NCBI RefSeq assembly: GCF_000829695.1
Contig: NZ_BBNN01000017.1
Span: forward strand, 186,001-250,000
Source of the DNA: Streptomyces sp. NBRC 110035
Lineage (GTDB): Bacteria; Actinomycetota; Actinomycetes; Streptomycetales; Streptomycetaceae
Direction: 5' to 3'
Length of the DNA: 64,000 bases
Shown: in pieces, positions 1-64,000 of the stretch
Layout of the letters: every line of letters starts with the position of its first letter
How positions within the stretch are numbered: position 1 is the stretch's first letter
Notes under the pieces: model-generated
What the model saw: only the letters and a program-made list of their open reading frames with translations
Database searches by the model: none
Told to the model about the DNA's origin: nothing
Made by a program: the position numbers and the translations under genes

Positions 1-1437
1 CGCGAGACCGTGCTGGCCGTCGCCGAGGTGGCCGCCCCGGATGTCGCACAAGCCGCTCAGCAGGCCCTGGAGAGCGACGACGCGAACGCCCCGCGGGCCT
101 TCCTCGAACACGGGATGACGCAGGCGGCCGCCACCGAGAACCGCGTCACCATCTTCAAGATCCTCGGACAGGAGCCCGGTCCGGCGGTCAAGGCCAAGGC
201 GGAGGCAGCCCTTTCCGACGGCAGTGCCGAAGCGTTGTTCCGCTTCCTGAGCGCCGAGTACGCCGAGGCGACCAAGGAGGACGACAGCGTCGAGATCTTC
301 AGGCTCCTCAACGAGGGAGGGGCCTACCTCCGGTCGGCCGCGAAGGTGGTGCTGGAGGGGTCCGCCCTGATGCGGCGGTCGTTCCTCGCACACGACCAGT
401 ACGACGTCGCCCGCCTCGACCACGACACCGATGCCCACGTCGCCGCGATACGGGCCGCCATCGCACACGCCGCCCACGTCGCACAGAAGGCCCTGGAGGA
501 CGCCGCCCGTGCTTCCAAGGCGGCGGCGGAGGCGCGGGACGCGGCCGAAGAGGCCTCCGACTGGGCGGCCAAGGCCCGGGACTACGCCGACGACGCAGCC
601 CGCGCGGCCACACGGGCCCGTGACAACGCCACCGCGGCCGACGCCTCCGCCGCCAAGGCCGCCGCCTCGGCGGAGCAGGCCACGAAAGCGGCGTCCGTGG
701 CACGCTCCGCGTCCCGCGCGGCCAACTACTCCGCGAACCAGGCCTACGCCTCGGCGACCCAGGCCCAGGCCTCGGCCGTCTCGGCGGCCCGGTCCGCGGC
801 ACAGGCACGCGCCGCGGCGACCCAGGCCGGCCAGGACGCGCGGGCCGCGGCGGCCGCGGCCAGCGAGGCGCACCGCACCGCCCAGCGCAAGCGGCAGCAG
901 GAGATCGCCGCCGCGGCGGCCGAAGCGGCACGCAAGGCCAGGGAGAGCAGGGAGAACGGCACCAACCCGGCCGACACCCCCGACAGCGACAGCAACGACG
1001 CGAAGAAGGAAGCCGAGTTCCTCGGCATCAGCGCGGACGACTGGACCACCTGGTCCGGCCGCGTCAGCACGGTGGCCGGGACGATCTCCGCGGTCGCCGG
1101 CGGCGCGGCGATCATTGCCGCGCTCATCCCCGGTGGCCAGCCCGTCGCCGCGGTCCTCGGCGGGGTCTCCCTCGTCGCGGGAGGCGTGTCCCTGGTGGCC
1201 GGCGGCATCAACGTCATCGCGACAGGGTTCTCCGCGGGCTGGTGGGGTGACGACTTCAACAAGTCCCTGGGCACGTTCGCCCTGAGCGCCATGTTCTTCG
1301 GCAAGGGGCGCGCCATCAGCTGGGCCTCCAAGAAGGTGCCGGGCCTCTCCGGGATCGCGGACGAGGTCGGCACCAAGCTGTCCGGGTTCCTGGAGGACAC
1401 CACCACGGCCGCCATCGGATTGCTCAACTGGAGCTGA
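1..1437 (+). CDS. ALF-repeat protein with C-terminal membrane-hairpin domain (5' end outside window)
   Basis: The reading frame is open from the first base, so the true start lies upstream; the GTG at 10 is only the first possible start in the window. The visible ~478 residues begin with short helical repeats containing AFLEHG- and LFRFL-like motifs, as in actinobacterial ALF-repeat proteins. A long Ala-rich coiled-coil region follows (about residues 140-310), then a polar linker rich in N/D/P. The C-terminal ~130 residues hold Gly/Ala-rich hydrophobic stretches (AAIIAALIPGG, then two LVAGG-type segments) that could form a membrane hairpin. ALF-repeat proteins often end in variable domains and some resemble polymorphic toxins, so this end could be a membrane-active effector; that is inference. 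A small four-helix membrane protein follows after 131 nt. The family call is fairly secure; the function is unknown. Confidence 0.75.
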   Translation, partial: RETVLAVAEVAAPDVAQAAQQALESDDANAPRAFLEHGMTQAAATENRVTIFKILGQEPGPAVKAKAEAALSDGSAEALFRFLSAEYAEATKEDDSVEIFRLLNEGGAYLRSAAKVVLEGSALMRRSFLAHDQYDVARLDHDTDAHVAAIRAAIAHAAHVAQKALEDAARASKAAAEARDAAEEASDWAAKARDYADDAARAATRARDNATAADASAAKAAASAEQATKAASVARSASRAANYSANQAYASATQAQASAVSAARSAAQARAAATQAGQDARAAAAAASEAHRTAQRKRQQEIAAAAAEAARKARESRENGTNPADTPDSDSNDAKKEAEFLGISADDWTTWSGRVSTVAGTISAVAGGAAIIAALIPGGQPVAAVLGGVSLVAGGVSLVAGGINVIATGFSAGWWGDDFNKSLGTFALSAMFFGKGRAISWASKKVPGLSGIADEVGTKLSGFLEDTTTAAIGLLNWS

Positions 1438-1568
1438 CCGCGAGCAACTCGGGGAAGCGGCCCCGGGAAGCACCGTCAGGTGTGAGGGTGTGAGAGAGCC
1501 GGCCGGGTGGGTGGCACCGTGCGAGCGTGCCGCCCACCCGGCGTCACGGAAAGAGAGGGGCGGAAGAA

Positions 1569-1946
1569 GTGGACGCAGGGTACTTGTCGGTGACGCAGTG
1601 GTGGTTCGTCGCCCTCGTCGTCTCAGCGCTTTTCCCCGCAGCGTTCTACTACTGCCTCAGGAGCAGGAAGGGTGCGCTGTACTCCCTGGTGGGCCCCGCG
1701 ATCGGAGCTCTTTCCGTCCTGGGGTACAGCGGGATGCGAGGGCACGCGGAGGAAGAGGCCCTGGTCATGTTCTCCGTCTCCCTTCTCTCCGTGGCCCTCC
1801 TGGTCGTCGCCGTCAGACCGGAGGTGCTGAGGTACGCCGAGGGGGCCCGGCGGGGGGAGGAGTACGAGGTCCCGAAGTGGAAGGTCAACCTCTACGCGGT
1901 GCTGACCCTGTCGTTCGCCGTCGGCCTGCTGTTCCTGCTGCTGTAG
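1569..1946 (+). CDS. small integral membrane protein, four predicted helices
   Basis: This protein of 125 residues is read from GTG 1569, which has an AGAGAGGGG ribosome site about 9 nt upstream. An in-frame ATG at 1527 has no ribosome site and would add a basic, non-hydrophobic stretch. Four hydrophobic segments are visible: WWFVALVVSALFPAAFYY, LVGPAIGALSVLGY, LVMFSVSLLSVALLVVA and LYAVLTLSFAVGLLFLLL, the last running to the C-terminus. No family was recognised. It lies directly downstream of, and on the same strand as, the ALF-repeat gene. If that protein is a membrane-active effector, this would be in the usual place for an immunity protein. That role is speculative. Confidence 0.7.
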   Translation: MDAGYLSVTQWWFVALVVSALFPAAFYYCLRSRKGALYSLVGPAIGALSVLGYSGMRGHAEEEALVMFSVSLLSVALLVVAVRPEVLRYAEGARRGEEYEVPKWKVNLYAVLTLSFAVGLLFLLL

Positions 1947-1973
1947 GGGCGGCCGCGCACCGCGATCACGCGG

Positions 1974-1996
1974 GGCGGGGCCTCGAAGGCCCCGCC
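1974..1996. terminator. hairpin between convergent genes
   Basis: A perfect 10-bp inverted repeat (GGCGGGGCCT at 1974-1983, complement at 1987-1996) with a 3-nt loop lies between the ends of the small membrane gene and the convergent SDR gene. It has no T-tract, as is common in Streptomyces, and could serve both strands. Confidence 0.7.
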
Positions 1997-2031
1997 GCCC
2001 CCTCGGACCGGCGCAGAGGACGGTCCCGCCG

Positions 2032-2805
2032 TCACCGCGGTCCGTACTTCCGCCCCGACCGCGAGGTGAGCCCGCCCAGCATGCCCCGCGGTACCAGCTT
2101 CGCCGCCCCCATCAGTGTCTTGTAGCGCGGGTCCGGGATCGACACCGTCCTGCCGCGGGCCAGGTCGGCGAGGGCGGCCTCGGCCACCTTGTCCGCGTCC
2201 AGCCACATCCAGTTCGGGATGTTGTCCGTCCCCATCCCCGCACGCTCATGGAACTCCGTGCGGACGAACCCGGGGCACAGCGCCATCAGGCGGACGCCGT
2301 TGCCCGCCAGGTCCTGCGCCGCACCCTGGGTGAACTGCACGACCCACGCCTTGGACGCCCCGTAGGTCCCGCGCGGCACGAACGCCGCGGTCGAGGCGAC
2401 GTTCACCACGCCCCCGCGCCCGCGCTCCCGCATCGCCTCCACCGCAGCCGTCGTCAGCCGGAGCACTGCCTCGCAGTGCACCTTGAGCATCCTCAGCTCG
2501 TCCGCCACGGAGACTTCGAGGTACCGGCCCTTGTTGCCGAAACCCGCGTTGTTGACCAGCAGGTCGACCGGGTTCCTGCGATCGCCCGACCGCTCGGCCA
2601 CCGCCTCGATGCCCTTGTCCTCGGACAGGTCGGCCGACAGCACCTCCGCCTCGATACCGTGACGGTCGTGAAGCTCGGTCGCCTGTTCCCGGAGCCTGCC
2701 GAGGTCGCGGGCCACCAGCACCAGGTCGTGTCCGTCGGCCGCCAGCCGCCGCGCGAACGCGGCACCGATCCCGGCCGTCGATCCCGTAATCAGAGCGGTT
2801 GTCAT
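2032..2805 (-). CDS. SDR family NAD(P)-dependent oxidoreductase
   Basis: This 257-residue classical short-chain dehydrogenase has a cofactor motif TGSTAGIG (residues 7-14), NNAG (85-88), catalytic Ser138 and a Y148-x3-K152 dyad (YGASK). The position of the usual catalytic-tetrad Asn before the helix leading to the active site appears to be His110 (KVHC), a variation in an otherwise normal active site. The sequence resembles DltE-like SDRs; the substrate cannot be told. On its strand a TAGTCT hexamer ends 6 nt before the ATG, so the message is probably leaderless. It converges with the small membrane gene; the MOSC gene lies upstream on the same strand, 178 nt away. Confidence 0.9.
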   Translation of the reverse strand: MTTALITGSTAGIGAAFARRLAADGHDLVLVARDLGRLREQATELHDRHGIEAEVLSADLSEDKGIEAVAERSGDRRNPVDLLVNNAGFGNKGRYLEVSVADELRMLKVHCEAVLRLTTAAVEAMRERGRGGVVNVASTAAFVPRGTYGASKAWVVQFTQGAAQDLAGNGVRLMALCPGFVRTEFHERAGMGTDNIPNWMWLDADKVAEAALADLARGRTVSIPDPRYKTLMGAAKLVPRGMLGGLTSRSGRKYGPR

Positions 2806-2983
2806 GGCCCAAGACTAGTTACCCGGAGTCCGGGTGTCCGGTCGGCACCGCCGCCCCGGCCGGTGCACCGAAGTCCGGCCGGATCAGTCACCCCCGCGCC
2901 CGCCCCTCCATCCGCCCGGCCTTCCTGCCCGGCAGCCGGTGCCGGGCTGCCGGTGCCGGCTGCCGGTGCGCGGTGGCCGTCCG

Positions 2984-3712
2984 TCAGAAGCCGCTTTCCG
3001 CCGCGTACTTCTCCCCGGTCTTCTCCCCGCGCTTCCCCTCGTCCCCCTCCTCGTACTTCTCCACGTACGCCCGCGCCGTCGCCAGCGCCTCCGGGTGCAG
3101 CGCGTCCCCCGCGGCCAGCAGCCGCGGCAACAGGGCCCGCTCGGTCGTCGCCGCCCGGAACTGCAGGGCGACCGTCACCTCGTGATCCGGCCGGTGCACG
3201 ATCCGTATCGGGTCGCCCGCCCGGATCTCACCGGGCCGGATCACTCGCAGGTACGCGCCCGGTGCGCCGCGCCGCGTGAACCGCTTCACCCAGCCCTTCT
3301 CACCCAGATGGCCCTGGAAGGTGCGGCAGGGAATGCGACCCGAGGTGACCTCCAGCACCACCTCGGACCCGATGGCCCACCGTTCGCCGATCCGGGCGCC
3401 GGACAGGTCGATCCCCTCCGTGGTGAGGTTCTCGCCGAACGAGCCGTTCGGCAGCGTGCGCCCCAGCACGCCCTCCCACTCGTCGAGGTCCTCGCGGGCC
3501 ATCGCGTACACCGCTTGGTCGTTGCCCCCGTGGTGCCGTGTCTCGCACACCGCGTCCCCGGCCAGTCCGCTCGCGCCGACCCCCTTCGGCCCCGGCGCCG
3601 CCACCCGCACCGGCGCGTCCACCGGCCGCTTGTCGATGCCGGTCACGCCCTCGGGCTGGTCCGTGTACGGCACGGCCTCGGGGCGCCCCAGATTCACAGA
3701 GAGAAGCTTCAT
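2984..3712 (-). CDS. MOSC domain protein (YiiM-like)
   Basis: This 242-residue protein belongs to the MOSC family, related to the molybdenum-cofactor sulfurase C-terminal domain and to E. coli YiiM. The start is placed at ATG 3712 because the family typically opens with a KLLSVNLG-like strand; a further in-frame ATG at 3742 adds a basic stretch without family character. Diagnostic features are HHGGNDQAVYAMAREDL, FGENLTTEG and the conserved Cys129 in RIPCRTF, the residue proposed to bind sulfur or the cofactor. MOSC proteins of this type are linked to reduction of N-hydroxylated compounds or sulfur transfer. It is divergent from the LysR gene, which begins 82 nt away, so the regulator may control it. 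Confidence 0.9.
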   Translation of the reverse strand: MKLLSVNLGRPEAVPYTDQPEGVTGIDKRPVDAPVRVAAPGPKGVGASGLAGDAVCETRHHGGNDQAVYAMAREDLDEWEGVLGRTLPNGSFGENLTTEGIDLSGARIGERWAIGSEVVLEVTSGRIPCRTFQGHLGEKGWVKRFTRRGAPGAYLRVIRPGEIRAGDPIRIVHRPDHEVTVALQFRAATTERALLPRLLAAGDALHPEALATARAYVEKYEEGDEGKRGEKTGEKYAAESGF

Positions 3713-3794
3713 GAGGGCGCACCGTAGGCGATGCCGAATCAAAGCGTCGAGTCAATATTCAGGGCTCTGCCAAAGGACGGCTTATCCTCGGAGT

Positions 3795-4691
3795 GTGATC
3801 GAAGCCCGTCATCTCCGAGTGCTGCGCGCCGTGGCCACCACCGGTTCGTTCTCCGCGGCGGCCAGGGAACTGGGCTGCACCCAGCCCGCCGTCAGCCAGC
3901 AGATGAAGGCGCTGGAGGCGTCCGTCGGCACACCGCTGCTCGTCCGCACCGGACGGGAGATGCGCATGACGCAGGCCGGGGAGGCACTGGTGCGTCATGC
4001 CGCCGGAGTCCTCGCCGGGCTGACGGCCGCCGAGGAGGAGGTCGCCGCCATCGCCGGGCTGAGGGCGGGGCGGGTACGGCTCGTGTCCTTTCCCAGCGGC
4101 AGCTCGACGCTCGTCCCGGCAGCCCTCGCCGCGCTCCGTGACGCCCACCCGGGCACCCGTGTCTCCCTGGAGGAGGCCGAGCCGCCCCGGTCCGTCGAGA
4201 TGCTGCGCGGGGGCGACTGCGACGTGGCCCTCGCCTTCCGCTACGAAGGGGCGTCGGGCGCCGAGGAGTGGGACGACCTCGTCGTGCGGCCGCTGCTCAC
4301 CGACCGGCTCGTGGGGCTTGTGCCCGAGCGGCACCCGCTGGCGCACGCGGAGTCCCTGTCCATAGGGGAACTCGCCGGGGAGCCGTGGATCGCCGGCTGT
4401 CCGCGGTGCCGGGGGCAGCTGGTCGAGGTGTGCGAGTCGGCCGGCTTCACTCCGCGCATCGACTTCGCGACCGACGACTACCCGGCGGTCGCGGGACTGG
4501 TGGGTGCGGGGCTCGGGGTTGCCGTCCTGCCCCAGCTCGCCGTCGACTCCGTACGGCCCAGGGGAGTGCGTACCGTCACCCTGGAGCCCGCGGTGCGGCG
4601 GGAGATCGTCGCCCTGACCCTCCCCGACCTGGCCCAGGTGCCCGCGGTCGGCGCGACGCTCGACCAACTGGCGTGCGCGGGCGGTCACTAG
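3795..4691 (+). CDS. LysR family transcriptional regulator
   Basis: This is a 298-residue LysR regulator read from GTG 3795. The N-terminal winged helix-turn-helix spans about residues 1-60 (LRVLRAVATTGSFSAAARELG then QPAVSQQMKALE). The C-terminal substrate-binding domain follows from about residue 90, with the usual GLVGAGLGVAVLP motif near the end. A CPRC pair occurs in the effector domain. The upstream frame is open for a long way but lacks family sequence. A TATCCT hexamer at 3783-3788 lies about 7 nt before the GTG, so the transcript may be leaderless. Divergence from the MOSC gene suggests local control; the effector is unknown. Confidence 0.9.
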   Translation: MIEARHLRVLRAVATTGSFSAAARELGCTQPAVSQQMKALEASVGTPLLVRTGREMRMTQAGEALVRHAAGVLAGLTAAEEEVAAIAGLRAGRVRLVSFPSGSSTLVPAALAALRDAHPGTRVSLEEAEPPRSVEMLRGGDCDVALAFRYEGASGAEEWDDLVVRPLLTDRLVGLVPERHPLAHAESLSIGELAGEPWIAGCPRCRGQLVEVCESAGFTPRIDFATDDYPAVAGLVGAGLGVAVLPQLAVDSVRPRGVRTVTLEPAVRREIVALTLPDLAQVPAVGATLDQLACAGGH

Positions 4692-4783
4692 CCGGGCCCT
4701 CCGGCCCTCCGGCCCTCGCGGGTGGCCGACGCGCTGCCGTCCCGCCCCGTTCCGTCCGGTTTTGCCCGGTAACCTGCTGCGAA

Positions 4784-4808
4784 AAACGAAGGGCACCCGT
4801 GCGTGCCC
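4784..4808 (-). terminator. intrinsic-like terminator for whiD
   Basis: On the minus strand a short hairpin (GGGCAC/GTGCCC, arms 4803-4808 and 4791-4796) is followed by TTCGTTTTTC, a rare T-tract for this GC-rich genome. It sits just past the whiD stop codon. Confidence 0.65.
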
Positions 4809-4827
4809 GATGTGGAGAAACGTTCCT

Positions 4828-5223
4828 TCAGGTGTTCGAAGCGGCGTGCCCGCCGGCCGTCGAGGCCGACGCGGAGACCGGCGCCGACACCGTCGGTGAT
4901 CCCGGTGCCGCCGGCGTCGGTGCCGACGGGGCCGACACCAGCCGGTGGCGCGCCCGGCCCATCAGCTCTTCGCGCTCGTCCTCGGTCAGTCCGCCCCACA
5001 CGCCGTACGGCTCGCGTACGGCCAGTGCGTGGGCGGCGCACTCGGCGCGTACCGGGCACCTCATGCAGACCTCTTTGGCCGAGTGCTCGCGAGCGCTTCG
5101 TGCGGCACCCCGCTCGCCCTCGGGGTGGAAGAAGAGCGAGCTGTCCACCCCACGACATGCGGCCAGGAGCTGCCAGTCCCACAGGTCCGCGTTCGGTCCT
5201 GGAAGGCGGGAGAAATCTGCCAT
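4828..5223 (-). CDS. whiD: WhiB-family iron-sulfur sporulation regulator WhiD
   Basis: This 131-residue Wbl protein starts at ATG 5223, preceded by AAGGGG at 8 nt. The four [4Fe-4S] ligands are Cys23, Cys53, Cys56 and Cys62 (C-x29-C-x2-C-x5-C), followed by the GVWGG turn (74-78) that contacts sigma region 4 in this family. The N-terminus MADFSRLPGPNADLWDW matches the WhiD I know from S. coelicolor, and the adjacent bldM supports the call. The Ala/Ser/Pro-rich tail (about 110-131) is variable. WhiD is needed for late sporulation and acts with the principal sigma factor. A longer in-frame start at 5286 would add 21 non-conserved residues and was rejected. Confidence 0.97.
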   Translation of the reverse strand: MADFSRLPGPNADLWDWQLLAACRGVDSSLFFHPEGERGAARSAREHSAKEVCMRCPVRAECAAHALAVREPYGVWGGLTEDEREELMGRARHRLVSAPSAPTPAAPGSPTVSAPVSASASTAGGHAASNT

Positions 5224-5603
5224 TGCGTGACCCCTTGTAGCCGTTCTGGGCGGATCCGGTGTCCACGACCGTACAACTACGATCAAAGGAGATGAAAATA
5301 TGACTCATTGCGAATCTAGTCTCAGACACCAGTGAATGGGAAGAAAAAGGTCCGAACGGGGCACGGCTTGTGAGGAAAGTTCGAGGGTGCGCCGCGCGTG
5401 TCTGCACCGTGTCCGCCCCCTCACGTAGAGTGCCGAAGTCGGCAGGCGGCCCCGTAACTCTTTCGGGTGACCGTCGTTGAGAGTGCGAGGCGGTTGAAGG
5501 AACAAGCGCTCGGGCAGGTGTCCGAAGCGGTCGACCGCACAGGTGACGATTTCGTACCAGCCTGGAGGCTCAAGGTGACGCGCATCAGCTGCGGAGGGCG
5601 GTC
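5224..5603. other. whiD-bldM divergent intergenic region
   Basis: This 380-bp gap holds the promoters of both developmental genes and no convincing coding sequence. It is locally AT-rich around 5290-5330. The right half contains the BldN-type promoter listed separately. Confidence 0.7.
5453..5480 (+). promoter_or_regulatory. probable sigma-BldN promoter of bldM
   Basis: CGTAAC at 5453-5458 and CGTTGA at 5475-5480 are separated by exactly 16 nt. This matches, from memory, the consensus of the ECF sigma factor BldN, which is known to transcribe bldM. The start of bldM lies about 120 nt downstream. Confidence 0.8.
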
Positions 5604-6215
5604 ATGACTTCCGTCCTCGTCTGCGACGACTCCCCGCTTGCCCGAGAGGCGCTTCGCCGCGCGGTCGCGACCGTGCCCGGCGTCGAGCGCGTGACGACGG
5701 CCGCCAACGGCGAGGAAGTGCTCCGCCGCTGGGGAGCCGACCGCTCGGACCTGATTCTGATGGACGTGCGCATGCCCGGCCTGGGCGGTGTCGAGACCGT
5801 CCGGCGGCTGCTGTCCGCCGACCCCGGCGCACGGATCATCATGCTCACCGTCGCCGAGGACCTCGACGGTGTGGCACTCGCGGTGGCCGCCGGCGCCCGC
5901 GGCTATCTGCACAAGGACGCCTCCCGCGCGGAGCTGCGTGCGACGGTCACGCAGGCCCTCGCCGACCCGACCTGGCGGCTCGCCCCGCGGCGGCTGCGTT
6001 CGGCGGAGATGGGCGCCGCGCCCACGCTCACCGCGCGTGAGATCCAGGTCCTCGAGGGCATGAGCCACGGCCGCTCCAACGCCGAGATCGGCCGCGAGCT
6101 GTTCCTCTCCGAGGACACCGTCAAGACACACGCCCGGCGGCTCTTCAAGAAGCTCGGCGCGTCGGACCGGGCCCATGCGGTGGCGCTCGGGTTCCGGTGG
6201 GGCCTGGTGCGCTAG
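5604..6215 (+). CDS. bldM: atypical response regulator BldM
   Basis: This 203-residue NarL/FixJ-type protein has a receiver domain (about 1-120) and a LuxR-type HTH (about 138-200, LTAREIQVLEGMSHGRSNAEIG ... TVKTHARRLFKKL). The conserved acceptor Asp54 (LILMDVRMPG) and acidic pair D8-D9 are present, yet BldM is known to work without phosphorylation, alone as a homodimer or with WhiI as a heterodimer. It controls aerial-hypha and sporulation genes. A GGAGGG ribosome site precedes the ATG. It is divergent from whiD. No partner kinase is encoded nearby, in line with its atypical mode. Confidence 0.97.
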   Translation: MTSVLVCDDSPLAREALRRAVATVPGVERVTTAANGEEVLRRWGADRSDLILMDVRMPGLGGVETVRRLLSADPGARIIMLTVAEDLDGVALAVAAGARGYLHKDASRAELRATVTQALADPTWRLAPRRLRSAEMGAAPTLTAREIQVLEGMSHGRSNAEIGRELFLSEDTVKTHARRLFKKLGASDRAHAVALGFRWGLVR

Positions 6216-6218
6216 GGG

Positions 6219-6406
6219 CTGTTGCGGAAGTGGCGCCTGCCGTGCGACTCCCGGTGCCCCGCCCGTACCGGGTACGCCCGGTACGGGGGCTTCCGGGCGG
6301 CGCGCCGAGCGCACGCTCCCCGAGGCTCCCGGCTTCGCTCGAGCAGGAGAGACCCCCATGACGCCACGCGGTCGCCCTCCGGGCGACGACGCCACTTCCG
6401 CACCAG
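6219..6406. repeat. MITE-like element with terminal inverted repeats
   Basis: Two 17-bp arms, 6219-6235 and 6390-6406, are inverted copies (CTGTTGCGGAAGTGGCG versus CTGGTGCGGAAGTGGCG, 16/17). The GGGG just outside each arm extends the similarity to about 22 bp. The element begins 4 nt after the bldM stop. It encodes nothing convincing. It looks like a small non-autonomous transposon remnant; the interior wording resembles dispersed Streptomyces intergenic repeats. Confidence 0.55.
6262..6287 (+). terminator. strong hairpin downstream of bldM
   Basis: A perfect 11-bp inverted repeat (CCCGTACCGGG and its complement CCCGGTACGGG) with a TACG loop lies 47 nt after bldM, inside the MITE-like element. 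It could terminate bldM transcription, in which case the insertion supplied the terminator. Confidence 0.6.
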
Positions 6407-6847
6407 ACCCCAGCCTTGTCCTCCGGAGCGGAGCGGGCCGGGCCGGCTCCGGTGGACGACGTCGAACAGTGGCCGGGAGCAGGGACAGGGGGAAGTGTCC
6501 GCCGCCCGGACCGCACCCGCCCGGACCGCGCAGGCGCGGGCCGCTTCAGCGCGGGAGCGTGCCGGACACGGGCGATGCGCCTGGCGCGGGCTGCCGTCAC
6601 CCTGCCGGGCGCGGACGCTGCTCCGGCAGGGCGCGCGCCGCGCCGGCCGGCCCAGGACCGGTCCGGACGACAGGTCCTGCGGGCGTCCGCGCGCATGCCG
6701 TCGGCAGAGGCGTGAAACGCCTGGTCCACCAGGGTGCCGAAGCCGGTTGCCGAGCGCCCTGTGCCTGTTTCGCCGCGGATGACGCATCCTTGAGGTGTGG
6801 AGTTCCTCGGGGACAAGTCGGTCGAGCGGAAGGGGAGGGCGCAGGCG
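6407..6847. other. gene-free stretch before shbA
   Basis: No frame shows convincing coding character. It must contain the shbA promoter, which I could not assign. The last 15 bases carry the shbA ribosome site GGGGAGGG. Confidence 0.5.
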
Positions 6848-7525
6848 ATGAGTTCCGGCGCACCTGCTCATAACGCTTCGGTGCACAACACGGGGCGGGG
6901 TGCCGCGGAGCCGGCGCCCGCAAGGCACCATGGACCGATGCGCGACGACGAGGCGGGCACGGCCCGCGGGGCGATCGGTGCGCTCGTCCACCGTGCCGTC
7001 GACGGAGACGAGCAGGCCACGCACGATCTGCTCGCCCACGTCCACCCCCTGGCACTGCGGTACTGCCGCACCAGGCTGTCCCGGCTCCCGGGCGACGCCC
7101 GGCACTTCGTCGAGGACCTCGCCCAGGAGGTGTGCGTAGCGGTGCTCCTGGCACTGCCCCGCTACCGGGACACCGGCCGCCCCTTCGAGGCGTTCGTCTT
7201 CGCCATCGCCGCGCACAAGGTCGCCGACCTGCAGCGGGCCGCCATGCGCCACCCCGGGCTGACGGCCGTGCCCTCCGACGAGATGCCCGAGCGTCCCGAC
7301 GACTCCCTCGGCCCGGAGGAGCGCGCTCTGCTCAGCAGCGACGCCGAGTGGGCCAAGAAACTGATGGCCAACCTGCCCGAGAACCAGCGCGAGCTGCTTC
7401 TGCTGCGGATCGCCGTGGGCCTCACGGCGGAGGAGACCGGCCAGATGTTGGGAATGTCACCCGGTGCCGTCCGGGTCGCCCAGCACCGCGCCCTGAGCCG
7501 GCTGCGCGCGCTGGCGGAGCAGTAG
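6848..7525 (+). CDS. shbA: ECF sigma factor, ShbA/SigD-like
   Basis: This 225-residue RNA polymerase sigma factor is read from ATG 6848, with GGGGAGGG about 9 nt upstream; in-frame starts at 6797 and 6938 lack good ribosome sites. Region 2 lies at about residues 55-125 ([21 protein letters not shown], then [18 protein letters not shown]) and region 4 at about 165-225 ([23 protein letters not shown] ... [14 protein letters not shown]). The place next to guaB and near a whiB-type gene is shared with mycobacterial sigD. The Streptomyces member here is, to my knowledge, ShbA, which drives transcription of the principal sigma gene hrdB. The name rests on position and family. No anti-sigma gene is adjacent. 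Confidence 0.85.
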
Positions 7526-7655
7526 ACGCCGCCGAAACCGACCGCCGCCCGGCCGCCCCTGGGGCGCTGAACGGGCTCGCGGCCGATTCCGTACACACGT
7601 ACAAGGGCCGGAGCCCCGTGGAACCATGGAATGAGACAGCTCTCCTGCCCGTTAG

Positions 7656-9206
<1,551 letters not shown>

Positions 9207-9284
9207 CAGCACCACAGCCGCAGCCGCCGACGGCCCGCGCAGGCGTGTGACGCACGCGCGGGCGACGGCTCGTTCCAGTCGTCC

Positions 9285-9317
9285 GAGGGCGGCCCGGGAG
9301 AGGTCCGGGCCGCCCTC
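9285..9317 (+). terminator. hairpin after guaB
   Basis: A perfect 13-bp inverted repeat (arms 9285-9297 and 9305-9317, 7-nt loop) stands about 80 nt past the guaB stop. It separates guaB from guaB3, so guaB3 probably has its own promoter. Confidence 0.8.
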
Positions 9318-9420
9318 GCGTTGTTCGTCCGGGGTAATGCGGAGTGACGCGGGGCGATGCGGGGCGTGACGGTCGGGGATACTGGAAGGCGCTGCAACGC
9401 ATCAGGGAAAGGCCACAGAC

Positions 9421-10545
9421 GTGACTGAGATCGAGATCGGGCGAGGCAAGCGCGGCCGCCGGGCGTACGCCTTCGACGACATCGCCGTCGTCCCCAGCCG
9501 CCGTACGCGGGACCCGAAGGAGGTCTCGATCGCCTGGCAGATCGACGCCTACCGTTTTGAGCTGCCGTTCCTGGCCGCCCCCATGGACTCGGTGGTCTCG
9601 CCGGCCACGGCGATCCGTATCGGTGAGCTCGGCGGCCTCGGCGTGCTGAACCTCGAAGGCCTGTGGACGCGCTACGAGGATCCGCAGCCGCTGCTCGACG
9701 AGATCGCCGAGCTGGACGCCGAGACGGCCACGCGCCGCTTCCAGGAGATCTACGCCGCCCCCATCAAGGAAGAGCTGATCGGGCAGCGCCTCAAGGAGGT
9801 GCGCGACTCGGGCGTGGTCACCGCGGCCGCGCTCTCCCCGCAGCGCACCGCCCAGTTCTCCAAGGCCGTCGTCGACGCCGGCGTGGACATCTTCGTGATC
9901 CGCGGGACGACCGTCTCGGCGGAGCACGTCTCCGGCTCGCACGAGCCGCTCAACCTGAAGCAGTTCATCTACGAACTCGACGTCCCGGTGATCGTCGGCG
10001 GCTGCGCCACCTACACCGCGGCCCTGCACCTGATGCGCACCGGCGCGGCCGGCGTCCTGGTGGGCTTCGGCGGCGGCGCTGCGCACACCACCCGCAACGT
10101 GCTCGGCATCCAGGTCCCCATGGCGACCGCGGTCGCCGATGTGGCGGCCGCCCGCCGCGACTACATGGACGAGTCCGGCGGCCGGTACGTGCACGTGATC
10201 GCGGACGGCGGCGTCGGCTGGTCGGGCGACCTGCCCAAGGCCATCGCATGCGGCGCCGACGCGGTGATGATGGGCTCCCCGCTCGCGCGCGCCACCGACG
10301 GTCCCGGCAAGGGCAACCACTGGGGCATGGAGGCGGTGAACGAGGAGCTGCCGCGCGGCAAGAAGGTCGACCTCGGCACCGTCGGCACGATAGAGGAGAT
10401 CCTCACCGGTCCGTCGCACACGCCCGACGGCTCGATGAACCTCTTCGGCGCCCTGCGCCGCGCCATGGCCACCACCGGGTACAGCGAGCTGAAGGAGTTC
10501 CAGCGCGTCGAGGTGACGGTGGCGGACTCCCAGCACCGGCGATGA
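9421..10545 (+). CDS. guaB3: GuaB3 family IMP dehydrogenase-related protein
   Basis: This 374-residue TIM-barrel protein is homologous to IMP dehydrogenase but lacks CBS modules. It starts at GTG 9421. The sequence AYAFDDIAVVPSRRTRDP matches the actinobacterial GuaB3 group. At the catalytic loop the IMPDH motif GPGSICTTR is replaced by GGGAAHTTR, so the catalytic Cys position is His222. The barrel phosphate motif GDLPKAIACGADAVMMGSPLA is retained. Mycobacterial GuaB3 has no proven enzyme role, whereas cyanobacterial GuaB3 has been reported as active. A non-catalytic or different reaction is possible here. Linkage to guaB is conserved in actinobacteria. Confidence 0.92.
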   Translation: MTEIEIGRGKRGRRAYAFDDIAVVPSRRTRDPKEVSIAWQIDAYRFELPFLAAPMDSVVSPATAIRIGELGGLGVLNLEGLWTRYEDPQPLLDEIAELDAETATRRFQEIYAAPIKEELIGQRLKEVRDSGVVTAAALSPQRTAQFSKAVVDAGVDIFVIRGTTVSAEHVSGSHEPLNLKQFIYELDVPVIVGGCATYTAALHLMRTGAAGVLVGFGGGAAHTTRNVLGIQVPMATAVADVAAARRDYMDESGGRYVHVIADGGVGWSGDLPKAIACGADAVMMGSPLARATDGPGKGNHWGMEAVNEELPRGKKVDLGTVGTIEEILTGPSHTPDGSMNLFGALRRAMATTGYSELKEFQRVEVTVADSQHRR

Positions 10546-10610
10546 CGTGATGCCGCGCCCGCACGGAGCGCGGCGCGCACGACGCCCTCGAAAGTCCTGA
10601 GAGTGAGGAC

Positions 10611-10645
10611 GGGGCCCGGCCATCCGTAAGGGGCGGCCGGGCCCC
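10611..10645 (+). terminator. hairpin after guaB3
   Basis: A perfect 11-bp inverted repeat (GGGGCCCGGCC at 10611-10621, complement at 10635-10645, 13-nt loop) lies 65 nt downstream of the guaB3 stop. Confidence 0.8.
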
Positions 10646-10895
10646 GCCGCATGTCCACGAGGGTGGCGCCATGGTGAGGGGGCGGGTGGGGCGCGAGGAG
10701 GGCGCGCGGTTGCCTTCGGCGTGAATATCGGGAGACGGGCCGATTCGGGACGGTAATGTCCGTGTCCGGCGGCCCGGTTCTCTGGGAGGCCCCCTTCCAA
10801 GGACACGATCCGGACCCCGCCCTTCGGGGCCCGGCCCGATTCCGAACGGACCGCCCTACCGGCTGACGGACGGCCTCGTGGAAGGGGGCGTGTCC

Positions 10896-11030
10896 ATGGG
10901 GCGCCGCCGCAAGCCCACCCGCTGGGACCGGATCCGTCGGGGGACGGTGAAGTGCCGGAGGAGGTGGATTCTGCGGGTTTTGGATGGTGAGCGGCCACCC
11001 CTACGAGACATAGGGGTGGACACTTCGTGA
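10896..11030 (+). CDS. possible Arg-rich 44-residue peptide
   Basis: ATG 10896 follows GGAAGGGGG at a good distance and opens a 44-codon frame. It encodes a very basic peptide starting MGRRRKPTRWDRIRR, with one Cys at residue 20. The second half has unusually many A/T third positions and contains a hairpin, which argues against strong coding selection. No homologue is recognised. A weak candidate only. Confidence 0.3.
   Translation: MGRRRKPTRWDRIRRGTVKCRRRWILRVLDGERPPLRDIGVDTS
10995..11019 (-). terminator. hairpin downstream of the nucleotide-sugar dehydrogenase
   Basis: A perfect 9-bp inverted repeat (CCACCCCTA/TAGGGGTGG, 7-nt loop) lies about 140 nt beyond the minus-strand stop at 11159. 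It overlaps the possible small peptide frame. Confidence 0.5.
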
Positions 11031-11158
11031 TCCATCCGGAGCCTGCCGCAGCGCCCTCTGCGGTGAGCCCCGGCTGAATCCCAAAATACCCGCGCCGGGC
11101 GCCGTCCACCACCAGCTCCTGGAGCACGGGACGCCGTGGGCGCCCCCTCTCGCCCCTC

Positions 11159-12367
11159 TCACAACCGGTGTGCCGCGCCCGTCGGAGTGGCCCCGCGGGT
11201 GTCCAGCAGCAGCTGCGCCTTCACGGACAGGCCCTGGAGGTCGTACGTGCGGTGCTGCTGGAGCAGGATCGTCAGGTCGGCGTCGGCGGCGGCCTCGTAC
11301 AGGGAATCGGCGCGGGGGAGGGGGCGGTCGAGCACGCTCCAGGACGGGACGTGCGGGTCGTGGTAGCTGACGGAGGCACCCAGCTCCATCAGCCGCATCG
11401 CGATCTCCCGTGCGGGGCTGCCCTGCTGGTCGGCGAGGTCGGCCTTGTAGGTGACGCCGAGGAGGAGCACGCGTGCGCCGCGGGCGGACTTGCCGTGCTC
11501 GTTGAGGAGCGCGGCGGCGCGCTGGACGACGTAGGGGGGCATCCTGCCGTTGACCTGCTGGGCGAGTTCCGCCATCCGCAGGGTGCGGCCCGTGTGGGCG
11601 GTGAGGTCCTGGGCGAGGGCGTGGCCGCCGACGCCGGGGCCGGGGCGGAAGGAGTGGAAGCCGAAGGGTTTGGTCTCCGCGCAGCGGATGACGTCCCACA
11701 GGTCGACACCCAGGTCGTGGCAGAGCACGGCCATCTCGTTGACGAGGGCGGTGTTCACGTGCCGGAAGTTGGTTTCCAGCAACTGCACGGTCTCCGCTTC
11801 CCGCGGTCCGCGCGCGCGGACGACCTTGTCGGTGAGCCTCCCGTAGAACGCGGCGGCCGACTCGGTGCAGGCCGGGGTGAGACCGCCGATGACCTTCGGG
11901 GTGTTGGCGGGGGTGAAGTCGCGGTTGCCCGGGTCGACCCGGCTGGGGGAGTAGGCGAGGTGGAAGCCGTGACCCGCGCGGAGGCCGGATCCGGATTCGA
12001 GCAGGGGGCGGAGGAATTCCTCGGTCGTTCCGGGGGGTACCGGGGACTCGAGGATCACCGTGGTGTGCGGGCGCAGCCGCGCGGCCAGGGTGCGGGCGGC
12101 CGCTTCCACCGGGCCGAGATCCAGCCCGCCTTCCGCGCCGCGCGGGACCGGCGCGCAGACGACGGCGGTACGCACCCGGCCCAGCTCGGCGGGGCCGGTG
12201 ATCACACGGAACCCCCGGGCGGCCATGCGGCGCAGCTCGGCGGGGCTGAGGGAGGCCGCCTCCGGGCCGGTCCGGTAGCCGATGGTGGGGATGCCGGCGG
12301 CGACGGCTGCCTGGGCCAGGGGCAGGCCGTACGGGCCGAGTCCGATGACGGCGAGATCTGCGGGCAT
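11159..12367 (-). CDS. UDP-glucose/GDP-mannose dehydrogenase family protein lacking the catalytic Cys
   Basis: This 402-residue protein is full length for WecC/UGDH-type nucleotide-sugar 6-dehydrogenases. It has an N-terminal NAD-binding Rossmann fold (VIGLGPYGLPLA, residues 7-18), the central dimer helix (ETNFRHVNTALVNE) and a C-terminal domain (VLLLGVTYKADLADQQGSP). Active enzymes carry a nucleophilic Cys in GPGxGGHC. Here the motif reads GPGVGGHALAQD, with Ala250 after His249, so the thiohemiacetal step to the uronic acid should be impossible. It may stop at the aldehyde, act as an NAD-sugar sensor or be inactive. The gene is divergent from glpD and has no sugar-biosynthesis neighbours. 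Confidence 0.88.
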   Translation of the reverse strand: MPADLAVIGLGPYGLPLAQAAVAAGIPTIGYRTGPEAASLSPAELRRMAARGFRVITGPAELGRVRTAVVCAPVPRGAEGGLDLGPVEAAARTLAARLRPHTTVILESPVPPGTTEEFLRPLLESGSGLRAGHGFHLAYSPSRVDPGNRDFTPANTPKVIGGLTPACTESAAAFYGRLTDKVVRARGPREAETVQLLETNFRHVNTALVNEMAVLCHDLGVDLWDVIRCAETKPFGFHSFRPGPGVGGHALAQDLTAHTGRTLRMAELAQQVNGRMPPYVVQRAAALLNEHGKSARGARVLLLGVTYKADLADQQGSPAREIAMRLMELGASVSYHDPHVPSWSVLDRPLPRADSLYEAAADADLTILLQQHRTYDLQGLSVKAQLLLDTRGATPTGAAHRL

Positions 12368-12668
12368 GGCGTGGGCCGTCCTTCCCAGTAACCGAAGCGG
12401 GACAGGCGCGCAAGCCCGGTGGACAGAACGAGCGAGCGCAATGTCAGACTAGGAGTAAATATGACCGATATGCCGTATTGATCGGCTGAGTTTCGCCGAG
12501 TTTCATCGGGTTTCTCCGGTTTCCGTCGAGTCGCGGTGGGAGTCGTCCACAGGGCGGGGCGCGTGGTGGCTGGAACCGGGCAACGCGGCGAGAATCTGGG
12601 CATGAGGGAGGGGGACCGGGCTTCGCCCGACGGGTGCGGCCGATGCGACCGACGAGCGGGAGGCAGCG
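12368..12668. promoter_or_regulatory. divergent promoter region, dehydrogenase/glpD
   Basis: This 301-bp gap has a markedly AT-rich patch around 12450-12482 (GGAGTAAATATGACCGATAT), likely promoter core. A glycerol regulator may bind here, but no operator can be assigned from sequence alone. Confidence 0.45.
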
Positions 12669-14375
12669 GTGAGGACAGCGACACTGGGACCGGCGGAGCG
12701 CGCCGAGTCACTCGCATCCATGGCGGAGCGTGAACTGGACGTACTGGTGGTGGGCGGTGGCGTGGTCGGCGCCGGCACCGTGCTGGACGCCGTGACACGC
12801 GGCCTGTCCACAGGACTGGTCGAGGCGCGTGACTGGGCGTCGGGCACGTCCAGCAGGTCCAGCAAACTGATCCACGGCGGCCTGCGCTACCTGGAGATGC
12901 TCGACTTCGTCCTCGTGCGGGAGGCGTTGAAGGAGCGCGGCCTGCTGCTGGAGAAGCTCGCCCCGCACCTGGTGAAGCCGGTGCCGTTCCTCTACCCGTT
13001 GCAGCACAAGGGCTGGGAGCGGCTGTACGCCGGGGCGGGCGTCGCGCTCTACGACACCATGTCCATGGCCCCCGGGCACGGGCGGGGACTGCCCGTGCAC
13101 CGGCACCTGAGCCGCCGTCACGCACTGCGCGTGGCGCCGTGCCTGAAGAAGGACGCCCTGGTCGGGGCGCTCCAGTACTACGATGCCCAGATGGACGACG
13201 CCCGGTTCGTGGCGACGCTGGTGCGCACCGCGGCGGCGTACGGCGCGAAGGTCGCCAACCGCGCACGGGTCACCGGATTCCTGCGCGAGGGCGAACGGGT
13301 CGTCGGCGCCCGGGTGCAGGACGTCGAGGGCGGCGGGGAGTACGAAGTCCGCGCCAAGCAGGTGGTCAACGCCACCGGTGTGTGGACCGACGACACCCAG
13401 GCGATGGTGGGCGAGCGGGGACAGTTCCACGTACGGGCCTCCAAGGGCATCCACCTGGTCGTCCCCAAGGACCGCATCCACTCCACCACCGGGCTCATCC
13501 TGCGCACGGAGAAGTCCGTCCTGTTCGTCATCCCCTGGGGCCGGCACTGGATCGTCGGGACCACGGACACCGGCTGGGACCTCGACAAGGCGCATCCGGC
13601 CGCGTCCAGCGCGGACATCGACTACCTGCTCGAGCATGTGAACTCGGTCCTCGCGGTCCCGCTCACCAGGGACGACGTCCAGGGTGTGTACGCCGGCCTG
13701 CGGCCACTGCTCGCCGGTGAGTCCGACGCGACCAGCAAGCTGTCGCGCGAGCACACCGTGGCTCATCCCGTGCCCGGACTCGTGGTGGTCGCGGGCGGCA
13801 AGTACACGACCTACCGGGTGATGGCCAAGGACGCGGTGGACGAGGCCGTGCACGGCCTCGACGTGCGGGTCGCCGCCTGCGTCACCGAGGACACCCCGCT
13901 GGTCGGCGCCGAGGGATACCGGGCGCTGTGGAACGCGCGGGCACGGATCGCCGCACGCACGGGACTGCACGTGGTGCGGGTCGAACACCTGCTGAACCGG
14001 TACGGGTCGCTGGCCGAAGAGGTCCTGGAACTCATCGCGGAGGACCCCTCGCTGGGCGAACCGCTGCAGGCGGCCGACGACTACCTGCGCGCCGAGATCA
14101 CCTACGCCGCCTCGCACGAGGGAGCAGGGCACCTGGACGACGTGCTGACCCGGCGGACCCGCATCTCCATAGAGACGTTCGACCGGGGCACGCGCAGCGC
14201 CCGGGAGGCCGCCGAGCTGATGGCACCCGTGCTGGGCTGGGACAAGGGCCGGATCGAGCGCGAGGTGCAGCACTACGAGAAGCGGGTGGAGGCCGAACGG
14301 GAGTCGCAGCGGCAGCCGGACGACCTGACGGCGGACGCGGCCCGGCTGGGGGCTCCGGACATCGTTCCGTTGTAG
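12669..14375 (+). CDS. glpD: aerobic glycerol-3-phosphate dehydrogenase
   Basis: This 568-residue FAD enzyme oxidises glycerol-3-phosphate to dihydroxyacetone phosphate at the membrane and passes electrons to quinone. The dinucleotide-binding motif VVGGGVVGAG lies at about residues 27-36. The family signatures SSRSSKLIHGGLRYLE and GGKYTTYRVMAKDAVD are present. The C-terminal helical domain (from about 400) completes the normal length. It starts at GTG 12669 with GGGAGG 6 nt upstream. No glpF or glpK is adjacent, so this may be one of several GlpD paralogues. A hexanucleotide repeat overlaps the stop codon. Confidence 0.95.
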   Translation: MRTATLGPAERAESLASMAERELDVLVVGGGVVGAGTVLDAVTRGLSTGLVEARDWASGTSSRSSKLIHGGLRYLEMLDFVLVREALKERGLLLEKLAPHLVKPVPFLYPLQHKGWERLYAGAGVALYDTMSMAPGHGRGLPVHRHLSRRHALRVAPCLKKDALVGALQYYDAQMDDARFVATLVRTAAAYGAKVANRARVTGFLREGERVVGARVQDVEGGGEYEVRAKQVVNATGVWTDDTQAMVGERGQFHVRASKGIHLVVPKDRIHSTTGLILRTEKSVLFVIPWGRHWIVGTTDTGWDLDKAHPAASSADIDYLLEHVNSVLAVPLTRDDVQGVYAGLRPLLAGESDATSKLSREHTVAHPVPGLVVVAGGKYTTYRVMAKDAVDEAVHGLDVRVAACVTEDTPLVGAEGYRALWNARARIAARTGLHVVRVEHLLNRYGSLAEEVLELIAEDPSLGEPLQAADDYLRAEITYAASHEGAGHLDDVLTRRTRISIETFDRGTRSAREAAELMAPVLGWDKGRIEREVQHYEKRVEAERESQRQPDDLTADAARLGAPDIVPL

Positions 14376-14406
14376 GTGTAGGTGTAGGTGTAGGTGTAGG
14401 TGTAGG
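14372..14406 (+). repeat. GTAGGT hexanucleotide tandem repeat
   Basis: Almost six head-to-tail copies of GTAGGT begin at the glpD stop codon. Each copy repeats the TAG in the same frame, so gain or loss of units leaves the protein unchanged. Confidence 0.85.
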
Positions 14407-14549
14407 GGGGAGGCCGTCGGCCGGGAGCAGGACGAGATCGACCCCCGGACCCCGGAGTGCGAGTTCCGGAGCCCGGGTTCCGGGTCCCGGGATCACGTTC
14501 ACTCGAACGAGTGTCGTGAACAGGGATCTCCGTTCGGAACCCGGCCGTT

Positions 14550-15605
14550 CTACCGGGTGCGAGGGCAGAACTCGGCCGCGAGTACCGCGGGTTCGAGGCC
14601 GGGGTCCGCTATCGCGTCCGTGTTCACCCGGAAGGTGAGGACATGTCGGCCGCCGACGGTGGCTGCGCTGCGCACGTAGCTGCCGGTCATGTGTCCGTTG
14701 TGTCCCCACACGGTGGTGCCGCACGGAAGTTCCACGGGGTACAGGCCCATGCCGTACGAGCCGTGTGTGGCACGGGTGTCGAGCATCTCGCGCAGCAGGC
14801 GCGGGGGCAGCAGTTCACCGCCCAGCAGGCCCGCGTAGAAGCGGCCCAGGTCGGCGAGCGTGGTCACCAGCTCGCCCGCGGCGCCGGCCACCCGCGGGTC
14901 GAGTGCGGTGACATCGGTTCCGTCGGTGGCGTAGGCGCGGCCGTGCGGGGAGGGCAGGGAGGAGCGGGAGCCGGGGAAGGAGGTGCCCGTCAGACGCAGC
15001 GGGGCGATGATGCGCCGCTCGGCCTCGGCTGCGTACGAGTGGCCGGTGACGTGTTCGACGACCAGGCCGAGCAGGACGTAGTTGGTGTTGGAGTAGGAGT
15101 AGGAGTAGGAGTAGCGGCCGGGGTCGGCCGGGGAGTGGGCGAGGGCGATACGCAGTGCCTGACGGGGAGTGAGGGGGACCGTGCCGCGGGTCTCCTCGAC
15201 GAAGTCGTACAGACCGCTGGTGTGGTTGAGCAGGGAACGCAGGGTCAGCGCACGGCCGTCGTTGCCCGCTCCCCGCACCAGTCCCGGCAGATGTTTCTCC
15301 ACGGTGTCGGACAGCGACAGGCGGTGCTCGCCCGCGAGTTGCAGCACGAGCGTCGCGATGAACGTCTTCGTGATGCTGCCGGCGCGGAAGTGGTCGGTCC
15401 GGCCCATGCCCTCACCGGCCTGGGCGTAGCGCGGGCCGGATTCCTCCACGGCCAGCAGGGCCGCCGCCGGGGCCCCGCCCTGTGTGACCAGCAGTGGGAG
15501 GAGCACGTCAGCGGGATGGGCGGCCAGGGCCGAGGAGACCGTCGGCGCCAGGGCGAGCGTGGCCACGGACACGGCGATGGCCAGGAGCGTCCGAGGCGGC
15601 GGCAT
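14550..15605 (-). CDS. secreted serine hydrolase (beta-lactamase / DD-peptidase family S12)
   Basis: This 351-residue protein starts at ATG 15605, with AGAGGAA about 5 nt upstream; longer frames lack a ribosome site. A signal peptide (about residues 1-28, RTLLAIAVSVATLALAPTV, ending SALA) directs export. The catalytic SxxK is S77-I-T-K80. A second-motif Tyr lies in the YSNTNY segment, and the third motif is HNGH near the C-terminus. Similar Streptomyces enzymes are D-alanyl-D-alanine carboxypeptidases or esterases. Just before the YxN motif the protein holds an (SY)n run encoded by GAGTAG hexamers (about 15094-15118), an unusual expansion close to the active site. The gene is divergent from the kinase cluster. 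Confidence 0.9.
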   Translation of the reverse strand: MPPPRTLLAIAVSVATLALAPTVSSALAAHPADVLLPLLVTQGGAPAAALLAVEESGPRYAQAGEGMGRTDHFRAGSITKTFIATLVLQLAGEHRLSLSDTVEKHLPGLVRGAGNDGRALTLRSLLNHTSGLYDFVEETRGTVPLTPRQALRIALAHSPADPGRYSYSYSYSNTNYVLLGLVVEHVTGHSYAAEAERRIIAPLRLTGTSFPGSRSSLPSPHGRAYATDGTDVTALDPRVAGAAGELVTTLADLGRFYAGLLGGELLPPRLLREMLDTRATHGSYGMGLYPVELPCGTTVWGHNGHMTGSYVRSAATVGGRHVLTFRVNTDAIADPGLEPAVLAAEFCPRTR

Positions 15606-15775
15606 CCGGTTCCTCTCTTGTCGGAGGGACATCATGCAGGGCCGCTGAGTACGGCCTTCACCCGGGTTCCGGGTGCGCCGGGCGCGAGGTGGGGCCCGGG
15701 GCACCCTGGGCGTGGAGCACTTGTCGGGTGAGGGACAATGAAAGCTCTGTCGGGGCGGGTTGCATGAGGGGACGC

Positions 15776-17893
15776 ATGTCGGAGCCGGAGCGGGCGGGGA
15801 CAACCCGTCAGGACGAGAGCGCACGTCTGCTCGCCGGGCGGTACCGGCTGGGAGATGTGCTCGGTCGCGGCGGCATGGGGACGGTGTGGCGCGCCGAGGA
15901 CGAGACCTTGGGGCGGACCGTCGCCGTCAAGGAGCTTCGGTTCCCGTCGAGCATCGACGAGGAGGAGAAGCGGCGGCTCATCACACGGACGCTGCGCGAG
16001 GCCAAGGCGATCGCGCGCATCCGTAACAACAGCGCCGTGACGGTCTTCGACGTGGTCCAGGAGGACGACCGGCCCTGGATCGTGATGGAACTCGTCGAGG
16101 GCAAGTCGCTCGCCGAGGCCATCCGGGAGGACGGCCTGCTGGAACCCCGGCGTGCCGCCGAGGTCGGGCTCGCGGTGCTCGACGTGCTGCGTTCCGCACA
16201 CCGGGAGGGCATCCTGCACCGGGACGTGAAGCCCTCGAACGTGCTGATCGCCGAGGACGGCCGGGTCGTGCTCACCGACTTCGGCATCGCCCAGGTCGAG
16301 GGCGACCCGTCCATCACCTCGACCGGCATGCTGGTCGGCGCCCCCTCGTACATCTCCCCGGAACGGGCCCGCGGGCACAAGCCGGGGCCGGCGGCCGACC
16401 TGTGGTCGCTCGGCGGGCTGCTGTACGCGGCGGTGGAGGGTACGCCGCCGTACGACAAGGGGTCCGCGATCGCGACGCTCACGGCGGTGATGACCGAGCC
16501 GCTCGAGGAGCCCGGCAACGCGGGACCGCTCAGGGACGTCATCCACGGGCTGCTCACCAAGGACCCGGCCCAGCGGCTCGACGACGCCACTGCGCGGGCC
16601 ATGCTGAACGCGGTGATCAACGCGCCCGAGACCAAGGCCGCCGACGCGGAACCGGCGGACGCGACGAAGGTCGTGCCGCTGCCCGAGCAGCCCGGCGGGC
16701 GTGGCGGAGGCAGGCGGGGCGGCGAGGAGGCCGGGGAGCGGCTGCGCGGCGCGATGCGTTCCGTGCGGAAGGCCGCGGCGTCGGCGGGGGCGGCCGGTTC
16801 GGCGGCTGCGACGCGCGCCAGGCCCGGTAGCCGCGAAGCCGGTTCGACGGGCGCCAAGACCACCTCGGCGAACCCGGCCGACCCGGTGGCCCCGGCCACC
16901 GCGCCGACCACACCCCGGGCTGGATCCGGGGCCGGGAAGGGGAACGGGGTGCGGCCGGGTGGTCCGGCGGCGAACCGCGGGACCGGTTCGGTGCGTGGCT
17001 CGGCACCCGGCCCGGCTTCCGGGGCGGCGACGAACCCGGCTTCGGGTGCCCGGAAATCCGGGTGGCCGGTGATGACGCCGCCGGACCTGCCGACGCGGCC
17101 CGCGCCGAAGGCGTCGCTCACCGATGTGGTGCCGCGGCGGACGCTGGTCCTCATCGCGGTGGTCGTGGTGCTCGCCGTGATCGGTACCGTGCTGGCGCTG
17201 ACGCTCGGCGGCGACGACGAGGGCGGCGCGGCGGCGAAGGACGGCTCGGAGCAGGTTGCCTCCGGCCAGGCGCCCAGCGCCGAGACCAAGAAGGACGACG
17301 GCTCCGAGGGCGGCGCGGACGACGGCACCCGAACCGACGGCGAGGCAGCCGAGTCGCAGGACACGGGTACAGGAGCCGGGTCCGGCGACGCCGACGCCGA
17401 GGCCGGCGCCGGGACGGGCGACAGCGGGTCGGACGACTCGGCCGGGACCGACGGGGACGCCTCGGTGGTGGCGACGCACAACGGGACCCAGGGGTACACG
17501 ATCGGTCTGCCCGAGGGCTGGAAGTACCGCTCGACGGACAGCGCCGGGGACCGGTTCACCGGGCCCGACGGACAGAAGCTGCTCATCGCCTGGACGTCCA
17601 CGCCGAAGGACGACCCGGTGGCCGACTGGGAGAACCAGGAACGCGGCATGGTGCGTTCGCAGTACAAGAGGGTCCGGATAGAGGCGGTGGACTACCGAGG
17701 GTGGAACACTGCCGACTGGGAGTTCACCTACGTGGACGGCGGTACGAAGTACCGGACCATCGACCGGGGGTTCGTCGTGGACGGCCGGGTCGGGTATGCG
17801 CTGATGTACACGGCGAAGGCCGACGGCTGGAGCGGTGAGCAGCGCAAGGAGACCTGGAAGGCGCTGACGCAGTCCTTCGAACCCACGTCCTGA
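15776..17893 (+). CDS. receptor-type Ser/Thr protein kinase (kinase 1 of 6)
   Basis: This 705-residue kinase begins at ATG 15776 (AGGGGA just upstream); an ATG at 15764 is possible. The Hanks-type domain (about residues 21-290) has the Gly-rich loop LGRGGMGTV, Lys52, HRD at 148-150 with K152, and DFG at 168-170, so it should be active. A long Ala/Gly/Pro linker (about 300-450) leads to one transmembrane helix (about 456-479) and an acidic low-complexity spacer. A folded extracellular domain follows (about 563-705, starting QGYTIGLPEGWKYRS). There are no PASTA repeats. It is the first of six same-strand kinase-like genes with 90-160 nt gaps. The extracellular domain likely senses a ligand. Confidence 0.95.
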   Translation: MSEPERAGTTRQDESARLLAGRYRLGDVLGRGGMGTVWRAEDETLGRTVAVKELRFPSSIDEEEKRRLITRTLREAKAIARIRNNSAVTVFDVVQEDDRPWIVMELVEGKSLAEAIREDGLLEPRRAAEVGLAVLDVLRSAHREGILHRDVKPSNVLIAEDGRVVLTDFGIAQVEGDPSITSTGMLVGAPSYISPERARGHKPGPAADLWSLGGLLYAAVEGTPPYDKGSAIATLTAVMTEPLEEPGNAGPLRDVIHGLLTKDPAQRLDDATARAMLNAVINAPETKAADAEPADATKVVPLPEQPGGRGGGRRGGEEAGERLRGAMRSVRKAAASAGAAGSAAATRARPGSREAGSTGAKTTSANPADPVAPATAPTTPRAGSGAGKGNGVRPGGPAANRGTGSVRGSAPGPASGAATNPASGARKSGWPVMTPPDLPTRPAPKASLTDVVPRRTLVLIAVVVVLAVIGTVLALTLGGDDEGGAAAKDGSEQVASGQAPSAETKKDDGSEGGADDGTRTDGEAAESQDTGTGAGSGDADAEAGAGTGDSGSDDSAGTDGDASVVATHNGTQGYTIGLPEGWKYRSTDSAGDRFTGPDGQKLLIAWTSTPKDDPVADWENQERGMVRSQYKRVRIEAVDYRGWNTADWEFTYVDGGTKYRTIDRGFVVDGRVGYALMYTAKADGWSGEQRKETWKALTQSFEPTS

Positions 17894-18045
17894 GCACGAG
17901 CGGCCGCCGAATGGAGAGTGAGATGTGGCATCCCCTCTCTCCGGGTTGCCTCCGGCACGTATCGTGAATGTTCGCGGACCGCACGCAGCCGGAACAGGCC
18001 GCCGGGCGAGCGGACCTGACCGACCGTAATGCCGGGGGAGGCGCA

Positions 18046-20757
18046 GTGGACGAATACGCGGGGCGGGTTCTCGCCGACCGCTACCGCCTGCCGTTGCCGC
18101 CGTCCGACGAGTACGAACTGACCGAGACCCGTGCCTTCGACACCTACAGCGGGCAGGAAGTCCTCGTCAGGCAGATCCCGTTGCCGGAGGTCGTCGAGGC
18201 CGAGGTGCTCGACGCGGAAGGACTGCCCGACGGTTTCACGGCGCGCGACGGAAGTGCCCGCCGGGCCGGTGGGCGTACGGCGGACCGTGCGGGCACGCGG
18301 CGGCCCACCGATCCCGTGGTGCGGCGAGCGGTCGAGGCCGCACAGGCCGCGGCGGCCATCCCCGACCATCCTCGGCTGGACCAGGTCTTCGACGTGTTCG
18401 CGGAGGGCGGTTCCCTCTGGATCGTCAGCGAACTGGTGTCCGCCCGGCCGCTGGCGGCGCTGCTGGCCGAGCAGCCGCTGACCCCGTACCGGGCGGCCGA
18501 GGTCGCCGCCGATGTCCTGATGGCCGTGCGGGTGCTGCACGGGCACGGCTGGGTGCACCGGAACATCACCGCGCGTACGGTGCTGGTCTGTGACGACGGC
18601 CGCGTGATGCTGACCGGTCTCGCGGTCGGCGCGGCGGAAGAGGCGCTGTGCGGGTACGACCCGGTGCCTGTTCCCGACACGTTTCTTCCGGATGCTGCCG
18701 CTGCGGGCAGGGCTGCTCCGAACCCTGTGGCGCCGCGGGCGGGTGCGGGTTCGGGCCCGGCAGCCGGGGCGTTGGGGCCCGTGGCGCCCACGGGCACCGG
18801 TCTTCCGGCACAGGAACCGGGGCGCGCTCCGTCATGGCCGCCCGGATTCACCGCCGACCCCGACCCCGGGTACGGTTCCGGTCCCGCGCCCGGGCTCGAC
18901 ACCGGTCCCGGTTCCGACTCACCTCCCGACGCCTCGCGACGGGCCGCCATCGAGGCGCGGGCCGGTCGGCTGCCCGGGCGCGAGACGGCGGACCCGGGCA
19001 CCGGGGCATCGGCCGCGCGGGCCGCCGACAGCGCCGGGGACGTCAGGGCCGCCCGCGCGGGGGCGATCGCCGCGTACCGGGCGGGTGCCCGTGCCGCCGC
19101 CCGGGTGCAGGAGGTGCAGGGGTCGGGCCGAGCAGCCCTGCCCGGGGCCGCTCCCGCCACCGGGGACGGCGGCCAGGCCGCCGTGGCACCGTACACCAGC
19201 GGTTCGTCGGCCCTGCCGGGCGGGAGCGGGACCGGCACGGTCCCGCCGGGGCAGATAGCCGACCCGTACGGCGTGGAGGCCACCGGCCGGCACGGCGCCA
19301 CACCCCGCAGTGTTTCCCCCGCCGCCGAACCGGGCACCGGCAGCCCGCAGTTGCCCAGTGGCAGTGGCAGTGGCAGTGGCAGTGGCAGTGGCAGTGGCAG
19401 GGACAGTGACTTCGGCGGAGCTGCCCGGGGCACCGCACGCTGGGACGAGCCGGTGGCCCACGCACCCGTGCGCCGGGGCCCCACCACCGCGCTGGCCGCC
19501 GAGCGGGCGCGACAGGCGCGGATGGCCGTCGTCGGCCCCGTGACGGAGCGGTGGGCGCCGGAGCAGGCCGGGCCCGTGCACGAGAACTGGCAGCTGGCCG
19601 CCCCCATCGGCCCCGCGACGGACCTGTGGGCGCTGGGCGCGCTCCTGTTCCGGGCCGTCCAGGGGCACGCGCCCTACCCGGAGGAGTCGACGGCCGAGCT
19701 GGTGCAGCTGGTGTGTGCCGAGCCGCCCGCGTTCGCCGAGGAGTGCGGGCCGCTCCGGCCGGTCGTGGAGTCGCTGCTGCGCCAGGATCCCACCGAGCGG
19801 CTCGACTTCGAGGAACTGCGGGGCTGGCTGCGTTCGCTGGTGCGGTCGGCGCCGGAGCCGGAAGCCGGCGTGCACGTCATAGCGGCGCCGCCGGTCGACA
19901 CCAGTCGGCTGCCGATCGTGCGCCGCCGCGGAGAGCTGGTGCGCAGGCGCCGCGCCGGACTGCCCGCGCACCACGGACGGCACAAGCGGGCCAAGCGGGA
20001 GTCGGAGTCCCCGCGCCGGCTGGGCCGCACGCTGCTTCTGCTGGTGCTCCTGGCCATGGCCGCGGCGATCGCGTACGCCGTGATGTTCATGCCGAAGGCC
20101 GGCGAGGAGACCGGGGGCACGGGGGCGGCCGACCGCACCGGTGCGGCGGGCGAGGCGTCTCCCTCGCAGGAGGCGGGCGGCGCGCCGGGGACCGGCTCCG
20201 GCGACTTCCCGGCGGAACCGGGGGACCCGAAGAACCCGGAGGGCGGCACCGGGGAGTCCGGCGCGGCCGACGAGACGCAGACCACCGGCCCCGACGATCC
20301 CGACGTCCCCGAAGGCTTCACCCTGCGCAAGGACCCGGAGGGCTTCCGTGTCGCCGTGGCGGAGGGATGGCAGCGCACCGGGAAGAACGGCAGCGGTCAG
20401 GTCCTCTACTCCGGCGGCGACTTCGAGCTGATCGTCGTCCCGGGCCGGGACAGCGCCGCGCAGTACGGGAACGACCCGATGGCCTATCAGCGGGACGACG
20501 AGCGCGAGCTCCAGCCGTACCGCGACTCCAGCTGGGCGACCTCCACCGGTCTGAAGACCATCGAGGTGGGCGGACGGACCATGGCCGAGGGCCAGTTCAC
20601 CTGGACCGGGGGCCGCGGCGAGCTGTACATCCGCAACCTCGCCGCGCTGATCGACGGCCGGTACCACGTACTGCAGGTGCGCGGTCCGGAGGGCGAACGG
20701 GACGAGGTGACCCGGCTGTTCGAGCAGGCCTCGGCGACCTACCGGTTCACCGGCTGA
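18046..20757 (+). CDS. membrane pseudokinase (member 2 of the kinase cluster)
   Basis: This 903-residue protein starts at GTG 18046 behind GGGGGAGG; an upstream ATG at 17968 has no ribosome site. The fold is a Hanks kinase, but every catalytic element is changed. The Gly loop is absent, the VAVK lysine is Arg42, HRD is HRN (Asn173), the following K is Thr175, and DFG is GLA (191-193). A roughly 330-residue low-complexity insertion, including an (SG)n run, separates the N part from the C-lobe (ATDLWALGALLFRAVQ). One transmembrane helix (about 660-683) and an extracellular domain like those of its neighbours follow. It likely acts as an allosteric or scaffold partner of the active kinases. Confidence 0.9.
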   Translation: MDEYAGRVLADRYRLPLPPSDEYELTETRAFDTYSGQEVLVRQIPLPEVVEAEVLDAEGLPDGFTARDGSARRAGGRTADRAGTRRPTDPVVRRAVEAAQAAAAIPDHPRLDQVFDVFAEGGSLWIVSELVSARPLAALLAEQPLTPYRAAEVAADVLMAVRVLHGHGWVHRNITARTVLVCDDGRVMLTGLAVGAAEEALCGYDPVPVPDTFLPDAAAAGRAAPNPVAPRAGAGSGPAAGALGPVAPTGTGLPAQEPGRAPSWPPGFTADPDPGYGSGPAPGLDTGPGSDSPPDASRRAAIEARAGRLPGRETADPGTGASAARAADSAGDVRAARAGAIAAYRAGARAAARVQEVQGSGRAALPGAAPATGDGGQAAVAPYTSGSSALPGGSGTGTVPPGQIADPYGVEATGRHGATPRSVSPAAEPGTGSPQLPSGSGSGSGSGSGSGRDSDFGGAARGTARWDEPVAHAPVRRGPTTALAAERARQARMAVVGPVTERWAPEQAGPVHENWQLAAPIGPATDLWALGALLFRAVQGHAPYPEESTAELVQLVCAEPPAFAEECGPLRPVVESLLRQDPTERLDFEELRGWLRSLVRSAPEPEAGVHVIAAPPVDTSRLPIVRRRGELVRRRRAGLPAHHGRHKRAKRESESPRRLGRTLLLLVLLAMAAAIAYAVMFMPKAGEETGGTGAADRTGAAGEASPSQEAGGAPGTGSGDFPAEPGDPKNPEGGTGESGAADETQTTGPDDPDVPEGFTLRKDPEGFRVAVAEGWQRTGKNGSGQVLYSGGDFELIVVPGRDSAAQYGNDPMAYQRDDERELQPYRDSSWATSTGLKTIEVGGRTMAEGQFTWTGGRGELYIRNLAALIDGRYHVLQVRGPEGERDEVTRLFEQASATYRFTG
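19356..19400 (+). repeat. GGCAGT hexanucleotide repeat in pseudokinase gene
   Basis: About 7.5 perfect copies of GGCAGT encode an (SG)n linker in the pseudokinase insertion. Copy-number change would lengthen the linker in frame. Confidence 0.9.
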
Positions 20758-20915
20758 CCCGGCGCCGTACGCCTCAGCAGTAGCCCCGGTCGCGTCCGGC
20801 ACCGTGCGTTCCCCGCAGTGGCAACCATCACAGTGCGGTTTCCATGGCCCGCCCGCTGTTCCCAGGCCGGACCCGGAAACCTAATCTGACCCTGTCAAGA
20901 ACATTACGGGGCAAG

Positions 20916-22628
20916 GTGAATCAGATGCAGGGCCTGCTCGTCGCGGGCCGCTACCGGTTGGGCGATGCCCTCGGCAGCGGTGGCATGGGCCGGGTGTGGC
21001 GCGCGCACGACGAGGTGCTGCACCGGTCCGTGGCCATCAAGGAACTGACCGCCGCGCTCTACGTCTCCGACGCGGACCAGGCCGTGATGCTGGCGCGGAC
21101 CCGTGCCGAGGCACGCGCCGCGGCACGGATCAACCACTCCGCGGTCGCCACCGTGCACGACGTGCTGGAGCACGACGGCCGGCCGTGGATCGTCATGGAA
21201 CTGGTCGAGGGCCGTTCGCTCGCCGACGCCGTCAAGGAGCGGGAGCGCGTCGAGCCCCGTGAGGCGGCCCGCATCGGCCTGTGGGTGCTGCGCGCCCTGC
21301 GCGCCGCGCACGCAGCCGGGGTGGTGCACCGCGACGTCAAGCCCGGCAACGTGCTCCTCGGCGACGACGGACGCGTGCTGCTCACCGACTTCGGCATCGC
21401 GCAGATCGAGGGCGACACGGCGATCACCCGTACCGGAGAGGTCGTCGGCTCGGTCGACTACCTGGCACCCGAGCGGATCCGCGGTCAGGATCCCGGCCCC
21501 TCCCCGGACCTCTGGGCGCTCGGCGCGACGCTGTACACGGCGGTGGAGGGCAGATCTCCGTTCCGCCGCACGTCCCCGCTGACCACCATGCAGGCGGTCG
21601 TGGAGGACGAGGCCGACGAGCCGCGGTACGCCGGCCCGCTCGCGCCCGTCATCAGCGCGCTCCTGCGCAAGGATCCGGTCACGCGGCCCGACACGACGGC
21701 TGCCGAACAGATGCTCGCCGAGGCGGCGGAGGGGCGGCGGCCGGCCTCGGCACAGACGTCGCCGTCGTCTCGGGCGGCAGCGCTCTCGCAGGCCTCTGCC
21801 TCATCTCCGACGCAGCCGCCGCCGGTGTCGGAGTCGTCGCCGTCTCCGTGGCCCTCGGGTCCGGCGGCGTACGAGCCCGGACCGGGTACCGGTCCCGGTG
21901 CCACAGCCGTCCAGCCGCCTCCCGGGGGCGTCGCCCCCGCCGGGCCGCGGCGGCCCGGGCGCGGGCGCCTGATCGCCCTGGTCGCGGTCCTGGCCGCGCT
22001 CGTCGGCGGAGGGACGGCGCTGCTGCTGGTGCAAGGGGGCGACGGCAAGGAACAGGACAGCGGCAGCTCGGCGTCGCCCTTCGGCGAACCGACCCCCACG
22101 GCCTCGCCGTCGTCGTCCGACCGGACCGGTGCGGACGGCGACGAGCAGACGGGCGGGCTGCCGGCGGGCTGGGTGCGTCGCGACGATCCGTTCGGCTTCA
22201 GTGTCGCCCTGCCCGGCGACGACTGGGAGCGGGTCGTCTTCGACGAGGCGACCCGCCAGGTCGACTACACGCCCGACGGCGGCAGGACCCTCCTGCGCAT
22301 CGCCGTCGGCGATCCTCCCGACTTCGACGACTCGTACGAGCATCTGAGCGATCTGGACGAGCAGGTGGGACAGCGGCTGGTCGACTACCGGCAGGTGACG
22401 CTGGAACGCCGCGTCTACCGCGACCGCGAGAGCGCGCGGCTGGAGTACACCTGGACCGCGCTGGCGAAGGACACGGAGTTCCCCGGGCCGTACCGGGCCG
22501 TGGACCAGATGTACATCTCCCGTGACGGAGTCGAGTACGCGATCTACATGGCGTCCCCGGCCGAGGACTGGGCCACGACGAGCCGGCAGTTCGAAACGGT
22601 CCTGCGGGGATGGCGGGAAGCCGGCTGA
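20916..22628 (+). CDS. receptor-type Ser/Thr protein kinase (kinase 3 of 6)
   Basis: This 570-residue kinase is read from GTG 20916; the ATG at 20925 is an alternative start three codons later. The catalytic domain (about 10-270) has the Gly loop GSGGMGRV, Lys42, HRD ending at Asp140 and DFG starting at Asp158, all intact. A Pro/Ser-rich linker, one transmembrane helix (about 351-374) and an extracellular domain of about 150 residues (from PFGFSVALPGDDWERV) follow. It lies 158 nt after the pseudokinase gene. The domain plan is shared with kinases 1, 5 and 6 and the pseudokinase. The substrate and signal are unknown. Confidence 0.93.
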   Translation: MNQMQGLLVAGRYRLGDALGSGGMGRVWRAHDEVLHRSVAIKELTAALYVSDADQAVMLARTRAEARAAARINHSAVATVHDVLEHDGRPWIVMELVEGRSLADAVKERERVEPREAARIGLWVLRALRAAHAAGVVHRDVKPGNVLLGDDGRVLLTDFGIAQIEGDTAITRTGEVVGSVDYLAPERIRGQDPGPSPDLWALGATLYTAVEGRSPFRRTSPLTTMQAVVEDEADEPRYAGPLAPVISALLRKDPVTRPDTTAAEQMLAEAAEGRRPASAQTSPSSRAAALSQASASSPTQPPPVSESSPSPWPSGPAAYEPGPGTGPGATAVQPPPGGVAPAGPRRPGRGRLIALVAVLAALVGGGTALLLVQGGDGKEQDSGSSASPFGEPTPTASPSSSDRTGADGDEQTGGLPAGWVRRDDPFGFSVALPGDDWERVVFDEATRQVDYTPDGGRTLLRIAVGDPPDFDDSYEHLSDLDEQVGQRLVDYRQVTLERRVYRDRESARLEYTWTALAKDTEFPGPYRAVDQMYISRDGVEYAIYMASPAEDWATTSRQFETVLRGWREAG

Positions 22629-22718
22629 GACGGGACCCGGCCCCGGGGGGAAATCCGGCCGTTCGGGGCCGCGACGGCGTCGCTTGGCCGAATAGGCCTA
22701 CCGGAGGGATGACATCCG

Positions 22719-23978
22719 GTGAGGCATGATGGGCCCATGGTGACCGAGGGGGAGCCCGGAAGCGGGTCCGCGCGGCACGACGACCGTGTCATCGCGGGCC
22801 GTTACCGCCTGGAGGCGAGGCTCGGGCGTGGCGGCATGAGCGTGGTGTGGCGGGCGACGGACCAACTGCTCGGGCGTGGCGTCGCCGTCAAGGAACTCCC
22901 CCTGGACGAGGCGCTCACCGCGGCGGAGGCCCGTCGGCAGCGGGACCTCACCCTGCGGGAGGCGCGGGCACTCGCCCAGCTGAGCCATCCGCACATCATC
23001 GTCGTCCACGACGTCGTCGAGGACGACGAACGTCCCTACATCGTCCTGGAGCTGATCGACGGCGGTTCGCTCGCCGACCGTGTTGCCGCCCGGGGCCCGG
23101 TCGACGCGGTGGAGGCCGCGCGCATCGGCATCGCCCTGCTCGGCGCGCTGCGTGCCGCCCACGCGTCGGGCGTGCTGCACCGCGATCTCAAACCCGCGAA
23201 CGTGCTGCTGGAACGCGACACCGACCGGGTCGTCCTCACCGACTTCGGCGTCGCCCAGGTCGCCGGCGCCCCCACGCTCACCGAGTCCGGCTCCTTCGTC
23301 GGCTCGCCCGAGTACACCGCCCCCGAGCGGATGTCCGGGGCCAGGACCGGGCCCGAGTCCGATCTGTGGTCGCTGGGCGCGCTGCTGTGCACGCTGCTCA
23401 GCGGCGAGTCGCCGTTCCGCCGGGACTCGATCGGCGGGATCGTGCACGCGGTCGTGGCCGATGACATACGGCCACCCGTGCAAGCCGGGCCGATCCTGCC
23501 CGTCGTACGCGGCCTGCTGGAACGGGACCCCGCCCGGCGGCTGGACGCGGACCGCGCCGAGGGGATGCTGCGGTCCTTCCTCGAGACGGGCCGCACACCG
23601 CAGTCCCCGCAGCTCGGCCACCCGTCACGCGGGTGGGGGCGCGTGTCCGGCGGCCCTGCCGCCGGGCGCTCGCCGGGGCGGCCCCTGAGGAGCGTGCTCG
23701 TGGCCGCGCTGGCCGTCGCCGCGCTGATGGGAGCGGGGGCGTTTGCCGCGCTCCTGTTCCTGGACCGCGACGGTGACGGGAGCGGCGGTGGCGGGGGCGG
23801 TACGCCGTCGAGCACCGGGCCGCTGACGCCCGCGAGCCGGCCTCCGGGGCTCCACCCGCCCCGTACGGCGGGCCCGTCGGCTTCTCCCGCGCCTTCTCCC
23901 ACCACGTCTTCCGCCGTGGTGACCTCGGTGACGCCTTCGCGGTCCGTGGGGTCCGGCACCTCCTTGTCGGGCGCGTAG
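22719..23978 (+). CDS. Ser/Thr protein kinase without extracellular sensor (kinase 4 of 6)
   Basis: This 419-residue kinase is the shortest of the cluster. GTG 22719 is chosen because GGAGGG lies 10 nt upstream; ATG 22737 is possible but lacks a ribosome site. Lys58, HRD ending at Asp156 and DFG starting at Asp175 are intact. The Gly loop reads GRGGMSVV, with Ser where Gly is usual. One transmembrane helix (about 325-348) is followed only by about 70 residues rich in Gly, Ser, Pro and Thr. It therefore lacks the folded external domain of its neighbours and may be controlled by heterodimerisation or by tail modification. Confidence 0.92.
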   Translation: MRHDGPMVTEGEPGSGSARHDDRVIAGRYRLEARLGRGGMSVVWRATDQLLGRGVAVKELPLDEALTAAEARRQRDLTLREARALAQLSHPHIIVVHDVVEDDERPYIVLELIDGGSLADRVAARGPVDAVEAARIGIALLGALRAAHASGVLHRDLKPANVLLERDTDRVVLTDFGVAQVAGAPTLTESGSFVGSPEYTAPERMSGARTGPESDLWSLGALLCTLLSGESPFRRDSIGGIVHAVVADDIRPPVQAGPILPVVRGLLERDPARRLDADRAEGMLRSFLETGRTPQSPQLGHPSRGWGRVSGGPAAGRSPGRPLRSVLVAALAVAALMGAGAFAALLFLDRDGDGSGGGGGGTPSSTGPLTPASRPPGLHPPRTAGPSASPAPSPTTSSAVVTSVTPSRSVGSGTSLSGA

Positions 23979-24077
23979 TCCCATAAAAGGCGGATAAGCC
24001 GCGAACGGAATCACGGGTCTGTGACCGGACGGCACCCGCTGTGGCTCCGCGAGGAGCCGGCGCGATATGGATGGAGC

Positions 24078-25850
24078 ATGAGCAACAACGGGGGAGCCCG
24101 CCACGGCGCGGCCGACGAACCAACGAGTTTCGGTCTGCAACCGCCGAACCCGAACCCGCCCGTGTCCGTGCCGCATCCGGGCAACCCGTACGCGGCACCC
24201 ACGCAGGTGGTTCCGCAGCAGCAGCAGGCGCCCGGCCGGCCGTCGGCACCACCGGCACCGTCGGCGGCGCCTTCACCGCCGCCCCGCCTCGAGGCGTCGC
24301 CCTCTCGGCCGTCGCAGGACGATCCCGGCGCCGGCAGGCTCATCGCCGGTCGTTACCGGCTGCTCTCCAAGCTCGGGTACGGCGGCATGGGCACGGTATG
24401 GCGGGCGGCGGACGAGACGGTGGACCGCGAGGTCGCCGTCAAGGAGCCCCGCATCCCGGACCACCTTCCCGAACGCGAACGCGCCAACGCGTTCGAACGC
24501 ATGCGCCGCGAGGCCCGTGCCGCCGCCCGGCTCGATCACCCCGCGGTGGTCACCGTCCATGACGTCGCGGTCGTGGACGGGCAGCCGTGGATCGTGATGG
24601 AGCTGGTCCAGGGCCGCTCCCTGGGTGCCGTCCTGCAGGAGGAGGGCACCCTCTCCGCGCGCGAGGCGGCCAGGGTCGGCCTGGAGGTGCTCGGCGCGCT
24701 GGAGGCCGCGCACGCGGCCGGCATCCTGCACCGGGACGTGAAACCGGACAACGTGCTGCTCGGCCGGCACGACCGGGTCGTCCTCACCGACTTCGGCATC
24801 GCCCAGATCGAGGGCGAGACCCATCTGACCGACACCGGCGGCTTCGTGGGCTCGCCCGAGTACATCGCGCCCGAGCGGGTGCTGGGCCAGCGTCCCGGGC
24901 CCGCCTCCGACCTGTGGTCCCTCGGCGTCGTGCTGTACGCGGCCACGGAGGGCGTCTCGCCGTTCCGGCGCAGCAACACCCCCGCGACCCTCCAGTCGGT
25001 CCTCAACGCCGCGCCCGCGCCGCCCGCCGCCGCGCGGGGTCCGCTCGCCGAGGTCATCACGGGCCTGCTGCAGAAGGACCCGGCGCGCCGTCCGAACGCC
25101 GCCCGGGTCCGCACGCTGCTGGACGCGGTCGCGAACCCGCCCGCGCCCCAGCCCACGCAGATCGTCCACACCCCGGGCCCCGGCGACGGCTCCGGCAGTG
25201 GATCCGGCGGCAAGGGCACCCGGATCGGCCACAGAACACTGACCGCACTGGGCGCGGCGGTCGTCGCCGGAGCGGTGGCCGCGTACCTGGTGATCGCGGA
25301 TCCGTTCGCGGGACCGCTTCCGGACGACTGGAAGACCCACGAGGAGAAGGGCGTCGCGGCCTCCGTGTCGGTGCCGAAGGCCTACCAGCGCACCGTGCCC
25401 GACCCGGAGGACTCCCCGGGCGGCGACAAGGAACGCTGGGTCAGGTACACGGACCACAGCGGCAGCATCTGGGTCGGTCTGACGCTGGACCGGAAGGCCG
25501 AGGACACCGGCAACGAGATCGAGGCCTCCGCCGACGCCGAGATGTACGACGACAACAAGGACTTCAAGGAGACCGGCAGCTACGCCCTCGGCATGCCGGA
25601 GAACGCGAGGACGGCGCCGAAACCGGACCTCACGTACAAGGGGAGGAAGGCCGCGGAGAACACCGTCGTCTACACCACGACCGACAGCCGGAACCCCCAC
25701 CCCCGCGAGATGCGGATCTTCTACTACATGACCTCCGAGGAGGACATGTACAAGCTCACCATCAGCTACCCGGGCAAGGGCGACTTCACGGAGCGCGGGC
25801 GCGAAGTGGCGAAGACCGTGATCGCCAACCTGGACGTCGACGAGCCCTGA
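24078..25850 (+). CDS. receptor-type Ser/Thr protein kinase (kinase 5 of 6)
   Basis: This 590-residue kinase starts at ATG 24078. An unusual N-terminal extension of about 90 residues, rich in Pro, Gln and Ala, precedes the kinase domain (about 91-350). Lys122, HRD ending at Asp220 and DFG starting at Asp238 are intact. The helix at about 388-406 crosses the membrane. The external domain (about 420-590) contains SVSVPKAYQRTVPDPED and a regular alternation of strands and helices. It follows kinase 4 by 99 nt. The N-terminal extension could recruit substrates. It is probably co-transcribed with kinase 6, which starts 98 nt later. Confidence 0.93.
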   Translation: MSNNGGARHGAADEPTSFGLQPPNPNPPVSVPHPGNPYAAPTQVVPQQQQAPGRPSAPPAPSAAPSPPPRLEASPSRPSQDDPGAGRLIAGRYRLLSKLGYGGMGTVWRAADETVDREVAVKEPRIPDHLPERERANAFERMRREARAAARLDHPAVVTVHDVAVVDGQPWIVMELVQGRSLGAVLQEEGTLSAREAARVGLEVLGALEAAHAAGILHRDVKPDNVLLGRHDRVVLTDFGIAQIEGETHLTDTGGFVGSPEYIAPERVLGQRPGPASDLWSLGVVLYAATEGVSPFRRSNTPATLQSVLNAAPAPPAAARGPLAEVITGLLQKDPARRPNAARVRTLLDAVANPPAPQPTQIVHTPGPGDGSGSGSGGKGTRIGHRTLTALGAAVVAGAVAAYLVIADPFAGPLPDDWKTHEEKGVAASVSVPKAYQRTVPDPEDSPGGDKERWVRYTDHSGSIWVGLTLDRKAEDTGNEIEASADAEMYDDNKDFKETGSYALGMPENARTAPKPDLTYKGRKAAENTVVYTTTDSRNPHPREMRIFYYMTSEEDMYKLTISYPGKGDFTERGREVAKTVIANLDVDEP

Positions 25851-25872
25851 TCCGGCCCGGGAAAGACCGTGC

Positions 25873-25908
25873 CGCGCCCGGTACGGGCACCGCGCCCGGT
25901 ACGGGCAC
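25873..25908 (+). repeat. two 18-bp tandem repeats between kinases 5 and 6
   Basis: Two identical copies of CGCGCCCGGTACGGGCAC stand head to tail. The units are partly self-complementary and may form a hairpin between the two genes. Confidence 0.75.
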
Positions 25909-25948
25909 CGCGTCGACAACGCGGTGCCCCGCACGGTACTGATGGGGC

Positions 25949-27847
25949 ATGAGCAACGACGGTGGCGCGACGGACGCCCGGGGCCGCCTGGTCGGCGGCC
26001 GCTACCGGCTGATCGAGCAGATCGGCTCCGGTGGCATGGGCACGGTCTGGCGGGCGCTCGACGAACTCGTCCGGCGTGAGGTCGCCGTGAAGCAGCCGCG
26101 GTTACCGGGTCACCCCGGGGACGAGAGGCACCGGCGGGCCGCCCACCGGCTGCACCGCGAGGCCCGTGCCGCCGCCCGCGTCGACCATCCCGCCGCGGTC
26201 GCCATCCACGACGTCGTGGTCGAGGAGGACGGGACCAAGGAGCCGGAGGGGAGGGACGGCACCAACGGACTCCCCTGGATCGTCATGGAGCTGGTCCGCG
26301 GCGAGTCGCTGCACGAGCTGCTCGAACGCGGTCCGCTGCCGCCCGCCGAGGCCGCCCGCATCGGCCTCGCCGTCCTCGGCGCACTGCGGGCGGCGCACGT
26401 CGTCGGCATCGTGCACCGCGATGTGAAGCCCGCCAACGTCCTGCTCGGACCGCACCGGCGTGTCGTCCTCACCGACTTCGGCATCGCCCACGTCCAGGGC
26501 GAGGAATCCCTCACGGCCAGCGGGGAGTTCATCGGCTCGCTGGAGTTCGTCGCCCCCGAGCGGATGTCCGGCCGCCTCGCCGGCCCCGCCTCCGACCTGT
26601 GGTCCCTGGGTGTTCTGCTGTACGCCGCGGTCGAGGGCTGGTCCCCGTTCCGCCGTACGACGTTGGAGTCCACACTCGCCGCGATCATCACCGAGGACAC
26701 GCCCGAGCCGAAGCAGGCAGGCGGGCTCGAGCCGCTGATCGTGAGGCTGTTGGCGAAGGAGCCCGAGGACCGGCCGGACGCGGAGGCGGCCGCCGCGGAG
26801 CTGGAAGCGGCGACGAGCAGATGGCCGGAACCCGCGTCCACGGCATCCGGGGCGAGGAGCCAGGACGCCTCCGGGATGAGAGAGCTGGCGGACGACGCCG
26901 GGACGGTGCGGCTGGGCGGCTCCGGCGCAGCACGGGTACCGGTACCGGTGTCGGCACCCGCACTCGAGGAGGGCCCACACGTACCGGAGCCGAGACCGGA
27001 GCCGGGGCCCGAGTCAATACCTGAACCGATTCCCAAGCCCGAGCCGGAGTCGGAGTCGATGTCCGAGTCGATCCCGGGGTCCGAGCCGAGGCCCGACGTC
27101 TCCGAGCCCGAGCCCGAGCCCGAGTTCACCCCTGCTCCCGGGACCTCCGGTCCCGGCACCCCAGGCCGCGGTACCCCTGTGCTCCCGCCCCTCGCGCGCC
27201 GTCTTCTCCGTCCCGCCCCGGTGGCGACCCTCGGTGCTCTGCTCGTGGGTGGTGCCTGGTCCGCCGCCACCCTCGTGTCGGACACGGAGGCGGCCACCGA
27301 GCGGACCCCTCCCGCTTCCGCCACCCCGATGTCCACCCCCACGGTCGCCCCCGCCGCGCCCCTCTGGACCGCCCACCGCGAGACCTCCATGGCCGCCGTC
27401 CTCTCCCTCCCGCACGACTACCAGGAGTTCGCCCGGCAAGGCGGTGCGCGCGATCAGCCCAGGATCGTGGTCTACGGGTTCAACGACGGAAACTCCCGGG
27501 ACGGCGTCGACGTCCGCCTCACCCAGTGGGACCGGGCCCCCCGGTCCCCGATGGCCCAGGCGCGACAGGCGCACGCGGACTGGGACGCGTACGAGGGGGA
27601 CGCGCGCACGCAGTACACCCGTACCGACTTCGAGGGGCACGAAGCCGTCCTCGTCGACACGACGTACGGCCCGGACGAGCGGCGCGTCCGGGTCATGCAG
27701 CTGATGATCCTCGTCGAAGGCGGCCGCATGTACGAGCTCCGTGTCGACATGCCCGCCGGCACGCCCAGGGAGAAGGAGGGGACGGCGGTGTTCAAGGGCG
27801 CCCGCGATCGGCTCGAGATCGGAGCGGTCCGGTCGGCAACGCCCTGA
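25949..27847 (+). CDS. receptor-type Ser/Thr protein kinase with a TTA codon (kinase 6 of 6)
   Basis: This 632-residue kinase has intact Lys48, HRD ending at Asp158 and DFG starting at Asp176. The juxtamembrane linker (about 330-400) is a Pro-Glu repeat (PEPRPEPGPESIPEPIPKPE style). A transmembrane helix at about 428-446 leads to a folded external domain ending the protein. Leu52, just after the catalytic lysine, is encoded by TTA (26102-26104), the only TTA codon I found in a gene of this window. Translation should therefore depend on the bldA tRNA and be delayed to late growth. It closes the kinase cluster; an aldehyde dehydrogenase follows after 104 nt. Confidence 0.93.
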   Translation: MSNDGGATDARGRLVGGRYRLIEQIGSGGMGTVWRALDELVRREVAVKQPRLPGHPGDERHRRAAHRLHREARAAARVDHPAAVAIHDVVVEEDGTKEPEGRDGTNGLPWIVMELVRGESLHELLERGPLPPAEAARIGLAVLGALRAAHVVGIVHRDVKPANVLLGPHRRVVLTDFGIAHVQGEESLTASGEFIGSLEFVAPERMSGRLAGPASDLWSLGVLLYAAVEGWSPFRRTTLESTLAAIITEDTPEPKQAGGLEPLIVRLLAKEPEDRPDAEAAAAELEAATSRWPEPASTASGARSQDASGMRELADDAGTVRLGGSGAARVPVPVSAPALEEGPHVPEPRPEPGPESIPEPIPKPEPESESMSESIPGSEPRPDVSEPEPEPEFTPAPGTSGPGTPGRGTPVLPPLARRLLRPAPVATLGALLVGGAWSAATLVSDTEAATERTPPASATPMSTPTVAPAAPLWTAHRETSMAAVLSLPHDYQEFARQGGARDQPRIVVYGFNDGNSRDGVDVRLTQWDRAPRSPMAQARQAHADWDAYEGDARTQYTRTDFEGHEAVLVDTTYGPDERRVRVMQLMILVEGGRMYELRVDMPAGTPREKEGTAVFKGARDRLEIGAVRSATP

Positions 27848-27951
27848 TCAGCGGCTTTGCTGCCAGCTTTCACTGGCGCGGTGTGTGAGCAGTCGGTGAA
27901 TCTGTTACCGACGGGTACACAAAGTGTTCGCGTGGGCATACCCTGCGGCTC

Positions 27952-29565
27952 ATGACGGACGCGCAGACCCGGTACACGACCGGTACCAATCCTCCCGCCG
28001 CCGCCCCGGAGGGCGCCCGCACCGCGGCCGACGTGGTCACACCCGAGCTGGTCGCCCAGCTCACCAAAGGGGTCGTCGGGTCCGGGCTGACCGCCAATCA
28101 CACGCCCTTCACCGGTGAGAAGCTGGCCGACCTGCCCGAGTCGACCCCCGAGGACGTGCGGCGGGCCTTCGAGGCGGCCCGCGCCGCCCAGGCCGTGTGG
28201 GAGCGGACCCCGGTGCGGCAGCGCGCGGGCGTGCTGCTCCGCTTCCACGACCTGCTTCTGGAACGCCAGGCCGAGGTGCTCGACCTGATCCAGCTGGAGA
28301 CCGGCAAGGCCCGCCTGCACGCCCACGAGGAGGTCCAGGGCGTCGCCGTCGCCGCCCGTCACTACGGCCGCAGGGCCGCCGCGTACCTCCGGCCCAAGCG
28401 GCACGCGGGCGCCATGCCGGCCCTCACGAAGGCCGTCGAGCGGCGTCACCCGCGCGGTGTCGTCGGCCAGATCGCCCCCTGGAACTATCCGCTCGAACTG
28501 TCCGTCGGCGACGCGCTCCCGGCGTTCGTCGCGGGCAACGCGGTCGTGATGAAGCCCGACACGGAGACCTGCCTCACCGCCCTGTGGGCCCGTGACCTGC
28601 TGATCGAGGCCGGACTGCCCGCCGACGTCTTCCAGGTCGTGCTCGGCGAGGGACCCGTCGTCGGTCCGGAGGTCGTCAAGCGCGCCGACTACGTCTCCTT
28701 CACCGGCTCCACCCGCACCGGCCGCGAGGTGGCCCAGATCGCCGCCGCCCGGCTGGTCGGGGTGTCCCTGGAGCTCGGCGGCAAGAACGCCATGCTGGTC
28801 CTGGAGGACGCCGACCTGGACAGGGCAGCCGCGGGTGCCGTCCGCGCCTGCTTCTCCTCCGCGGGCCAGCTCTGCATCTCCATCGAGCGGCTGTACGTCC
28901 ACGCGTCGGTCGCCGACGCCTTCCTGGAGCGCTTCGCCGCCCGGACCCGCGCGATCCGCCTCGGCACCTCCCTGGCCTACGGCGCCGACATGGGCTCCCT
29001 GGTCGGCGAACGCCAGCTGGAGGCGGTCACCCGGCACGTGGACGACGCCGTCGCCAAGGGCGCCAAGGTGCTCGCGGGCGGCACGGCACGCCCGGACATC
29101 GGCCCCTACTTCTACGAGCCGACCATCCTCGACGGCGTCGACGAGTCCATGAGCGTCTGCGCGGAGGAGACCTTCGGCCCGGTCGTCTCCGTCTACCGCT
29201 TCGGATCCGACGACGAGGCCGTCGAACGCGCCAACTCCACCCCGTACGGGCTGAACTCCTCGGTCTGGACGAAGAACGCCCGGCGCGGCGGCGAGGTGGC
29301 CGCCCGGCTGCGCACCGGCACGGTGAACATCAACGAGGGGTACGCGCCCGCCTACGGCAGCGTCCAGTCGCCGATGGGCGGCATGAAGGACTCCGGCCTC
29401 GGCCGCCGGCACGGTTCCGAGGGCATCCTCAAGTACACGGAGGCCCAGACCGTCGCCCACCAGAGGCTGTTGCCCATGGCCCCCGCCTTCGGCATGGACG
29501 ACGAGCAGTACGCGGCGTTCATGAGCCGCAGCCTGCGTCTGATGAAGGCGTTCCGTTTCCGCTAG
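27952..29565 (+). CDS. aldehyde dehydrogenase, succinate-semialdehyde type
   Basis: This 537-residue NAD(P)-dependent aldehyde dehydrogenase has catalytic Cys308 (SSAGQLCIS), general base Glu274 (LELGGKN) and the PWNYPLELSVGDALPAFVAGN cofactor region. The sequence looks like the GabD2 group of succinate-semialdehyde dehydrogenases, but the substrate cannot be fixed from sequence alone. A TACCCT hexamer at 27939-27944 lies 7 nt before the ATG, suggesting a leaderless message and a promoter separate from the kinase genes. A GMC oxidoreductase follows after 51 nt, probably in the same transcript: an alcohol oxidiser paired with an aldehyde oxidiser. Confidence 0.93.
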   Translation: MTDAQTRYTTGTNPPAAAPEGARTAADVVTPELVAQLTKGVVGSGLTANHTPFTGEKLADLPESTPEDVRRAFEAARAAQAVWERTPVRQRAGVLLRFHDLLLERQAEVLDLIQLETGKARLHAHEEVQGVAVAARHYGRRAAAYLRPKRHAGAMPALTKAVERRHPRGVVGQIAPWNYPLELSVGDALPAFVAGNAVVMKPDTETCLTALWARDLLIEAGLPADVFQVVLGEGPVVGPEVVKRADYVSFTGSTRTGREVAQIAAARLVGVSLELGGKNAMLVLEDADLDRAAAGAVRACFSSAGQLCISIERLYVHASVADAFLERFAARTRAIRLGTSLAYGADMGSLVGERQLEAVTRHVDDAVAKGAKVLAGGTARPDIGPYFYEPTILDGVDESMSVCAEETFGPVVSVYRFGSDDEAVERANSTPYGLNSSVWTKNARRGGEVAARLRTGTVNINEGYAPAYGSVQSPMGGMKDSGLGRRHGSEGILKYTEAQTVAHQRLLPMAPAFGMDDEQYAAFMSRSLRLMKAFRFR

Positions 29566-29616
29566 CCGACCCCGCGCCGACCGGGCCGGCACCGCAGCTT
29601 TCAACGAGGAGAGCAC

Positions 29617-31494
29617 GTGTCACAGGAGAACTCCGCCCAGGAACGGAACGACGAACGCGAAGACGACACCGCGTCCACCGCCTCCGCCGCCTCCTCCTCC
29701 GCCTCCTCCTCCGCGTACGACTACGACGTCCTCGTCGTCGGCTCGGGCTTCGGCGGCTCCGTCACGGCCCTGCGCCTGACCGAGAAGGGGTACCGCGTCG
29801 GTGTCCTGGAGGCGGGCCGCCGCTTCACCCGCGCGTCCCTCCCGAAGAACTCCTGGGACCTGAAGAACTATCTGTGGGCTCCCGGGCTGGGCATGTACGG
29901 CATCCAGCGCATCCACCTGCTGGGCAACGTCATGGTCCTGGCCGGCGCGGGCGTCGGCGGCGGTTCCCTCAACTACGCCAACACCCTGTACGTACCGCCG
30001 AAACCCTTCTTCGAGGACCCGCAGTGGCGCGACATCACCGACTGGCAGGAGGAGCTGAAGCCGTACTACGACCAGGCGCAGCGCATGCTGGGCGTACGGC
30101 TCAATCCGACGACGACCCCGACCGACGTGCACCTGAAGGCGGCGGCCGAGCGGATGGGTGTGGGAGACACCTTCCACATGGCCCCGGTCGGCGTCTTCTT
30201 CGGCGACGGCGAGGACGCCGGAGGGAAGGCGACGGCGAAGGCGAAGCCGGGGCAGGAGGTGCCCGACCCGTACTTCGGCGGGGCGGGGCCGGCGCGCCGG
30301 GCCTGCGCCGAGTGCGGCGAGTGCATGACGGGCTGCCGGCACGGCGCGAAGAACACCCTCAACGAGAACTACCTGCACCTCGCCGAGAAGACCGGCGCGG
30401 TCGTCCACCCCATGACGACGGCCATGTCGGTGACGGAGGACTCGCAGGGCGGATTCGCCGTCGCCACCCTCCCCACCGACAAGCGCCGCAAGGGCGACGG
30501 CCGGACCTTCCGGGCCCGCCGGGTCGTGCTGGCCGCCGGCACCTACGGCACCCAGACGTTGCTGCACCGCATGAAGGCGAACGGACAACTGCCGCACCTC
30601 TCGGACAGGCTGGGGGAGCTGACCCGGACCAACTCCGAGGCGCTCGTCGGCGCGCAGACCGACGACCGCCGTTATCGCAAGGTGTCCGGTGCGCCCAAGG
30701 CCGACTTCACCCGCGGTGTGGCCATCACGTCGTCCATCCACCCCGACGAGAACACCCACATCGAGCCGGTCCGCTATGGCCGCGGCTCGAACTCGATGGG
30801 CGGCCTCTCGATCCTCCAGGTTCCTTACGCGGGCCGCGAATCGGGCCCGGCCAGGGTCCTGGGCTGGCTGGGCAACGCGGCGAAACACCCCTGGCTGCTG
30901 GTGCGTTCGCTCTCCAACCGGCGCTGGTCGGAACGGACCATCATCGGTCTGGTGATGCAGTCGCTGGACAACTCCCTGACGACGTACCTGAAGCCGTCCG
31001 GCCCGGGGCGCGGGCTGCTCACCGCCCGGCAGGGTCACGGTGCCGCCAACCCCAAGCAGATCAAGGCGGCCACGGAGGGCGCGTCCGCCCTGGCCGCCGA
31101 GATCAACGGTTTCGCCGGCTCCAACATCGGCGAGCTGACGGGCATGCCGCTCACGGCCCACTTCCTGGGAGGCTGCCCCATCGGCTCCGACCGGGAGACC
31201 GGCGTGATCGACCCGTACCACCGGCTCTACGGCCACCCCGGCATCTCCGTCGTGGACGGAGCGGCGGTCTCGGCGAACCTGGGGGTGAACCCGTCCCTGA
31301 CGATCACGGCCCAGGCCGAGCGGGCGATGTCGTACTGGCCCAACAGGGGCGAGCCCGACCGGCGGCCGGAACAGGGCGCGGCCTACGAGCGGCTCCAGCC
31401 GGTCGAGCCCAGGTCCCCGGCGGTCCCGGCGGACGCCTTCGGAGCGTTGAAGCTGCCGTTCCTGGGGATGCCGGCGATGCCGCCGAAGAAGTAG
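29617..31494 (+). CDS. GMC oxidoreductase, cholesterol-oxidase-like, with Cys cluster
   Basis: This 625-residue FAD protein starts at GTG 29617 (AGGAGA upstream). After a Ser/Ala-rich lead comes the Rossmann motif VLVVGSGFGGS (about 38-48). GMC signatures follow, such as GAGVGGGSLNYANTLYVPP and the C-terminal GCPIGSDRETGVIDPYHRLYG and VNPSLTITAQAERAM. Four cysteines, 230, 233, 236 and 240 (CAECGECMTGC), have the spacing of a ferredoxin-type [4Fe-4S] site, as in some ChoD-like proteins. No Tat or Sec signal is visible, so it is probably cytoplasmic. It is paired with the aldehyde dehydrogenase upstream. The natural substrate (sterol or other alcohol) is uncertain. Confidence 0.92.
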   Translation: MSQENSAQERNDEREDDTASTASAASSSASSSAYDYDVLVVGSGFGGSVTALRLTEKGYRVGVLEAGRRFTRASLPKNSWDLKNYLWAPGLGMYGIQRIHLLGNVMVLAGAGVGGGSLNYANTLYVPPKPFFEDPQWRDITDWQEELKPYYDQAQRMLGVRLNPTTTPTDVHLKAAAERMGVGDTFHMAPVGVFFGDGEDAGGKATAKAKPGQEVPDPYFGGAGPARRACAECGECMTGCRHGAKNTLNENYLHLAEKTGAVVHPMTTAMSVTEDSQGGFAVATLPTDKRRKGDGRTFRARRVVLAAGTYGTQTLLHRMKANGQLPHLSDRLGELTRTNSEALVGAQTDDRRYRKVSGAPKADFTRGVAITSSIHPDENTHIEPVRYGRGSNSMGGLSILQVPYAGRESGPARVLGWLGNAAKHPWLLVRSLSNRRWSERTIIGLVMQSLDNSLTTYLKPSGPGRGLLTARQGHGAANPKQIKAATEGASALAAEINGFAGSNIGELTGMPLTAHFLGGCPIGSDRETGVIDPYHRLYGHPGISVVDGAAVSANLGVNPSLTITAQAERAMSYWPNRGEPDRRPEQGAAYERLQPVEPRSPAVPADAFGALKLPFLGMPAMPPKK

Positions 31495-31536
31495 GCCGGC
31501 AAGGGGCGGACGGGAAGGCCGGGAGGGGCGGGAAAG

Positions 31537-31578
31537 GGTGAAGGACCTGCGCCCCCCTCCGAGCGCAGGTCCTTCACC
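31537..31578. terminator. bidirectional terminator between convergent genes
   Basis: A perfect 16-bp inverted repeat (arms 31537-31552 and 31563-31578, 10-nt loop) lies between the GMC oxidoreductase gene and the convergent LAETG protein gene. It can serve both. Confidence 0.9.
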
Positions 31579-31613
31579 TTGCCTGGTCCGGCGTCAACCG
31601 CCGTACGGCGTGC

Positions 31614-32678
31614 TTACGCCACCGAGCCGGCCTTGCGGCGGCGCACCAGGTACACCGCGCCGGTGCCGGCCACGAGGGCGAGACCGCTGACGAAGCTGAT
31701 CATCGGCAGGTCGGAGCCGGCGCCCGTCTCGGCGAGGCTGCCGGTGACCTTCGGGGTGTTGCTGCGGACCGGCTTCTTGTCGGCGACGGGCGCCTTGCCG
31801 CCTTCCTGCGGCCTGGTGCCGTCCGTGTCCGTACCGGCGCCCACGATCTGGAACCTGTACGCCATGGAGCCGTAGTCGGTGCACGCGCCGTCGCTGTCGC
31901 CGTAGATGGTCGCGCCGAGGGTGAAGTCGGCGCCGACCGGGGCGGAGGCCTTCACGTTGAGCCGCATCGGGATGTTGACCTGGTAGTCGGCCTCGAGTTC
32001 GGTGCTGTAGCCGATGTAACCGACCGCGTAGCCGTCCTCGTCGAGGGTGGCCCAGCTCCTGCCGTCCGGGTTCCAGACCTGCAGCTCGATCTGCTTGCTC
32101 TTGAAGAGGTCCGCGCCGTCCGCGCCGGCGGCGGCTCCGGCGAAGTAGTCGAGGTTCTCGAGCGTCGAGTCGGAGTTGTTCACCACGTCCAGCGAGAACT
32201 CGTGCCAGCCACTGCCCGCGACGATCCTGCCGGGCAGGCCGGAGACGCCCACGTCGACCTTGGTGTCCTCGCACACGGACGGCTCGGGTTCCGGAGACTC
32301 CGACTCCTCCGGCGCGGACGTGCTCGGCGCCGGGCTGGTCGGAGAGACGGAGGTGCTCGGAGTCGGCTCCGCCTCGTCCTCGTCCTCGTCCTCGGAGTCG
32401 CTGGGCGTGGGCTCCGGCCCCTCGTCGTTCCCGGGCTCGTCGGTCTCGGTGCCGTCGGTCTCGGTGTCGCCGGGGGTGCCCGGGCCGTCGGTGGGACCGG
32501 TCGTGGCCGGCGGGGCGTCCGTCTCCTCCTCCTCGCTCGCCCCGGGGGCGTCGGTCGAAGTGACGGTCGGCGACGGGCTTGTCGACTCGGTGGCGTAGGC
32601 GGCCGGAGCCGCGAGGAGCGCTGCCGGGACTGTCACTGCTGTCGCGGCGGCGACAGCCATGGCGCGGCGGAGCTTCAT
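31614..32678 (-). CDS. LAETG-anchored surface protein (sortase E substrate)
   Basis: This 354-residue precursor starts at ATG 32678 (GAGG upstream). A signal peptide (about 1-30, VAAATAVTVPAALLAAPAAYA) is followed by a highly acidic Ser/Thr/Pro/Glu stalk of about 110 residues. A beta-rich domain of about 150 residues with two Cys follows (from CEDTKVDVGVSGLPG). The C-terminus has LAETG (315-319), a hydrophobic helix (MISFVSGLALVAGTGAVYLV) and an RRRK tail, which is a complete sorting signal. LAXTG is the motif of Streptomyces class E sortases, which also anchor chaplins. It is likely a cell-wall displayed adhesin or structural protein. No sortase gene is adjacent. Confidence 0.9.
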   Translation of the reverse strand: MKLRRAMAVAAATAVTVPAALLAAPAAYATESTSPSPTVTSTDAPGASEEEETDAPPATTGPTDGPGTPGDTETDGTETDEPGNDEGPEPTPSDSEDEDEDEAEPTPSTSVSPTSPAPSTSAPEESESPEPEPSVCEDTKVDVGVSGLPGRIVAGSGWHEFSLDVVNNSDSTLENLDYFAGAAAGADGADLFKSKQIELQVWNPDGRSWATLDEDGYAVGYIGYSTELEADYQVNIPMRLNVKASAPVGADFTLGATIYGDSDGACTDYGSMAYRFQIVGAGTDTDGTRPQEGGKAPVADKKPVRSNTPKVTGSLAETGAGSDLPMISFVSGLALVAGTGAVYLVRRRKAGSVA

Positions 32679-32825
32679 GAAGACCTCAGGAAGTCGGGTG
32701 TACCGCCGGTTGCGGCACGCGTCGGGTGGAGGCCTCCGCGGTGGGGCGCGGGAGTGGCCCGTGGTTCCGGTGCGTTTGATCACCGAACCCTGCGAAGGGT
32801 TGTCCCGGGCCTGACATAATTTTTA

Positions 32826-32841
32826 TGTGATGTGGATCACT
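32826..32841 (-). promoter_or_regulatory. CRP-like site upstream of the LAETG gene
   Basis: TGTGATGTGGATCACT fits the classical TGTGA-N6-TCACA pattern at 9 of 10 core positions. It lies next to an AT-rich patch (CATAATTTTTATG) that is probably the promoter of the surface-protein gene. A Crp homologue is known in Streptomyces; binding here is inference. Confidence 0.4.
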
Positions 32842-33474
32842 TGAGGGGTGTGGTCCGCTCGGGCGCCCGTGCGACCTGGGCAGGGAGGTGCGCGGAGCCG
32901 ATGAGGGCTGCGGCAGGGTCTCCCGTACCTGGCGCGAACTCCGTCGCCCGGCAGAGGAAGGGCCCCGCCGGCCGGAGTCGCGGGGCCCTTCCTGCGTCAG
33001 CACCGGCGTCAGGGAAGCGCCGGTGCCGGAGCGGCACCAAGGGGGCGGCGCCGCTGGTCTCGAACGGCCATGGACGGTCATGAGCGGAGACTGTTTTGAG
33101 TGTCGATCGTCTGCCGTCTGGTGTGGTTCTGCTCGTCCGATGGTGATTCCGACCGGACCGGGGCCTGGCCCGCCGGTCGGCTCCGGGCGTCCCCGGAGCC
33201 GACCGTTCTACCGGGTGACCGGGCTGCTGTCCCCTGCCGTCCGGTCACCGGTCCGGAGCGAGGTCCCACGACGCACGGCACGAGCCGCACGTCTCCTCGC
33301 TCCGGCGAGCCACGCGTGGTTCTGTCGGGCCCGCCCCTGGCTGACACGGACACCGGTACCAACGGCGCGATCCCGGTCCCGGTCACGCACCGTACGGGTG
33401 AGAAGGGACGCGTACGTCTGTAAGGGGTGCGTACGTCTGTACCGGAACGGGGGTTCGGCGCCGGCGGCCGGGAG
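32842..33474. other. gene-free stretch between surface protein and chorismate mutase
   Basis: No frame has convincing coding character. It contains the strong hairpin at 32956-32992 and two copies of GCGTACGTCTGTA (33410-33422 and 33429-33441). A short RNA ending at the hairpin is possible. Confidence 0.5.
32956..32992. terminator. orphan strong hairpin
   Basis: A perfect 13-bp inverted repeat (GGAAGGGCCCCGC and complement, 11-nt loop) stands about 480 nt from the nearest gene end (chorismate mutase on the minus strand). It either ends a long 3' UTR or an unannotated short transcript. Confidence 0.7.
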
Positions 33475-33804
33475 TCAGATCCTGCCGCGGCACAGCTCCA
33501 GCAGGGTCATCGCGAGCGTGGTGCCGGGCTTGCCCAGGGCATCCCTGTAGTGGCCGAGGACCTCCATCTCCCGGGAGAGGTTCACCCGCCGGCCGCCGGA
33601 GGTGATCCGTTCCTGCTGGATGACGACCGACACGGCCATCCGCTCCTGGACCAGGCCGATGATCCGATCGTCGAGCGCGTCGATCCGCTCGCGCGCGCCG
33701 GTGATCACACCGGCGGCCTCGGCGGTGCGGGCGCCGGTCTTCTCGGTGCTCGCGGCTTCGGTGGTGACCGTGGTCGCCGTGGTGGCTGTGGTGGTTGTCG
33801 TCAT
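33475..33804 (-). CDS. chorismate mutase, AroQ type
   Basis: This 109-residue protein starts at ATG 33804 with GAGGAG 8 nt upstream. A Thr/Ala-rich N-terminus of about 35 residues precedes the helical AroQ core: RERIDALDDRIIGLVQERMAVSVVIQQERITSGG and the final MTLLELCRGRI helix. AroQ dimers convert chorismate to prephenate, the first step to Phe and Tyr. The conserved Arg and Lys/Gln positions of the family are visible in part. The gene stands alone, antisense to guaA, and its leader contains a Phe/Tyr-rich peptide and a hairpin, suggesting attenuation control. Confidence 0.9.
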   Translation of the reverse strand: MTTTTTATTATTVTTEAASTEKTGARTAEAAGVITGARERIDALDDRIIGLVQERMAVSVVIQQERITSGGRRVNLSREMEVLGHYRDALGKPGTTLAMTLLELCRGRI

Positions 33805-33860
33805 GTCGGGGCTCCTCGTCGGACGGTGCGGAGTGCCCGGGTACATGGTCCGAAAACGTC

Positions 33861-33893
33861 AGGCGCCCCGGACCTTGTCGGCCCGGGGCGCCT
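33861..33893 (-). terminator. attenuator hairpin in chorismate mutase leader
   Basis: On the minus strand AGGCGCCCCGG (33893-33883) pairs perfectly with CCGGGGCGCCT (33871-33861), and the transcript then reads GACGTTTTCGG. It begins 21 nt after the leader-peptide stop and ends 56 nt before the chorismate mutase ATG, the layout of a transcription attenuator. Confidence 0.75.
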
Positions 33894-33914
33894 GGGAAGG
33901 TGCTCGTCAGTGAC

Positions 33915-33986
33915 TCAAGCAGCACGACCATGGCAGCCGGTGGGCCGGTTGCCATAGGTAAAGAGGAAGGTCGGGTGCGTGAGCAT
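33915..33986 (-). CDS. Phe/Tyr-rich leader peptide of chorismate mutase
   Basis: A 23-codon frame from ATG 33986 to TGA 33915 encodes a peptide with the core HPTFLFTYG (residues 4-12): two Phe and one Tyr among five residues. It precedes the attenuator hairpin. Ribosome stalling at these codons when Phe/Tyr-tRNA is scarce would favour read-through into chorismate mutase, as in pheA leaders of other bacteria. The start codon coincides with the predicted transcription start, so the leader is probably leaderless. Confidence 0.65.
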
Positions 33987-33992
33987 GGGCCC

Positions 33993-34021
33993 AGTATGCC
34001 GCGCGGTCCCCGGCCGGCCAA
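33993..34021 (-). promoter_or_regulatory. promoter of the chorismate mutase leader
   Basis: On the minus strand TTGGCC (34021-34016), a 17-nt spacer and CATACT (33998-33993) form a vegetative-type promoter. The leader ATG begins 7 nt after the -10 hexamer. Confidence 0.6.
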
Positions 34022-34144
34022 CACGGGTCGCATGCTGAGACGGGCTCCACCGCGCGGGCACCGGGAGTGAGGGAGAGGGCGGGCACGCGCCTCCCGGTAG
34101 AATCGGAAGGCACCAGATCCCGCCCCACCGCCGGAAGGCACCTC

Positions 34145-35725
34145 GTGTCATCAGCGACTTCCGCTGCCCACGCGCCCGACACCGTCCTGGTCGTCGATTT
34201 CGGCGCGCAGTACGCCCAGCTCATCGCCCGTCGCGTCCGCGAGGCCCGGGTCTACAGCGAGATCGTGCCGAGCACCATGCCGGTCGCGGAGATCCTCGCC
34301 AAGAACCCGGCGGCGATCATCCTCTCCGGCGGCCCCTCGTCCGTGTACGAGGAGGGTGCCCCCACCGTCGACCGTGCGCTCTTCGAGGCCGGCGTCCCGG
34401 TCTTCGGCATGTGCTACGGCTTCCAGCTCATGGCGCAGACCCTCGGCGGCCAGGTGGACAACACCGGCTCCCGTGAGTACGGCCGCACCGGACTGCACGT
34501 CTCCAAGGCGGCCTCCACCCTCTTCGAGGGCACCCCGGAGGAGCAGACGGTGTGGATGTCGCACGGCGACGCCTGCTCCGCCGCCCCCGAGGGCTTCGCC
34601 GTCACGGCGTCCACGGACGTCGTCCCGGTCGCCGCCTTCGAGAACGACGCCAAGAAGCTCTACGGCGTCCAGTACCACCCCGAGGTCATGCACTCCACGC
34701 ATGGGCAGCAGGTGCTGGAGCACTTCCTGTACCGGGGCGCCGGCCTGAGCCCGGACTGGACCACCGGCAACGTCATCGAGGAGCAGGTCGCCGCGATCCG
34801 CGAGCAGGTCGGCGACCGGCGCGCCATCTGCGGCCTGTCCGGCGGAGTGGACTCCGCGGTCGCCGCGGCCCTCGTCCAGAAGGCCATCGGTTCGCAGCTG
34901 ACCTGCGTGTACGTCGACCACGGCCTGATGCGCAAGGGCGAGACCGAGCAGGTCGAGAAGGACTTCGTGGCCGCGACCGGCGTCCAGCTGAAGGTCGTCG
35001 ACGCGTCGGAGCGGTTCCTGGCCGCGCTCAAGGGCGTCTCGGACCCCGAGGAGAAGCGGAGGATCATCGGCCGCGAGTTCATCCGGGTCTTCGAGCAGGC
35101 CCAGGCCGAGATCATCGCGGACGCGGGCCCGGCCGTGGAGTTCCTGGTCCAGGGCACCCTCTACCCGGACGTCGTCGAGTCCGGCGGCGGCACCGGCACC
35201 GCCAACATCAAGTCGCACCACAACGTCGGCGGGCTCCCCGAGGACCTCGAGTTCCAGCTGATCGAGCCGCTGCGCCAGCTGTTCAAGGACGAGGTCCGGC
35301 GGGTCGGCCAGGAGCTCGGCCTGCCCGACGAGATCGTCCAGCGCCAGCCGTTCCCCGGCCCCGGACTCGGCATCCGTATCGTCGGCGAGGTGACCAAGGA
35401 GCGGCTCGACCTGCTGCGCGAGGCCGACGCCATCGCCCGCGAGGAACTCACCGAGGCCGGCCTCGACCGGGACATCTGGCAGTGCCCGGTGGTCCTGCTC
35501 GCGGACGTCCGCAGCGTCGGGGTCCAGGGCGACGGCCGGACCTACGGCCACCCGGTCGTCCTGCGTCCGGTGTCCTCCGAGGACGCCATGACCGCCGACT
35601 GGTCGCGGCTGCCGTACGACGTCCTCGCGAAGATCTCGACCCGCATCACCAACGAGGTACGGGACGTCAACCGCGTCGTCCTCGACGTGACGTCCAAGCC
35701 GCCGGGGACCATCGAGTGGGAGTGA
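34145..35725 (+). CDS. guaA: GMP synthase (glutamine-hydrolysing)
   Basis: This 526-residue enzyme makes GMP from XMP, ATP and glutamine. It starts at GTG 34145 with GGAAGG 7 nt upstream. The N-terminal class I glutaminase has nucleophile Cys90 (GMCYGFQLM) and the QYHPEV His/Glu pair. The central ATP pyrophosphatase has the P-loop [12 protein letters not shown]. The C-terminal dimerisation domain contains [17 protein letters not shown] and ends KPPGTIEWE, as in all GuaA proteins. It completes the pathway begun by guaB in this window. The upstream gap is shared with the divergent chorismate mutase leader. Confidence 0.97.
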
Positions 35726-35754
35726 CGCCCGGCGGGGAGTGGTCCCTGTCACGT

Positions 35755-35783
35755 CCCGCCAGGCCCTTGTAGGGCCTGGCGGG
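35755..35783. terminator. bidirectional terminator after guaA
   Basis: A perfect 12-bp inverted repeat (CCCGCCAGGCCC at 35755-35766 and its complement, 5-nt loop), followed by CCTTTC, lies between guaA and the convergent PPOX-fold gene. Confidence 0.9.
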
Positions 35784-35787
35784 CCTT

Positions 35788-36261
35788 TCAGGTCCGCTTG
35801 AGCGTGCGCACCGGCTCACCGGGCTTCCAGACCTGGAGGACGAGATACGTCTCGTCCTCCACACAGGTCCGTACGACCTCCGTCACCTCGGTGCGGAAGA
35901 GGTGGAACGGCTCCGGCGGTTCCACCTCCTCGGTGTATCCGCGCCGGCTCTCCTCGTCCTCGACCTCGACTGCCCGGCCGCTGATCCGGACGTCCCCGCC
36001 GCCCATGCCCGTGCCCGAACCGGGATTCGCCTGCAGCGCGAAGCGCGGGTCGCGGCGCAGGTCGAGTGCCTTGAACGAGCCCGGCATCATGCCGAGCCAC
36101 AGCTCGCCGTTCAGGAAACGCACCTCCAGGCCGGTGGTGCGCGGCGACCCGTCCTTGCGCAGAGTGGCGAGGACGTGGTGGGTGTGCGTGGCGAAGCGCT
36201 CCTCCACGGTCTTCGCGAGGGCGGGCTCGGCGGTGGCGAAGGCCTCCCAGTTCGTGTTCAT
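35788..36261 (-). CDS. pyridoxamine-5'-phosphate oxidase-like flavin/F420-binding protein
   Basis: This 157-residue protein has a split-barrel fold with the pattern HHVLATLRKDGSPRTTGLEVRFLNGELWLGMMPGSFKALDLRRDPRFALQ. This is typical of the PPOX/FDOR family that binds FMN, F420 or haem. It lacks the extra C-terminal segment of true PdxH, so it is not a B6 enzyme by sequence. The start at ATG 36261 is chosen because upstream residues have no family character. It ends next to the guaA terminator. The substrate is unknown. Confidence 0.85.
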   Translation of the reverse strand: MNTNWEAFATAEPALAKTVEERFATHTHHVLATLRKDGSPRTTGLEVRFLNGELWLGMMPGSFKALDLRRDPRFALQANPGSGTGMGGGDVRISGRAVEVEDEESRRGYTEEVEPPEPFHLFRTEVTEVVRTCVEDETYLVLQVWKPGEPVRTLKRT

Positions 36262-36467
36262 GGGCCGAGTGTGGCGGGGATACCGGACGTCTTGTGTCGG
36301 GTATCCGCCGAGTCCTCCGGACGGGGGTCCTCCGGACGGCGGCTTCCCGATGGCGGCGCCCGGGTGTCGCCTTTGTCGCGTCGCACCGGATCTTTGCGGA
36401 ATCGATCTGTCGTCCATGACTGCACGACGGTGACTTCCGCACCGTGCGCCCCCCTGCTGGAGGACTT

Positions 36468-37262
36468 GTGCACGGGCAGACCCCGCCCCCGCCCCTGCCA
36501 TTGCCCACCGACCGGCTGCGGTTCGCCATGCCGCCCCTGCAGGAGTCGGCCGAGGACGAGCGCCGGCACCGCAAGGAGCGGCTCGCGGGCGCACTGCGGC
36601 TGTTCGGACGGCTCGGCTTCGAGGACGGCGTCTCCGGGCACATCGCCGCACGCGATCCCTGGTTCACGGACTGCTTCTGGGGCAATCCGTTCGGGATGCC
36701 CTTCCGGTACGTCACCGTGAGCGACCTGGTGCTCGCCAACCGGGACGGTCAGGTGGTCCAGGGCGGCCACCACGTCAACCAGGCGGCGTTCGCCATGCAC
36801 GCGTAGGTGCACATGGCGCGGCCCGACGTCGTCGCCCACTGCCACTCGGTGCACGGCCGCGCGCTCGCCGCCCTCGGCGACCTGCTCGACCCGATCAGCC
36901 AGGAGAGCTGCGCGTGCTACGAGGACCACACCCTCTACAACACCTGCAGCGGTGTCACCGTCGACGCGCACGAGGGCCGGCGCATCGCGGCCGTGCTCGG
37001 CCTTCGCAAGGCGTTGGTGCTGCGCCATCACGGGCTGCTCACCGTGGGAGACTCGGTGGACGCGGCGGCCTGGTGGTTCGTGTCCACGGAACGTTCCTGC
37101 CAGGTGCAACTCGGCGCGAAGGCGGCGGGCCGGCCCGTGCTGATCGACCACCGGCAGGCGGTGGCGACGCGGGAGCAGTTGGGCGGGGACCTGGTGGCGT
37201 GGATCAACTACCAGCCGATGTGGCGGGACATCGGCCGAAGCGAACCCGACCTGCTGACCTGA
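36468..37262 (+). pseudogene. class II aldolase/adducin family gene split by an in-frame amber codon
   Basis: Read from GTG 36468 (GGAGG upstream), the first 112 codons encode the N-terminal part of a class II aldolase-like protein (FGRLGFEDGVSGHIAARDPW, then NQAAFAMHA). A TAG at 36804-36806 follows. The same frame then resumes without shift: VHMARPDVVAHCHSVHGRALA ... RKALVLRHHGLLTVGDSVDAAAWWF. Relatives usually have Gln at the stop position (HAQVH), so a single CAG-to-TAG change is the likely lesion. The metal-binding His residues are all in the second half, so the first fragment cannot be active alone. Third-position GC is still high, implying a recent mutation, a base-call error or read-through. 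Confidence 0.85.
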
Positions 37263-37497
37263 CCTGACCTGATCCGAGGTGCCTGCCCCGTCCTGAGGTG
37301 CCGGGTGGGGGAACTCCTGCGGCCGGGTCAACATGAGGCCTCGGACTTCACTCCCACGGACCGGACCTGTCGGGTGAAGAGGGCCGGACGTAGGGCACAA
37401 TTCGCTTTCGTTGCAGGGGAGTTGTCTGCACCGGTACAGGCGGCCGGAAACGCGGTCGTGATCATGAACGTGTATGCGGGGAAGGCGGGCTTCGGGC

Positions 37498-38778
37498 GTG
37501 GCGGTGCAGGAGGCGGGACAGGGCGGCGCGGAGGCGGGCGCCCACGAGGGCGGTTGCGCCTGCGGGGACTGTCCGCACGGAGCGCGTGAGGGGCATCGGC
37601 GCGCGGTCGCCGCGTTCCTGCTGAAACGCGAGGAGTTCGCGGCCGGCCACGGGCTGCCCGCGGCGGTGGCCCACTCGGCGTCCGCCTCCCGCCAATGGAT
37701 CTCGGAAGAGCTGGCGCAGGCCGCCGAACTCGTCGCCCGGCGCGGCCGGGCCGAGAAGGTGGTCTGGCTGGTGCGCGTGTGGCGCCGGACGGTGGTGGTG
37801 GTCTGGTCGGCGGTCGTCCTGCTGCTCCTGGGCCAGGCGCTCACGGCGATCGGCCCGGGATGGAGCGCCGCCCGCACGGCCGGACTGCTGGCGGCGCTGG
37901 TGGTCGCCGGTGCGCTGACCGCGGCCTCCTGGTTCCACCGGGCGCGCGGCGGGGTCCTGGCCCCGGTCGTCGGGGAGGACAACCGCCTCTCCACGTCCCG
38001 TGCGGTGGCGTCCGCCTGGGTGCTCTTCCTGGCGTACGCGGTGCTGGTCCTGGTCGGACAACTGGCCGTCGCCTCCGACCACCGGCAACGTGACGCGTTG
38101 ATCGCGGGGCTGGAACTCGCCCGCGGTGCGGGTGTGGTGACCGTCCTCGCCGTGGTGTGCGGGATCGCCGTGGTGGTGCGGCGGGTGGTCGGGCTGCGCG
38201 TGCAGGGGCAGCGGCTGCAGAAGGTGCGTGCGGACCGGCCCCGGGCGGCCGATCTGCTGACCGACGACGCGGGCCGGGGCGCCTTCGCCGACATCCAGTA
38301 CGTCGTGGTCAGCGGCGTCGCGCTGGCATTCGCGGCGGTGCGGCTGGCGCGGCGGCCGGACCAACTGCCGGACCTGCCCTGGGGGCTCGCCGTGGTCGTG
38401 CTGGTGTCGGCGGCGACCTATCTCGCCGGGAAGTACGCGGAGGGCGGCCGGCCGGTGATCCTGTCGGTGGTACGGGCACGGGAGGCCGGTGACCTGGACG
38501 CGCCGATCCGGACCGGCGACGACATCGAGATCCGCGGGGCCGGCTTCGTGCCGCTGGGCGCGCAGGGAGCCGACCGGCTGGCCCGTATGGTCGTCCGGGT
38601 GGGCGCCGTGCACGTCCACGTACCGCTGGTGCCGGTGGCAGGCGGCTTCGACAACCCGACGGACGCCCTGCTGACGGTTCCGGTCCCGGCGGACGTGGAA
38701 CCGGGGCGGGTCGAGGTGCAGGTCGTCACGGCGGCAGGGGTGGAGACGAACCGGTACGCGATCGACGTGACGGACTAG
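37498..38778 (+). CDS. polytopic membrane protein with N-terminal Cys motif and C-terminal IPT-like domain
   Basis: This protein of about 426 residues has an uncertain start: GTG 37498 follows GGGGAAGG at 13 nt, and ATG 37474 and GTG 37504 are also possible. Near the N-terminus is GGCACGDCPHG, a CxCxxC motif that might bind metal. Six hydrophobic helices follow (VVVVWSAVVLLLLGQAL, LLAALVVAGALTAASW, WVLFLAYAVLVLVGQL, GVVTVLAVVCGIAVVV, YVVVSGVALAFAAV, GLAVVVLVSAATYLAG). A soluble C-terminal domain of about 100 residues begins GDDIEIRGAGFVP, a strand pattern like IPT/TIG folds. I do not recognise a named family. No operon partner is clear. Confidence 0.75.
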   Translation: MAVQEAGQGGAEAGAHEGGCACGDCPHGAREGHRRAVAAFLLKREEFAAGHGLPAAVAHSASASRQWISEELAQAAELVARRGRAEKVVWLVRVWRRTVVVVWSAVVLLLLGQALTAIGPGWSAARTAGLLAALVVAGALTAASWFHRARGGVLAPVVGEDNRLSTSRAVASAWVLFLAYAVLVLVGQLAVASDHRQRDALIAGLELARGAGVVTVLAVVCGIAVVVRRVVGLRVQGQRLQKVRADRPRAADLLTDDAGRGAFADIQYVVVSGVALAFAAVRLARRPDQLPDLPWGLAVVVLVSAATYLAGKYAEGGRPVILSVVRAREAGDLDAPIRTGDDIEIRGAGFVPLGAQGADRLARMVVRVGAVHVHVPLVPVAGGFDNPTDALLTVPVPADVEPGRVEVQVVTAAGVETNRYAIDVTD

Positions 38779-38805
38779 GCCGGTCCCTCTCGAGCCTCCT
38801 CCGTT

Positions 38806-38841
38806 GCTCTCCGGTGAACGTCCGCTCTCCGGTGAACGTCC
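38806..38841 (+). repeat. two 18-bp tandem repeats before the DoxX gene
   Basis: GCTCTCCGGTGAACGTCC occurs twice head to tail, about 100 nt before the DoxX gene and 27 nt after the preceding stop codon. It could be a duplicated operator or a slippage product. Confidence 0.7.
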
Positions 38842-38940
38842 GAAAAAATCCGGACGGCCTGGATTGATCCGGTGTCAATTGTCGTACGTATGCTCTGGTG
38901 AGGGGGGTCTCGGTACGGCGGCGAGAGGCGGCAGACGGCG

Positions 38941-39471
38941 ATGACTCACGGTATGCGAGCGGATACTTACGGCCCCCCGCTCGACGGCGACAGAGGCCGG
39001 CGGGAGACCGCCACGCGGTACGCCCTCCTTCCTCTGCGAATATTTCTGGGCGTCACCTTCCTCTATGCGGGGATCGACAAACTCACCGACAGCGCGTTCA
39101 TGAAGGACGCCGGGGCCGGGTCGATCGGCGACATGATGCGGGCCGTCCGCGACTCCTCGGCCCTTCCCGCACTGGTCGACATGTCCCTGGAGAGTCCCGT
39201 CGCCTTCGGCTATGCCATGGCCTTCGGCGAGCTGGCCGTCGGGATCGGAACCCTGATCGGCCTGCTCACCCGGCTGGCCGCCCTCGGCGGTGCGCTGATC
39301 TCCCTCAGCCTGTGGCTGACGGTGAGCTGGGCCGCCGAGCCCTACTACTACGGCAATGATCTCCCTTACCTCATGGCCTGGACTCCGCTGCTGCTGGCGG
39401 GCGCCCCCCTCCTCTCCGTGGACGCCGCACTCCGCTTGCGACGGCGACAGCGGGCGGGGGACTACCGGTAG
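38941..39471 (+). CDS. DoxX family membrane protein
   Basis: This 176-residue protein has four hydrophobic helices in the DoxX arrangement: YALLPLRIFLGVTFLYAGIDKL, FGYAMAFGELAVGIGTLIGLL, LAALGGALISLSLWLTV and AWTPLLLAGAPLLSVD. The family includes a subunit of thiosulfate:quinone oxidoreductase and proteins linked to oxidative stress. The insert with acidic residues (about 55-85) is typical of actinobacterial members. GAGAGGCGG precedes the ATG; MRADTY four codons later is an alternative start. It converges with the small membrane gene at 39601. Confidence 0.85.
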   Translation: MTHGMRADTYGPPLDGDRGRRETATRYALLPLRIFLGVTFLYAGIDKLTDSAFMKDAGAGSIGDMMRAVRDSSALPALVDMSLESPVAFGYAMAFGELAVGIGTLIGLLTRLAALGGALISLSLWLTVSWAAEPYYYGNDLPYLMAWTPLLLAGAPLLSVDAALRLRRRQRAGDYR

Positions 39472-39600
39472 GGCCACGCTTTCCGCAGGGCGGATCCGCC
39501 CTCGTCCGGATGGATCCGCCCATTCCGTCGGCCGGGACGCCTCGCGCCGGGTCGCCTCCCAGGCCGTCCCGCCGAGCTGTCGCCGCGTCGCGCCGCTTTG

Positions 39601-39834
39601 TCAGGCCGGTGACTTCGCGTGGGTTTCCCGGCCGCCGGAGCGTCTGTGCCGGCGTATCAGCGCCGTCACGGCGGCCACTGCCCCGGCCAGGCACAGACCG
39701 CCCGTGACGACCGGAATCGCGACGAACCACGGTGTCTCCCAGGCGCCACCCGCGTCGCCTGCGTAGAGCACGGCGGCGAGGGTCAGGAAGAGGCCGGCGA
39801 CCAGCCTGCCGGGCTGGAACTCATGACGTAGCAC
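39601..39834 (-). CDS. small two-helix membrane protein coupled to the PspC gene
   Basis: This 77-residue protein starts at GTG 39834, preceded by a strong GGAGGTGA site, and overlaps the end of the upstream PspC gene by 14 nt, so translation is probably coupled. Two hydrophobic helices (LVAGLFLTLAAVLYAG and FVAIPVVTGGLCLAGAVAAVTALI) are followed by a basic tail. No named family was recognised. The tight link makes it part of the PspC envelope-stress unit. Confidence 0.75.
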   Translation of the reverse strand: MLRHEFQPGRLVAGLFLTLAAVLYAGDAGGAWETPWFVAIPVVTGGLCLAGAVAAVTALIRRHRRSGGRETHAKSPA

Positions 39835-41266
39835 GGCTCACCTCCACCTGTCCCGCACCGACGTGGACGTCCAGGTCGAGCGTCCCCGCCCTCTTGACGC
39901 CGGCAGGGGGCCGCAAGGTCAGTTCCTCGTGCTTGCCCGGTGCCACGTCCACGTCCTTCTGTGTGTCGCCGGGCAGTTGGATGTCGCCCACTCCCACGTC
40001 GATGCTGAGCCTCACGGTCACGCCCTCGGGCACGATCACGTGGACGCGGCCCACACCGACGTTCGCCCGCGTCGACACGGTCTCTCCCCCGGGTATCCGT
40101 GCCTTGGACAGATCCAGGATGCCGGTGCCCGTGCCCAGGTCGTAGACCGGGCGTATCCGGGCGACCGACGCGGGCTCCCAGGTGGTGCGCGTCCACTCGG
40201 TGCCGATGTCCTTGGACACGGCCGACGAGGCGGCGAGCAGCCCCGCGGTGATGACTGCCAGGAGGATCGACCCCGCTCCGGTGCGGCCCAGGAAGGCGCT
40301 GACCGCCAGACCGATGCCGAAGACGGCGAGCGCACACGCGAGGCCGGTCTGCAGGCTGGTGCCGAGCGGCTGCTCCGCCCAGGTCAGGCCCGTGCCGAGA
40401 CCGGCCGCGAGCAGGGCGAGCAGGAAGATCCAGCCGCCGATCCAGCGGGGGCCACGTGGCTTCACCGGCCGGCGAGGGGTGCATGAACCGCCGCGGGCGG
40501 AGAAGTGCGGGGTGAGTCTGACGTCGACCACGGAGGCGATGTCCACGTCCCGGGAATCCCGGGGACCCCACAGGTAGCCCGTGCCCCCGATGTGCGTACC
40601 GTCCTTCACGATGGGATCGCGCCACCACGAGGAGAAGGCGGCGGGAACCGGCGGTGCCTGGGGCTCCGGCGGGGCGTCGGCCGCGGCCTGGGCGGCGAGG
40701 GGGTCGGGGCTGGGGGTACCGCGCTGCCGCGACCAGTACCCGGCGCCGGCGAGCAGCAGGGAGAGCATCACGGCGAAACTCAGCAACCCGCCGTTGTTCA
40801 GCATGCTGAGGAAGACACCGCAGCCGACCAGCGCGAAGAGCACGGCCGCCAGCGTGTGGCCGTCGACCCGGCCGGTCAGCAGCCTGCGGACCCCGTTCTC
40901 CTCCTCGCCCTCGTACGGGACGACGAGCCAGGCGAAGCCGTAGAAGATGAGGCCGACGCCACCGGTGACGGAGAGCACCGCCAGCGTGATGCGGAAGACC
41001 ACCGGGTCCATGTCGCACTGCCGGCCGAGCCCGGAGCACACCCCGCCGAGCATCTGGTGCCGGCGGTCGCGCCGGAAACGGTGCGACGGCTCGGGCACGG
41101 GTGGTTCGCCCGGAGGACGCGGAGCTCCGGCGGGCGCGGTCTCCCCGGCCGCCCCACCGCCTGCCGTACCTGCGGCAGGCGCGCCCTCCCGCGGCCCGGC
41201 ACCCCCGGGAGGGCGCGGGCCGGAGCCGGGTCCCGGACCCGTCGCGGCGTGCTCGTGATCTGTCAT
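39821..41266 (-). CDS. PspC-domain membrane protein with LiaF-like C-terminal domain
   Basis: This 481-residue protein begins with a Pro/Gly-rich cytoplasmic tail (about 1-60). A PspC domain follows (about 62-125, FRRDRRHQMLGGVCSGLGRQCDMDPVVFR then LIFYGFAWLVVP), then several membrane helices (about 135-180 and 255-340). The C-terminal beta-rich domain (about 370-481, GVGRVHVIVPEGVTVRLSIDVGVGDIQLPG) has the repeated strand pattern of LiaF/DUF4097-type domains. It is divergent from a PspC-containing histidine kinase gene. This resembles envelope-stress three-component systems such as EsrSR of corynebacteria, where the PspC protein modulates the kinase. GTG/ATG choice aside, the frame is unambiguous. 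Confidence 0.9.
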   Translation of the reverse strand: MTDHEHAATGPGPGSGPRPPGGAGPREGAPAAGTAGGGAAGETAPAGAPRPPGEPPVPEPSHRFRRDRRHQMLGGVCSGLGRQCDMDPVVFRITLAVLSVTGGVGLIFYGFAWLVVPYEGEEENGVRRLLTGRVDGHTLAAVLFALVGCGVFLSMLNNGGLLSFAVMLSLLLAGAGYWSRQRGTPSPDPLAAQAAADAPPEPQAPPVPAAFSSWWRDPIVKDGTHIGGTGYLWGPRDSRDVDIASVVDVRLTPHFSARGGSCTPRRPVKPRGPRWIGGWIFLLALLAAGLGTGLTWAEQPLGTSLQTGLACALAVFGIGLAVSAFLGRTGAGSILLAVITAGLLAASSAVSKDIGTEWTRTTWEPASVARIRPVYDLGTGTGILDLSKARIPGGETVSTRANVGVGRVHVIVPEGVTVRLSIDVGVGDIQLPGDTQKDVDVAPGKHEELTLRPPAGVKRAGTLDLDVHVGAGQVEVSRATS

Positions 41267-41384
41267 GGGTCCATGGTGGCGGGCGAGCCGCCGCGACGGC
41301 AGTCGGGACGACCCTGGCCGGACCCTGATATCGGCCCTGAGGGGCGGCCGGGGAAGCGTCCGGGAGGCCTGATCCCCAGAAATC

Positions 41385-41421
41385 GTCGGTCCCGGAGATC
41401 AGGGGAGTCTCCGGGACCGAC
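41385..41421. promoter_or_regulatory. 14-bp inverted repeat in the PspC/kinase divergent promoter
   Basis: GTCGGTCCCGGAGA (41385-41398) and its exact complement (41408-41421) flank a 9-nt spacer, 26 nt before the kinase start. CCTGAT-like motifs recur around it (for example at 41328, 41368 and 41421). This is a likely operator for the adjacent LuxR-type regulator, or a leader hairpin. Confidence 0.6.
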
Positions 41422-41447
41422 CCTGATGCCCCGGAACCAGGGGCCGT

Positions 41448-42755
41448 GTGACCATCATTGACATGTCGGAAGCCGCAGCAGCGCCCCTCGCCGAGCCGCG
41501 GCCGCCGCGCAAGCTCTACCGCAGCAGTGACGGACGCTGGCTCGGTGGTGTGGCGCGGGGGCTCGCCGGACACCTCGGGCTGCCCGTGGTCTGGGTACGG
41601 CTCGTCTTCGTCGGCCTGTTCATGGCCGACGGTCTCGGCGCCCTGCTGTATGCCGCCTTCTGGTTCTTCGTACCGCTCGGGGTCGGCGGGGTGGACGCCC
41701 AGAAGCCGCCCGCCCCGGTCACGACGGAGAGAGCGCCGGACGGCCGGCGCAGACTCGTCACCCGCAGACCGGACAAGGGCCAGATCGTCGCCCTGCTCCT
41801 CATGGTCGTCGTGACCATGGTCTTCGTCGGCAACGTGAACACGTCCAACGGGGCCAGGGCCTACCTGTGGCCGACCGTGCTGGTCGGCGCGGGCGTCGCC
41901 CTCGTGTGGCGGCAGGCGGACAACGCGCGCCGCGCCCGCTGGGTCGAGGTCGGCAGCCGCCGCCGCACGGTCACCCTGCTGCGGGCCGGGGCCGGCGTCC
42001 TGCTGGTGACGGCCGGGGTGTCGGGCATCTTCGTGCTCCGGGGCTCAGGCGCCCACCTCGCCTCGGTGCTCCAGGCGGCCCTCGCGGTCCTCGTCGGGAT
42101 CACCCTCCTCGCCGGCCCCTACCTCGTGCGCATGAGCCAGGACCTCTCCGAGGAACGGCTGATGCGCATCCGCGCACAGGAGCGCGCCGAGGTGGCCGCC
42201 CACGTCCACGACTCGGTGCTGCACACCCTCACCCTGATCCAGCGCAACGCCGACAGTCCGGGCGAGGTGCGCCGGCTCGCCCGCGCCCAGGAGCGCGACC
42301 TGCGCACCTGGCTCTACAAACCCGAGGGCACCGGCAAGGACGAGGCCGACGAGCCCACCACCCTGGCCGACGCCGTACGGCGCAATGCCGCGGAGGTGGA
42401 GGACAAGCACGGCGTCCCCATCGAGGTCGTCGTCGTCGGCGACTGCCCGCTCGACGAGAAGACCGGCCCGCAGATGCAGGCCGCGCGCGAGGCTATGGTG
42501 AACGCGGCCAAGTACGGTGGCGAGGGGGGTGCCGTACAGGTCTACGCCGAAGTCGAGGGAAGGACGGTCTTCGTGTCCGTCCGGGACCGCGGCCCCGGCT
42601 TCGACCTCGACTCGATACCCGCCGACCGCATGGGTGTCAGAGAATCGATCATCGGCCGCATGGAGCGCAACGGCGGCACGGCGCGACTGCGCGCGGTGCC
42701 GGACGGCGGCACGGAGGTCGAGCTGGAGATGGAAAGGGCGGAGAAGACGTCATGA
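41448..42755 (+). CDS. PspC-domain sensor histidine kinase
   Basis: This 435-residue kinase is read from GTG 41448 (AGGGG upstream). An N-terminal PspC domain (about 20-80, LYRSSDGRWLGGVARGLAGHLGLP) and further helices (to about 225) make up the sensor. The HisKA_3 dimerisation segment holds the phospho-acceptor His254 (AAHVHDSVLHTL). The HATPase domain has the N-box (AREAMVNAAKYGG) and G-box DRGPGFDLDSIP. The response regulator gene starts inside the stop codon (ATGA), so the two are co-translated. It is divergent from the PspC protein and likely senses envelope or lipid-II stress. Confidence 0.95.
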   Translation: MTIIDMSEAAAAPLAEPRPPRKLYRSSDGRWLGGVARGLAGHLGLPVVWVRLVFVGLFMADGLGALLYAAFWFFVPLGVGGVDAQKPPAPVTTERAPDGRRRLVTRRPDKGQIVALLLMVVVTMVFVGNVNTSNGARAYLWPTVLVGAGVALVWRQADNARRARWVEVGSRRRTVTLLRAGAGVLLVTAGVSGIFVLRGSGAHLASVLQAALAVLVGITLLAGPYLVRMSQDLSEERLMRIRAQERAEVAAHVHDSVLHTLTLIQRNADSPGEVRRLARAQERDLRTWLYKPEGTGKDEADEPTTLADAVRRNAAEVEDKHGVPIEVVVVGDCPLDEKTGPQMQAAREAMVNAAKYGGEGGAVQVYAEVEGRTVFVSVRDRGPGFDLDSIPADRMGVRESIIGRMERNGGTARLRAVPDGGTEVELEMERAEKTS

Positions 42756-43483
42756 GCGAGCCGACCGGGCCGACCGGGACAAGCGGGACGAACGGTGCGG
42801 CGGGACCGGCCGACGGCACCGGACGCCACGTGCGCGTCGTCCTCGTCGACGACCACCGCATGTTCCGCACGGGCGTCCAGGCCGAGATCGGACAGACCGA
42901 GCAGACCGGCGTCGAAGTGGTCGGCGAGGCCGCGGACGTCGACCAGGCGGTCACGGTCATCACCGCGACCCGGCCCGAAGTCGTGCTCCTCGACGTGCAC
43001 CTGCCCGGTGGCGGCGGCGTGGAGGTGCTCCGCCGCTGTGCCCCGTTGATGGGCGACACCGAGCAGCCGGTCCGCTTCCTGGCGCTGTCCGTCTCGGACG
43101 CGGCGGAGGACGTGATCGGCGTGATCCGGGGCGGCGCCCGCGGATACGTCACGAAGACGATCACCGGGGCCGACCTGGTCGACTCGATCTTCCGGGTCCA
43201 GGAGGGCGACGCCGTCTTCTCGCCCCGCCTGGCCGGCTTCGTTCTCGACGCCTTCGCCTCGACCGACGCCCCGCCGGTCGACGAGGACCTCGACCGCCTC
43301 ACCCAGCGCGAGCGCGAGGTACTGCGGCTGATCGCCCGGGGCTACGCGTACAAGGAGATCGCCAAGCAGCTCTTCATCTCCGTGAAGACGGTCGAGTCCC
43401 ACGTCTCGGCGGTGCTGCGCAAGCTCCAGCTGTCCAACCGCCACGAGCTGACCCGCTGGGCTACGGCACGGCGCCTGGTGTGA
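42752..43483 (+). CDS. NarL/LuxR-type response regulator
   Basis: This 243-residue partner of the PspC kinase overlaps it by 4 nt. After a Gly/Thr-rich lead of about 25 residues comes the receiver (VRVVLVDDHRMFRTG) with acceptor Asp81 (VVLLDVHLPG) and the conserved Lys in YVTKTI. The LuxR-type HTH is at about 180-243 (LTQREREVLRLIARGYAYKEIAKQL ... TVESHVSAVLRKLQLSNRHEL). It probably controls its own promoter and the divergent PspC operon through the inverted repeat between them. Confidence 0.95.
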   Translation: MSEPTGPTGTSGTNGAAGPADGTGRHVRVVLVDDHRMFRTGVQAEIGQTEQTGVEVVGEAADVDQAVTVITATRPEVVLLDVHLPGGGGVEVLRRCAPLMGDTEQPVRFLALSVSDAAEDVIGVIRGGARGYVTKTITGADLVDSIFRVQEGDAVFSPRLAGFVLDAFASTDAPPVDEDLDRLTQREREVLRLIARGYAYKEIAKQLFISVKTVESHVSAVLRKLQLSNRHELTRWATARRLV

Positions 43484-43495
43484 CTGGTGGACGAC

Positions 43496-44005
43496 CTACT
43501 GCAGGCGCAAGCCGCGCGGTTCAATGCTGCCCCACGCGAGTGCCACGCCGAACCACACCTCCTTGCCGATACCGCACTCCCTTCTCCGGGTGCCCCAGTC
43601 CTCCGCCGGAGTCGCCACCCATGAGAGTCCTCGGCCCGACTCGTCGTCCGGGCAAGCGGCAGTCGGCGTCGGCAGCGTGTCGTTGGCGTCTGCCACCGTG
43701 ATGCGGAGACGGGTGTCCGTGAGCTCGCAGCGGGACCGGATCTCACGGCCGGCCGGGACCTTCGCGCGGCGGTAGGCGTTGGTCATCAGCTCGCTCGGGA
43801 GGAGTTCCGCCGTGTCCGTCACGTCTTGTGGCAGCTCCCAGGACGTCACCTGTCCGCGGAGCAGCGCGCGTGCTCTGCCCACGCTTCTCGTGTGACGCGG
43901 CAGACGCCGCTCGATGTCCCTCGGGGGTGGTCCGGCTTCGACGGCAGGAAGCGCTGACCCGACGGATCGGCGTGCTCCACGGATCCGTGATCTACGAGTT
44001 GGCAT
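43496..44005 (-). CDS. ATP-binding anti-sigma-like regulatory protein
   Basis: This 169-residue protein resembles the Streptomyces HATPase_c_2 (RsbW/SpoIIAB-like) family. The N-box is ELLPSELMTNAYRRAK, the nucleotide-binding Asp lies in ITVADANDTLP, and a short G-box reads SGRGLSWV. The first ~30 residues from ATG 44005 are poorly conserved and the start is uncertain. Such proteins often sit with an Xre regulator and a small DUF397 protein in WhiJ/AbaA-like clusters. Here only a broken DUF397 gene is present, on the opposite strand and overlapping the 5' end. No Xre regulator is seen. Confidence 0.8.
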   Translation of the reverse strand: MPTRRSRIRGARRSVGSALPAVEAGPPPRDIERRLPRHTRSVGRARALLRGQVTSWELPQDVTDTAELLPSELMTNAYRRAKVPAGREIRSRCELTDTRLRITVADANDTLPTPTAACPDDESGRGLSWVATPAEDWGTRRRECGIGKEVWFGVALAWGSIEPRGLRLQ

Positions 44006-44239
44006 GGTCCGAGTCCAGTTGCGGCGACGATCAGGGCGGTGCCTGTCCAGAAGCAGTCCTCGGCCGGCGGAAGTCCAGCCACAGTGACAGCGAGGGAAGC
44101 AACTGCGTCGACGTCGCCTTCTGCCCCCGCACCGTCCACGTCCGGGACTCGAAGCTCGGCGCCCGGACTCCCCCCCCGGTTCGCCGCCGCCGGAGGTGTC
44201 TGGACCGCGTTCGTCGCGTACGCCCGTACCGGAGCTTGA
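43987..44239 (+). pseudogene. DUF397 gene, frameshifted in a C8 tract
   Basis: From GTG 43987 the frame encodes two DUF397-type units. The first is decayed (ELAWSESSCGDDQGGAC) and the second is good (RRKSSHSDSEGSNCVDVAF, then TVHVRDSKLGA). At the run of eight C (44170-44177) the family sequence moves to the +1 frame, which ends VWTAFVAYARTGA at TGA 44237, the normal DUF397 C-terminus. One C too many in the run explains this. It is either a real inactivation, a phase-variable tract or a sequencing error. DUF397 proteins partner Xre-type regulators and ATPases in Streptomyces development. Confidence 0.75.
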
Positions 44240-44335
44240 GCTTCCAGGGGCGAAGGGGCGAAGGGGCGAGCCTCGAGGCCGGAGGGCCGGGGCGGTGTCG
44301 GGCGGAGAGCGGGAGTCTCGTTAGGCTCCGGCCTC

Positions 44336-44689
44336 ATGGACGTACTCATCCACTTCTTCGTCGGACTGCACATCATCGGCATCGCGTCGCTGCTCGGCGG
44401 GTTCCTCACCCAGATGAAGGCGATGGGCCAGGGCACCGCCCGCTTCGTCCCCGCGATGCTGCACGGTGCGGTGACGATGCTGGTCACCGGTGTGGTCCTG
44501 GTCGGGCTCAACCAGGCGCAGGACTATTCCGTCGACAACATCAAGATCGGCGTCAAGCTGGCCCTGCTGATCGTGATCCTCGGCCTGGTCTACGTGAAGC
44601 GGGACGACGAGAAGGTGGACAAGGGCCTGTTCGGCCTGGTCGGGCTGTTGACCACGGCGAACGTCTTCATCGCCGTGGTCTGGACCTGA
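44336..44689 (+). CDS. small four-helix membrane protein
   Basis: This 117-residue protein of unknown function has four hydrophobic helices: VLIHFFVGLHIIGIASLLGGFL, VPAMLHGAVTMLVTGVVLVGL, KLALLIVILGLVYV and FGLVGLLTTANVFIAVVW. The third is followed by a charged loop KRDDEKVDKG. A conserved-looking His lies in helix 1 and another in helix 2. TAGGCT at 44322-44327 ends 8 nt before the ATG and suggests a leaderless message. It converges with the NlpC/P60 gene. Proteins of this size and type are common in actinobacteria without assigned roles. Confidence 0.8.
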   Translation: MDVLIHFFVGLHIIGIASLLGGFLTQMKAMGQGTARFVPAMLHGAVTMLVTGVVLVGLNQAQDYSVDNIKIGVKLALLIVILGLVYVKRDDEKVDKGLFGLVGLLTTANVFIAVVWT

Positions 44690-44763
44690 CGGGTCCCCGC
44701 ACAGGGTTACCACGCGGTGACGATGCCGGCCACCGCGCGTACGGCGCCGGAACGCGACCTCGG

Positions 44764-46014
44764 TCAGGCCGGGCGGACCACGCTGTGGATCGACGACTCG
44801 CCGTCGTAGAAGACGGACTCCTCGCGGACGTAGGTGCCGGGCTTCGGGGCGTGGATCATCATGCCGTTGCCGATGTAGATGCCCACGTGGGTGATGTCGT
44901 CGTAGAAGAAGACGAGGTCGCCGGGCTGGGCCTGGGACACCGGGACCGTGGTCCCGGCCTCGACCTGGTCGTAGGTGGTACGGGGCAGGGAGACGCCCGC
45001 GGCCCTCCACGCGCCCTGGGTCAGGCCCGAGCAGTCGTAGGAGCCGGGGCCGGTGGCGCCCCAGACGTAGGGCTTGCCGATCTGCGCGCGGGCGAAGGCG
45101 AGGGCCTTCTCGGCCTTGGCCGCGTACGAGGAGTCCGTCGAGGCGGGCGGCGTGGTCGTCGTGGAGCCGGACGTGCCGGAGGTGCCCGACGTGCCGGAGG
45201 TGCCCGACGCGCCCGAGGTGCCGCTCGCCGCCTCCTGCTGCCGCGCCTCCTCCTCGGCCTTCTGCTGCTCCGCCTGCTGCCGGGCGAGCTCGGCGGCCTT
45301 CTGCTGCTCCGCCTGCTGCCGGGCGAGCTCGGCGGCCTTGCGGGCGGCCTCTTCCTGCTTCTTCTCCTCGATCGCCGCGAGCCGCGCCTTCTCCTCGGCG
45401 GTCAGCTTCGACATCAGCTCACGCGCGGTGCTGAGCTTCTTCTGGACGGTGGCCTTGGCGGTCTTCAGGGCGTCCTGGGACTCGGTGAGCGTCTCGAGGC
45501 TCTCGGTGGCCTCCCTGCGCTTCTCCATCGTCTCGGACTGCTGGGTGACGTAGTCGTCGACCGCTTCCTTCTGGCGGCCGGTCATCCGGTCCAGCAGCTG
45601 GTCCTGGTCGAAGAAGTCCTGCGGGGAGTCCGCGAGCAGGAAGGTCGCCGTGTCGGGGATGCCGGCACCGGTCCGGTACTGGGCGGCGGCGAAGGAACCC
45701 AGTTCCTCCCGCACCTCGTTGAGCGTCTGGGTGCGCTTGGCCACGTCGTCGAGGAGCGTGTCGACGCGCTTGCGCTGCTTCGCGGTCCTCTCCTTGGCCC
45801 CGTTGTACTTCTCGGTCGCCGACTCCGCCTGGCGGTAGAGGTCGCCGACCTTCTTCTCGACCTCCTCCAGGCTCGGCCGGTCGTCGTCCGAGGGGGCGGC
45901 GTCGGCCGTCTGGGGGAGGAGGGCGACGGAGGTGAGGGCCGCCGTGGCGAGAGCGGGGGTCCGTATGCCGGCCACGCGCGTACCCGGGGTGCGCGACTTG
46001 CGGTGCGACGCCAA
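44764..46014 (-). CDS. secreted NlpC/P60 peptidoglycan hydrolase
   Basis: This 416-residue precursor is read from TTG 46014, with GGAAGGAG 9 nt upstream. No better in-frame start fits the signal sequence (about residues 14-38, AGIRTPALATAALTSVALLPQTADA). A long coiled coil (about 45-270) contains a 14-residue duplication (AAELARQQAEQQKA). A Ser/Gly/Thr linker follows, then the C-terminal NlpC/P60 domain with Cys328 (YDCSGLT), His in HVGIYIG and His in IHAPKPG. RipA-like enzymes of this type cleave D-Glu-mDAP bonds, and the coil keeps them inactive until needed. The leader carries a c-di-AMP riboswitch. Confidence 0.93.
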   Translation of the reverse strand: MASHRKSRTPGTRVAGIRTPALATAALTSVALLPQTADAAPSDDDRPSLEEVEKKVGDLYRQAESATEKYNGAKERTAKQRKRVDTLLDDVAKRTQTLNEVREELGSFAAAQYRTGAGIPDTATFLLADSPQDFFDQDQLLDRMTGRQKEAVDDYVTQQSETMEKRREATESLETLTESQDALKTAKATVQKKLSTARELMSKLTAEEKARLAAIEEKKQEEAARKAAELARQQAEQQKAAELARQQAEQQKAEEEARQQEAASGTSGASGTSGTSGTSGTSGSTTTTPPASTDSSYAAKAEKALAFARAQIGKPYVWGATGPGSYDCSGLTQGAWRAAGVSLPRTTYDQVEAGTTVPVSQAQPGDLVFFYDDITHVGIYIGNGMMIHAPKPGTYVREESVFYDGESSIHSVVRPA

Positions 46015-46109
46015 GGGAGGCGACTCCTTCCAACGTTCCGCCGCGGGGGAGCGGCAGGGGCTCCCGGGCCGTGTCGGCCCCGGGGAGGTTCGGGAGGGGT
46101 GCGGGCGGG

Positions 46110-46275
46110 GTGGACCGGAAGGACTGCCCCACGACTGCTCCGGGGAGGGAGCGGCCGGTTCACCCCGGGGTCCCGGTGGGCCCCCGGCTCCGACTGCCGC
46201 GGCGGCAGTGACGGACTCGGCGGAGGCCGCTCGCCCGGCGAGGTTCACCGGTGGGGATCGCGCGGCCCGCCCGAA
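46110..46275 (-). ncRNA. c-di-AMP riboswitch (ydaO-yuaA type)
   Basis: On the minus strand the leader of the NlpC/P60 gene contains the signature blocks of this riboswitch in order. They are GGTGAACC (46249-46242), CGCCGAGTCCGTC, GGAGCCGGGGGCCCA (46191-46177) and GGGGTGAAC (46166-46158), with GC stems between them. A later GTCCTTCC (46124-46117) can pair with GGAAGGAG (46031-46024), which is the ribosome site, giving an obvious on/off link. c-di-AMP riboswitches control cell-wall hydrolase genes in Streptomyces. The boundaries are approximate. Confidence 0.85.
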
Positions 46276-46473
46276 CCGTAGCCAACTCATGTGGCTCGTG
46301 TGAAGGTTGATGGGTGATATGCCCGATACGTTTTCGTGACCTTCTTCGTCACGTCGCACAGGGTGAGGGAGTGCTCCTGAAGGGTGGGCGCGCGTCCGGT
46401 CGCCGGTCGCGCGCCGGCGTCGGCCGCCGGGGAACGGGCCGGAATGCGGGGATGTTCCCGGGGTGGCCACGGG

Positions 46474-46496
46474 TTGTCGGTGGGGCGGCCTAGACT
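46474..46496 (+). promoter_or_regulatory. DNA-damage (RecA-NDp/PafBC-type) promoter of pcrA
   Basis: TTGTCGGTG, exactly 8 nt, then TAGACT: a perfect match to TTGTCRGTG-N8-TANNNT, the RecA-independent DNA-damage promoter recognised through PafBC in mycobacteria. The pcrA ATG is 10 nt downstream. Confidence 0.85.
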
Positions 46497-46505
46497 CGGA
46501 GAGCG

Positions 46506-48989
46506 ATGAGCAGCCTCTTTGACGACAGCTTCCTGGCGGACCTCCAGGGCCGGCGCGGCCCCGTGGAGGAGCCCCCGCCGCCACCCGAGGACGATCACGT
46601 ACCGGAGGAGGTTCCGGACGATCTGTTCGGCGGGAAGTTCGACGTGCCGCCGGACCGGGACACCCATTACCGCGACGGCGCCCCGCGCCCGGTGCTCGAC
46701 CCCGCGGCCCTCCTGGAAGGGCTGAACGACAACCAGCGTGCTGCCGTCGCGCACTCCGGCTCCCCGCTGCTCATCGTGGCCGGCGCCGGCTCCGGCAAGA
46801 CCCGGGTGCTCACCCACCGCATCGCGCACCTGCTGGCCGCGCGGAGCGTGCACCCGGGCCAGATCCTCGCGATCACCTTCACCAACAAGGCCGCCGGCGA
46901 GATGAAGGAGCGCGTCGAGCAGCTCGTCGGCCCGCGCGCGAACGCGATGTGGGTGATGACGTTCCACAGCGCCTGTGTGCGCATCCTGCGCCGCGAGAGC
47001 AAGAGGCTCGGCTTCACGTCGTCGTTCTCCATCTACGACGCCGCCGACTCCAAGCGGCTGATGGCCCTGGTCTGCCGTGACCTGGACCTCGACCCGAAGC
47101 GCTTCCCGCCCAAGTCCTTCACCGCCAGGATCAGCAACCTGAAGAACGAGCTGGTCGACGAGGAGGACTTCGCCGCGCAGGCGGGCGACGGCTTCGAGAA
47201 GACCCTGGCCCAGGCCTACGCGCTCTACCAGTCGCGGCTGCGCGAGGCCAACGCCCTCGACTTCGACGACCTGATCATGACCACGGTCAACCTGCTCCGC
47301 GCCTTCCCGGACGTCGCCGAGCACTACCGCCGCCGTTTCCGGCACGTCCTCGTGGACGAGTACCAGGACACCAACCACGCCCAGTACGCCCTCGTGCGCG
47401 AGCTGGTCGGCACCTCCGGGCACCCCGTCGGCGTACCGGCGGGCGCGGACGACCTGCCGCCCGCCGAGCTGTGCGTGGTGGGCGACGCCGACCAGTCGAT
47501 CTACGCCTTCCGCGGCGCGACGATCCGCAACATCCTCCAGTTCGAGGAGGACTACCCGAGCGCGACGACGATTCTGCTGGAGCAGAACTACCGCTCCACG
47601 CAGACGATCCTGGGCGCCGCCAACGCCGTCATCGAGCGCAACGAGTCCCGCCGCCCCAAGAACCTGTGGACCAACGCGGGCAGCGGTGCGCAGATCACCG
47701 GATACGTCGCCGACACCGAGCACGACGAGGCCCAGTTCGTCTCCGACGAGATAGACCGCCTCACGGACGCGGGCGAGGCCAAGGCCGGTGACGTCGCCGT
47801 CTTCTACCGGACCAACGCCCAGTCCCGTGTTTTCGAAGAGGTCTTCATCCGGGTCGGTCTGCCCTACAAGGTCGTCGGGGGTGTCCGCTTCTACGAGCGC
47901 AAGGAGGTCCGGGACGTCCTGGCCTACCTGCGGGTGCTCGCCAACCCCGAGGACTCGGTGCCGTTGCGCCGCATCCTCAACGTCCCCAAGCGGGGCATCG
48001 GCGACCGCGCGGAGGCGATGATCGACGCACTCTCCCAGCGGGAGAAGATCAGTTTCCCCCAGGCGCTGAAGCGCGTCGACGAGGCGTACGGCATGGCCGC
48101 GCGCTCCACGAACGCGGTGAAGCGGTTCAATACCCTGATGGAGGACCTCCGGACGATCGTCGAATCCGGAGCGGGCCCGGCGACCGTCCTGGAGGCGGTC
48201 CTCGAACGGACGGGTTACCTCGCCGAGTTGCAGGCCTCCACCGACCCGCAGGACGAGACCCGGATCGAGAACCTTCAGGAACTCGCCGCCGTCGCGCTGG
48301 AGTTCGAGCAGGAGCGCGGCGAAGAAGAACAAAGCACGCTGGCCGACTTCCTGGAGCAGGTCGCACTGGTCGCCGACTCCGACCAGATCCCCGACGAGGA
48401 CGAGGACGGCTCCGGCGTCATCACCCTGATGACCCTGCACACCGCCAAGGGTCTGGAGTTCCCGGTCGTCTTCCTGACCGGCATGGAGGACGGCGTCTTC
48501 CCGCACATGCGTGCCCTCGGCGAGACCAAGGAGCTGGAGGAGGAGCGGCGCCTGGCGTACGTCGGCATCACCCGTGCGCGTGAGCGGCTGTATCTCACCC
48601 GGTCCACGCTGCGCAGCGCCTGGGGGCAGCCGTCGTACAACCCGCCTTCCCGGTTCCTGGAGGAGATCCCGGCCACCCACCTGGAGTGGAAGAGGACGGG
48701 TGCGACCGCGCCCGTGTCCTCCGGGCCGGTGTCGGGGGTGGCGGCCTCGCTGTCGTCGTCCCGGTCCCGCTCGTCGGCGTCGGGCGCGTCCGGCTTCGCC
48801 ACGCGACGGGCCGCCGAGAAGCCGGCGGTGTCGCTGGTGGTCGGGGACCGGGTCACGCACGACCAGTTCGGGCTCGGCACCGTCGTCGCGGTGAAGGGCA
48901 CGGGCGGCAACGCCGAGGCGACGATCGACTTCGGGGACACCAAGCCGAAGCGGCTGCTGCTGCGGTACGCGCCGGTCGAGAAGCTGTAA
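46506..48989 (+). CDS. pcrA: ATP-dependent DNA helicase PcrA/UvrD
   Basis: This 827-residue SF1A helicase unwinds DNA 3' to 5' in repair and at blocked forks. A ~70-residue acidic/Pro-rich N-terminus precedes the core. Motifs seen are Q (LNDNQRAAV), Walker A GAGSGKT (93-99), the DEYQDTNHAQY box (from Asp284), VVGDADQSIYAFRGA, LEQNYRST, and VTLMTLHTAKGLEFPVVF-like helicase domain 2 sequence. The C-terminal tudor-like domain (VSLVVGDRVTHDQFGLGTVVAV) is the RNA-polymerase-binding module of PcrA. GGAGAG precedes the ATG. Its promoter matches the DNA-damage consensus, in keeping with a repair role. Confidence 0.97.
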   Translation: MSSLFDDSFLADLQGRRGPVEEPPPPPEDDHVPEEVPDDLFGGKFDVPPDRDTHYRDGAPRPVLDPAALLEGLNDNQRAAVAHSGSPLLIVAGAGSGKTRVLTHRIAHLLAARSVHPGQILAITFTNKAAGEMKERVEQLVGPRANAMWVMTFHSACVRILRRESKRLGFTSSFSIYDAADSKRLMALVCRDLDLDPKRFPPKSFTARISNLKNELVDEEDFAAQAGDGFEKTLAQAYALYQSRLREANALDFDDLIMTTVNLLRAFPDVAEHYRRRFRHVLVDEYQDTNHAQYALVRELVGTSGHPVGVPAGADDLPPAELCVVGDADQSIYAFRGATIRNILQFEEDYPSATTILLEQNYRSTQTILGAANAVIERNESRRPKNLWTNAGSGAQITGYVADTEHDEAQFVSDEIDRLTDAGEAKAGDVAVFYRTNAQSRVFEEVFIRVGLPYKVVGGVRFYERKEVRDVLAYLRVLANPEDSVPLRRILNVPKRGIGDRAEAMIDALSQREKISFPQALKRVDEAYGMAARSTNAVKRFNTLMEDLRTIVESGAGPATVLEAVLERTGYLAELQASTDPQDETRIENLQELAAVALEFEQERGEEEQSTLADFLEQVALVADSDQIPDEDEDGSGVITLMTLHTAKGLEFPVVFLTGMEDGVFPHMRALGETKELEEERRLAYVGITRARERLYLTRSTLRSAWGQPSYNPPSRFLEEIPATHLEWKRTGATAPVSSGPVSGVAASLSSSRSRSSASGASGFATRRAAEKPAVSLVVGDRVTHDQFGLGTVVAVKGTGGNAEATIDFGDTKPKRLLLRYAPVEKL

Positions 48990-49009
48990 CCGGGAGTCCG
49001 GCACATCCG

Positions 49010-49041
49010 GAGCCTTCGCCGCCACGAAGCGGTGAAGGCTC
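49010..49041. terminator. hairpin between pcrA and the M23 gene
   Basis: Arms GAGCCTTCGCCGC (49010-49022) and GCGGTGAAGGCTC (49029-49041) pair with one G-T wobble between the convergent genes. Confidence 0.75.
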
Positions 49042-49116
49042 GCGGGCGAGGGGCGATCGACTTCACGGGGCCCGGCCCGTTTCGTCACAGCCGGTGTCCC
49101 CGACGGCGGGGCGGTT

Positions 49117-50754
49117 CTACGACGGTTCGAGGCCGTGGCTGCGGAACCAGGCCAGCGGGTCGATCGCCGAGCCGCCGGCGGGGCGCACCTCGAAGTGGAG
49201 GTGCGGGCCGGTCGAGTTGCCCGAGTTGCCGGAGAAAGCGATCGGGTCGCCGGCCTTCACCGTGGTGCCGGAGGGGACCTGGTAGCTGGAGAGGTGGCAG
49301 TACCACGTCTCCGTACCGTCCATCGCCGTCACGATCATCATGTTGCCGTAGGCGCTGTTGTACTGGGTGCGGACTGTGCCGTCGGTCGCGGCCATCACCG
49401 TCGCGCCGTATGAGACGGGGAAGTCGATGCCGGTGTGCAGGGACATCCAGTTGATGCCGGACTGGCCGTAGTAGGCGCTGAGGCCGTGCTGCGCGACGGG
49501 GAGCGCGAACTTCGGACGCAGCCGCTCCTGGCGGGCCGCCTCCTCCGCCGCCGCCTTGCGGTCGGCCTCCTGCTGTGCCTTCAGGTCGATGCGTTCCTGG
49601 GTACGGCTCGCCCGGTCGGCGAAGTCGTCCGCCCCGGCGGAAAGGCTCTCGAGCTGGGTGTCGAGCTGGTTGTTGGCCACGGCGGGCTGCACCGGCTGCG
49701 CGTCCGCGGCGGTGGTCCTGGTCTCCTGGCCGCCGCCTTCTTCCGCCAGATCGCCGACCGAGGCCGCCGCGATACCGGCGACACCCATCACGCACGCCGA
49801 GGGCACGGCCACCGTCAGCAGCGCGGAACGCTTCGCGGGCGTACGGCGGCGGGAGCGCGACCCGGCACGCGACGCCGAGCGCGGTGCGGGGACCGGGACC
49901 GACTCCTCCTGGTCGTCGAGCAGGGGGGCCACCGCGGGCAGCTCACCGGTGTCGCCCGACGAGTCCTGCGTGGACCCGTACGGGTCGTCGTGGGCGTTCC
50001 CGGACACGCCCTGCTCGTGCGAGTCCTGCCCGTAGGACTCCTCTTCGTGCGACTCCTGGGCGGAGGTCCGGGAGCCGAAGGCGGAGGGGTCGGGGGCCTG
50101 CGGGTCGGGGTGCTGCTCGAACGTGGCGGTGGCCTGCTGGTCGAAGGGCACGGCCTGGTGTTCGTAGGGGTCCGCGTAGGCGTCCGGGACCGGTGCGGCC
50201 GCGCTGCCGTCGGAGTTCCACTGTGTGGCGTCGTAGGCGCCGGTGTCGAAGGTCTGGGTGCCCCAGTGCCACTGCTGGGTCGGATCGGCGGTGCCCTGGG
50301 CGGCCTGGTCGGGCCGGAGCCATGCGCCGGAGTCCCACTGGCCGCTCGCGTCGTGCGCCGTGGCCTGCTGCGGCACCTCCGGTGCCTGCTGCTGCCCGGT
50401 GGTCCACGCGGTCGTGTCGTAGCCGCCGGTGTCGTAGCCGGCCTGCTGCTGAGCCGCGTAGGCGTCGTGGGGCGCGGTGTCGTGGCCGACGGCGGACCAG
50501 GTCCCGGTGGCATATGCCCCCTGGTCGTGGCCGTTGCCCGGAAGGTCGCCGAAGAGGGGGTCGGCGGCGAAGGCCGCGGTGGCGTGGCCGCCGGTTCCCG
50601 AGCCCGTGGGGTCGAAACCGGTGGCGCCGTAGCCGTCGTACGTGGTGAAGTCGCCGTACTGGGCTTCCGGAGTGCCGTACGACGCGTAGTGCGCCGACGA
50701 GGTGTCGGAAGCCGGGGCCGGGGCCATGGTCCCCGACGGGTGACGGTCGTTCAC
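49117..50754 (-). CDS. membrane-anchored M23 (LytM) peptidase
   Basis: This 545-residue protein is read from GTG 50754. The first ~300 residues are a low-complexity cytoplasmic region rich in Gln, Asp, Gly, Tyr and Ala. A basic stretch (RSRRRTPAKR) and one transmembrane helix (about 311-333) follow, then a coiled segment (DTQLESLSAGADDFADRAS ... AAAEEAARQERLR). The C-terminal LytM domain has HTGIDFP (His440, Asp444) and HLHFEV (His518, His520), the Zn ligands and catalytic His. It should cut peptidoglycan cross-bridges or peptides outside the membrane. The long disordered N-terminus inside the cell is unusual. It converges with pcrA. Confidence 0.92.
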   Translation of the reverse strand: MNDRHPSGTMAPAPASDTSSAHYASYGTPEAQYGDFTTYDGYGATGFDPTGSGTGGHATAAFAADPLFGDLPGNGHDQGAYATGTWSAVGHDTAPHDAYAAQQQAGYDTGGYDTTAWTTGQQQAPEVPQQATAHDASGQWDSGAWLRPDQAAQGTADPTQQWHWGTQTFDTGAYDATQWNSDGSAAAPVPDAYADPYEHQAVPFDQQATATFEQHPDPQAPDPSAFGSRTSAQESHEEESYGQDSHEQGVSGNAHDDPYGSTQDSSGDTGELPAVAPLLDDQEESVPVPAPRSASRAGSRSRRRTPAKRSALLTVAVPSACVMGVAGIAAASVGDLAEEGGGQETRTTAADAQPVQPAVANNQLDTQLESLSAGADDFADRASRTQERIDLKAQQEADRKAAAEEAARQERLRPKFALPVAQHGLSAYYGQSGINWMSLHTGIDFPVSYGATVMAATDGTVRTQYNSAYGNMMIVTAMDGTETWYCHLSSYQVPSGTTVKAGDPIAFSGNSGNSTGPHLHFEVRPAGGSAIDPLAWFRSHGLEPS

Positions 50755-51093
50755 CAACTTCTCTTTCGCCTCGACAACAGGGGCTGCCAGAGCAGTGCGG
50801 CGACTGTACCCGGCGGTACGCGGGCGCGACAATCTTCCGTAGGTTTCACGCGCGCAGGAAACGGGCATTCGGTTGTGTTTTGGCGACGGACAGACGCGGT
50901 CTTGGCCTTGTGTTCGAGATTTGTTCGAAATTCGTCGGGTTCGCGTCGCCAAGTCGGCCGGGCGGGGCAGTTGTTGTTCGGGTGGGTGAACGATGTCGCC
51001 GCAGTTGCCGAGGGGTGGATGATCCGGGCGTGTCGGGCGGGGCGGAAGCCGGGGCCGAGGGCGTTGGGCCGAGGGGCGGGAACCGGGCCGCCG
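50755..51093. other. intergenic region upstream of the M23 gene
   Basis: This 339-bp stretch holds no convincing gene. A direct repeat GTTCGA-N5-GTTCGA (50912-50928) lies in a locally AT-rich part and could mark the M23 promoter. No c-di-AMP riboswitch signature was found here. Confidence 0.5.
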
Positions 51094-51948
51094 TCAGGCT
51101 GTCCGTGCGGCCGTGGACGGTTCTCCCGGGTGTGCCGTGTCCAGTGCCTGCCGTATGCCGCCGGCCACGGCAGGGTGCACGGGCAGGGCGAGGTGGCCGA
51201 CGCCGCTCACCCGCACGTTCTGTGCGAGGAGGTCCCGGTGCTCGATGCGGGCCGCTTCCAGCGGGTCCATGATGTGGTCGAGGTCGCTCCAGAAGGCGAC
51301 GAAGCGCGTGCGGCAGCCGGGTGCGGGGCCGGTGAGTTCCTCGAGCACCGGTGAACCGGGGCGCATCTGGCGCACGATCGGGTGCGCGTTGGCCAGGGGG
51401 GCGACGCGGGTGCCGGAATGCGGGGTGCCGAGCGTGACCAGGGTCCGTACCCGGCTGTCACCGCCCAGACGCTGCACGTAGTACCGCCCGATCAGGCCCC
51501 CGAGGCTGTGCCCCACGACATCGACGCGGCTGCTGCCGGTGCGCTCGCACACTTCCTCTATGTGCCGGCCCAGCAGTTCGGCCGCGACACGGATGTCGCA
51601 CGTGAGCGGAGAGTAGTTGAGCGACTCGATCCGCTGCCTGCCGTGCTGGACGAGGCTGCGGCGCAGCAGGAGGAAGACCGAGCGGTTGTCGATGAATCCG
51701 TGCAGCATTACGACCGGGGGCCGGGCCTTTGTCGGCAGCTTCGCGGTGCCGTCCGGTGCGGAGGGCTCAAGGGACGCCTCCCGGCGCTCCTGCACCATGC
51801 CGGCGGGATAGAGGAGGGCGTGGCCCGCGAGGATCGCGAGTTCCAGGGCGGTGGCTTTCAGCAGGGCGGTGGAGGGGATCACCGGCCTGTTCGGCACCAT
51901 GCGCCGGCAGAGCGGCAGAAAGGGAAGCGCTGCCTCCGTGACCTTCAT
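51094..51948 (-). CDS. alpha/beta-hydrolase, triacylglycerol lipase family
   Basis: This 284-residue protein starts at ATG 51948 with a strong AGGAGGT site. A hydrophobic N-terminal segment (STALLKATALELAILAGHALLYPAG) may anchor or export it. The lipase fold has the oxyanion segment VVMLHGFIDNRSVF, nucleophile Ser148 in GHSLGG, LVTLGTPHSGT, and late Asp and His residues (FWSDLDHIMDP, VSGVGHLALP) that complete the triad. Similar Streptomyces lipases act on short esters or triacylglycerols; the substrate is unknown. It is separated from icmB by 457 nt and points away from it. Confidence 0.9.
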   Translation of the reverse strand: MKVTEAALPFLPLCRRMVPNRPVIPSTALLKATALELAILAGHALLYPAGMVQERREASLEPSAPDGTAKLPTKARPPVVMLHGFIDNRSVFLLLRRSLVQHGRQRIESLNYSPLTCDIRVAAELLGRHIEEVCERTGSSRVDVVGHSLGGLIGRYYVQRLGGDSRVRTLVTLGTPHSGTRVAPLANAHPIVRQMRPGSPVLEELTGPAPGCRTRFVAFWSDLDHIMDPLEAARIEHRDLLAQNVRVSGVGHLALPVHPAVAGGIRQALDTAHPGEPSTAARTA

Positions 51949-52405
51949 GGCCGACCTCCTGTCGGCACGCGGAAGGACAGCCCTGTCCCCCGTGTGCCCT
52001 CATGGGGAGTCGCGACGAACGCGGTCGGCGCCACGCGCGGCAGGCGCTTGGTGCGGCCGTGGTGTACGGCGGCCTCGTCGTGAATCCCTTATGCGCATGT
52101 TCCCACTGATGCCCGTGTGATGCATGGGCAGGATGTCGAGTTCCCGAAGCCCGGAACGGTGCGCGGCGAACGTGTCCCTCTGTGTGATTTCCCCCTCGGT
52201 CCCCACCGCGAAACCGCCGGTTGCGGGATGCTGGCGATAACGTTCGTTCACTTCCCCGGCCGGTCCGGGCGGGGTGTCCGTACCGCGGTGGTGCAGCCGG
52301 TGCAGTGGGCGGCGGAGTGTGCGGCACCCGTGACGGGTACGGGGACGACTGATGTGTGCGGTATCTATCGGTACGGATGGATGTAGTCGCTTCATGGAGG
52401 CAGTG
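51949..52405. other. divergent intergenic region, lipase/icmB
   Basis: This 457-bp region separates two divergent genes. No frame is convincing. The GGAGG site of icmB is at 52396-52400. Confidence 0.5.
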
Positions 52406-52822
<417 letters not shown>

Positions 52823-52976
52823 CACCTGCCCCGGGCCCGACCGGCGGGCCGCTCGCCCCGCCCGTGCGGTGCGGTGTCGCACCGGGGCGGCAGGATCGTG
52901 CGGTCGTGCGTGCCGGAGGGGTTTCGGCGTGCGGCCGACCGGCGGGCCGGTCGGCCGTGGCGGGTGCGGGTGTGTG

Positions 52977-54725
52977 TCAGGACCGGGCGTGTGGCGGGAG
53001 CTGGGCGGCCGGGTCCAGTTCCGCCAGCATCGCGCCGCGCAGGCGCAGCGTCGTGACCAGCCGCTGGAACGCCTCGGACCAGTAGTCACCGGCACCCGGT
53101 GAGACGTCCTCCGGTTCGCCCGGTCCGGCCAGGAGCGCATCGAGGTGGCTCGCCTCCAGGGGATCGAGGCAGCGCTCGGCCAGCCCCATGACGCCGCTGA
53201 AACTCCATGGGTAACTCCCCGCGTCCCGTGCGATGTCGAGTGCGTCCACCACGGCCCGACCGAGCTGTGGCGACCACGGCACCGCGCACACACCGAGCAA
53301 CTGGAACGCGTCCGGCAACCCGTGCGTCCCGATGAACCCCGCCACCCACCCGGCCCGCTCGGCGGCATCGAGCGTGCCGAGCAGCTTGGAGCGCTCGGCC
53401 AGGGACACCGCCCCCGGGCCGCCCGTCTCCGCGGCGGAGGGCTCACCGAGCAGAGCCCGCGCCCACTCGGCGTCCCGCTGGCGCACCGCCGCGCGGCACC
53501 AGGCCGCGTGCAGCTCGCTCCGCCAGTCGTCCCCGACCGGGAGGGCCACGATCTGCGACGGCGTACGCCCGCCGAGCCGGCGCGACCATGTGCCCAGGGG
53601 CGTCGCCTCCACCAACTGTCCGAGCCACCAAGACCGTTCGCCCCGTCCCGCGGGAGCCTTGGCCACCACGCCGTCCCGCTCCATGCCCGCGTCGCACTCG
53701 TGCGGCGCCTCGACGGTGAGCAGGGGCGCATCCCGTGTGTGGTCGACGGCCACGCACGCTCCGGCCCGGACCGCCATGCGCCGGGCGAGGGCCGAGCCGG
53801 GCAGCGCCGACAGCAACTCGGCGGCCGTCGCCCGTACAGTGCGGCTGCGGTCGGCGAGCGACTGCTCCAGGAACGGTTCGTCGTCCGGGCCGAGGCGGGT
53901 GCGCAGCGAGTCGAGGAACATCAGCCGGTCCTCGGCCCGCTCCGTCGCCCAGGTCGTCGCGAGCAGTTCGCGTGCGGCGGCGGGCTCGCGGGAGCGCAGG
54001 GAGGAGAGCAGCGCGACCCGCTCCGCGAAGAGACCCTCCTGCCAGAGCCGCAGGACGCCCTCCGTGTCCCCGGGCCCCGGCAGCGACGTGCCCCCATCCG
54101 GCGCCGAGCGCAGGGCGAACCGCCAGTCCGGGTTGAGGCGGGCCAGCCACAGGCCTCGCGGACCCGCGAACCGCAGGGCCGCCGGCCGCAGATCCGTACG
54201 TCCCCGCGCGGCGTCCAGCAGCGCGGGCAGCGCCGGCGGGGGAGCCGCGAAACCGTGGGCGTTCGCCGCCGCGAGCCACTGGGGCAGCAGCTCCATCAGA
54301 TCCGGTGCCGCCCCCCGGCGGCCACTGCCGGAGGCGCCGGAGCGGTCGGTGAGCAGCATCGTCAGCCGTCGGGCGGCGGCGGGCGGCAGCCCGGGACGCA
54401 GGTCCTCGGGCGCCGGCGGGGGGCGCCCGGCCGCCCTGGCGGGGCGCAGCCCGGCCCGACGCCGTACGGTCGCCACGGCCGCCGCGTCCAGCAGGGCCGC
54501 CGGGGCGTTTGCACCGGACACGGAACCCGTCGGGGTGCGCCGGGCGGTCCCCAGCAGGGCGGTGGTGACGAGGTCCTCCCAGTCGTCAGGGTTCTCCCAG
54601 TCGTCAGGGAGGGACGGGGTCGGCGGGCCCGATCCGCCGGACGGGTCCGCGACGGGCGGAACCGGTGAGGAAGGGGCGGGGGCATGCGGAAGGGGCGGGG
54701 GCGCGGCGGTGGAGGTCCTGCTCAT
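52977..54725 (-). CDS. DUF5691 protein of the MoxR-VWA-SWIM system
   Basis: This protein of 582 residues is read from ATG 54725 (GGAAAGGA 5 nt upstream; a GTG directly before is too close). After a Pro/Ser-rich lead, the segment WEDLVTTALLGTARRT opens the conserved domain. Most of the rest is predicted helical with HEAT-like spacing (for example RSRTVRATAAELLSALPGSALARRMAVRAG), suggesting a solenoid scaffold. No catalytic motif is recognised. It follows the SWIM gene on the same strand after 130 nt and should share its DNA-damage-type promoter. The DUF assignment comes from recognised context and sequence style, not a search. Confidence 0.8.
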   Translation of the reverse strand: MSRTSTAAPPPLPHAPAPSSPVPPVADPSGGSGPPTPSLPDDWENPDDWEDLVTTALLGTARRTPTGSVSGANAPAALLDAAAVATVRRRAGLRPARAAGRPPPAPEDLRPGLPPAAARRLTMLLTDRSGASGSGRRGAAPDLMELLPQWLAAANAHGFAAPPPALPALLDAARGRTDLRPAALRFAGPRGLWLARLNPDWRFALRSAPDGGTSLPGPGDTEGVLRLWQEGLFAERVALLSSLRSREPAAARELLATTWATERAEDRLMFLDSLRTRLGPDDEPFLEQSLADRSRTVRATAAELLSALPGSALARRMAVRAGACVAVDHTRDAPLLTVEAPHECDAGMERDGVVAKAPAGRGERSWWLGQLVEATPLGTWSRRLGGRTPSQIVALPVGDDWRSELHAAWCRAAVRQRDAEWARALLGEPSAAETGGPGAVSLAERSKLLGTLDAAERAGWVAGFIGTHGLPDAFQLLGVCAVPWSPQLGRAVVDALDIARDAGSYPWSFSGVMGLAERCLDPLEASHLDALLAGPGEPEDVSPGAGDYWSEAFQRLVTTLRLRGAMLAELDPAAQLPPHARS

Positions 54726-54855
54726 CACGTTCCTTTCCGTCGGACGTCCGGGAGCGGCCCGGAGAGGCTCGCGCGTACGGTGCGTACCGCGCGTACCGCG
54801 TGTGCGGAGACGTCCGGGGAGCGCGGAGGGCGGCGGGGGCGGAGCGGTGGGTGGG

Positions 54856-56220
54856 TCAGCACAGGGGGACCACCTCGCCCGGCCCCTCCGGCCAGGCCGA
54901 CAGCGGAGTGAACCCCCGGTGGCCGCACTCGCCGAAGACCTTGACCGGCGCCCCGCCCGAGAGGGCGACGAGACGCCACAGGCCGGGACGGGAACACGCG
55001 GCCGGGGTGAGCGGCAGGGCCGCGTCCGCGTCGGCGTCGGCGTCCGCGAGCTGCCAGCAGTCCCCGTCCGGAACCGGTATCACCCGGTCCAGGGTCACCG
55101 GCACCGAATCCAGCCAGGGATCGTCGCGCAGCGCGTCGCCGTACCGGGCGGCGGCCAGGGCCGTCGTCGTCCCGGAAGGCCGCTCGGCCGTGGGCGCGGG
55201 CTGCGCGAACTGCTCGCCCGGCGCCGCCCGGACCTGCCCCGGGCCCGGATAGGCGGACAGCTCCGCGTCCAGGGCCAGTCCCACCGGCAGCGCCGGTTCG
55301 GGAGCACGTCCCGCAGCGCCGTAGGAGAGGAGCAGCGACGTACGCTCCGACCGGGTTCCATGCAGCCAGGTCCGACGGGTCGTCAGACGCGCGTCCGCCG
55401 TGTCGTACTGGGCGAGAACCAGCCAGCGGTCGCGCACCGGCGGACCGTCCGCCGAGGCCGGCAGGCCGATGCGGAAGCGGACCGTCGCGGCCAGGCCCTC
55501 CGGCAGCCGCTCGCGGCGCAGCCAGCCCTGATCGAGGAGGTGGAGCAGCGCGCACTCCTCCAGCAGCCGCACCGGCCAGCCCGGACCCGTGCCCGGGATC
55601 GCCCCCAACTCGCGCACCCTGGTGGCCAGTCCCTGCGCCTGTGCGTCGACCATCCGGGCCGCCGTCTCCTCCCACAGGCCGTACCCGGCCTGCTCGGCCG
55701 TGGCCAACCCGCCGCGGAGCAGGTCCGCCAGCCGCTGCTCCAGCTCCGCCGCGCCCGCCGTGACCCGTTCGGCGCGCCGCTCCGCCCTGCGCCGGGCCGC
55801 CTCCGGATCGGCGGGCCCGGACGAGGGACCCGACGGGGAGGCCGCGGTCCTCTTCCGCTCCGCGCGTCCGCGTCTGTCCGCGATCCACCGACCGGCCCAC
55901 TCCGGCACCTCCGCCCGCGGCACCGCCCCTTCGTCGCCGGCCCGGAGCAGCAGCAGACCGAGCGCGTGCTTGCACGGGAACTTACGACTCGGGCAACTGC
56001 ACTTGTACGCGGGACCGGAGGCGTCCGCGAGGTCGACCACCGTCCGATACGGCTTGCTGCCGCTGCCCTCGCACAGCCCCCACACCGCCCCCTCGTCCGA
56101 ACGGCCGGCCCCGGACCACGGACCGGCCGCGCCGAGCCTGCTTCCCGCCTTGCGGGACGCGGTGTCGGGCGCCAAGGCCAGCACCTGGTCCGCACTCCAG
56201 CGCTCCCCCTGCTGAGTCAT
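54856..56220 (-). CDS. SWIM zinc-finger protein
   Basis: This 454-residue protein starts at ATG 56220, exactly 7 nt after a TACCTT -10 hexamer, so the message is leaderless; an in-frame start at 56274 lies upstream of that promoter. The SWIM zinc finger CxCx6CxH is C74, C76, C83, H85 (YKCSCPSRKFPCKH). A charged coiled segment (ARRRAERRAERVTAG) and a long beta/helix C-terminal region with an (AD)n run follow. SWIM fingers bind DNA or proteins. It is the first gene of the leftward arm, divergent from the MoxR ATPase, and likely supplies the nucleic-acid or substrate-recognition part of the system. Confidence 0.9.
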   Translation of the reverse strand: MTQQGERWSADQVLALAPDTASRKAGSRLGAAGPWSGAGRSDEGAVWGLCEGSGSKPYRTVVDLADASGPAYKCSCPSRKFPCKHALGLLLLRAGDEGAVPRAEVPEWAGRWIADRRGRAERKRTAASPSGPSSGPADPEAARRRAERRAERVTAGAAELEQRLADLLRGGLATAEQAGYGLWEETAARMVDAQAQGLATRVRELGAIPGTGPGWPVRLLEECALLHLLDQGWLRRERLPEGLAATVRFRIGLPASADGPPVRDRWLVLAQYDTADARLTTRRTWLHGTRSERTSLLLSYGAAGRAPEPALPVGLALDAELSAYPGPGQVRAAPGEQFAQPAPTAERPSGTTTALAAARYGDALRDDPWLDSVPVTLDRVIPVPDGDCWQLADADADADAALPLTPAACSRPGLWRLVALSGGAPVKVFGECGHRGFTPLSAWPEGPGEVVPLC

Positions 56221-56227
56221 GTCATCG

Positions 56228-56250
56228 AAGGTAGGCCGCACCACTGACAA
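56228..56250 (-). promoter_or_regulatory. DNA-damage (PafBC-type) promoter of the SWIM-DUF5691 arm
   Basis: On the minus strand TTGTCAGTG (56250-56242), exactly 8 nt, then TACCTT (56233-56228): a perfect match to TTGTCRGTG-N8-TANNNT. The SWIM ATG is 7 nt further, at the expected transcription start. Confidence 0.85.
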
Positions 56251-56298
56251 TCGCCCCGGTGCTTGCGTTTGCACAGCTCAAAGCGATTGTCAGTGGTG
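56239..56298. repeat. 16-bp perfect inverted repeat holding both divergent -35 boxes
   Basis: CACCACTGACAATCGC (56239-56254) and its exact complement (56283-56298) flank a 28-bp spacer. Each arm contains the TTGTCAGTG box of one promoter, so the two operons are set back to back with mirror symmetry. Confidence 0.9.
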
Positions 56299-56309
56299 TG
56301 GTGCACGGT
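56287..56309 (+). promoter_or_regulatory. DNA-damage-type promoter of the MoxR-DUF5682-VWA arm
   Basis: TTGTCAGTG (56287-56295), exactly 8 nt, then CACGGT (56304-56309). The -10 differs from TANNNT by one base (C for T), so it may be weaker than its leftward twin. The MoxR ATG is 43 nt downstream. Confidence 0.65.
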
Positions 56310-56352
56310 GGTCACCAGATCCGAACCGGCCGAGCCGGAGGGGGAGCGCACC

Positions 56353-57498
56353 ATGACTGTCTCCGTAGAACCGACATCCGTCGACCCGCGTCAGAACGGC
56401 TCCGGGACCCTGCCCCCGGCCGAGGTCCTGCGGGCGCACGCCGAGGACGCCTTCGCCGCCGAACTCGCCGCGCTGGCCGGGCAGGACGACCGTCCGCGCC
56501 CCGCCCGGTGGAAGCTGTCCCCGTGGGCCGTCGCGACCTATCTGCTCGGCGGCACGCTGGCGGACGGCACCGTGATCACACCGAAGTACGTCGGCCCGCG
56601 CCGCATCGTCGAGGTCGCCGTCACCACCCTGGCCACCGATCGCGCGCTGCTCCTCCTCGGTGTGCCCGGCACCGCGAAGACCTGGGTGTCCGAGCACCTC
56701 GCCGCCGCGGTCAGCGGTGACTCCACCCTGCTGGTCCAGGGCACCGCCGGCACCCCGGAGGAGGCCATCCGCTACGGCTGGAACTACGCCCGCCTGCTCG
56801 CCCACGGACCCAGCCGCGACGCTCTCGTGCCCAGCCCCGTCATGCGTGCGATGGCGGACGGGACGACGGTCCGTGTCGAGGAACTGACCCGTGTCCCGGC
56901 CGATGTCCAGGACACGCTCATCACGATCCTGTCGGAGAAGACACTGCCGATTCCCGAACTGGGCCAGGAGGTGCAGGCGGTCCGCGGCTTCAACCTGATC
57001 GCCACCGCCAACGACCGCGACCGCGGGGTCAACGACCTGTCCAGCGCCCTGCGCCGCCGTTTCAACACCGTGGTGCTGCCACTGCCGGAAACCCCCGAGG
57101 CGGAGGTCGACATCGTCTCGCGCCGCGTGGACCAGATCGGCCGCTCCCTCGACCTGCCGGCCGCGCCCGACGGCATCGCCGAGATCCGCCGGGTCGTGAC
57201 CGTCTTCCGCGAGCTGCGCGACGGGGTCACCACCGACGGCCGGACGAAGCTGAAGTCGCCCAGCGGCACGCTGTCGACCGCCGAGGCGATCTCCGTCGTC
57301 ACCAACGGTCTGGCGCTGGCGGCCCACTTCGGCGACGGCGTGCTGCGGGCCGGGGACGTCGCGGCGGGCGTTCACGGCGCGGTCGTCCGCGACCCGGCGG
57401 CGGACCGCGTCATCTGGCAGGAGTACCTGGAGACCGTCGTCCGCGAGCGTGACGGCTGGACGGACTTCTACCGGGCCTGCCGGGAGGCCGGCGCGTGA
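56353..57498 (+). CDS. MoxR-type AAA+ ATPase
   Basis: This 381-residue ATPase starts at ATG 56353 behind GGAGGGGGAG. Walker A is GVPGTAKT (103-110). The Walker B acidic residues are Glu176-Glu177 (VRVEELTRVP). Sensor 1 is LIATANDRD, and the arginine-finger region is LSSALRRRFN. The N-terminal ~85 residues and the ending FYRAC are specific to this group. MoxR ATPases act with VWA proteins as chaperone-like remodelling or metal-insertion machines. The VWA partner is two genes downstream. This is the first gene of the rightward arm. Confidence 0.92.
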   Translation: MTVSVEPTSVDPRQNGSGTLPPAEVLRAHAEDAFAAELAALAGQDDRPRPARWKLSPWAVATYLLGGTLADGTVITPKYVGPRRIVEVAVTTLATDRALLLLGVPGTAKTWVSEHLAAAVSGDSTLLVQGTAGTPEEAIRYGWNYARLLAHGPSRDALVPSPVMRAMADGTTVRVEELTRVPADVQDTLITILSEKTLPIPELGQEVQAVRGFNLIATANDRDRGVNDLSSALRRRFNTVVLPLPETPEAEVDIVSRRVDQIGRSLDLPAAPDGIAEIRRVVTVFRELRDGVTTDGRTKLKSPSGTLSTAEAISVVTNGLALAAHFGDGVLRAGDVAAGVHGAVVRDPAADRVIWQEYLETVVRERDGWTDFYRACREAGA

Positions 57499-57517
57499 AC
57501 GGCAGGGGGAGCGCGGC

Positions 57518-59989
57518 GTGCCGGGAGCCGGCGTGCCCGCCCGGCGGGGCTTCGAGGGGGACGGGGACGGCATGGGAGACATGAGCGACGTGGACCGGCC
57601 CGGTGGCGTCCGGGGAACGGGACCGCTGCTGCTCGGAGTGCGGCACCACGGGCCGGGGTCGGCGCGGGCGGTGCGGGCCGCGCTGGAGGAGACCCGGCCG
57701 GAGGCCGTCCTGGTCGAGGGCCCGCCCGAGGCGAACGATCTGATTCCGCTCGCCGTGCACGAGGACATGCGCCCGCCGGTCGCCCTGCTCGCCCATGCCG
57801 TGGACGAGCCCGGCCGCTCGGCGTTCTGGCCGCTCGCCGGGTTCTCCCCGGAGTGGGTCGCGATCCGCTGGGCGCTCGAACACGGCGTCCCCGCCCGCTT
57901 CATCGACCTGCCGGCCGTCCACAGCCTGGCCTGGAGCAAGGAGGAGGAGGGCGGACCGGAGGACCGCGAAACGGCGGACGGGGAGCGGGCGTCCGGCGCG
58001 GGTGCCGGTGTGCGGATCGATCCGCTCGCGGTGCTGGCCGAGGCAGCCGGGTACGACGACGCCGAGCGCTGGTGGGAGGACGTCGTCGAGCACCGGGGCG
58101 TGGGGGAGAAGGGCGAGGCACTCGCACCGTTCACGGTTCTGGAGGAGGCCATGACGGCGCTCCGGGAGGAGGGCGGAAGCGGCGGACACGACCAAGATCC
58201 CGTCCGGGAGGCGTACATGCGCCTTCAGATCCGGGCGGCGCAGCGCGAGTTCGGGGGCGGCGTGGCCGTCGTCTGCGGTGCCTGGCACGTGCCCGCGTTG
58301 CGGCGGAGGACCACCGTCACCGCCGACCGGGCCCTGCTGAAGGGGCTGCCGAAGGTCAGGGCGGACATGACCTGGGTGCCGTGGACGAACCGCAGGCTGT
58401 CCCGCTTCAGCGGATACGGCGCGGGCATCACCTCGCCCGGCTGGTACGGGCATCTGTTCGGCGCGGTGGACCGGCCCGTCGAGCGGTGGATGACCAAGGT
58501 GGCGGGGCTGCTGCGGGCCGAGGACCGGATCGTGTCCTCCGCCCATGTCATCGAGGCGGTGCGGCTGGCGGACGCGCTCGCCGCGATGCGCGGCCGGCCC
58601 CTGCCCGGTCTGGGCGAGACGACCGACGCCGTCCGGGCGGTGATGTGCGAGGGCTCCGACGTCCCGCTGGCGCTGGTGCACGACCGGCTGGTCGTCGGGG
58701 ACGTGCTGGGGGAGGTGCCGGCGGCGGCGCCCGCGGTACCCCTCCAGCGGGACCTCACGCGGACCCAGCGCAGGCTGCGGCTGAAGCCCGAGGCCGCGGA
58801 GCGCGAGCTGGAGCTCGACCTGCGCAAGGAGACCGACGGGGAGCGCAGCAGACTGCTGCACCGGTTGCGTCTGCTCGCCGTGGACTGGGGCGAGCCGGTC
58901 GCCTCGTACGGGAGTACGGGCACCTTCCGGGAGGCCTGGCGGCTGCGCTGGGAACCGGAGCTGTCCGTGCGGGTCGCGGAGGCCGGGATATGGGGGACGA
59001 CCGTACGCGCCGCCGCGACCGCCAGGGCGGAGGCGGACGCCGAAGCCGCACAGGGCCTCGCCGACGTCACCGGGCTCGCCGAGCGCTGCCTCCTGGCCGA
59101 ACTGCCCGACGCGCTGCCGACGGTGATGCGGATACTGGCCGACCGCGCGGCCCTCGACTCGGACGTCGGCCATCTCGCCCGGGCCCTGCCGGCCCTGGTC
59201 CGCTCGCTGCGCTACGGCGATGTGCGCGGCACCGGTTCCGGGGCGCTCGCGGAGGTCGCCGCCGGGCTGGCGGAGCGGATCCTGGTCGGCCTGCCGCCGG
59301 CGTGTGCCGGACTGGACGCGGACGCCGCCGACGAGATGCGCGGCCACCTCGACGCCGTGCACGGCGCGGTCGGCCTCCTCGGCGACGCACCCGCGCCGGG
59401 CCACGGCGACCTGCGCACCCGCTGGGCGTCGGTGCTGCGCACGCTGGCGACGCGGGACACCGTGCCCGGGGTGATACGGGGACGGTCGGTCCGCCTGCTG
59501 CTGGACGACGGGGAACTGGCGCACGACGAGGCGGCCCGGCAGATGGGGCTGGTGCTGTCGTCGCCGGGTACGGCACCGGCGGACGCGGCGGCGTGGATCG
59601 AGGGCTTCGTCGGAGGCGGCTCGGGCGGCGGTCTGCTCCTCGTCCACGACGAGCGGCTCCGCGGACTGGTCGACGCGTGGCTGACGGGCGTGCCGGCGGA
59701 GGCGTTCACGGACGTACTGCCGCTGCTGCGGCGGACGTTCTCGGCGTACGAGTCCGGGGTCCGGCGCACGTTGGGCGAGCTGGTCCGGCGCGGACCGGGG
59801 GCGCCGGTCGGCCCGGCGACCGCCGGTTGTGGAGCACCCGGGTTCGCGGCCGGCCTCGACACCGCCCGTGCGGACGCGGTCCTGCCCGTGGTGCGGCTGC
59901 TGCTCGGCCTGGACGAGGACCGGGCCGCCGCCCGGGGCGGCGAAGGCGGCGGGGGCGCGTGTGCCGGCCTGGTGGAGGCGGCGCGATGA
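57518..59989 (+). CDS. DUF5682 protein with TraB/TIKI-like motifs
   Basis: This protein of about 823 residues is read from GTG 57518 with AGGGGGAG 6 nt upstream; ATG 57572 is a shorter option. The N-terminal domain contains LLGVRHHGPGS (HHGPGS at 43-48), VLVEGPPE (66-71) and VVCGAWHVPAL (His257). This spacing of His, Glu and His motifs recalls TraB/PrgY/TIKI-type metallohydrolase folds; the likeness is my inference. The rest is long, helical and Arg/Leu-rich without recognised motifs. Its stop overlaps a further ATG (ATGA). It lies between the MoxR and VWA genes and is probably the effector or substrate-processing part. Confidence 0.85.
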   Translation: MPGAGVPARRGFEGDGDGMGDMSDVDRPGGVRGTGPLLLGVRHHGPGSARAVRAALEETRPEAVLVEGPPEANDLIPLAVHEDMRPPVALLAHAVDEPGRSAFWPLAGFSPEWVAIRWALEHGVPARFIDLPAVHSLAWSKEEEGGPEDRETADGERASGAGAGVRIDPLAVLAEAAGYDDAERWWEDVVEHRGVGEKGEALAPFTVLEEAMTALREEGGSGGHDQDPVREAYMRLQIRAAQREFGGGVAVVCGAWHVPALRRRTTVTADRALLKGLPKVRADMTWVPWTNRRLSRFSGYGAGITSPGWYGHLFGAVDRPVERWMTKVAGLLRAEDRIVSSAHVIEAVRLADALAAMRGRPLPGLGETTDAVRAVMCEGSDVPLALVHDRLVVGDVLGEVPAAAPAVPLQRDLTRTQRRLRLKPEAAERELELDLRKETDGERSRLLHRLRLLAVDWGEPVASYGSTGTFREAWRLRWEPELSVRVAEAGIWGTTVRAAATARAEADAEAAQGLADVTGLAERCLLAELPDALPTVMRILADRAALDSDVGHLARALPALVRSLRYGDVRGTGSGALAEVAAGLAERILVGLPPACAGLDADAADEMRGHLDAVHGAVGLLGDAPAPGHGDLRTRWASVLRTLATRDTVPGVIRGRSVRLLLDDGELAHDEAARQMGLVLSSPGTAPADAAAWIEGFVGGGSGGGLLLVHDERLRGLVDAWLTGVPAEAFTDVLPLLRRTFSAYESGVRRTLGELVRRGPGAPVGPATAGCGAPGFAAGLDTARADAVLPVVRLLLGLDEDRAAARGGEGGGGACAGLVEAAR

Positions 59990-60177
59990 CCGACGCACGG
60001 GTACGGCAGCGAGGCGCACAGCCGCAGGGTGCACGAGCCCAGGACGCACGAGTGCGGGACGAACACCCCGGACCGAAGGACCCCGGACCGAAGAACCCCG
60101 GGCCCGAAGGGCGACGGAGTGAAGGGCCACGGCGCGGAGGATCACAGCACGAGGGGGACACATGTCGGCTGCGGTGA
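59986..60177 (+). CDS. possible 63-residue Pro/Gly/Arg-rich peptide
   Basis: An ATG overlapping the DUF5682 stop (ATGA) opens a 63-codon frame. It contains a triple PGPK-type repeat encoded by three near-identical 15-nt units and overlaps the VWA start. It may be a coupling frame or simply the trace of repeat expansion between two genes that once overlapped directly. No homologue is recognised. Confidence 0.3.
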   Translation: MTDARVRQRGAQPQGARAQDARVRDEHPGPKDPGPKNPGPEGRRSEGPRRGGSQHEGDTCRLR

Positions 60178-61343
60178 CGGACGTGGAGCAGGAGCGGCTG
60201 CGGCGGTGGCGGCTGGTGCTGGGCGGGGGCGCGGCGGACGGCACCGGGTGCGGTCTGTCCGGGCAGGACGCCGCCGTGGACGGAGCGCTCACCGCGCTCT
60301 ACGGCAAGGCGGACGGACCGCAGAAGGGAGGCAAGGAGCGGTCGGGGCAGGAGCGTTCGGCGGGGTTGGGGGCGTCCGCGCCGTCGGTGGCGCGCTGGCT
60401 CGGGGACATCCGGACCTACTTCCCGTCCTCCGTCGTCCGGATCATGCAGCGCGACGCCATCGACCGGCTGGGGCTCGCCACTCTCCTCCTGGAACCGGAG
60501 ATGCTGGAGGCGGTCGAGGCCGACGTCCACCTCGTGGGCACTCTGATGTCGCTCAACAAGGCGATGCCGGAGACGACCAGGGAGACGGCACGGGCCGTCG
60601 TCCGCAGGGTCGTCGACGCGCTGGAGAAGCGGCTCGCCACCCGCACCCGGGCCACCCTCACCGGTGCCCTCGACCGGAGCGCCCGCGTCGACCGGCCCCG
60701 CCACCACGACATCGACTGGAACCGCACCATCGCGGCCAACCTCAAGCACTACCTCCCCGAGTACCGGACGGTCGTGCCCGAGCGGCTCGTCGGCTACGGG
60801 CGTGCCGCGCGGTCGGTGAAGAAGGAGGTCGTCCTCTGTGTCGACCAGTCCGGGTCGATGGCGGCGTCCGTCGTCTACGCGTCGGTGTTCGGAGCGGTCC
60901 TCGCGTCCATGCGGTCGATCGCCACGCGGCTGGTCGTGTTCGACACGGCGGTCGTCGACCTCACGGACCAGCTCGACGACCCCGTCGACGTGATCTTCGG
61001 AACCCGGCTCGGCGGCGGTACGGACATCAACCGGGCGCTGGCGTACTGCCAGTCACAGATCACCCGGCCCGCGGAGACGGTGGTCGTCCTCATCAGCGAC
61101 CTCTACGAAGGGGGCATCCGCGACGAGATGCTCAAGAGGGTCGCGGCGATGAAGGCGTCCGGGGTGCAGTTCGTGACGCTGCTGGCGCTGTCCGACGAGG
61201 GAGCGCCCGCCTACGACCGGGAGCACGCGGCCGCACTGGCCGCGCTGGGCGCGCCGGCGTTCGCCTGCACGCCCGACCTGTTTCCGGAGGTGATGGCCGC
61301 GGCGATCGAGAAACGTCCGCTGCCGGTACCGGACCCGGTGTGA
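60162..61343 (+). CDS. VWA-domain (CoxE-like) protein
   Basis: This 393-residue protein starts at ATG 60162, with GAGGGGGA upstream. The N-terminal helical half includes VARWLGDIRTYFPSSVVRIMQRDAIDRLG. The von Willebrand A domain begins at about residue 220, and its metal site DxSxS is D228-Q-S-G-S232, completed by Thr287 (GGGTDI) and Asp in LISDLYEGG. The site is complete, so Mg2+-dependent partner binding is expected. It is the partner class of MoxR ATPases and closes the rightward operon. No membrane segment or signal is seen, so it works in the cytoplasm. Confidence 0.93.
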   Translation: MSAAVTDVEQERLRRWRLVLGGGAADGTGCGLSGQDAAVDGALTALYGKADGPQKGGKERSGQERSAGLGASAPSVARWLGDIRTYFPSSVVRIMQRDAIDRLGLATLLLEPEMLEAVEADVHLVGTLMSLNKAMPETTRETARAVVRRVVDALEKRLATRTRATLTGALDRSARVDRPRHHDIDWNRTIAANLKHYLPEYRTVVPERLVGYGRAARSVKKEVVLCVDQSGSMAASVVYASVFGAVLASMRSIATRLVVFDTAVVDLTDQLDDPVDVIFGTRLGGGTDINRALAYCQSQITRPAETVVVLISDLYEGGIRDEMLKRVAAMKASGVQFVTLLALSDEGAPAYDREHAAALAALGAPAFACTPDLFPEVMAAAIEKRPLPVPDPV

Positions 61344-62122
61344 GGAGGGGGGAAGAAAGGAGGGGAGAGGCGCGGAGAAGAGGAGGACGGCGCAGCCCGC
61401 GCCACTCCCTGAGCTCCCGGTGCTCCGGGTGCCGCCCGATCTCCCGGTGCCGCCCGGATCCCCGGGGCTGTCGGCTGCTGTCGGTCCCCCTGCCTGCGCC
61501 GCTCACGTGCGACCCGCCGATGGGCACCGGGCGCCGGGGCCTCTCGGCAGACGGCGCCCGCTCCTCAGCCGGAGCCGGAGGCCTCCGCGTCACCGGCCGC
61601 GGGTCGACCCGGAGCGGCGGAGGCCGCCCCGTACGGCCCGCACCACGGAGGCGCCGGGGTCGGCGCCGAGGCGTACGACACCTGACCGCACGGCGGAGCC
61701 GACGGCCGCGGGGCCGCGGGGAGCGTGCCGAGCCGGTGGCCCCCGCTCCCCGCACCCCCGGCGAAAGCCCGGACGGCACGAGGGGCAACCGCACCGCCAC
61801 CGGCCACGGAACCCCGCGTCACGGGGACACCCCGGCCGTCACCGTGACGCGAGGTTCCGCCCCGCCCCTGCTCGTCCCCGGTGCCGCCGCGCAGGCCGGA
61901 GCGGCCGACACACGGGAGCGGTACCGGGACGTCCCCGTCTCCCCCGCGTAGGCAAGCCCGCGACGGGCGGACCGTGCTCCCCGGCCGGTCCCGCACGGCC
62001 CTGTCCGTGCGGGACCGTGCACGGTGCCGTGGGCCTGCCTGCCGGGTCGCCCCCGCCCCTCTCCGGGTGCGGAAACCCGAGCCCCGGACCTCCCCGCCGT
62101 CTCCGAGGCCTCTGTCCATCGC

Positions 62123-62158
62123 GTACATCACCTACGTCGTGTACATCACCTATGTCGT
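62123..62158. repeat. two 18-bp tandem repeats
   Basis: GTACATCACCTACGTCGT (62123-62140) is followed at once by a copy differing at one base (62141-62158). A more diverged third unit may follow. Possible operator array. Confidence 0.65.
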
Positions 62159-62186
62159 ATGCGTCATGCAGATCACACGACTAACC

Positions 62187-62200
62187 TGACTCGCGAGTAA
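62187..62200. promoter_or_regulatory. palindrome of TetR-operator type
   Basis: TGACTCGCGAGTAA contains the perfect palindrome ACTCGCGAGT (62189-62198). Such CGCGAG-centred sites are bound by TetR-family repressors in actinobacteria; no regulator gene is adjacent. Confidence 0.4.
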
Positions 62201-62356
62201 TAAAGGTTTCACGGGACATCCGGACGTGGACGGCCGAACGCCATCGGCCTGTCCGTCCGGGGGCCGTGGATGAGGTGGCCTGCCCCATTGGGGTGGGAGC
62301 CGGCCACCCCGCACCCCGAAGGGCGGCAACGTTCCCGCCCGCCGGGTGTACGGCGG

Positions 62357-62388
62357 ACCTCACCGGGCCGACCCCGGCCCGGTGAGGT
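62357..62388. terminator. strong hairpin in the gene-free region
   Basis: A perfect 13-bp inverted repeat (ACCTCACCGGGCC and complement, 6-nt loop) lies about 240 nt before sucC and 1 kb after the VWA gene. It may end an unannotated transcript. Confidence 0.75.
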
Positions 62389-62428
62389 CACTTGCCCATG
62401 GCACTCTGTGTCACCGAATCGGGCATCA

Positions 62429-62444
62429 TGTGACAGGTATCACC
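62429..62444 (+). promoter_or_regulatory. CRP-like site upstream of sucC
   Basis: TGTGACAGGTATCACC fits TGTGA-N6-TCACA at 9 of 10 core positions, 185 nt before the sucC start. Control of a TCA-cycle operon by Crp would be plausible; binding is untested. Confidence 0.4.
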
Positions 62445-62628
62445 GCTCAGGTGTGACCCCACGATTTCGGGAGGCCTCGCAACCGGCGATAGCCTGCGAG
62501 ATGGACATGCCGCGCGCTCGGACACCGTGTGCGCTTCCCTTGTGACACAGCGGACGTCGTCACGTTGCCCTTCGCGGCACGCCCACGCATCCAACGAACC
62601 GCGAGATCACTGATAGGGACGGAAGCGC

Positions 62629-63807
62629 GTGGACCTGTTCGAGTACCAGGCGAGGGACCTCTTCGCCAAGCACGATGTACCGGTGCTGGCCGGTGAAGTC
62701 ATCGACACGCCTGAGGCGGCGCGCGAGATCACCGAGCGTCTCGGCGGCAAGTCCGTCGTCAAGGCGCAGGTGAAGGTCGGTGGCCGCGGCAAGGCCGGTG
62801 GTGTGAAGCTGGCAGCAACCCCGGACGAGGCCGTCGCCCGCGCGACGGACATCCTCGGCATGGACATCAAGGGCCACACGGTCCACAAGGTGATGATCGC
62901 CGAGACCGCTCCGGAGATCGTCGAGGAGTACTACGTCTCCTTCCTCCTCGACCGTGCCAACCGCACCTTCCTCTCCATCGCGTCCGTCGAGGGCGGCGTG
63001 GACATCGAGGAGGTGGCGGCCACCCGTCCGGAGGCCGTCGCCAAGACGCCGATCGACCCCAACGAGGGCGTGACCCCCGAGAAGGCGCGCGAGATCGTCG
63101 AGGCCGCGAAGTTCCCGGCCGAGGTGGCCGGCAAGGTCGCCGACGTCCTCGTCACGCTGTGGAAGACGTTCATCGCCGAGGACGCGCTCCTCGTCGAGGT
63201 CAACCCGCTGGCCAAGGTCGCCTCCGGCGACGTCCTCGCCCTCGACGGCAAGGTGAGCCTCGACGACAACGCCGAGTTCCGCCACCCCGACTTCGAGGAG
63301 TTCCACGACAAGGCCGCGGCCAACCCGCTGGAGGCCGCCGCCAAGGAGAAGAACCTCAACTACGTCAAGCTCGACGGCGAGGTCGGCATCATCGGCAACG
63401 GCGCGGGGCTCGTGATGAGCACCCTGGACGTCGTCGCCTACGCCGGTGAGGCGCACGGCGGCGTGAAGCCCGCCAACTTCCTCGACATCGGCGGTGGCGC
63501 CTCCGCCGCCGTCATGGCGAACGGCCTGGAGATCATCCTCGGCGACCCGGACGTCAAGTCCGTGTTCGTCAACGTCTTCGGTGGCATCACCGCCTGCGAC
63601 GAGGTCGCCAACGGCATCGTGCAGGCGCTGCAGCTGCTCGCGGACAAGGGTGAGGAAGTCACCAAGCCGCTGGTCGTGCGCCTGGACGGCAACAACGCCG
63701 AACTGGGTCGCAGGATCCTCTCGGACGCCAACCACCCGCTCGTGCAGCGCGTGGACACCATGGACGGCGCGGCCGACAAGGCCGCCGAGCTCGCGGCTGC
63801 GAAGTAA
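62629..63807 (+). CDS. sucC: succinyl-CoA synthetase beta subunit (ADP-forming)
   Basis: This 392-residue ATP-grasp protein, with its alpha partner SucD, makes ATP or GTP from succinyl-CoA in the TCA cycle. It starts at GTG 62629 with GGACGGAAG upstream. The N-terminal ATP-grasp region includes [20 protein letters not shown], and the metal/nucleotide residues lie in VEVNPLAKV. The C-terminal ligase domain contains [19 protein letters not shown] and [15 protein letters not shown]. The length is normal. sucD follows after 21 nt, clearly in one operon. Confidence 0.97.
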
Positions 63808-63828
63808 GGGACGAGGGACAGAACAGCC

Positions 63829-64000
63829 ATGGCTATCTTCCTCAACAAGGACTCCAAGGTCATCGTCCAGGGCATGACCGGTGCCACGGGCATGAAGCAC
63901 ACCAAGCTCATGCTGGCCGACGGCACGAACATCGTCGGCGGTGTGAACCCGCGCAAGGCGGGCACCTCCGTCGGCATCGAGGGCAACGACATCCCGGTCT
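63829..64000 (+). CDS. sucD: succinyl-CoA synthetase alpha subunit (3' end outside window)
   Basis: The first 57 codons are present from ATG 63829 (GAGGGA upstream). IFLNKDSKVIVQGMTGATG is the CoA-binding Rossmann start of SucD, followed by HTKLMLADGTNIVGGVNPRKAG. The phospho-His region lies outside the window. It is the operon partner of sucC. Confidence 0.95.
   Translation, partial: MAIFLNKDSKVIVQGMTGATGMKHTKLMLADGTNIVGGVNPRKAGTSVGIEGNDIPV

Follow-up and report, generated by a model that had tools for sequence, protein, structure and literature searches.

A putative leader-peptide attenuator reading phenylalanine and tyrosine supply upstream of the chorismate mutase gene aroQ in Streptomyces

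We found that aroQ, the chorismate mutase gene in a 64,000-nt stretch of Streptomyces sp. NBRC 110035 (contig NZ_BBNN01000017.1, positions 186,001 to 250,000; hereafter the window), is very probably governed by a ribosome-mediated transcription attenuator of the pheA/trp type that reads the charging of Phe-tRNA and presumably of Tyr-tRNA. Comparison among related genomes supports its predicted parts, namely the open reading frame, the geometry of the start, the control codons, the terminator, and the antiterminator; from these we infer translation of the leader, stalling upon it, termination in vivo, and a response to amino acids. The gene is probably switched on only when Phe and Tyr run short, and the switch, as judged from sequence, is common to many related bacteria. 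The features that deserve attention are the breadth of its conservation, its predicted leaderless start, and its rare control codons. Chorismate mutase sets the split between Phe/Tyr and Trp, and chorismate-derived aromatic compounds feed secondary metabolism in Streptomyces.

The leader locus and its predicted start

The gene (33475..33804, minus strand, as are all features given below) encodes a protein of 109 aa from ATG 33804, behind a GAGGAG Shine-Dalgarno sequence at 33817-33812. We take the enzyme to be of the AroQ-delta type. The identification of the gene after the leader as an AroQ chorismate mutase is upheld by a score of 120.6 bits against NCBIfam NF005894 (cut-off 73), while Pfam CM_2 gave 26.8 bits, just below its cut-off of 27; both scores were taken on a 123-aa reading from ATG 33846. 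Second, more diverged chorismate mutases, which carry no leader, were seen in the same genome (L023, contig C61) and in genome G001 (L022); the former shares 42% identity over 71 residues with the AroQ of the window and, by eye, sits downstream of a gene end resembling a transposase.

A putative promoter, TTGGCC-17 nt-CATACT (33993..34021), was recognized from its sequence, with the -35 hexamer at 34021-34016 and the -10 hexamer at 33998-33993, the hexamers and spacing being those of the preliminary description. The leader ORF (33915..33986) begins at ATG 33986, is predicted to be leaderless, and comprises 23 codons with an in-frame F-x-Y-G core, TFLFTY forming codons 6-11; the peptide had been described in these terms, but with a gap of 7 nt after the promoter, where the sequence gives 6 nt between CATACT and the ATG. 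Codon conservation marks F7 (TTC), F9 (TTT), and Y11 (TAT) as putative control codons (33954..33968). Downstream, three helices are predicted: helix 1:2, CTATGGCA-CCGG / CCGG-TGCCATGG (33928..33957), whose 5' side begins at the Tyr codon; an antiterminator, helix 2:3 (33883..33940), formed by the 5' arm of the terminator with the 3' arm of helix 1:2 and the stop-codon region; and the terminator itself, helix 3:4 (33860..33894), a hairpin of 15 bp including one G-U with a 5-nt loop, followed by ACGTTTTC. The preliminary description was thus right in placing a hairpin between leader and aroQ, but not in its dimensions, having given an 11-bp perfect stem. The GTGCT/AGCAC pairing that it noted by the stop codon is present and sits within the antiterminator predicted for the window sequence.

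A start at the 5' end of the transcript is suggested by the promoter geometry in relatives. Among 168 distinct leaders, an xAxxxT hexamer lies 4-9 nt before the start in every one (168/168, against 445/3360 random positions), and a -10-like hexamer lies 6-7 nt ahead of the start in 166, counts to be read with the fact that the choice of start leaned on the hexamer where more than one start was possible; only one of the 168 has a Shine-Dalgarno-like stretch. As far as sequence can tell, the -10 spacing is that which a leaderless mRNA requires, an indirect test of one of the two grounds for rejection named in the preliminary description, a transcription start downstream of 33915. About 21% of S. 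coelicolor mRNAs are leaderless according to the available part of a transcription-start study (PMC4895711).

Immediately upstream of the -35 hexamer lies a conserved element, GTCTCA(S)(S)AT(S)CG (34025..34041), which is found in 101 of 146 Streptomyces-type leaders, with one copy elsewhere in the same regions, and which starts 55-92 nt upstream of the leader start (55-59 nt in 90 cases). The 17-nt pattern has one exact copy in the genome and six one-mismatch copies, as compared to three for a reversed control. It is possible that the element is an operator or an upstream promoter element. On the plus strand, the divergent neighbouring gene is, by the look of its sequence, presumably the GMP synthase gene (guaA).

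Conservation of the leader within the order and beyond

By protein search, aroQ is present in 144 of the 147 genomes in an order-level sample and in all 21 near relatives, and upstream sequence was obtained for 142 of the 144. The preliminary description had named lack of frame conservation in relatives as grounds for rejecting an attenuator; we found the in-frame F-x-Y-G in 141 of these 142 upstream regions, the single miss (L133) being a contig end. In the remaining two order genomes (G096 and G144), in which aroQ is diverged, an RNA model of the leader, R1, found the variant leaders ...FRFWFTFG... and ...FWFGHG.... Counting duplicates, the leader is present in 172 of 186 loci; it was missed at three contig ends (L002, L016, and L133), at the second chorismate mutases L022 and L023, and at nine class-level loci, where inspection by eye revealed some variant leaders. 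The 14 named loci are all Streptomyces. Two same-genus loci, L264 and L265, have a diverged aroQ with an insert in mid-protein and a leader whose conserved Tyr has given way to another residue (FTFG; FWFGHG), perhaps a shift to sensing Phe alone.

The leader occurs far above chance: 174 of the 183 upstream regions carry a Phe-(x)-Tyr-Gly mini-ORF on the aroQ strand, compared with 1/183 on the opposite strand and 4/915 shuffles. It also keeps company with aroQ. R1 gave a full-length match (78-175 bits) in 12 of the 13 same-genus genomes searched, our own included, and 11 of these matches adjoin aroQ; the match in G002 lies on a different contig, the aroQ of that genome being at a contig end, and in the thirteenth genome (G008) aroQ is cut by a contig end. 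No full R1 leader match was found in either same-genus genome that lacks an aroQ match (G077, and G053, which has a 30-nt partial match). A third genome without an aroQ match, G039, yielded only terminator-like fragments with R1, a result that says little because R1 is weak in its family. Among the R1 matches listed, those not at aroQ were partial or at most 36 bits, and no mini-ORF rich in Phe or Tyr was found in the 600 nt before either of the two DAHP synthase genes or the prephenate dehydratase gene of the same genome.

The codons themselves are distinctive. Of 168 leaders, 166 encode the conserved Phe by TTT and 165 the conserved Tyr by TAT, whereas in 32 mechanically chosen ORFs of the window TTT accounts for 8 of 331 Phe codons and TAT for 17 of 321 Tyr codons. 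Because TAT lies inside helix 1:2, its conservation may be structural; TTT lies outside that helix. The core is FTYG in 146 leaders, FFYG in 12, FSYG in 6, FYYG in 2, and FGYG and FIYG in one each, with FTFG and FWFGHG in two diverged genomes, and 78 of 85 distinct N-termini have F or Y at codon 7. The leaders have 4 to 11 codons ahead of the Phe and retain an in-frame start. Past Tyr-Gly the frame is not conserved: among leaders of the 8-codon class, ten show shifted C-termini, with the hairpin bases unchanged. Taken together, the free C-terminal frame and the retained hairpin suggest selection on an in-frame start and on Phe/Tyr codons, and thereafter on the RNA.

Outside the order, the enzyme profile A2 matched 79 of 246 class-level genomes, 57 of them extra-order. 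We searched upstream of all 57 with a script, two of the regions (L221 and L263) being short contig ends, and inspected 23 by eye. Of the 57, 33 contain a Phe-(x)-Tyr-Gly ORF: 12 of 19 in family f6 (RRFFYGYR(S/P)AVPVV type), 15 of 19 in family f20 (FYG(D/G)RARSP type), 6 of 10 in a further set, and none of the remaining 9. Reading by eye added variant leaders with FYQG (L231 and L240), FYG missed by the script (L239 and L247), FFYA (L084, L086, and L087), YFAG (L088), RFYP (L256), and YFVF or AFVF (L258 and L260). An aromatic leader was not seen by eye at L229, L233, L236, L241, L253, or L254, or by script at L255. Two of these, L233 and L236 (family f6, genus g35), have by eye a different short ORF before aroQ (MVRAPARHLYRM... 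and MVCPFVKQPLRL...) without an aromatic core, and their aroQ is perhaps under another control. In the other families, the sequence is largely different, yet the ORF and a following hairpin are kept in many.

Competing helices and the simulated ribosome

A terminator hairpin is predicted in 165 of 168 distinct leaders, with a stem of 13-16 bp in 149 of them, and distinct leaders average 4.25 T per 14 nt after the hairpin, as compared to 1.98 in controls; the T-tract of the window, ACGTTTTC, is weak. In an alignment of 137 leaders, mostly close relatives (A3), helices 1:2 and 3:4 together have 95.3% of cells paired, compared with 31.8-44.2% when the partners are slid. Helix 3:4 contributes 96.7% of cells paired and seven pairs with double changes; helix 1:2 has 93.5% of cells paired and no pair changed on both sides in the 137 leaders, and it also forms in the computed folds. 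The rival helix 2:3 is paired in 95.6% of cells (30.8-48.7% when slid) and has five double-changed pairs. No shuffle of 500 reached its observed covariation score or its number of double-change cells, while 2/500 reached the number of double-changed pairs and 37/500 the number of pair types; when slid by +1, the helix likewise gave five double-changed pairs, in 17 cells as against 13 unslid.

Antiterminator and terminator would be mutually exclusive, in that the partner columns of helix 2:3 (89-102) overlap those of the terminator 5' arm (90-105). In L126 and L136, segments 2, 3, and 4 change jointly, columns 31, 94, and 124 passing from C-G-C to U-A-U, as expected if segment 3 has two partners; these two leaders look related, and the joint change may be a single event. 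On this comparative evidence, both terminator and antiterminator appear to be kept with compensatory changes. Folding energy was considered as further evidence for the antiterminator and set aside: the mean z-score was -0.7 over 162 leaders and about 0 for the window, and control stretches gave +0.15.

We then placed a simulated ribosome on each codon, removing RNA upstream of and under it (14 nt from the A-site codon) and cutting the transcript before arm 4. In the window, predicted capture of the terminator 5' arm was highest at F7 (0.82), L8 (0.84), F9 (0.84), T10 (0.77), and Y11 (0.63); it was 0.18-0.26 over codons 1-6 and 0.51 at G12, fell to 0.12, showed a second rise at H19-R21 (0.46-0.49), and stood at 0.18 at the stop codon and 0.49 without a ribosome. 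In this model the window sequence has its stalling window on the Phe/Tyr codons and not at the stop codon. Averaged over 54 leaders, capture was 0.79-0.86 with the A-site codon at -4 to -1 from Tyr, 0.67 at Tyr, and 0.13-0.27 from three codons past Tyr, and it was already 0.62-0.69 at -10 to -5; without a ribosome it was 0.38. The mean profile thus distinguishes stalled from completed translation well but is poor at telling early codons from aromatic ones, while the window sequence separates both. Capture was higher at aromatic than at other codons in all 162 leaders, of which only 95 beat 90% of circular shifts.

Among divergent leaders, L013, L036, L079, L080, L083, L085, L181, and L217 peak on the aromatic codons, and L078 does so with a second rise; capture is high from the first codons in L010, L011, L021, L082, and L175. 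The stalling window is flat in L178 and weak in L219, L232, and L225, and the scan found none in L223, L242, L248, L218, L256, or L258, where the choice of terminator is also uncertain. In four of these (L223, L242, L218, and L248, from family f20 with the FYG(D/G)RARSP type of leader), a downstream segment looks by eye like segment 1 and several competing hairpins are possible, and the simple stall model does not fit them. When full-length RNA was folded at equilibrium with a ribosome placed at Tyr, the terminator formed in all 12 examples inspected, so that the antiterminator could act only kinetically, by forming first.

Proposed mechanism, alternatives, and relation to known systems

The layout had been likened to classical pheA-type attenuation, a reading that is supported by frame conservation, compensatory helices, and the stalling window predicted in silico. 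Under such a mechanism, RNA polymerase would take the A of the leader ATG as the first nucleotide of the transcript, onto whose leaderless 5' end a ribosome would load directly. With ample Phe and Tyr, it would pass F7, F9, and Y11 to the stop codon and cover segment 2, leaving segments 3 and 4 to form the terminator, and aroQ would not be transcribed. Were Phe-tRNA or Tyr-tRNA short, it would stall on F7-Y11 and cover segment 1; segment 2, now free, would pair with segment 3 (the terminator 5' arm) before arm 4 is made, and transcription would proceed into aroQ. The choice would be a kinetic one. If the leader were not translated, helix 1:2 should favour termination, a point on which the model is indecisive.

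Alternatively, one could envision arrest by the nascent peptide, as with TnaC, in which the F-T-Y-G peptide itself stalls the ribosome and senses free Phe, Tyr, or another metabolite. The near-invariance of F-x-Y-G in the genus, at both the amino-acid and the nucleotide level, and the small number of control codons (only two to three per leader) would fit this. However, the residues vary as Phe/Tyr codons rather than as one peptide (FFYG, FYYG, FSYG, FGYG, FTFG, and FWFGHG), with FFYA, YFAG, and FYQG in other families; the nascent chain at the stall point would be only about 7-11 residues long; and the stall window predicted from the RNA spans about five codons rather than one site, so we regard arrest as improbable. 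A role in translation, with the leader and its hairpins governing how accessible the aroQ ribosome binding site is, or acting by coupling, and the hairpin not terminating, is distinctly improbable as well, even though the T-tract is weak and S. coelicolor ilvB and leuA leader mutants, in the part of that report available, did not fit classical attenuation (PMC1262725): the hairpin ends 42 nt before GAGGAG and is followed by a T-enriched stretch, and segment 2 has the 5' arm of that same hairpin as its partner.

We give still less credence to a ligand-binding riboswitch or a protein-binding RNA element with an incidental ORF. The near-invariance of TTTACCTATGGC across 137 leaders could be taken for such an element, but the aromatic codons are kept, as is an in-frame start 4 to 11 codons upstream of the Phe, and the ORF and hairpin persist in many families despite the largely different sequence. 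Moreover, Rfam gave no match at gathering score anywhere in the window, and its only three matches to the leader at E up to 5 were all far under their gathering scores. Least credible of all is an ordinary stable hairpin beside a chance ORF, without regulatory function; high-GC DNA is indeed rich in stable hairpins and the energy z-scores are unremarkable, but the strand and shuffle controls described above, together with the absence of the leader where aroQ is absent in the genus (2/2), speak strongly against it.

Ribosome-mediated attenuation of aroQ, the reading we prefer, resembles several known systems. The closest is aroR-aroF of Corynebacterium glutamicum, which shares with it an actinobacterial aromatic leader peptide, a gene of the aromatic pathway, and ribosome-mediated attenuation. 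There, according to the parts of the reports available, a Phe-Tyr-Phe leader precedes the DAHP synthase gene aroF and answers to Phe limitation and not to Tyr (PMC11802643), and the attenuator is credited to Neshat et al. 2014 (via PMC11802643 and PMC7356990). The present leader differs in preceding a chorismate mutase gene and in having an F-x-Y-G core that is conserved across an order and also occurs in several other families. With the Streptomyces attenuators of the trpE/leuA type it shares a leaderless leader, here a predicted one, before an amino-acid gene. Leaderless leader peptides, several with a hairpin terminator, have been described for trpE, trpS, leuS, leuA, ilvB, thrS, and metN; in the portion of the same source available, the S. 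lividans TK24 reannotation has eight leader peptides, none of them Phe/Tyr or before a chorismate mutase (PMC8079986). Seliverstov et al. 2005, as far as the accessible text goes, reported Actinobacteria phenylalanine/tyrosine operons without conserved upstream RNA structures (PMC1262725). The main-text passages available on Streptomyces and actinobacterial attenuation yielded no earlier report of this aroQ leader.

The leaders of E. coli pheA and pheST begin translation from a Shine-Dalgarno sequence and contain a run of Phe codons. The aroQ leader resembles those of E. coli pheA (pheL) and pheST in its Phe control codons and its competing antiterminator and terminator, and pheA also has a chorismate mutase downstream; it differs from both in its predicted leaderless start, in having two to three control codons that include Tyr, and in serving a stand-alone AroQ-delta. 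A broader proposal is, on balance, doubtful: that this is an ancient OR gate spanning the class Actinomycetes, with a single codon for each of Phe and Tyr at the base of the first stem, the rare TTT and TAT kept by selection, and ribosomes loading without a Shine-Dalgarno sequence, such that shortage of either amino acid would open aroQ. A conserved Phe/Tyr attenuator before aroQ would offer a testable control point and a handle for the engineering of aromatic flux, and its many homologs would form a natural set of leaders in which to study attenuation on leaderless mRNA.
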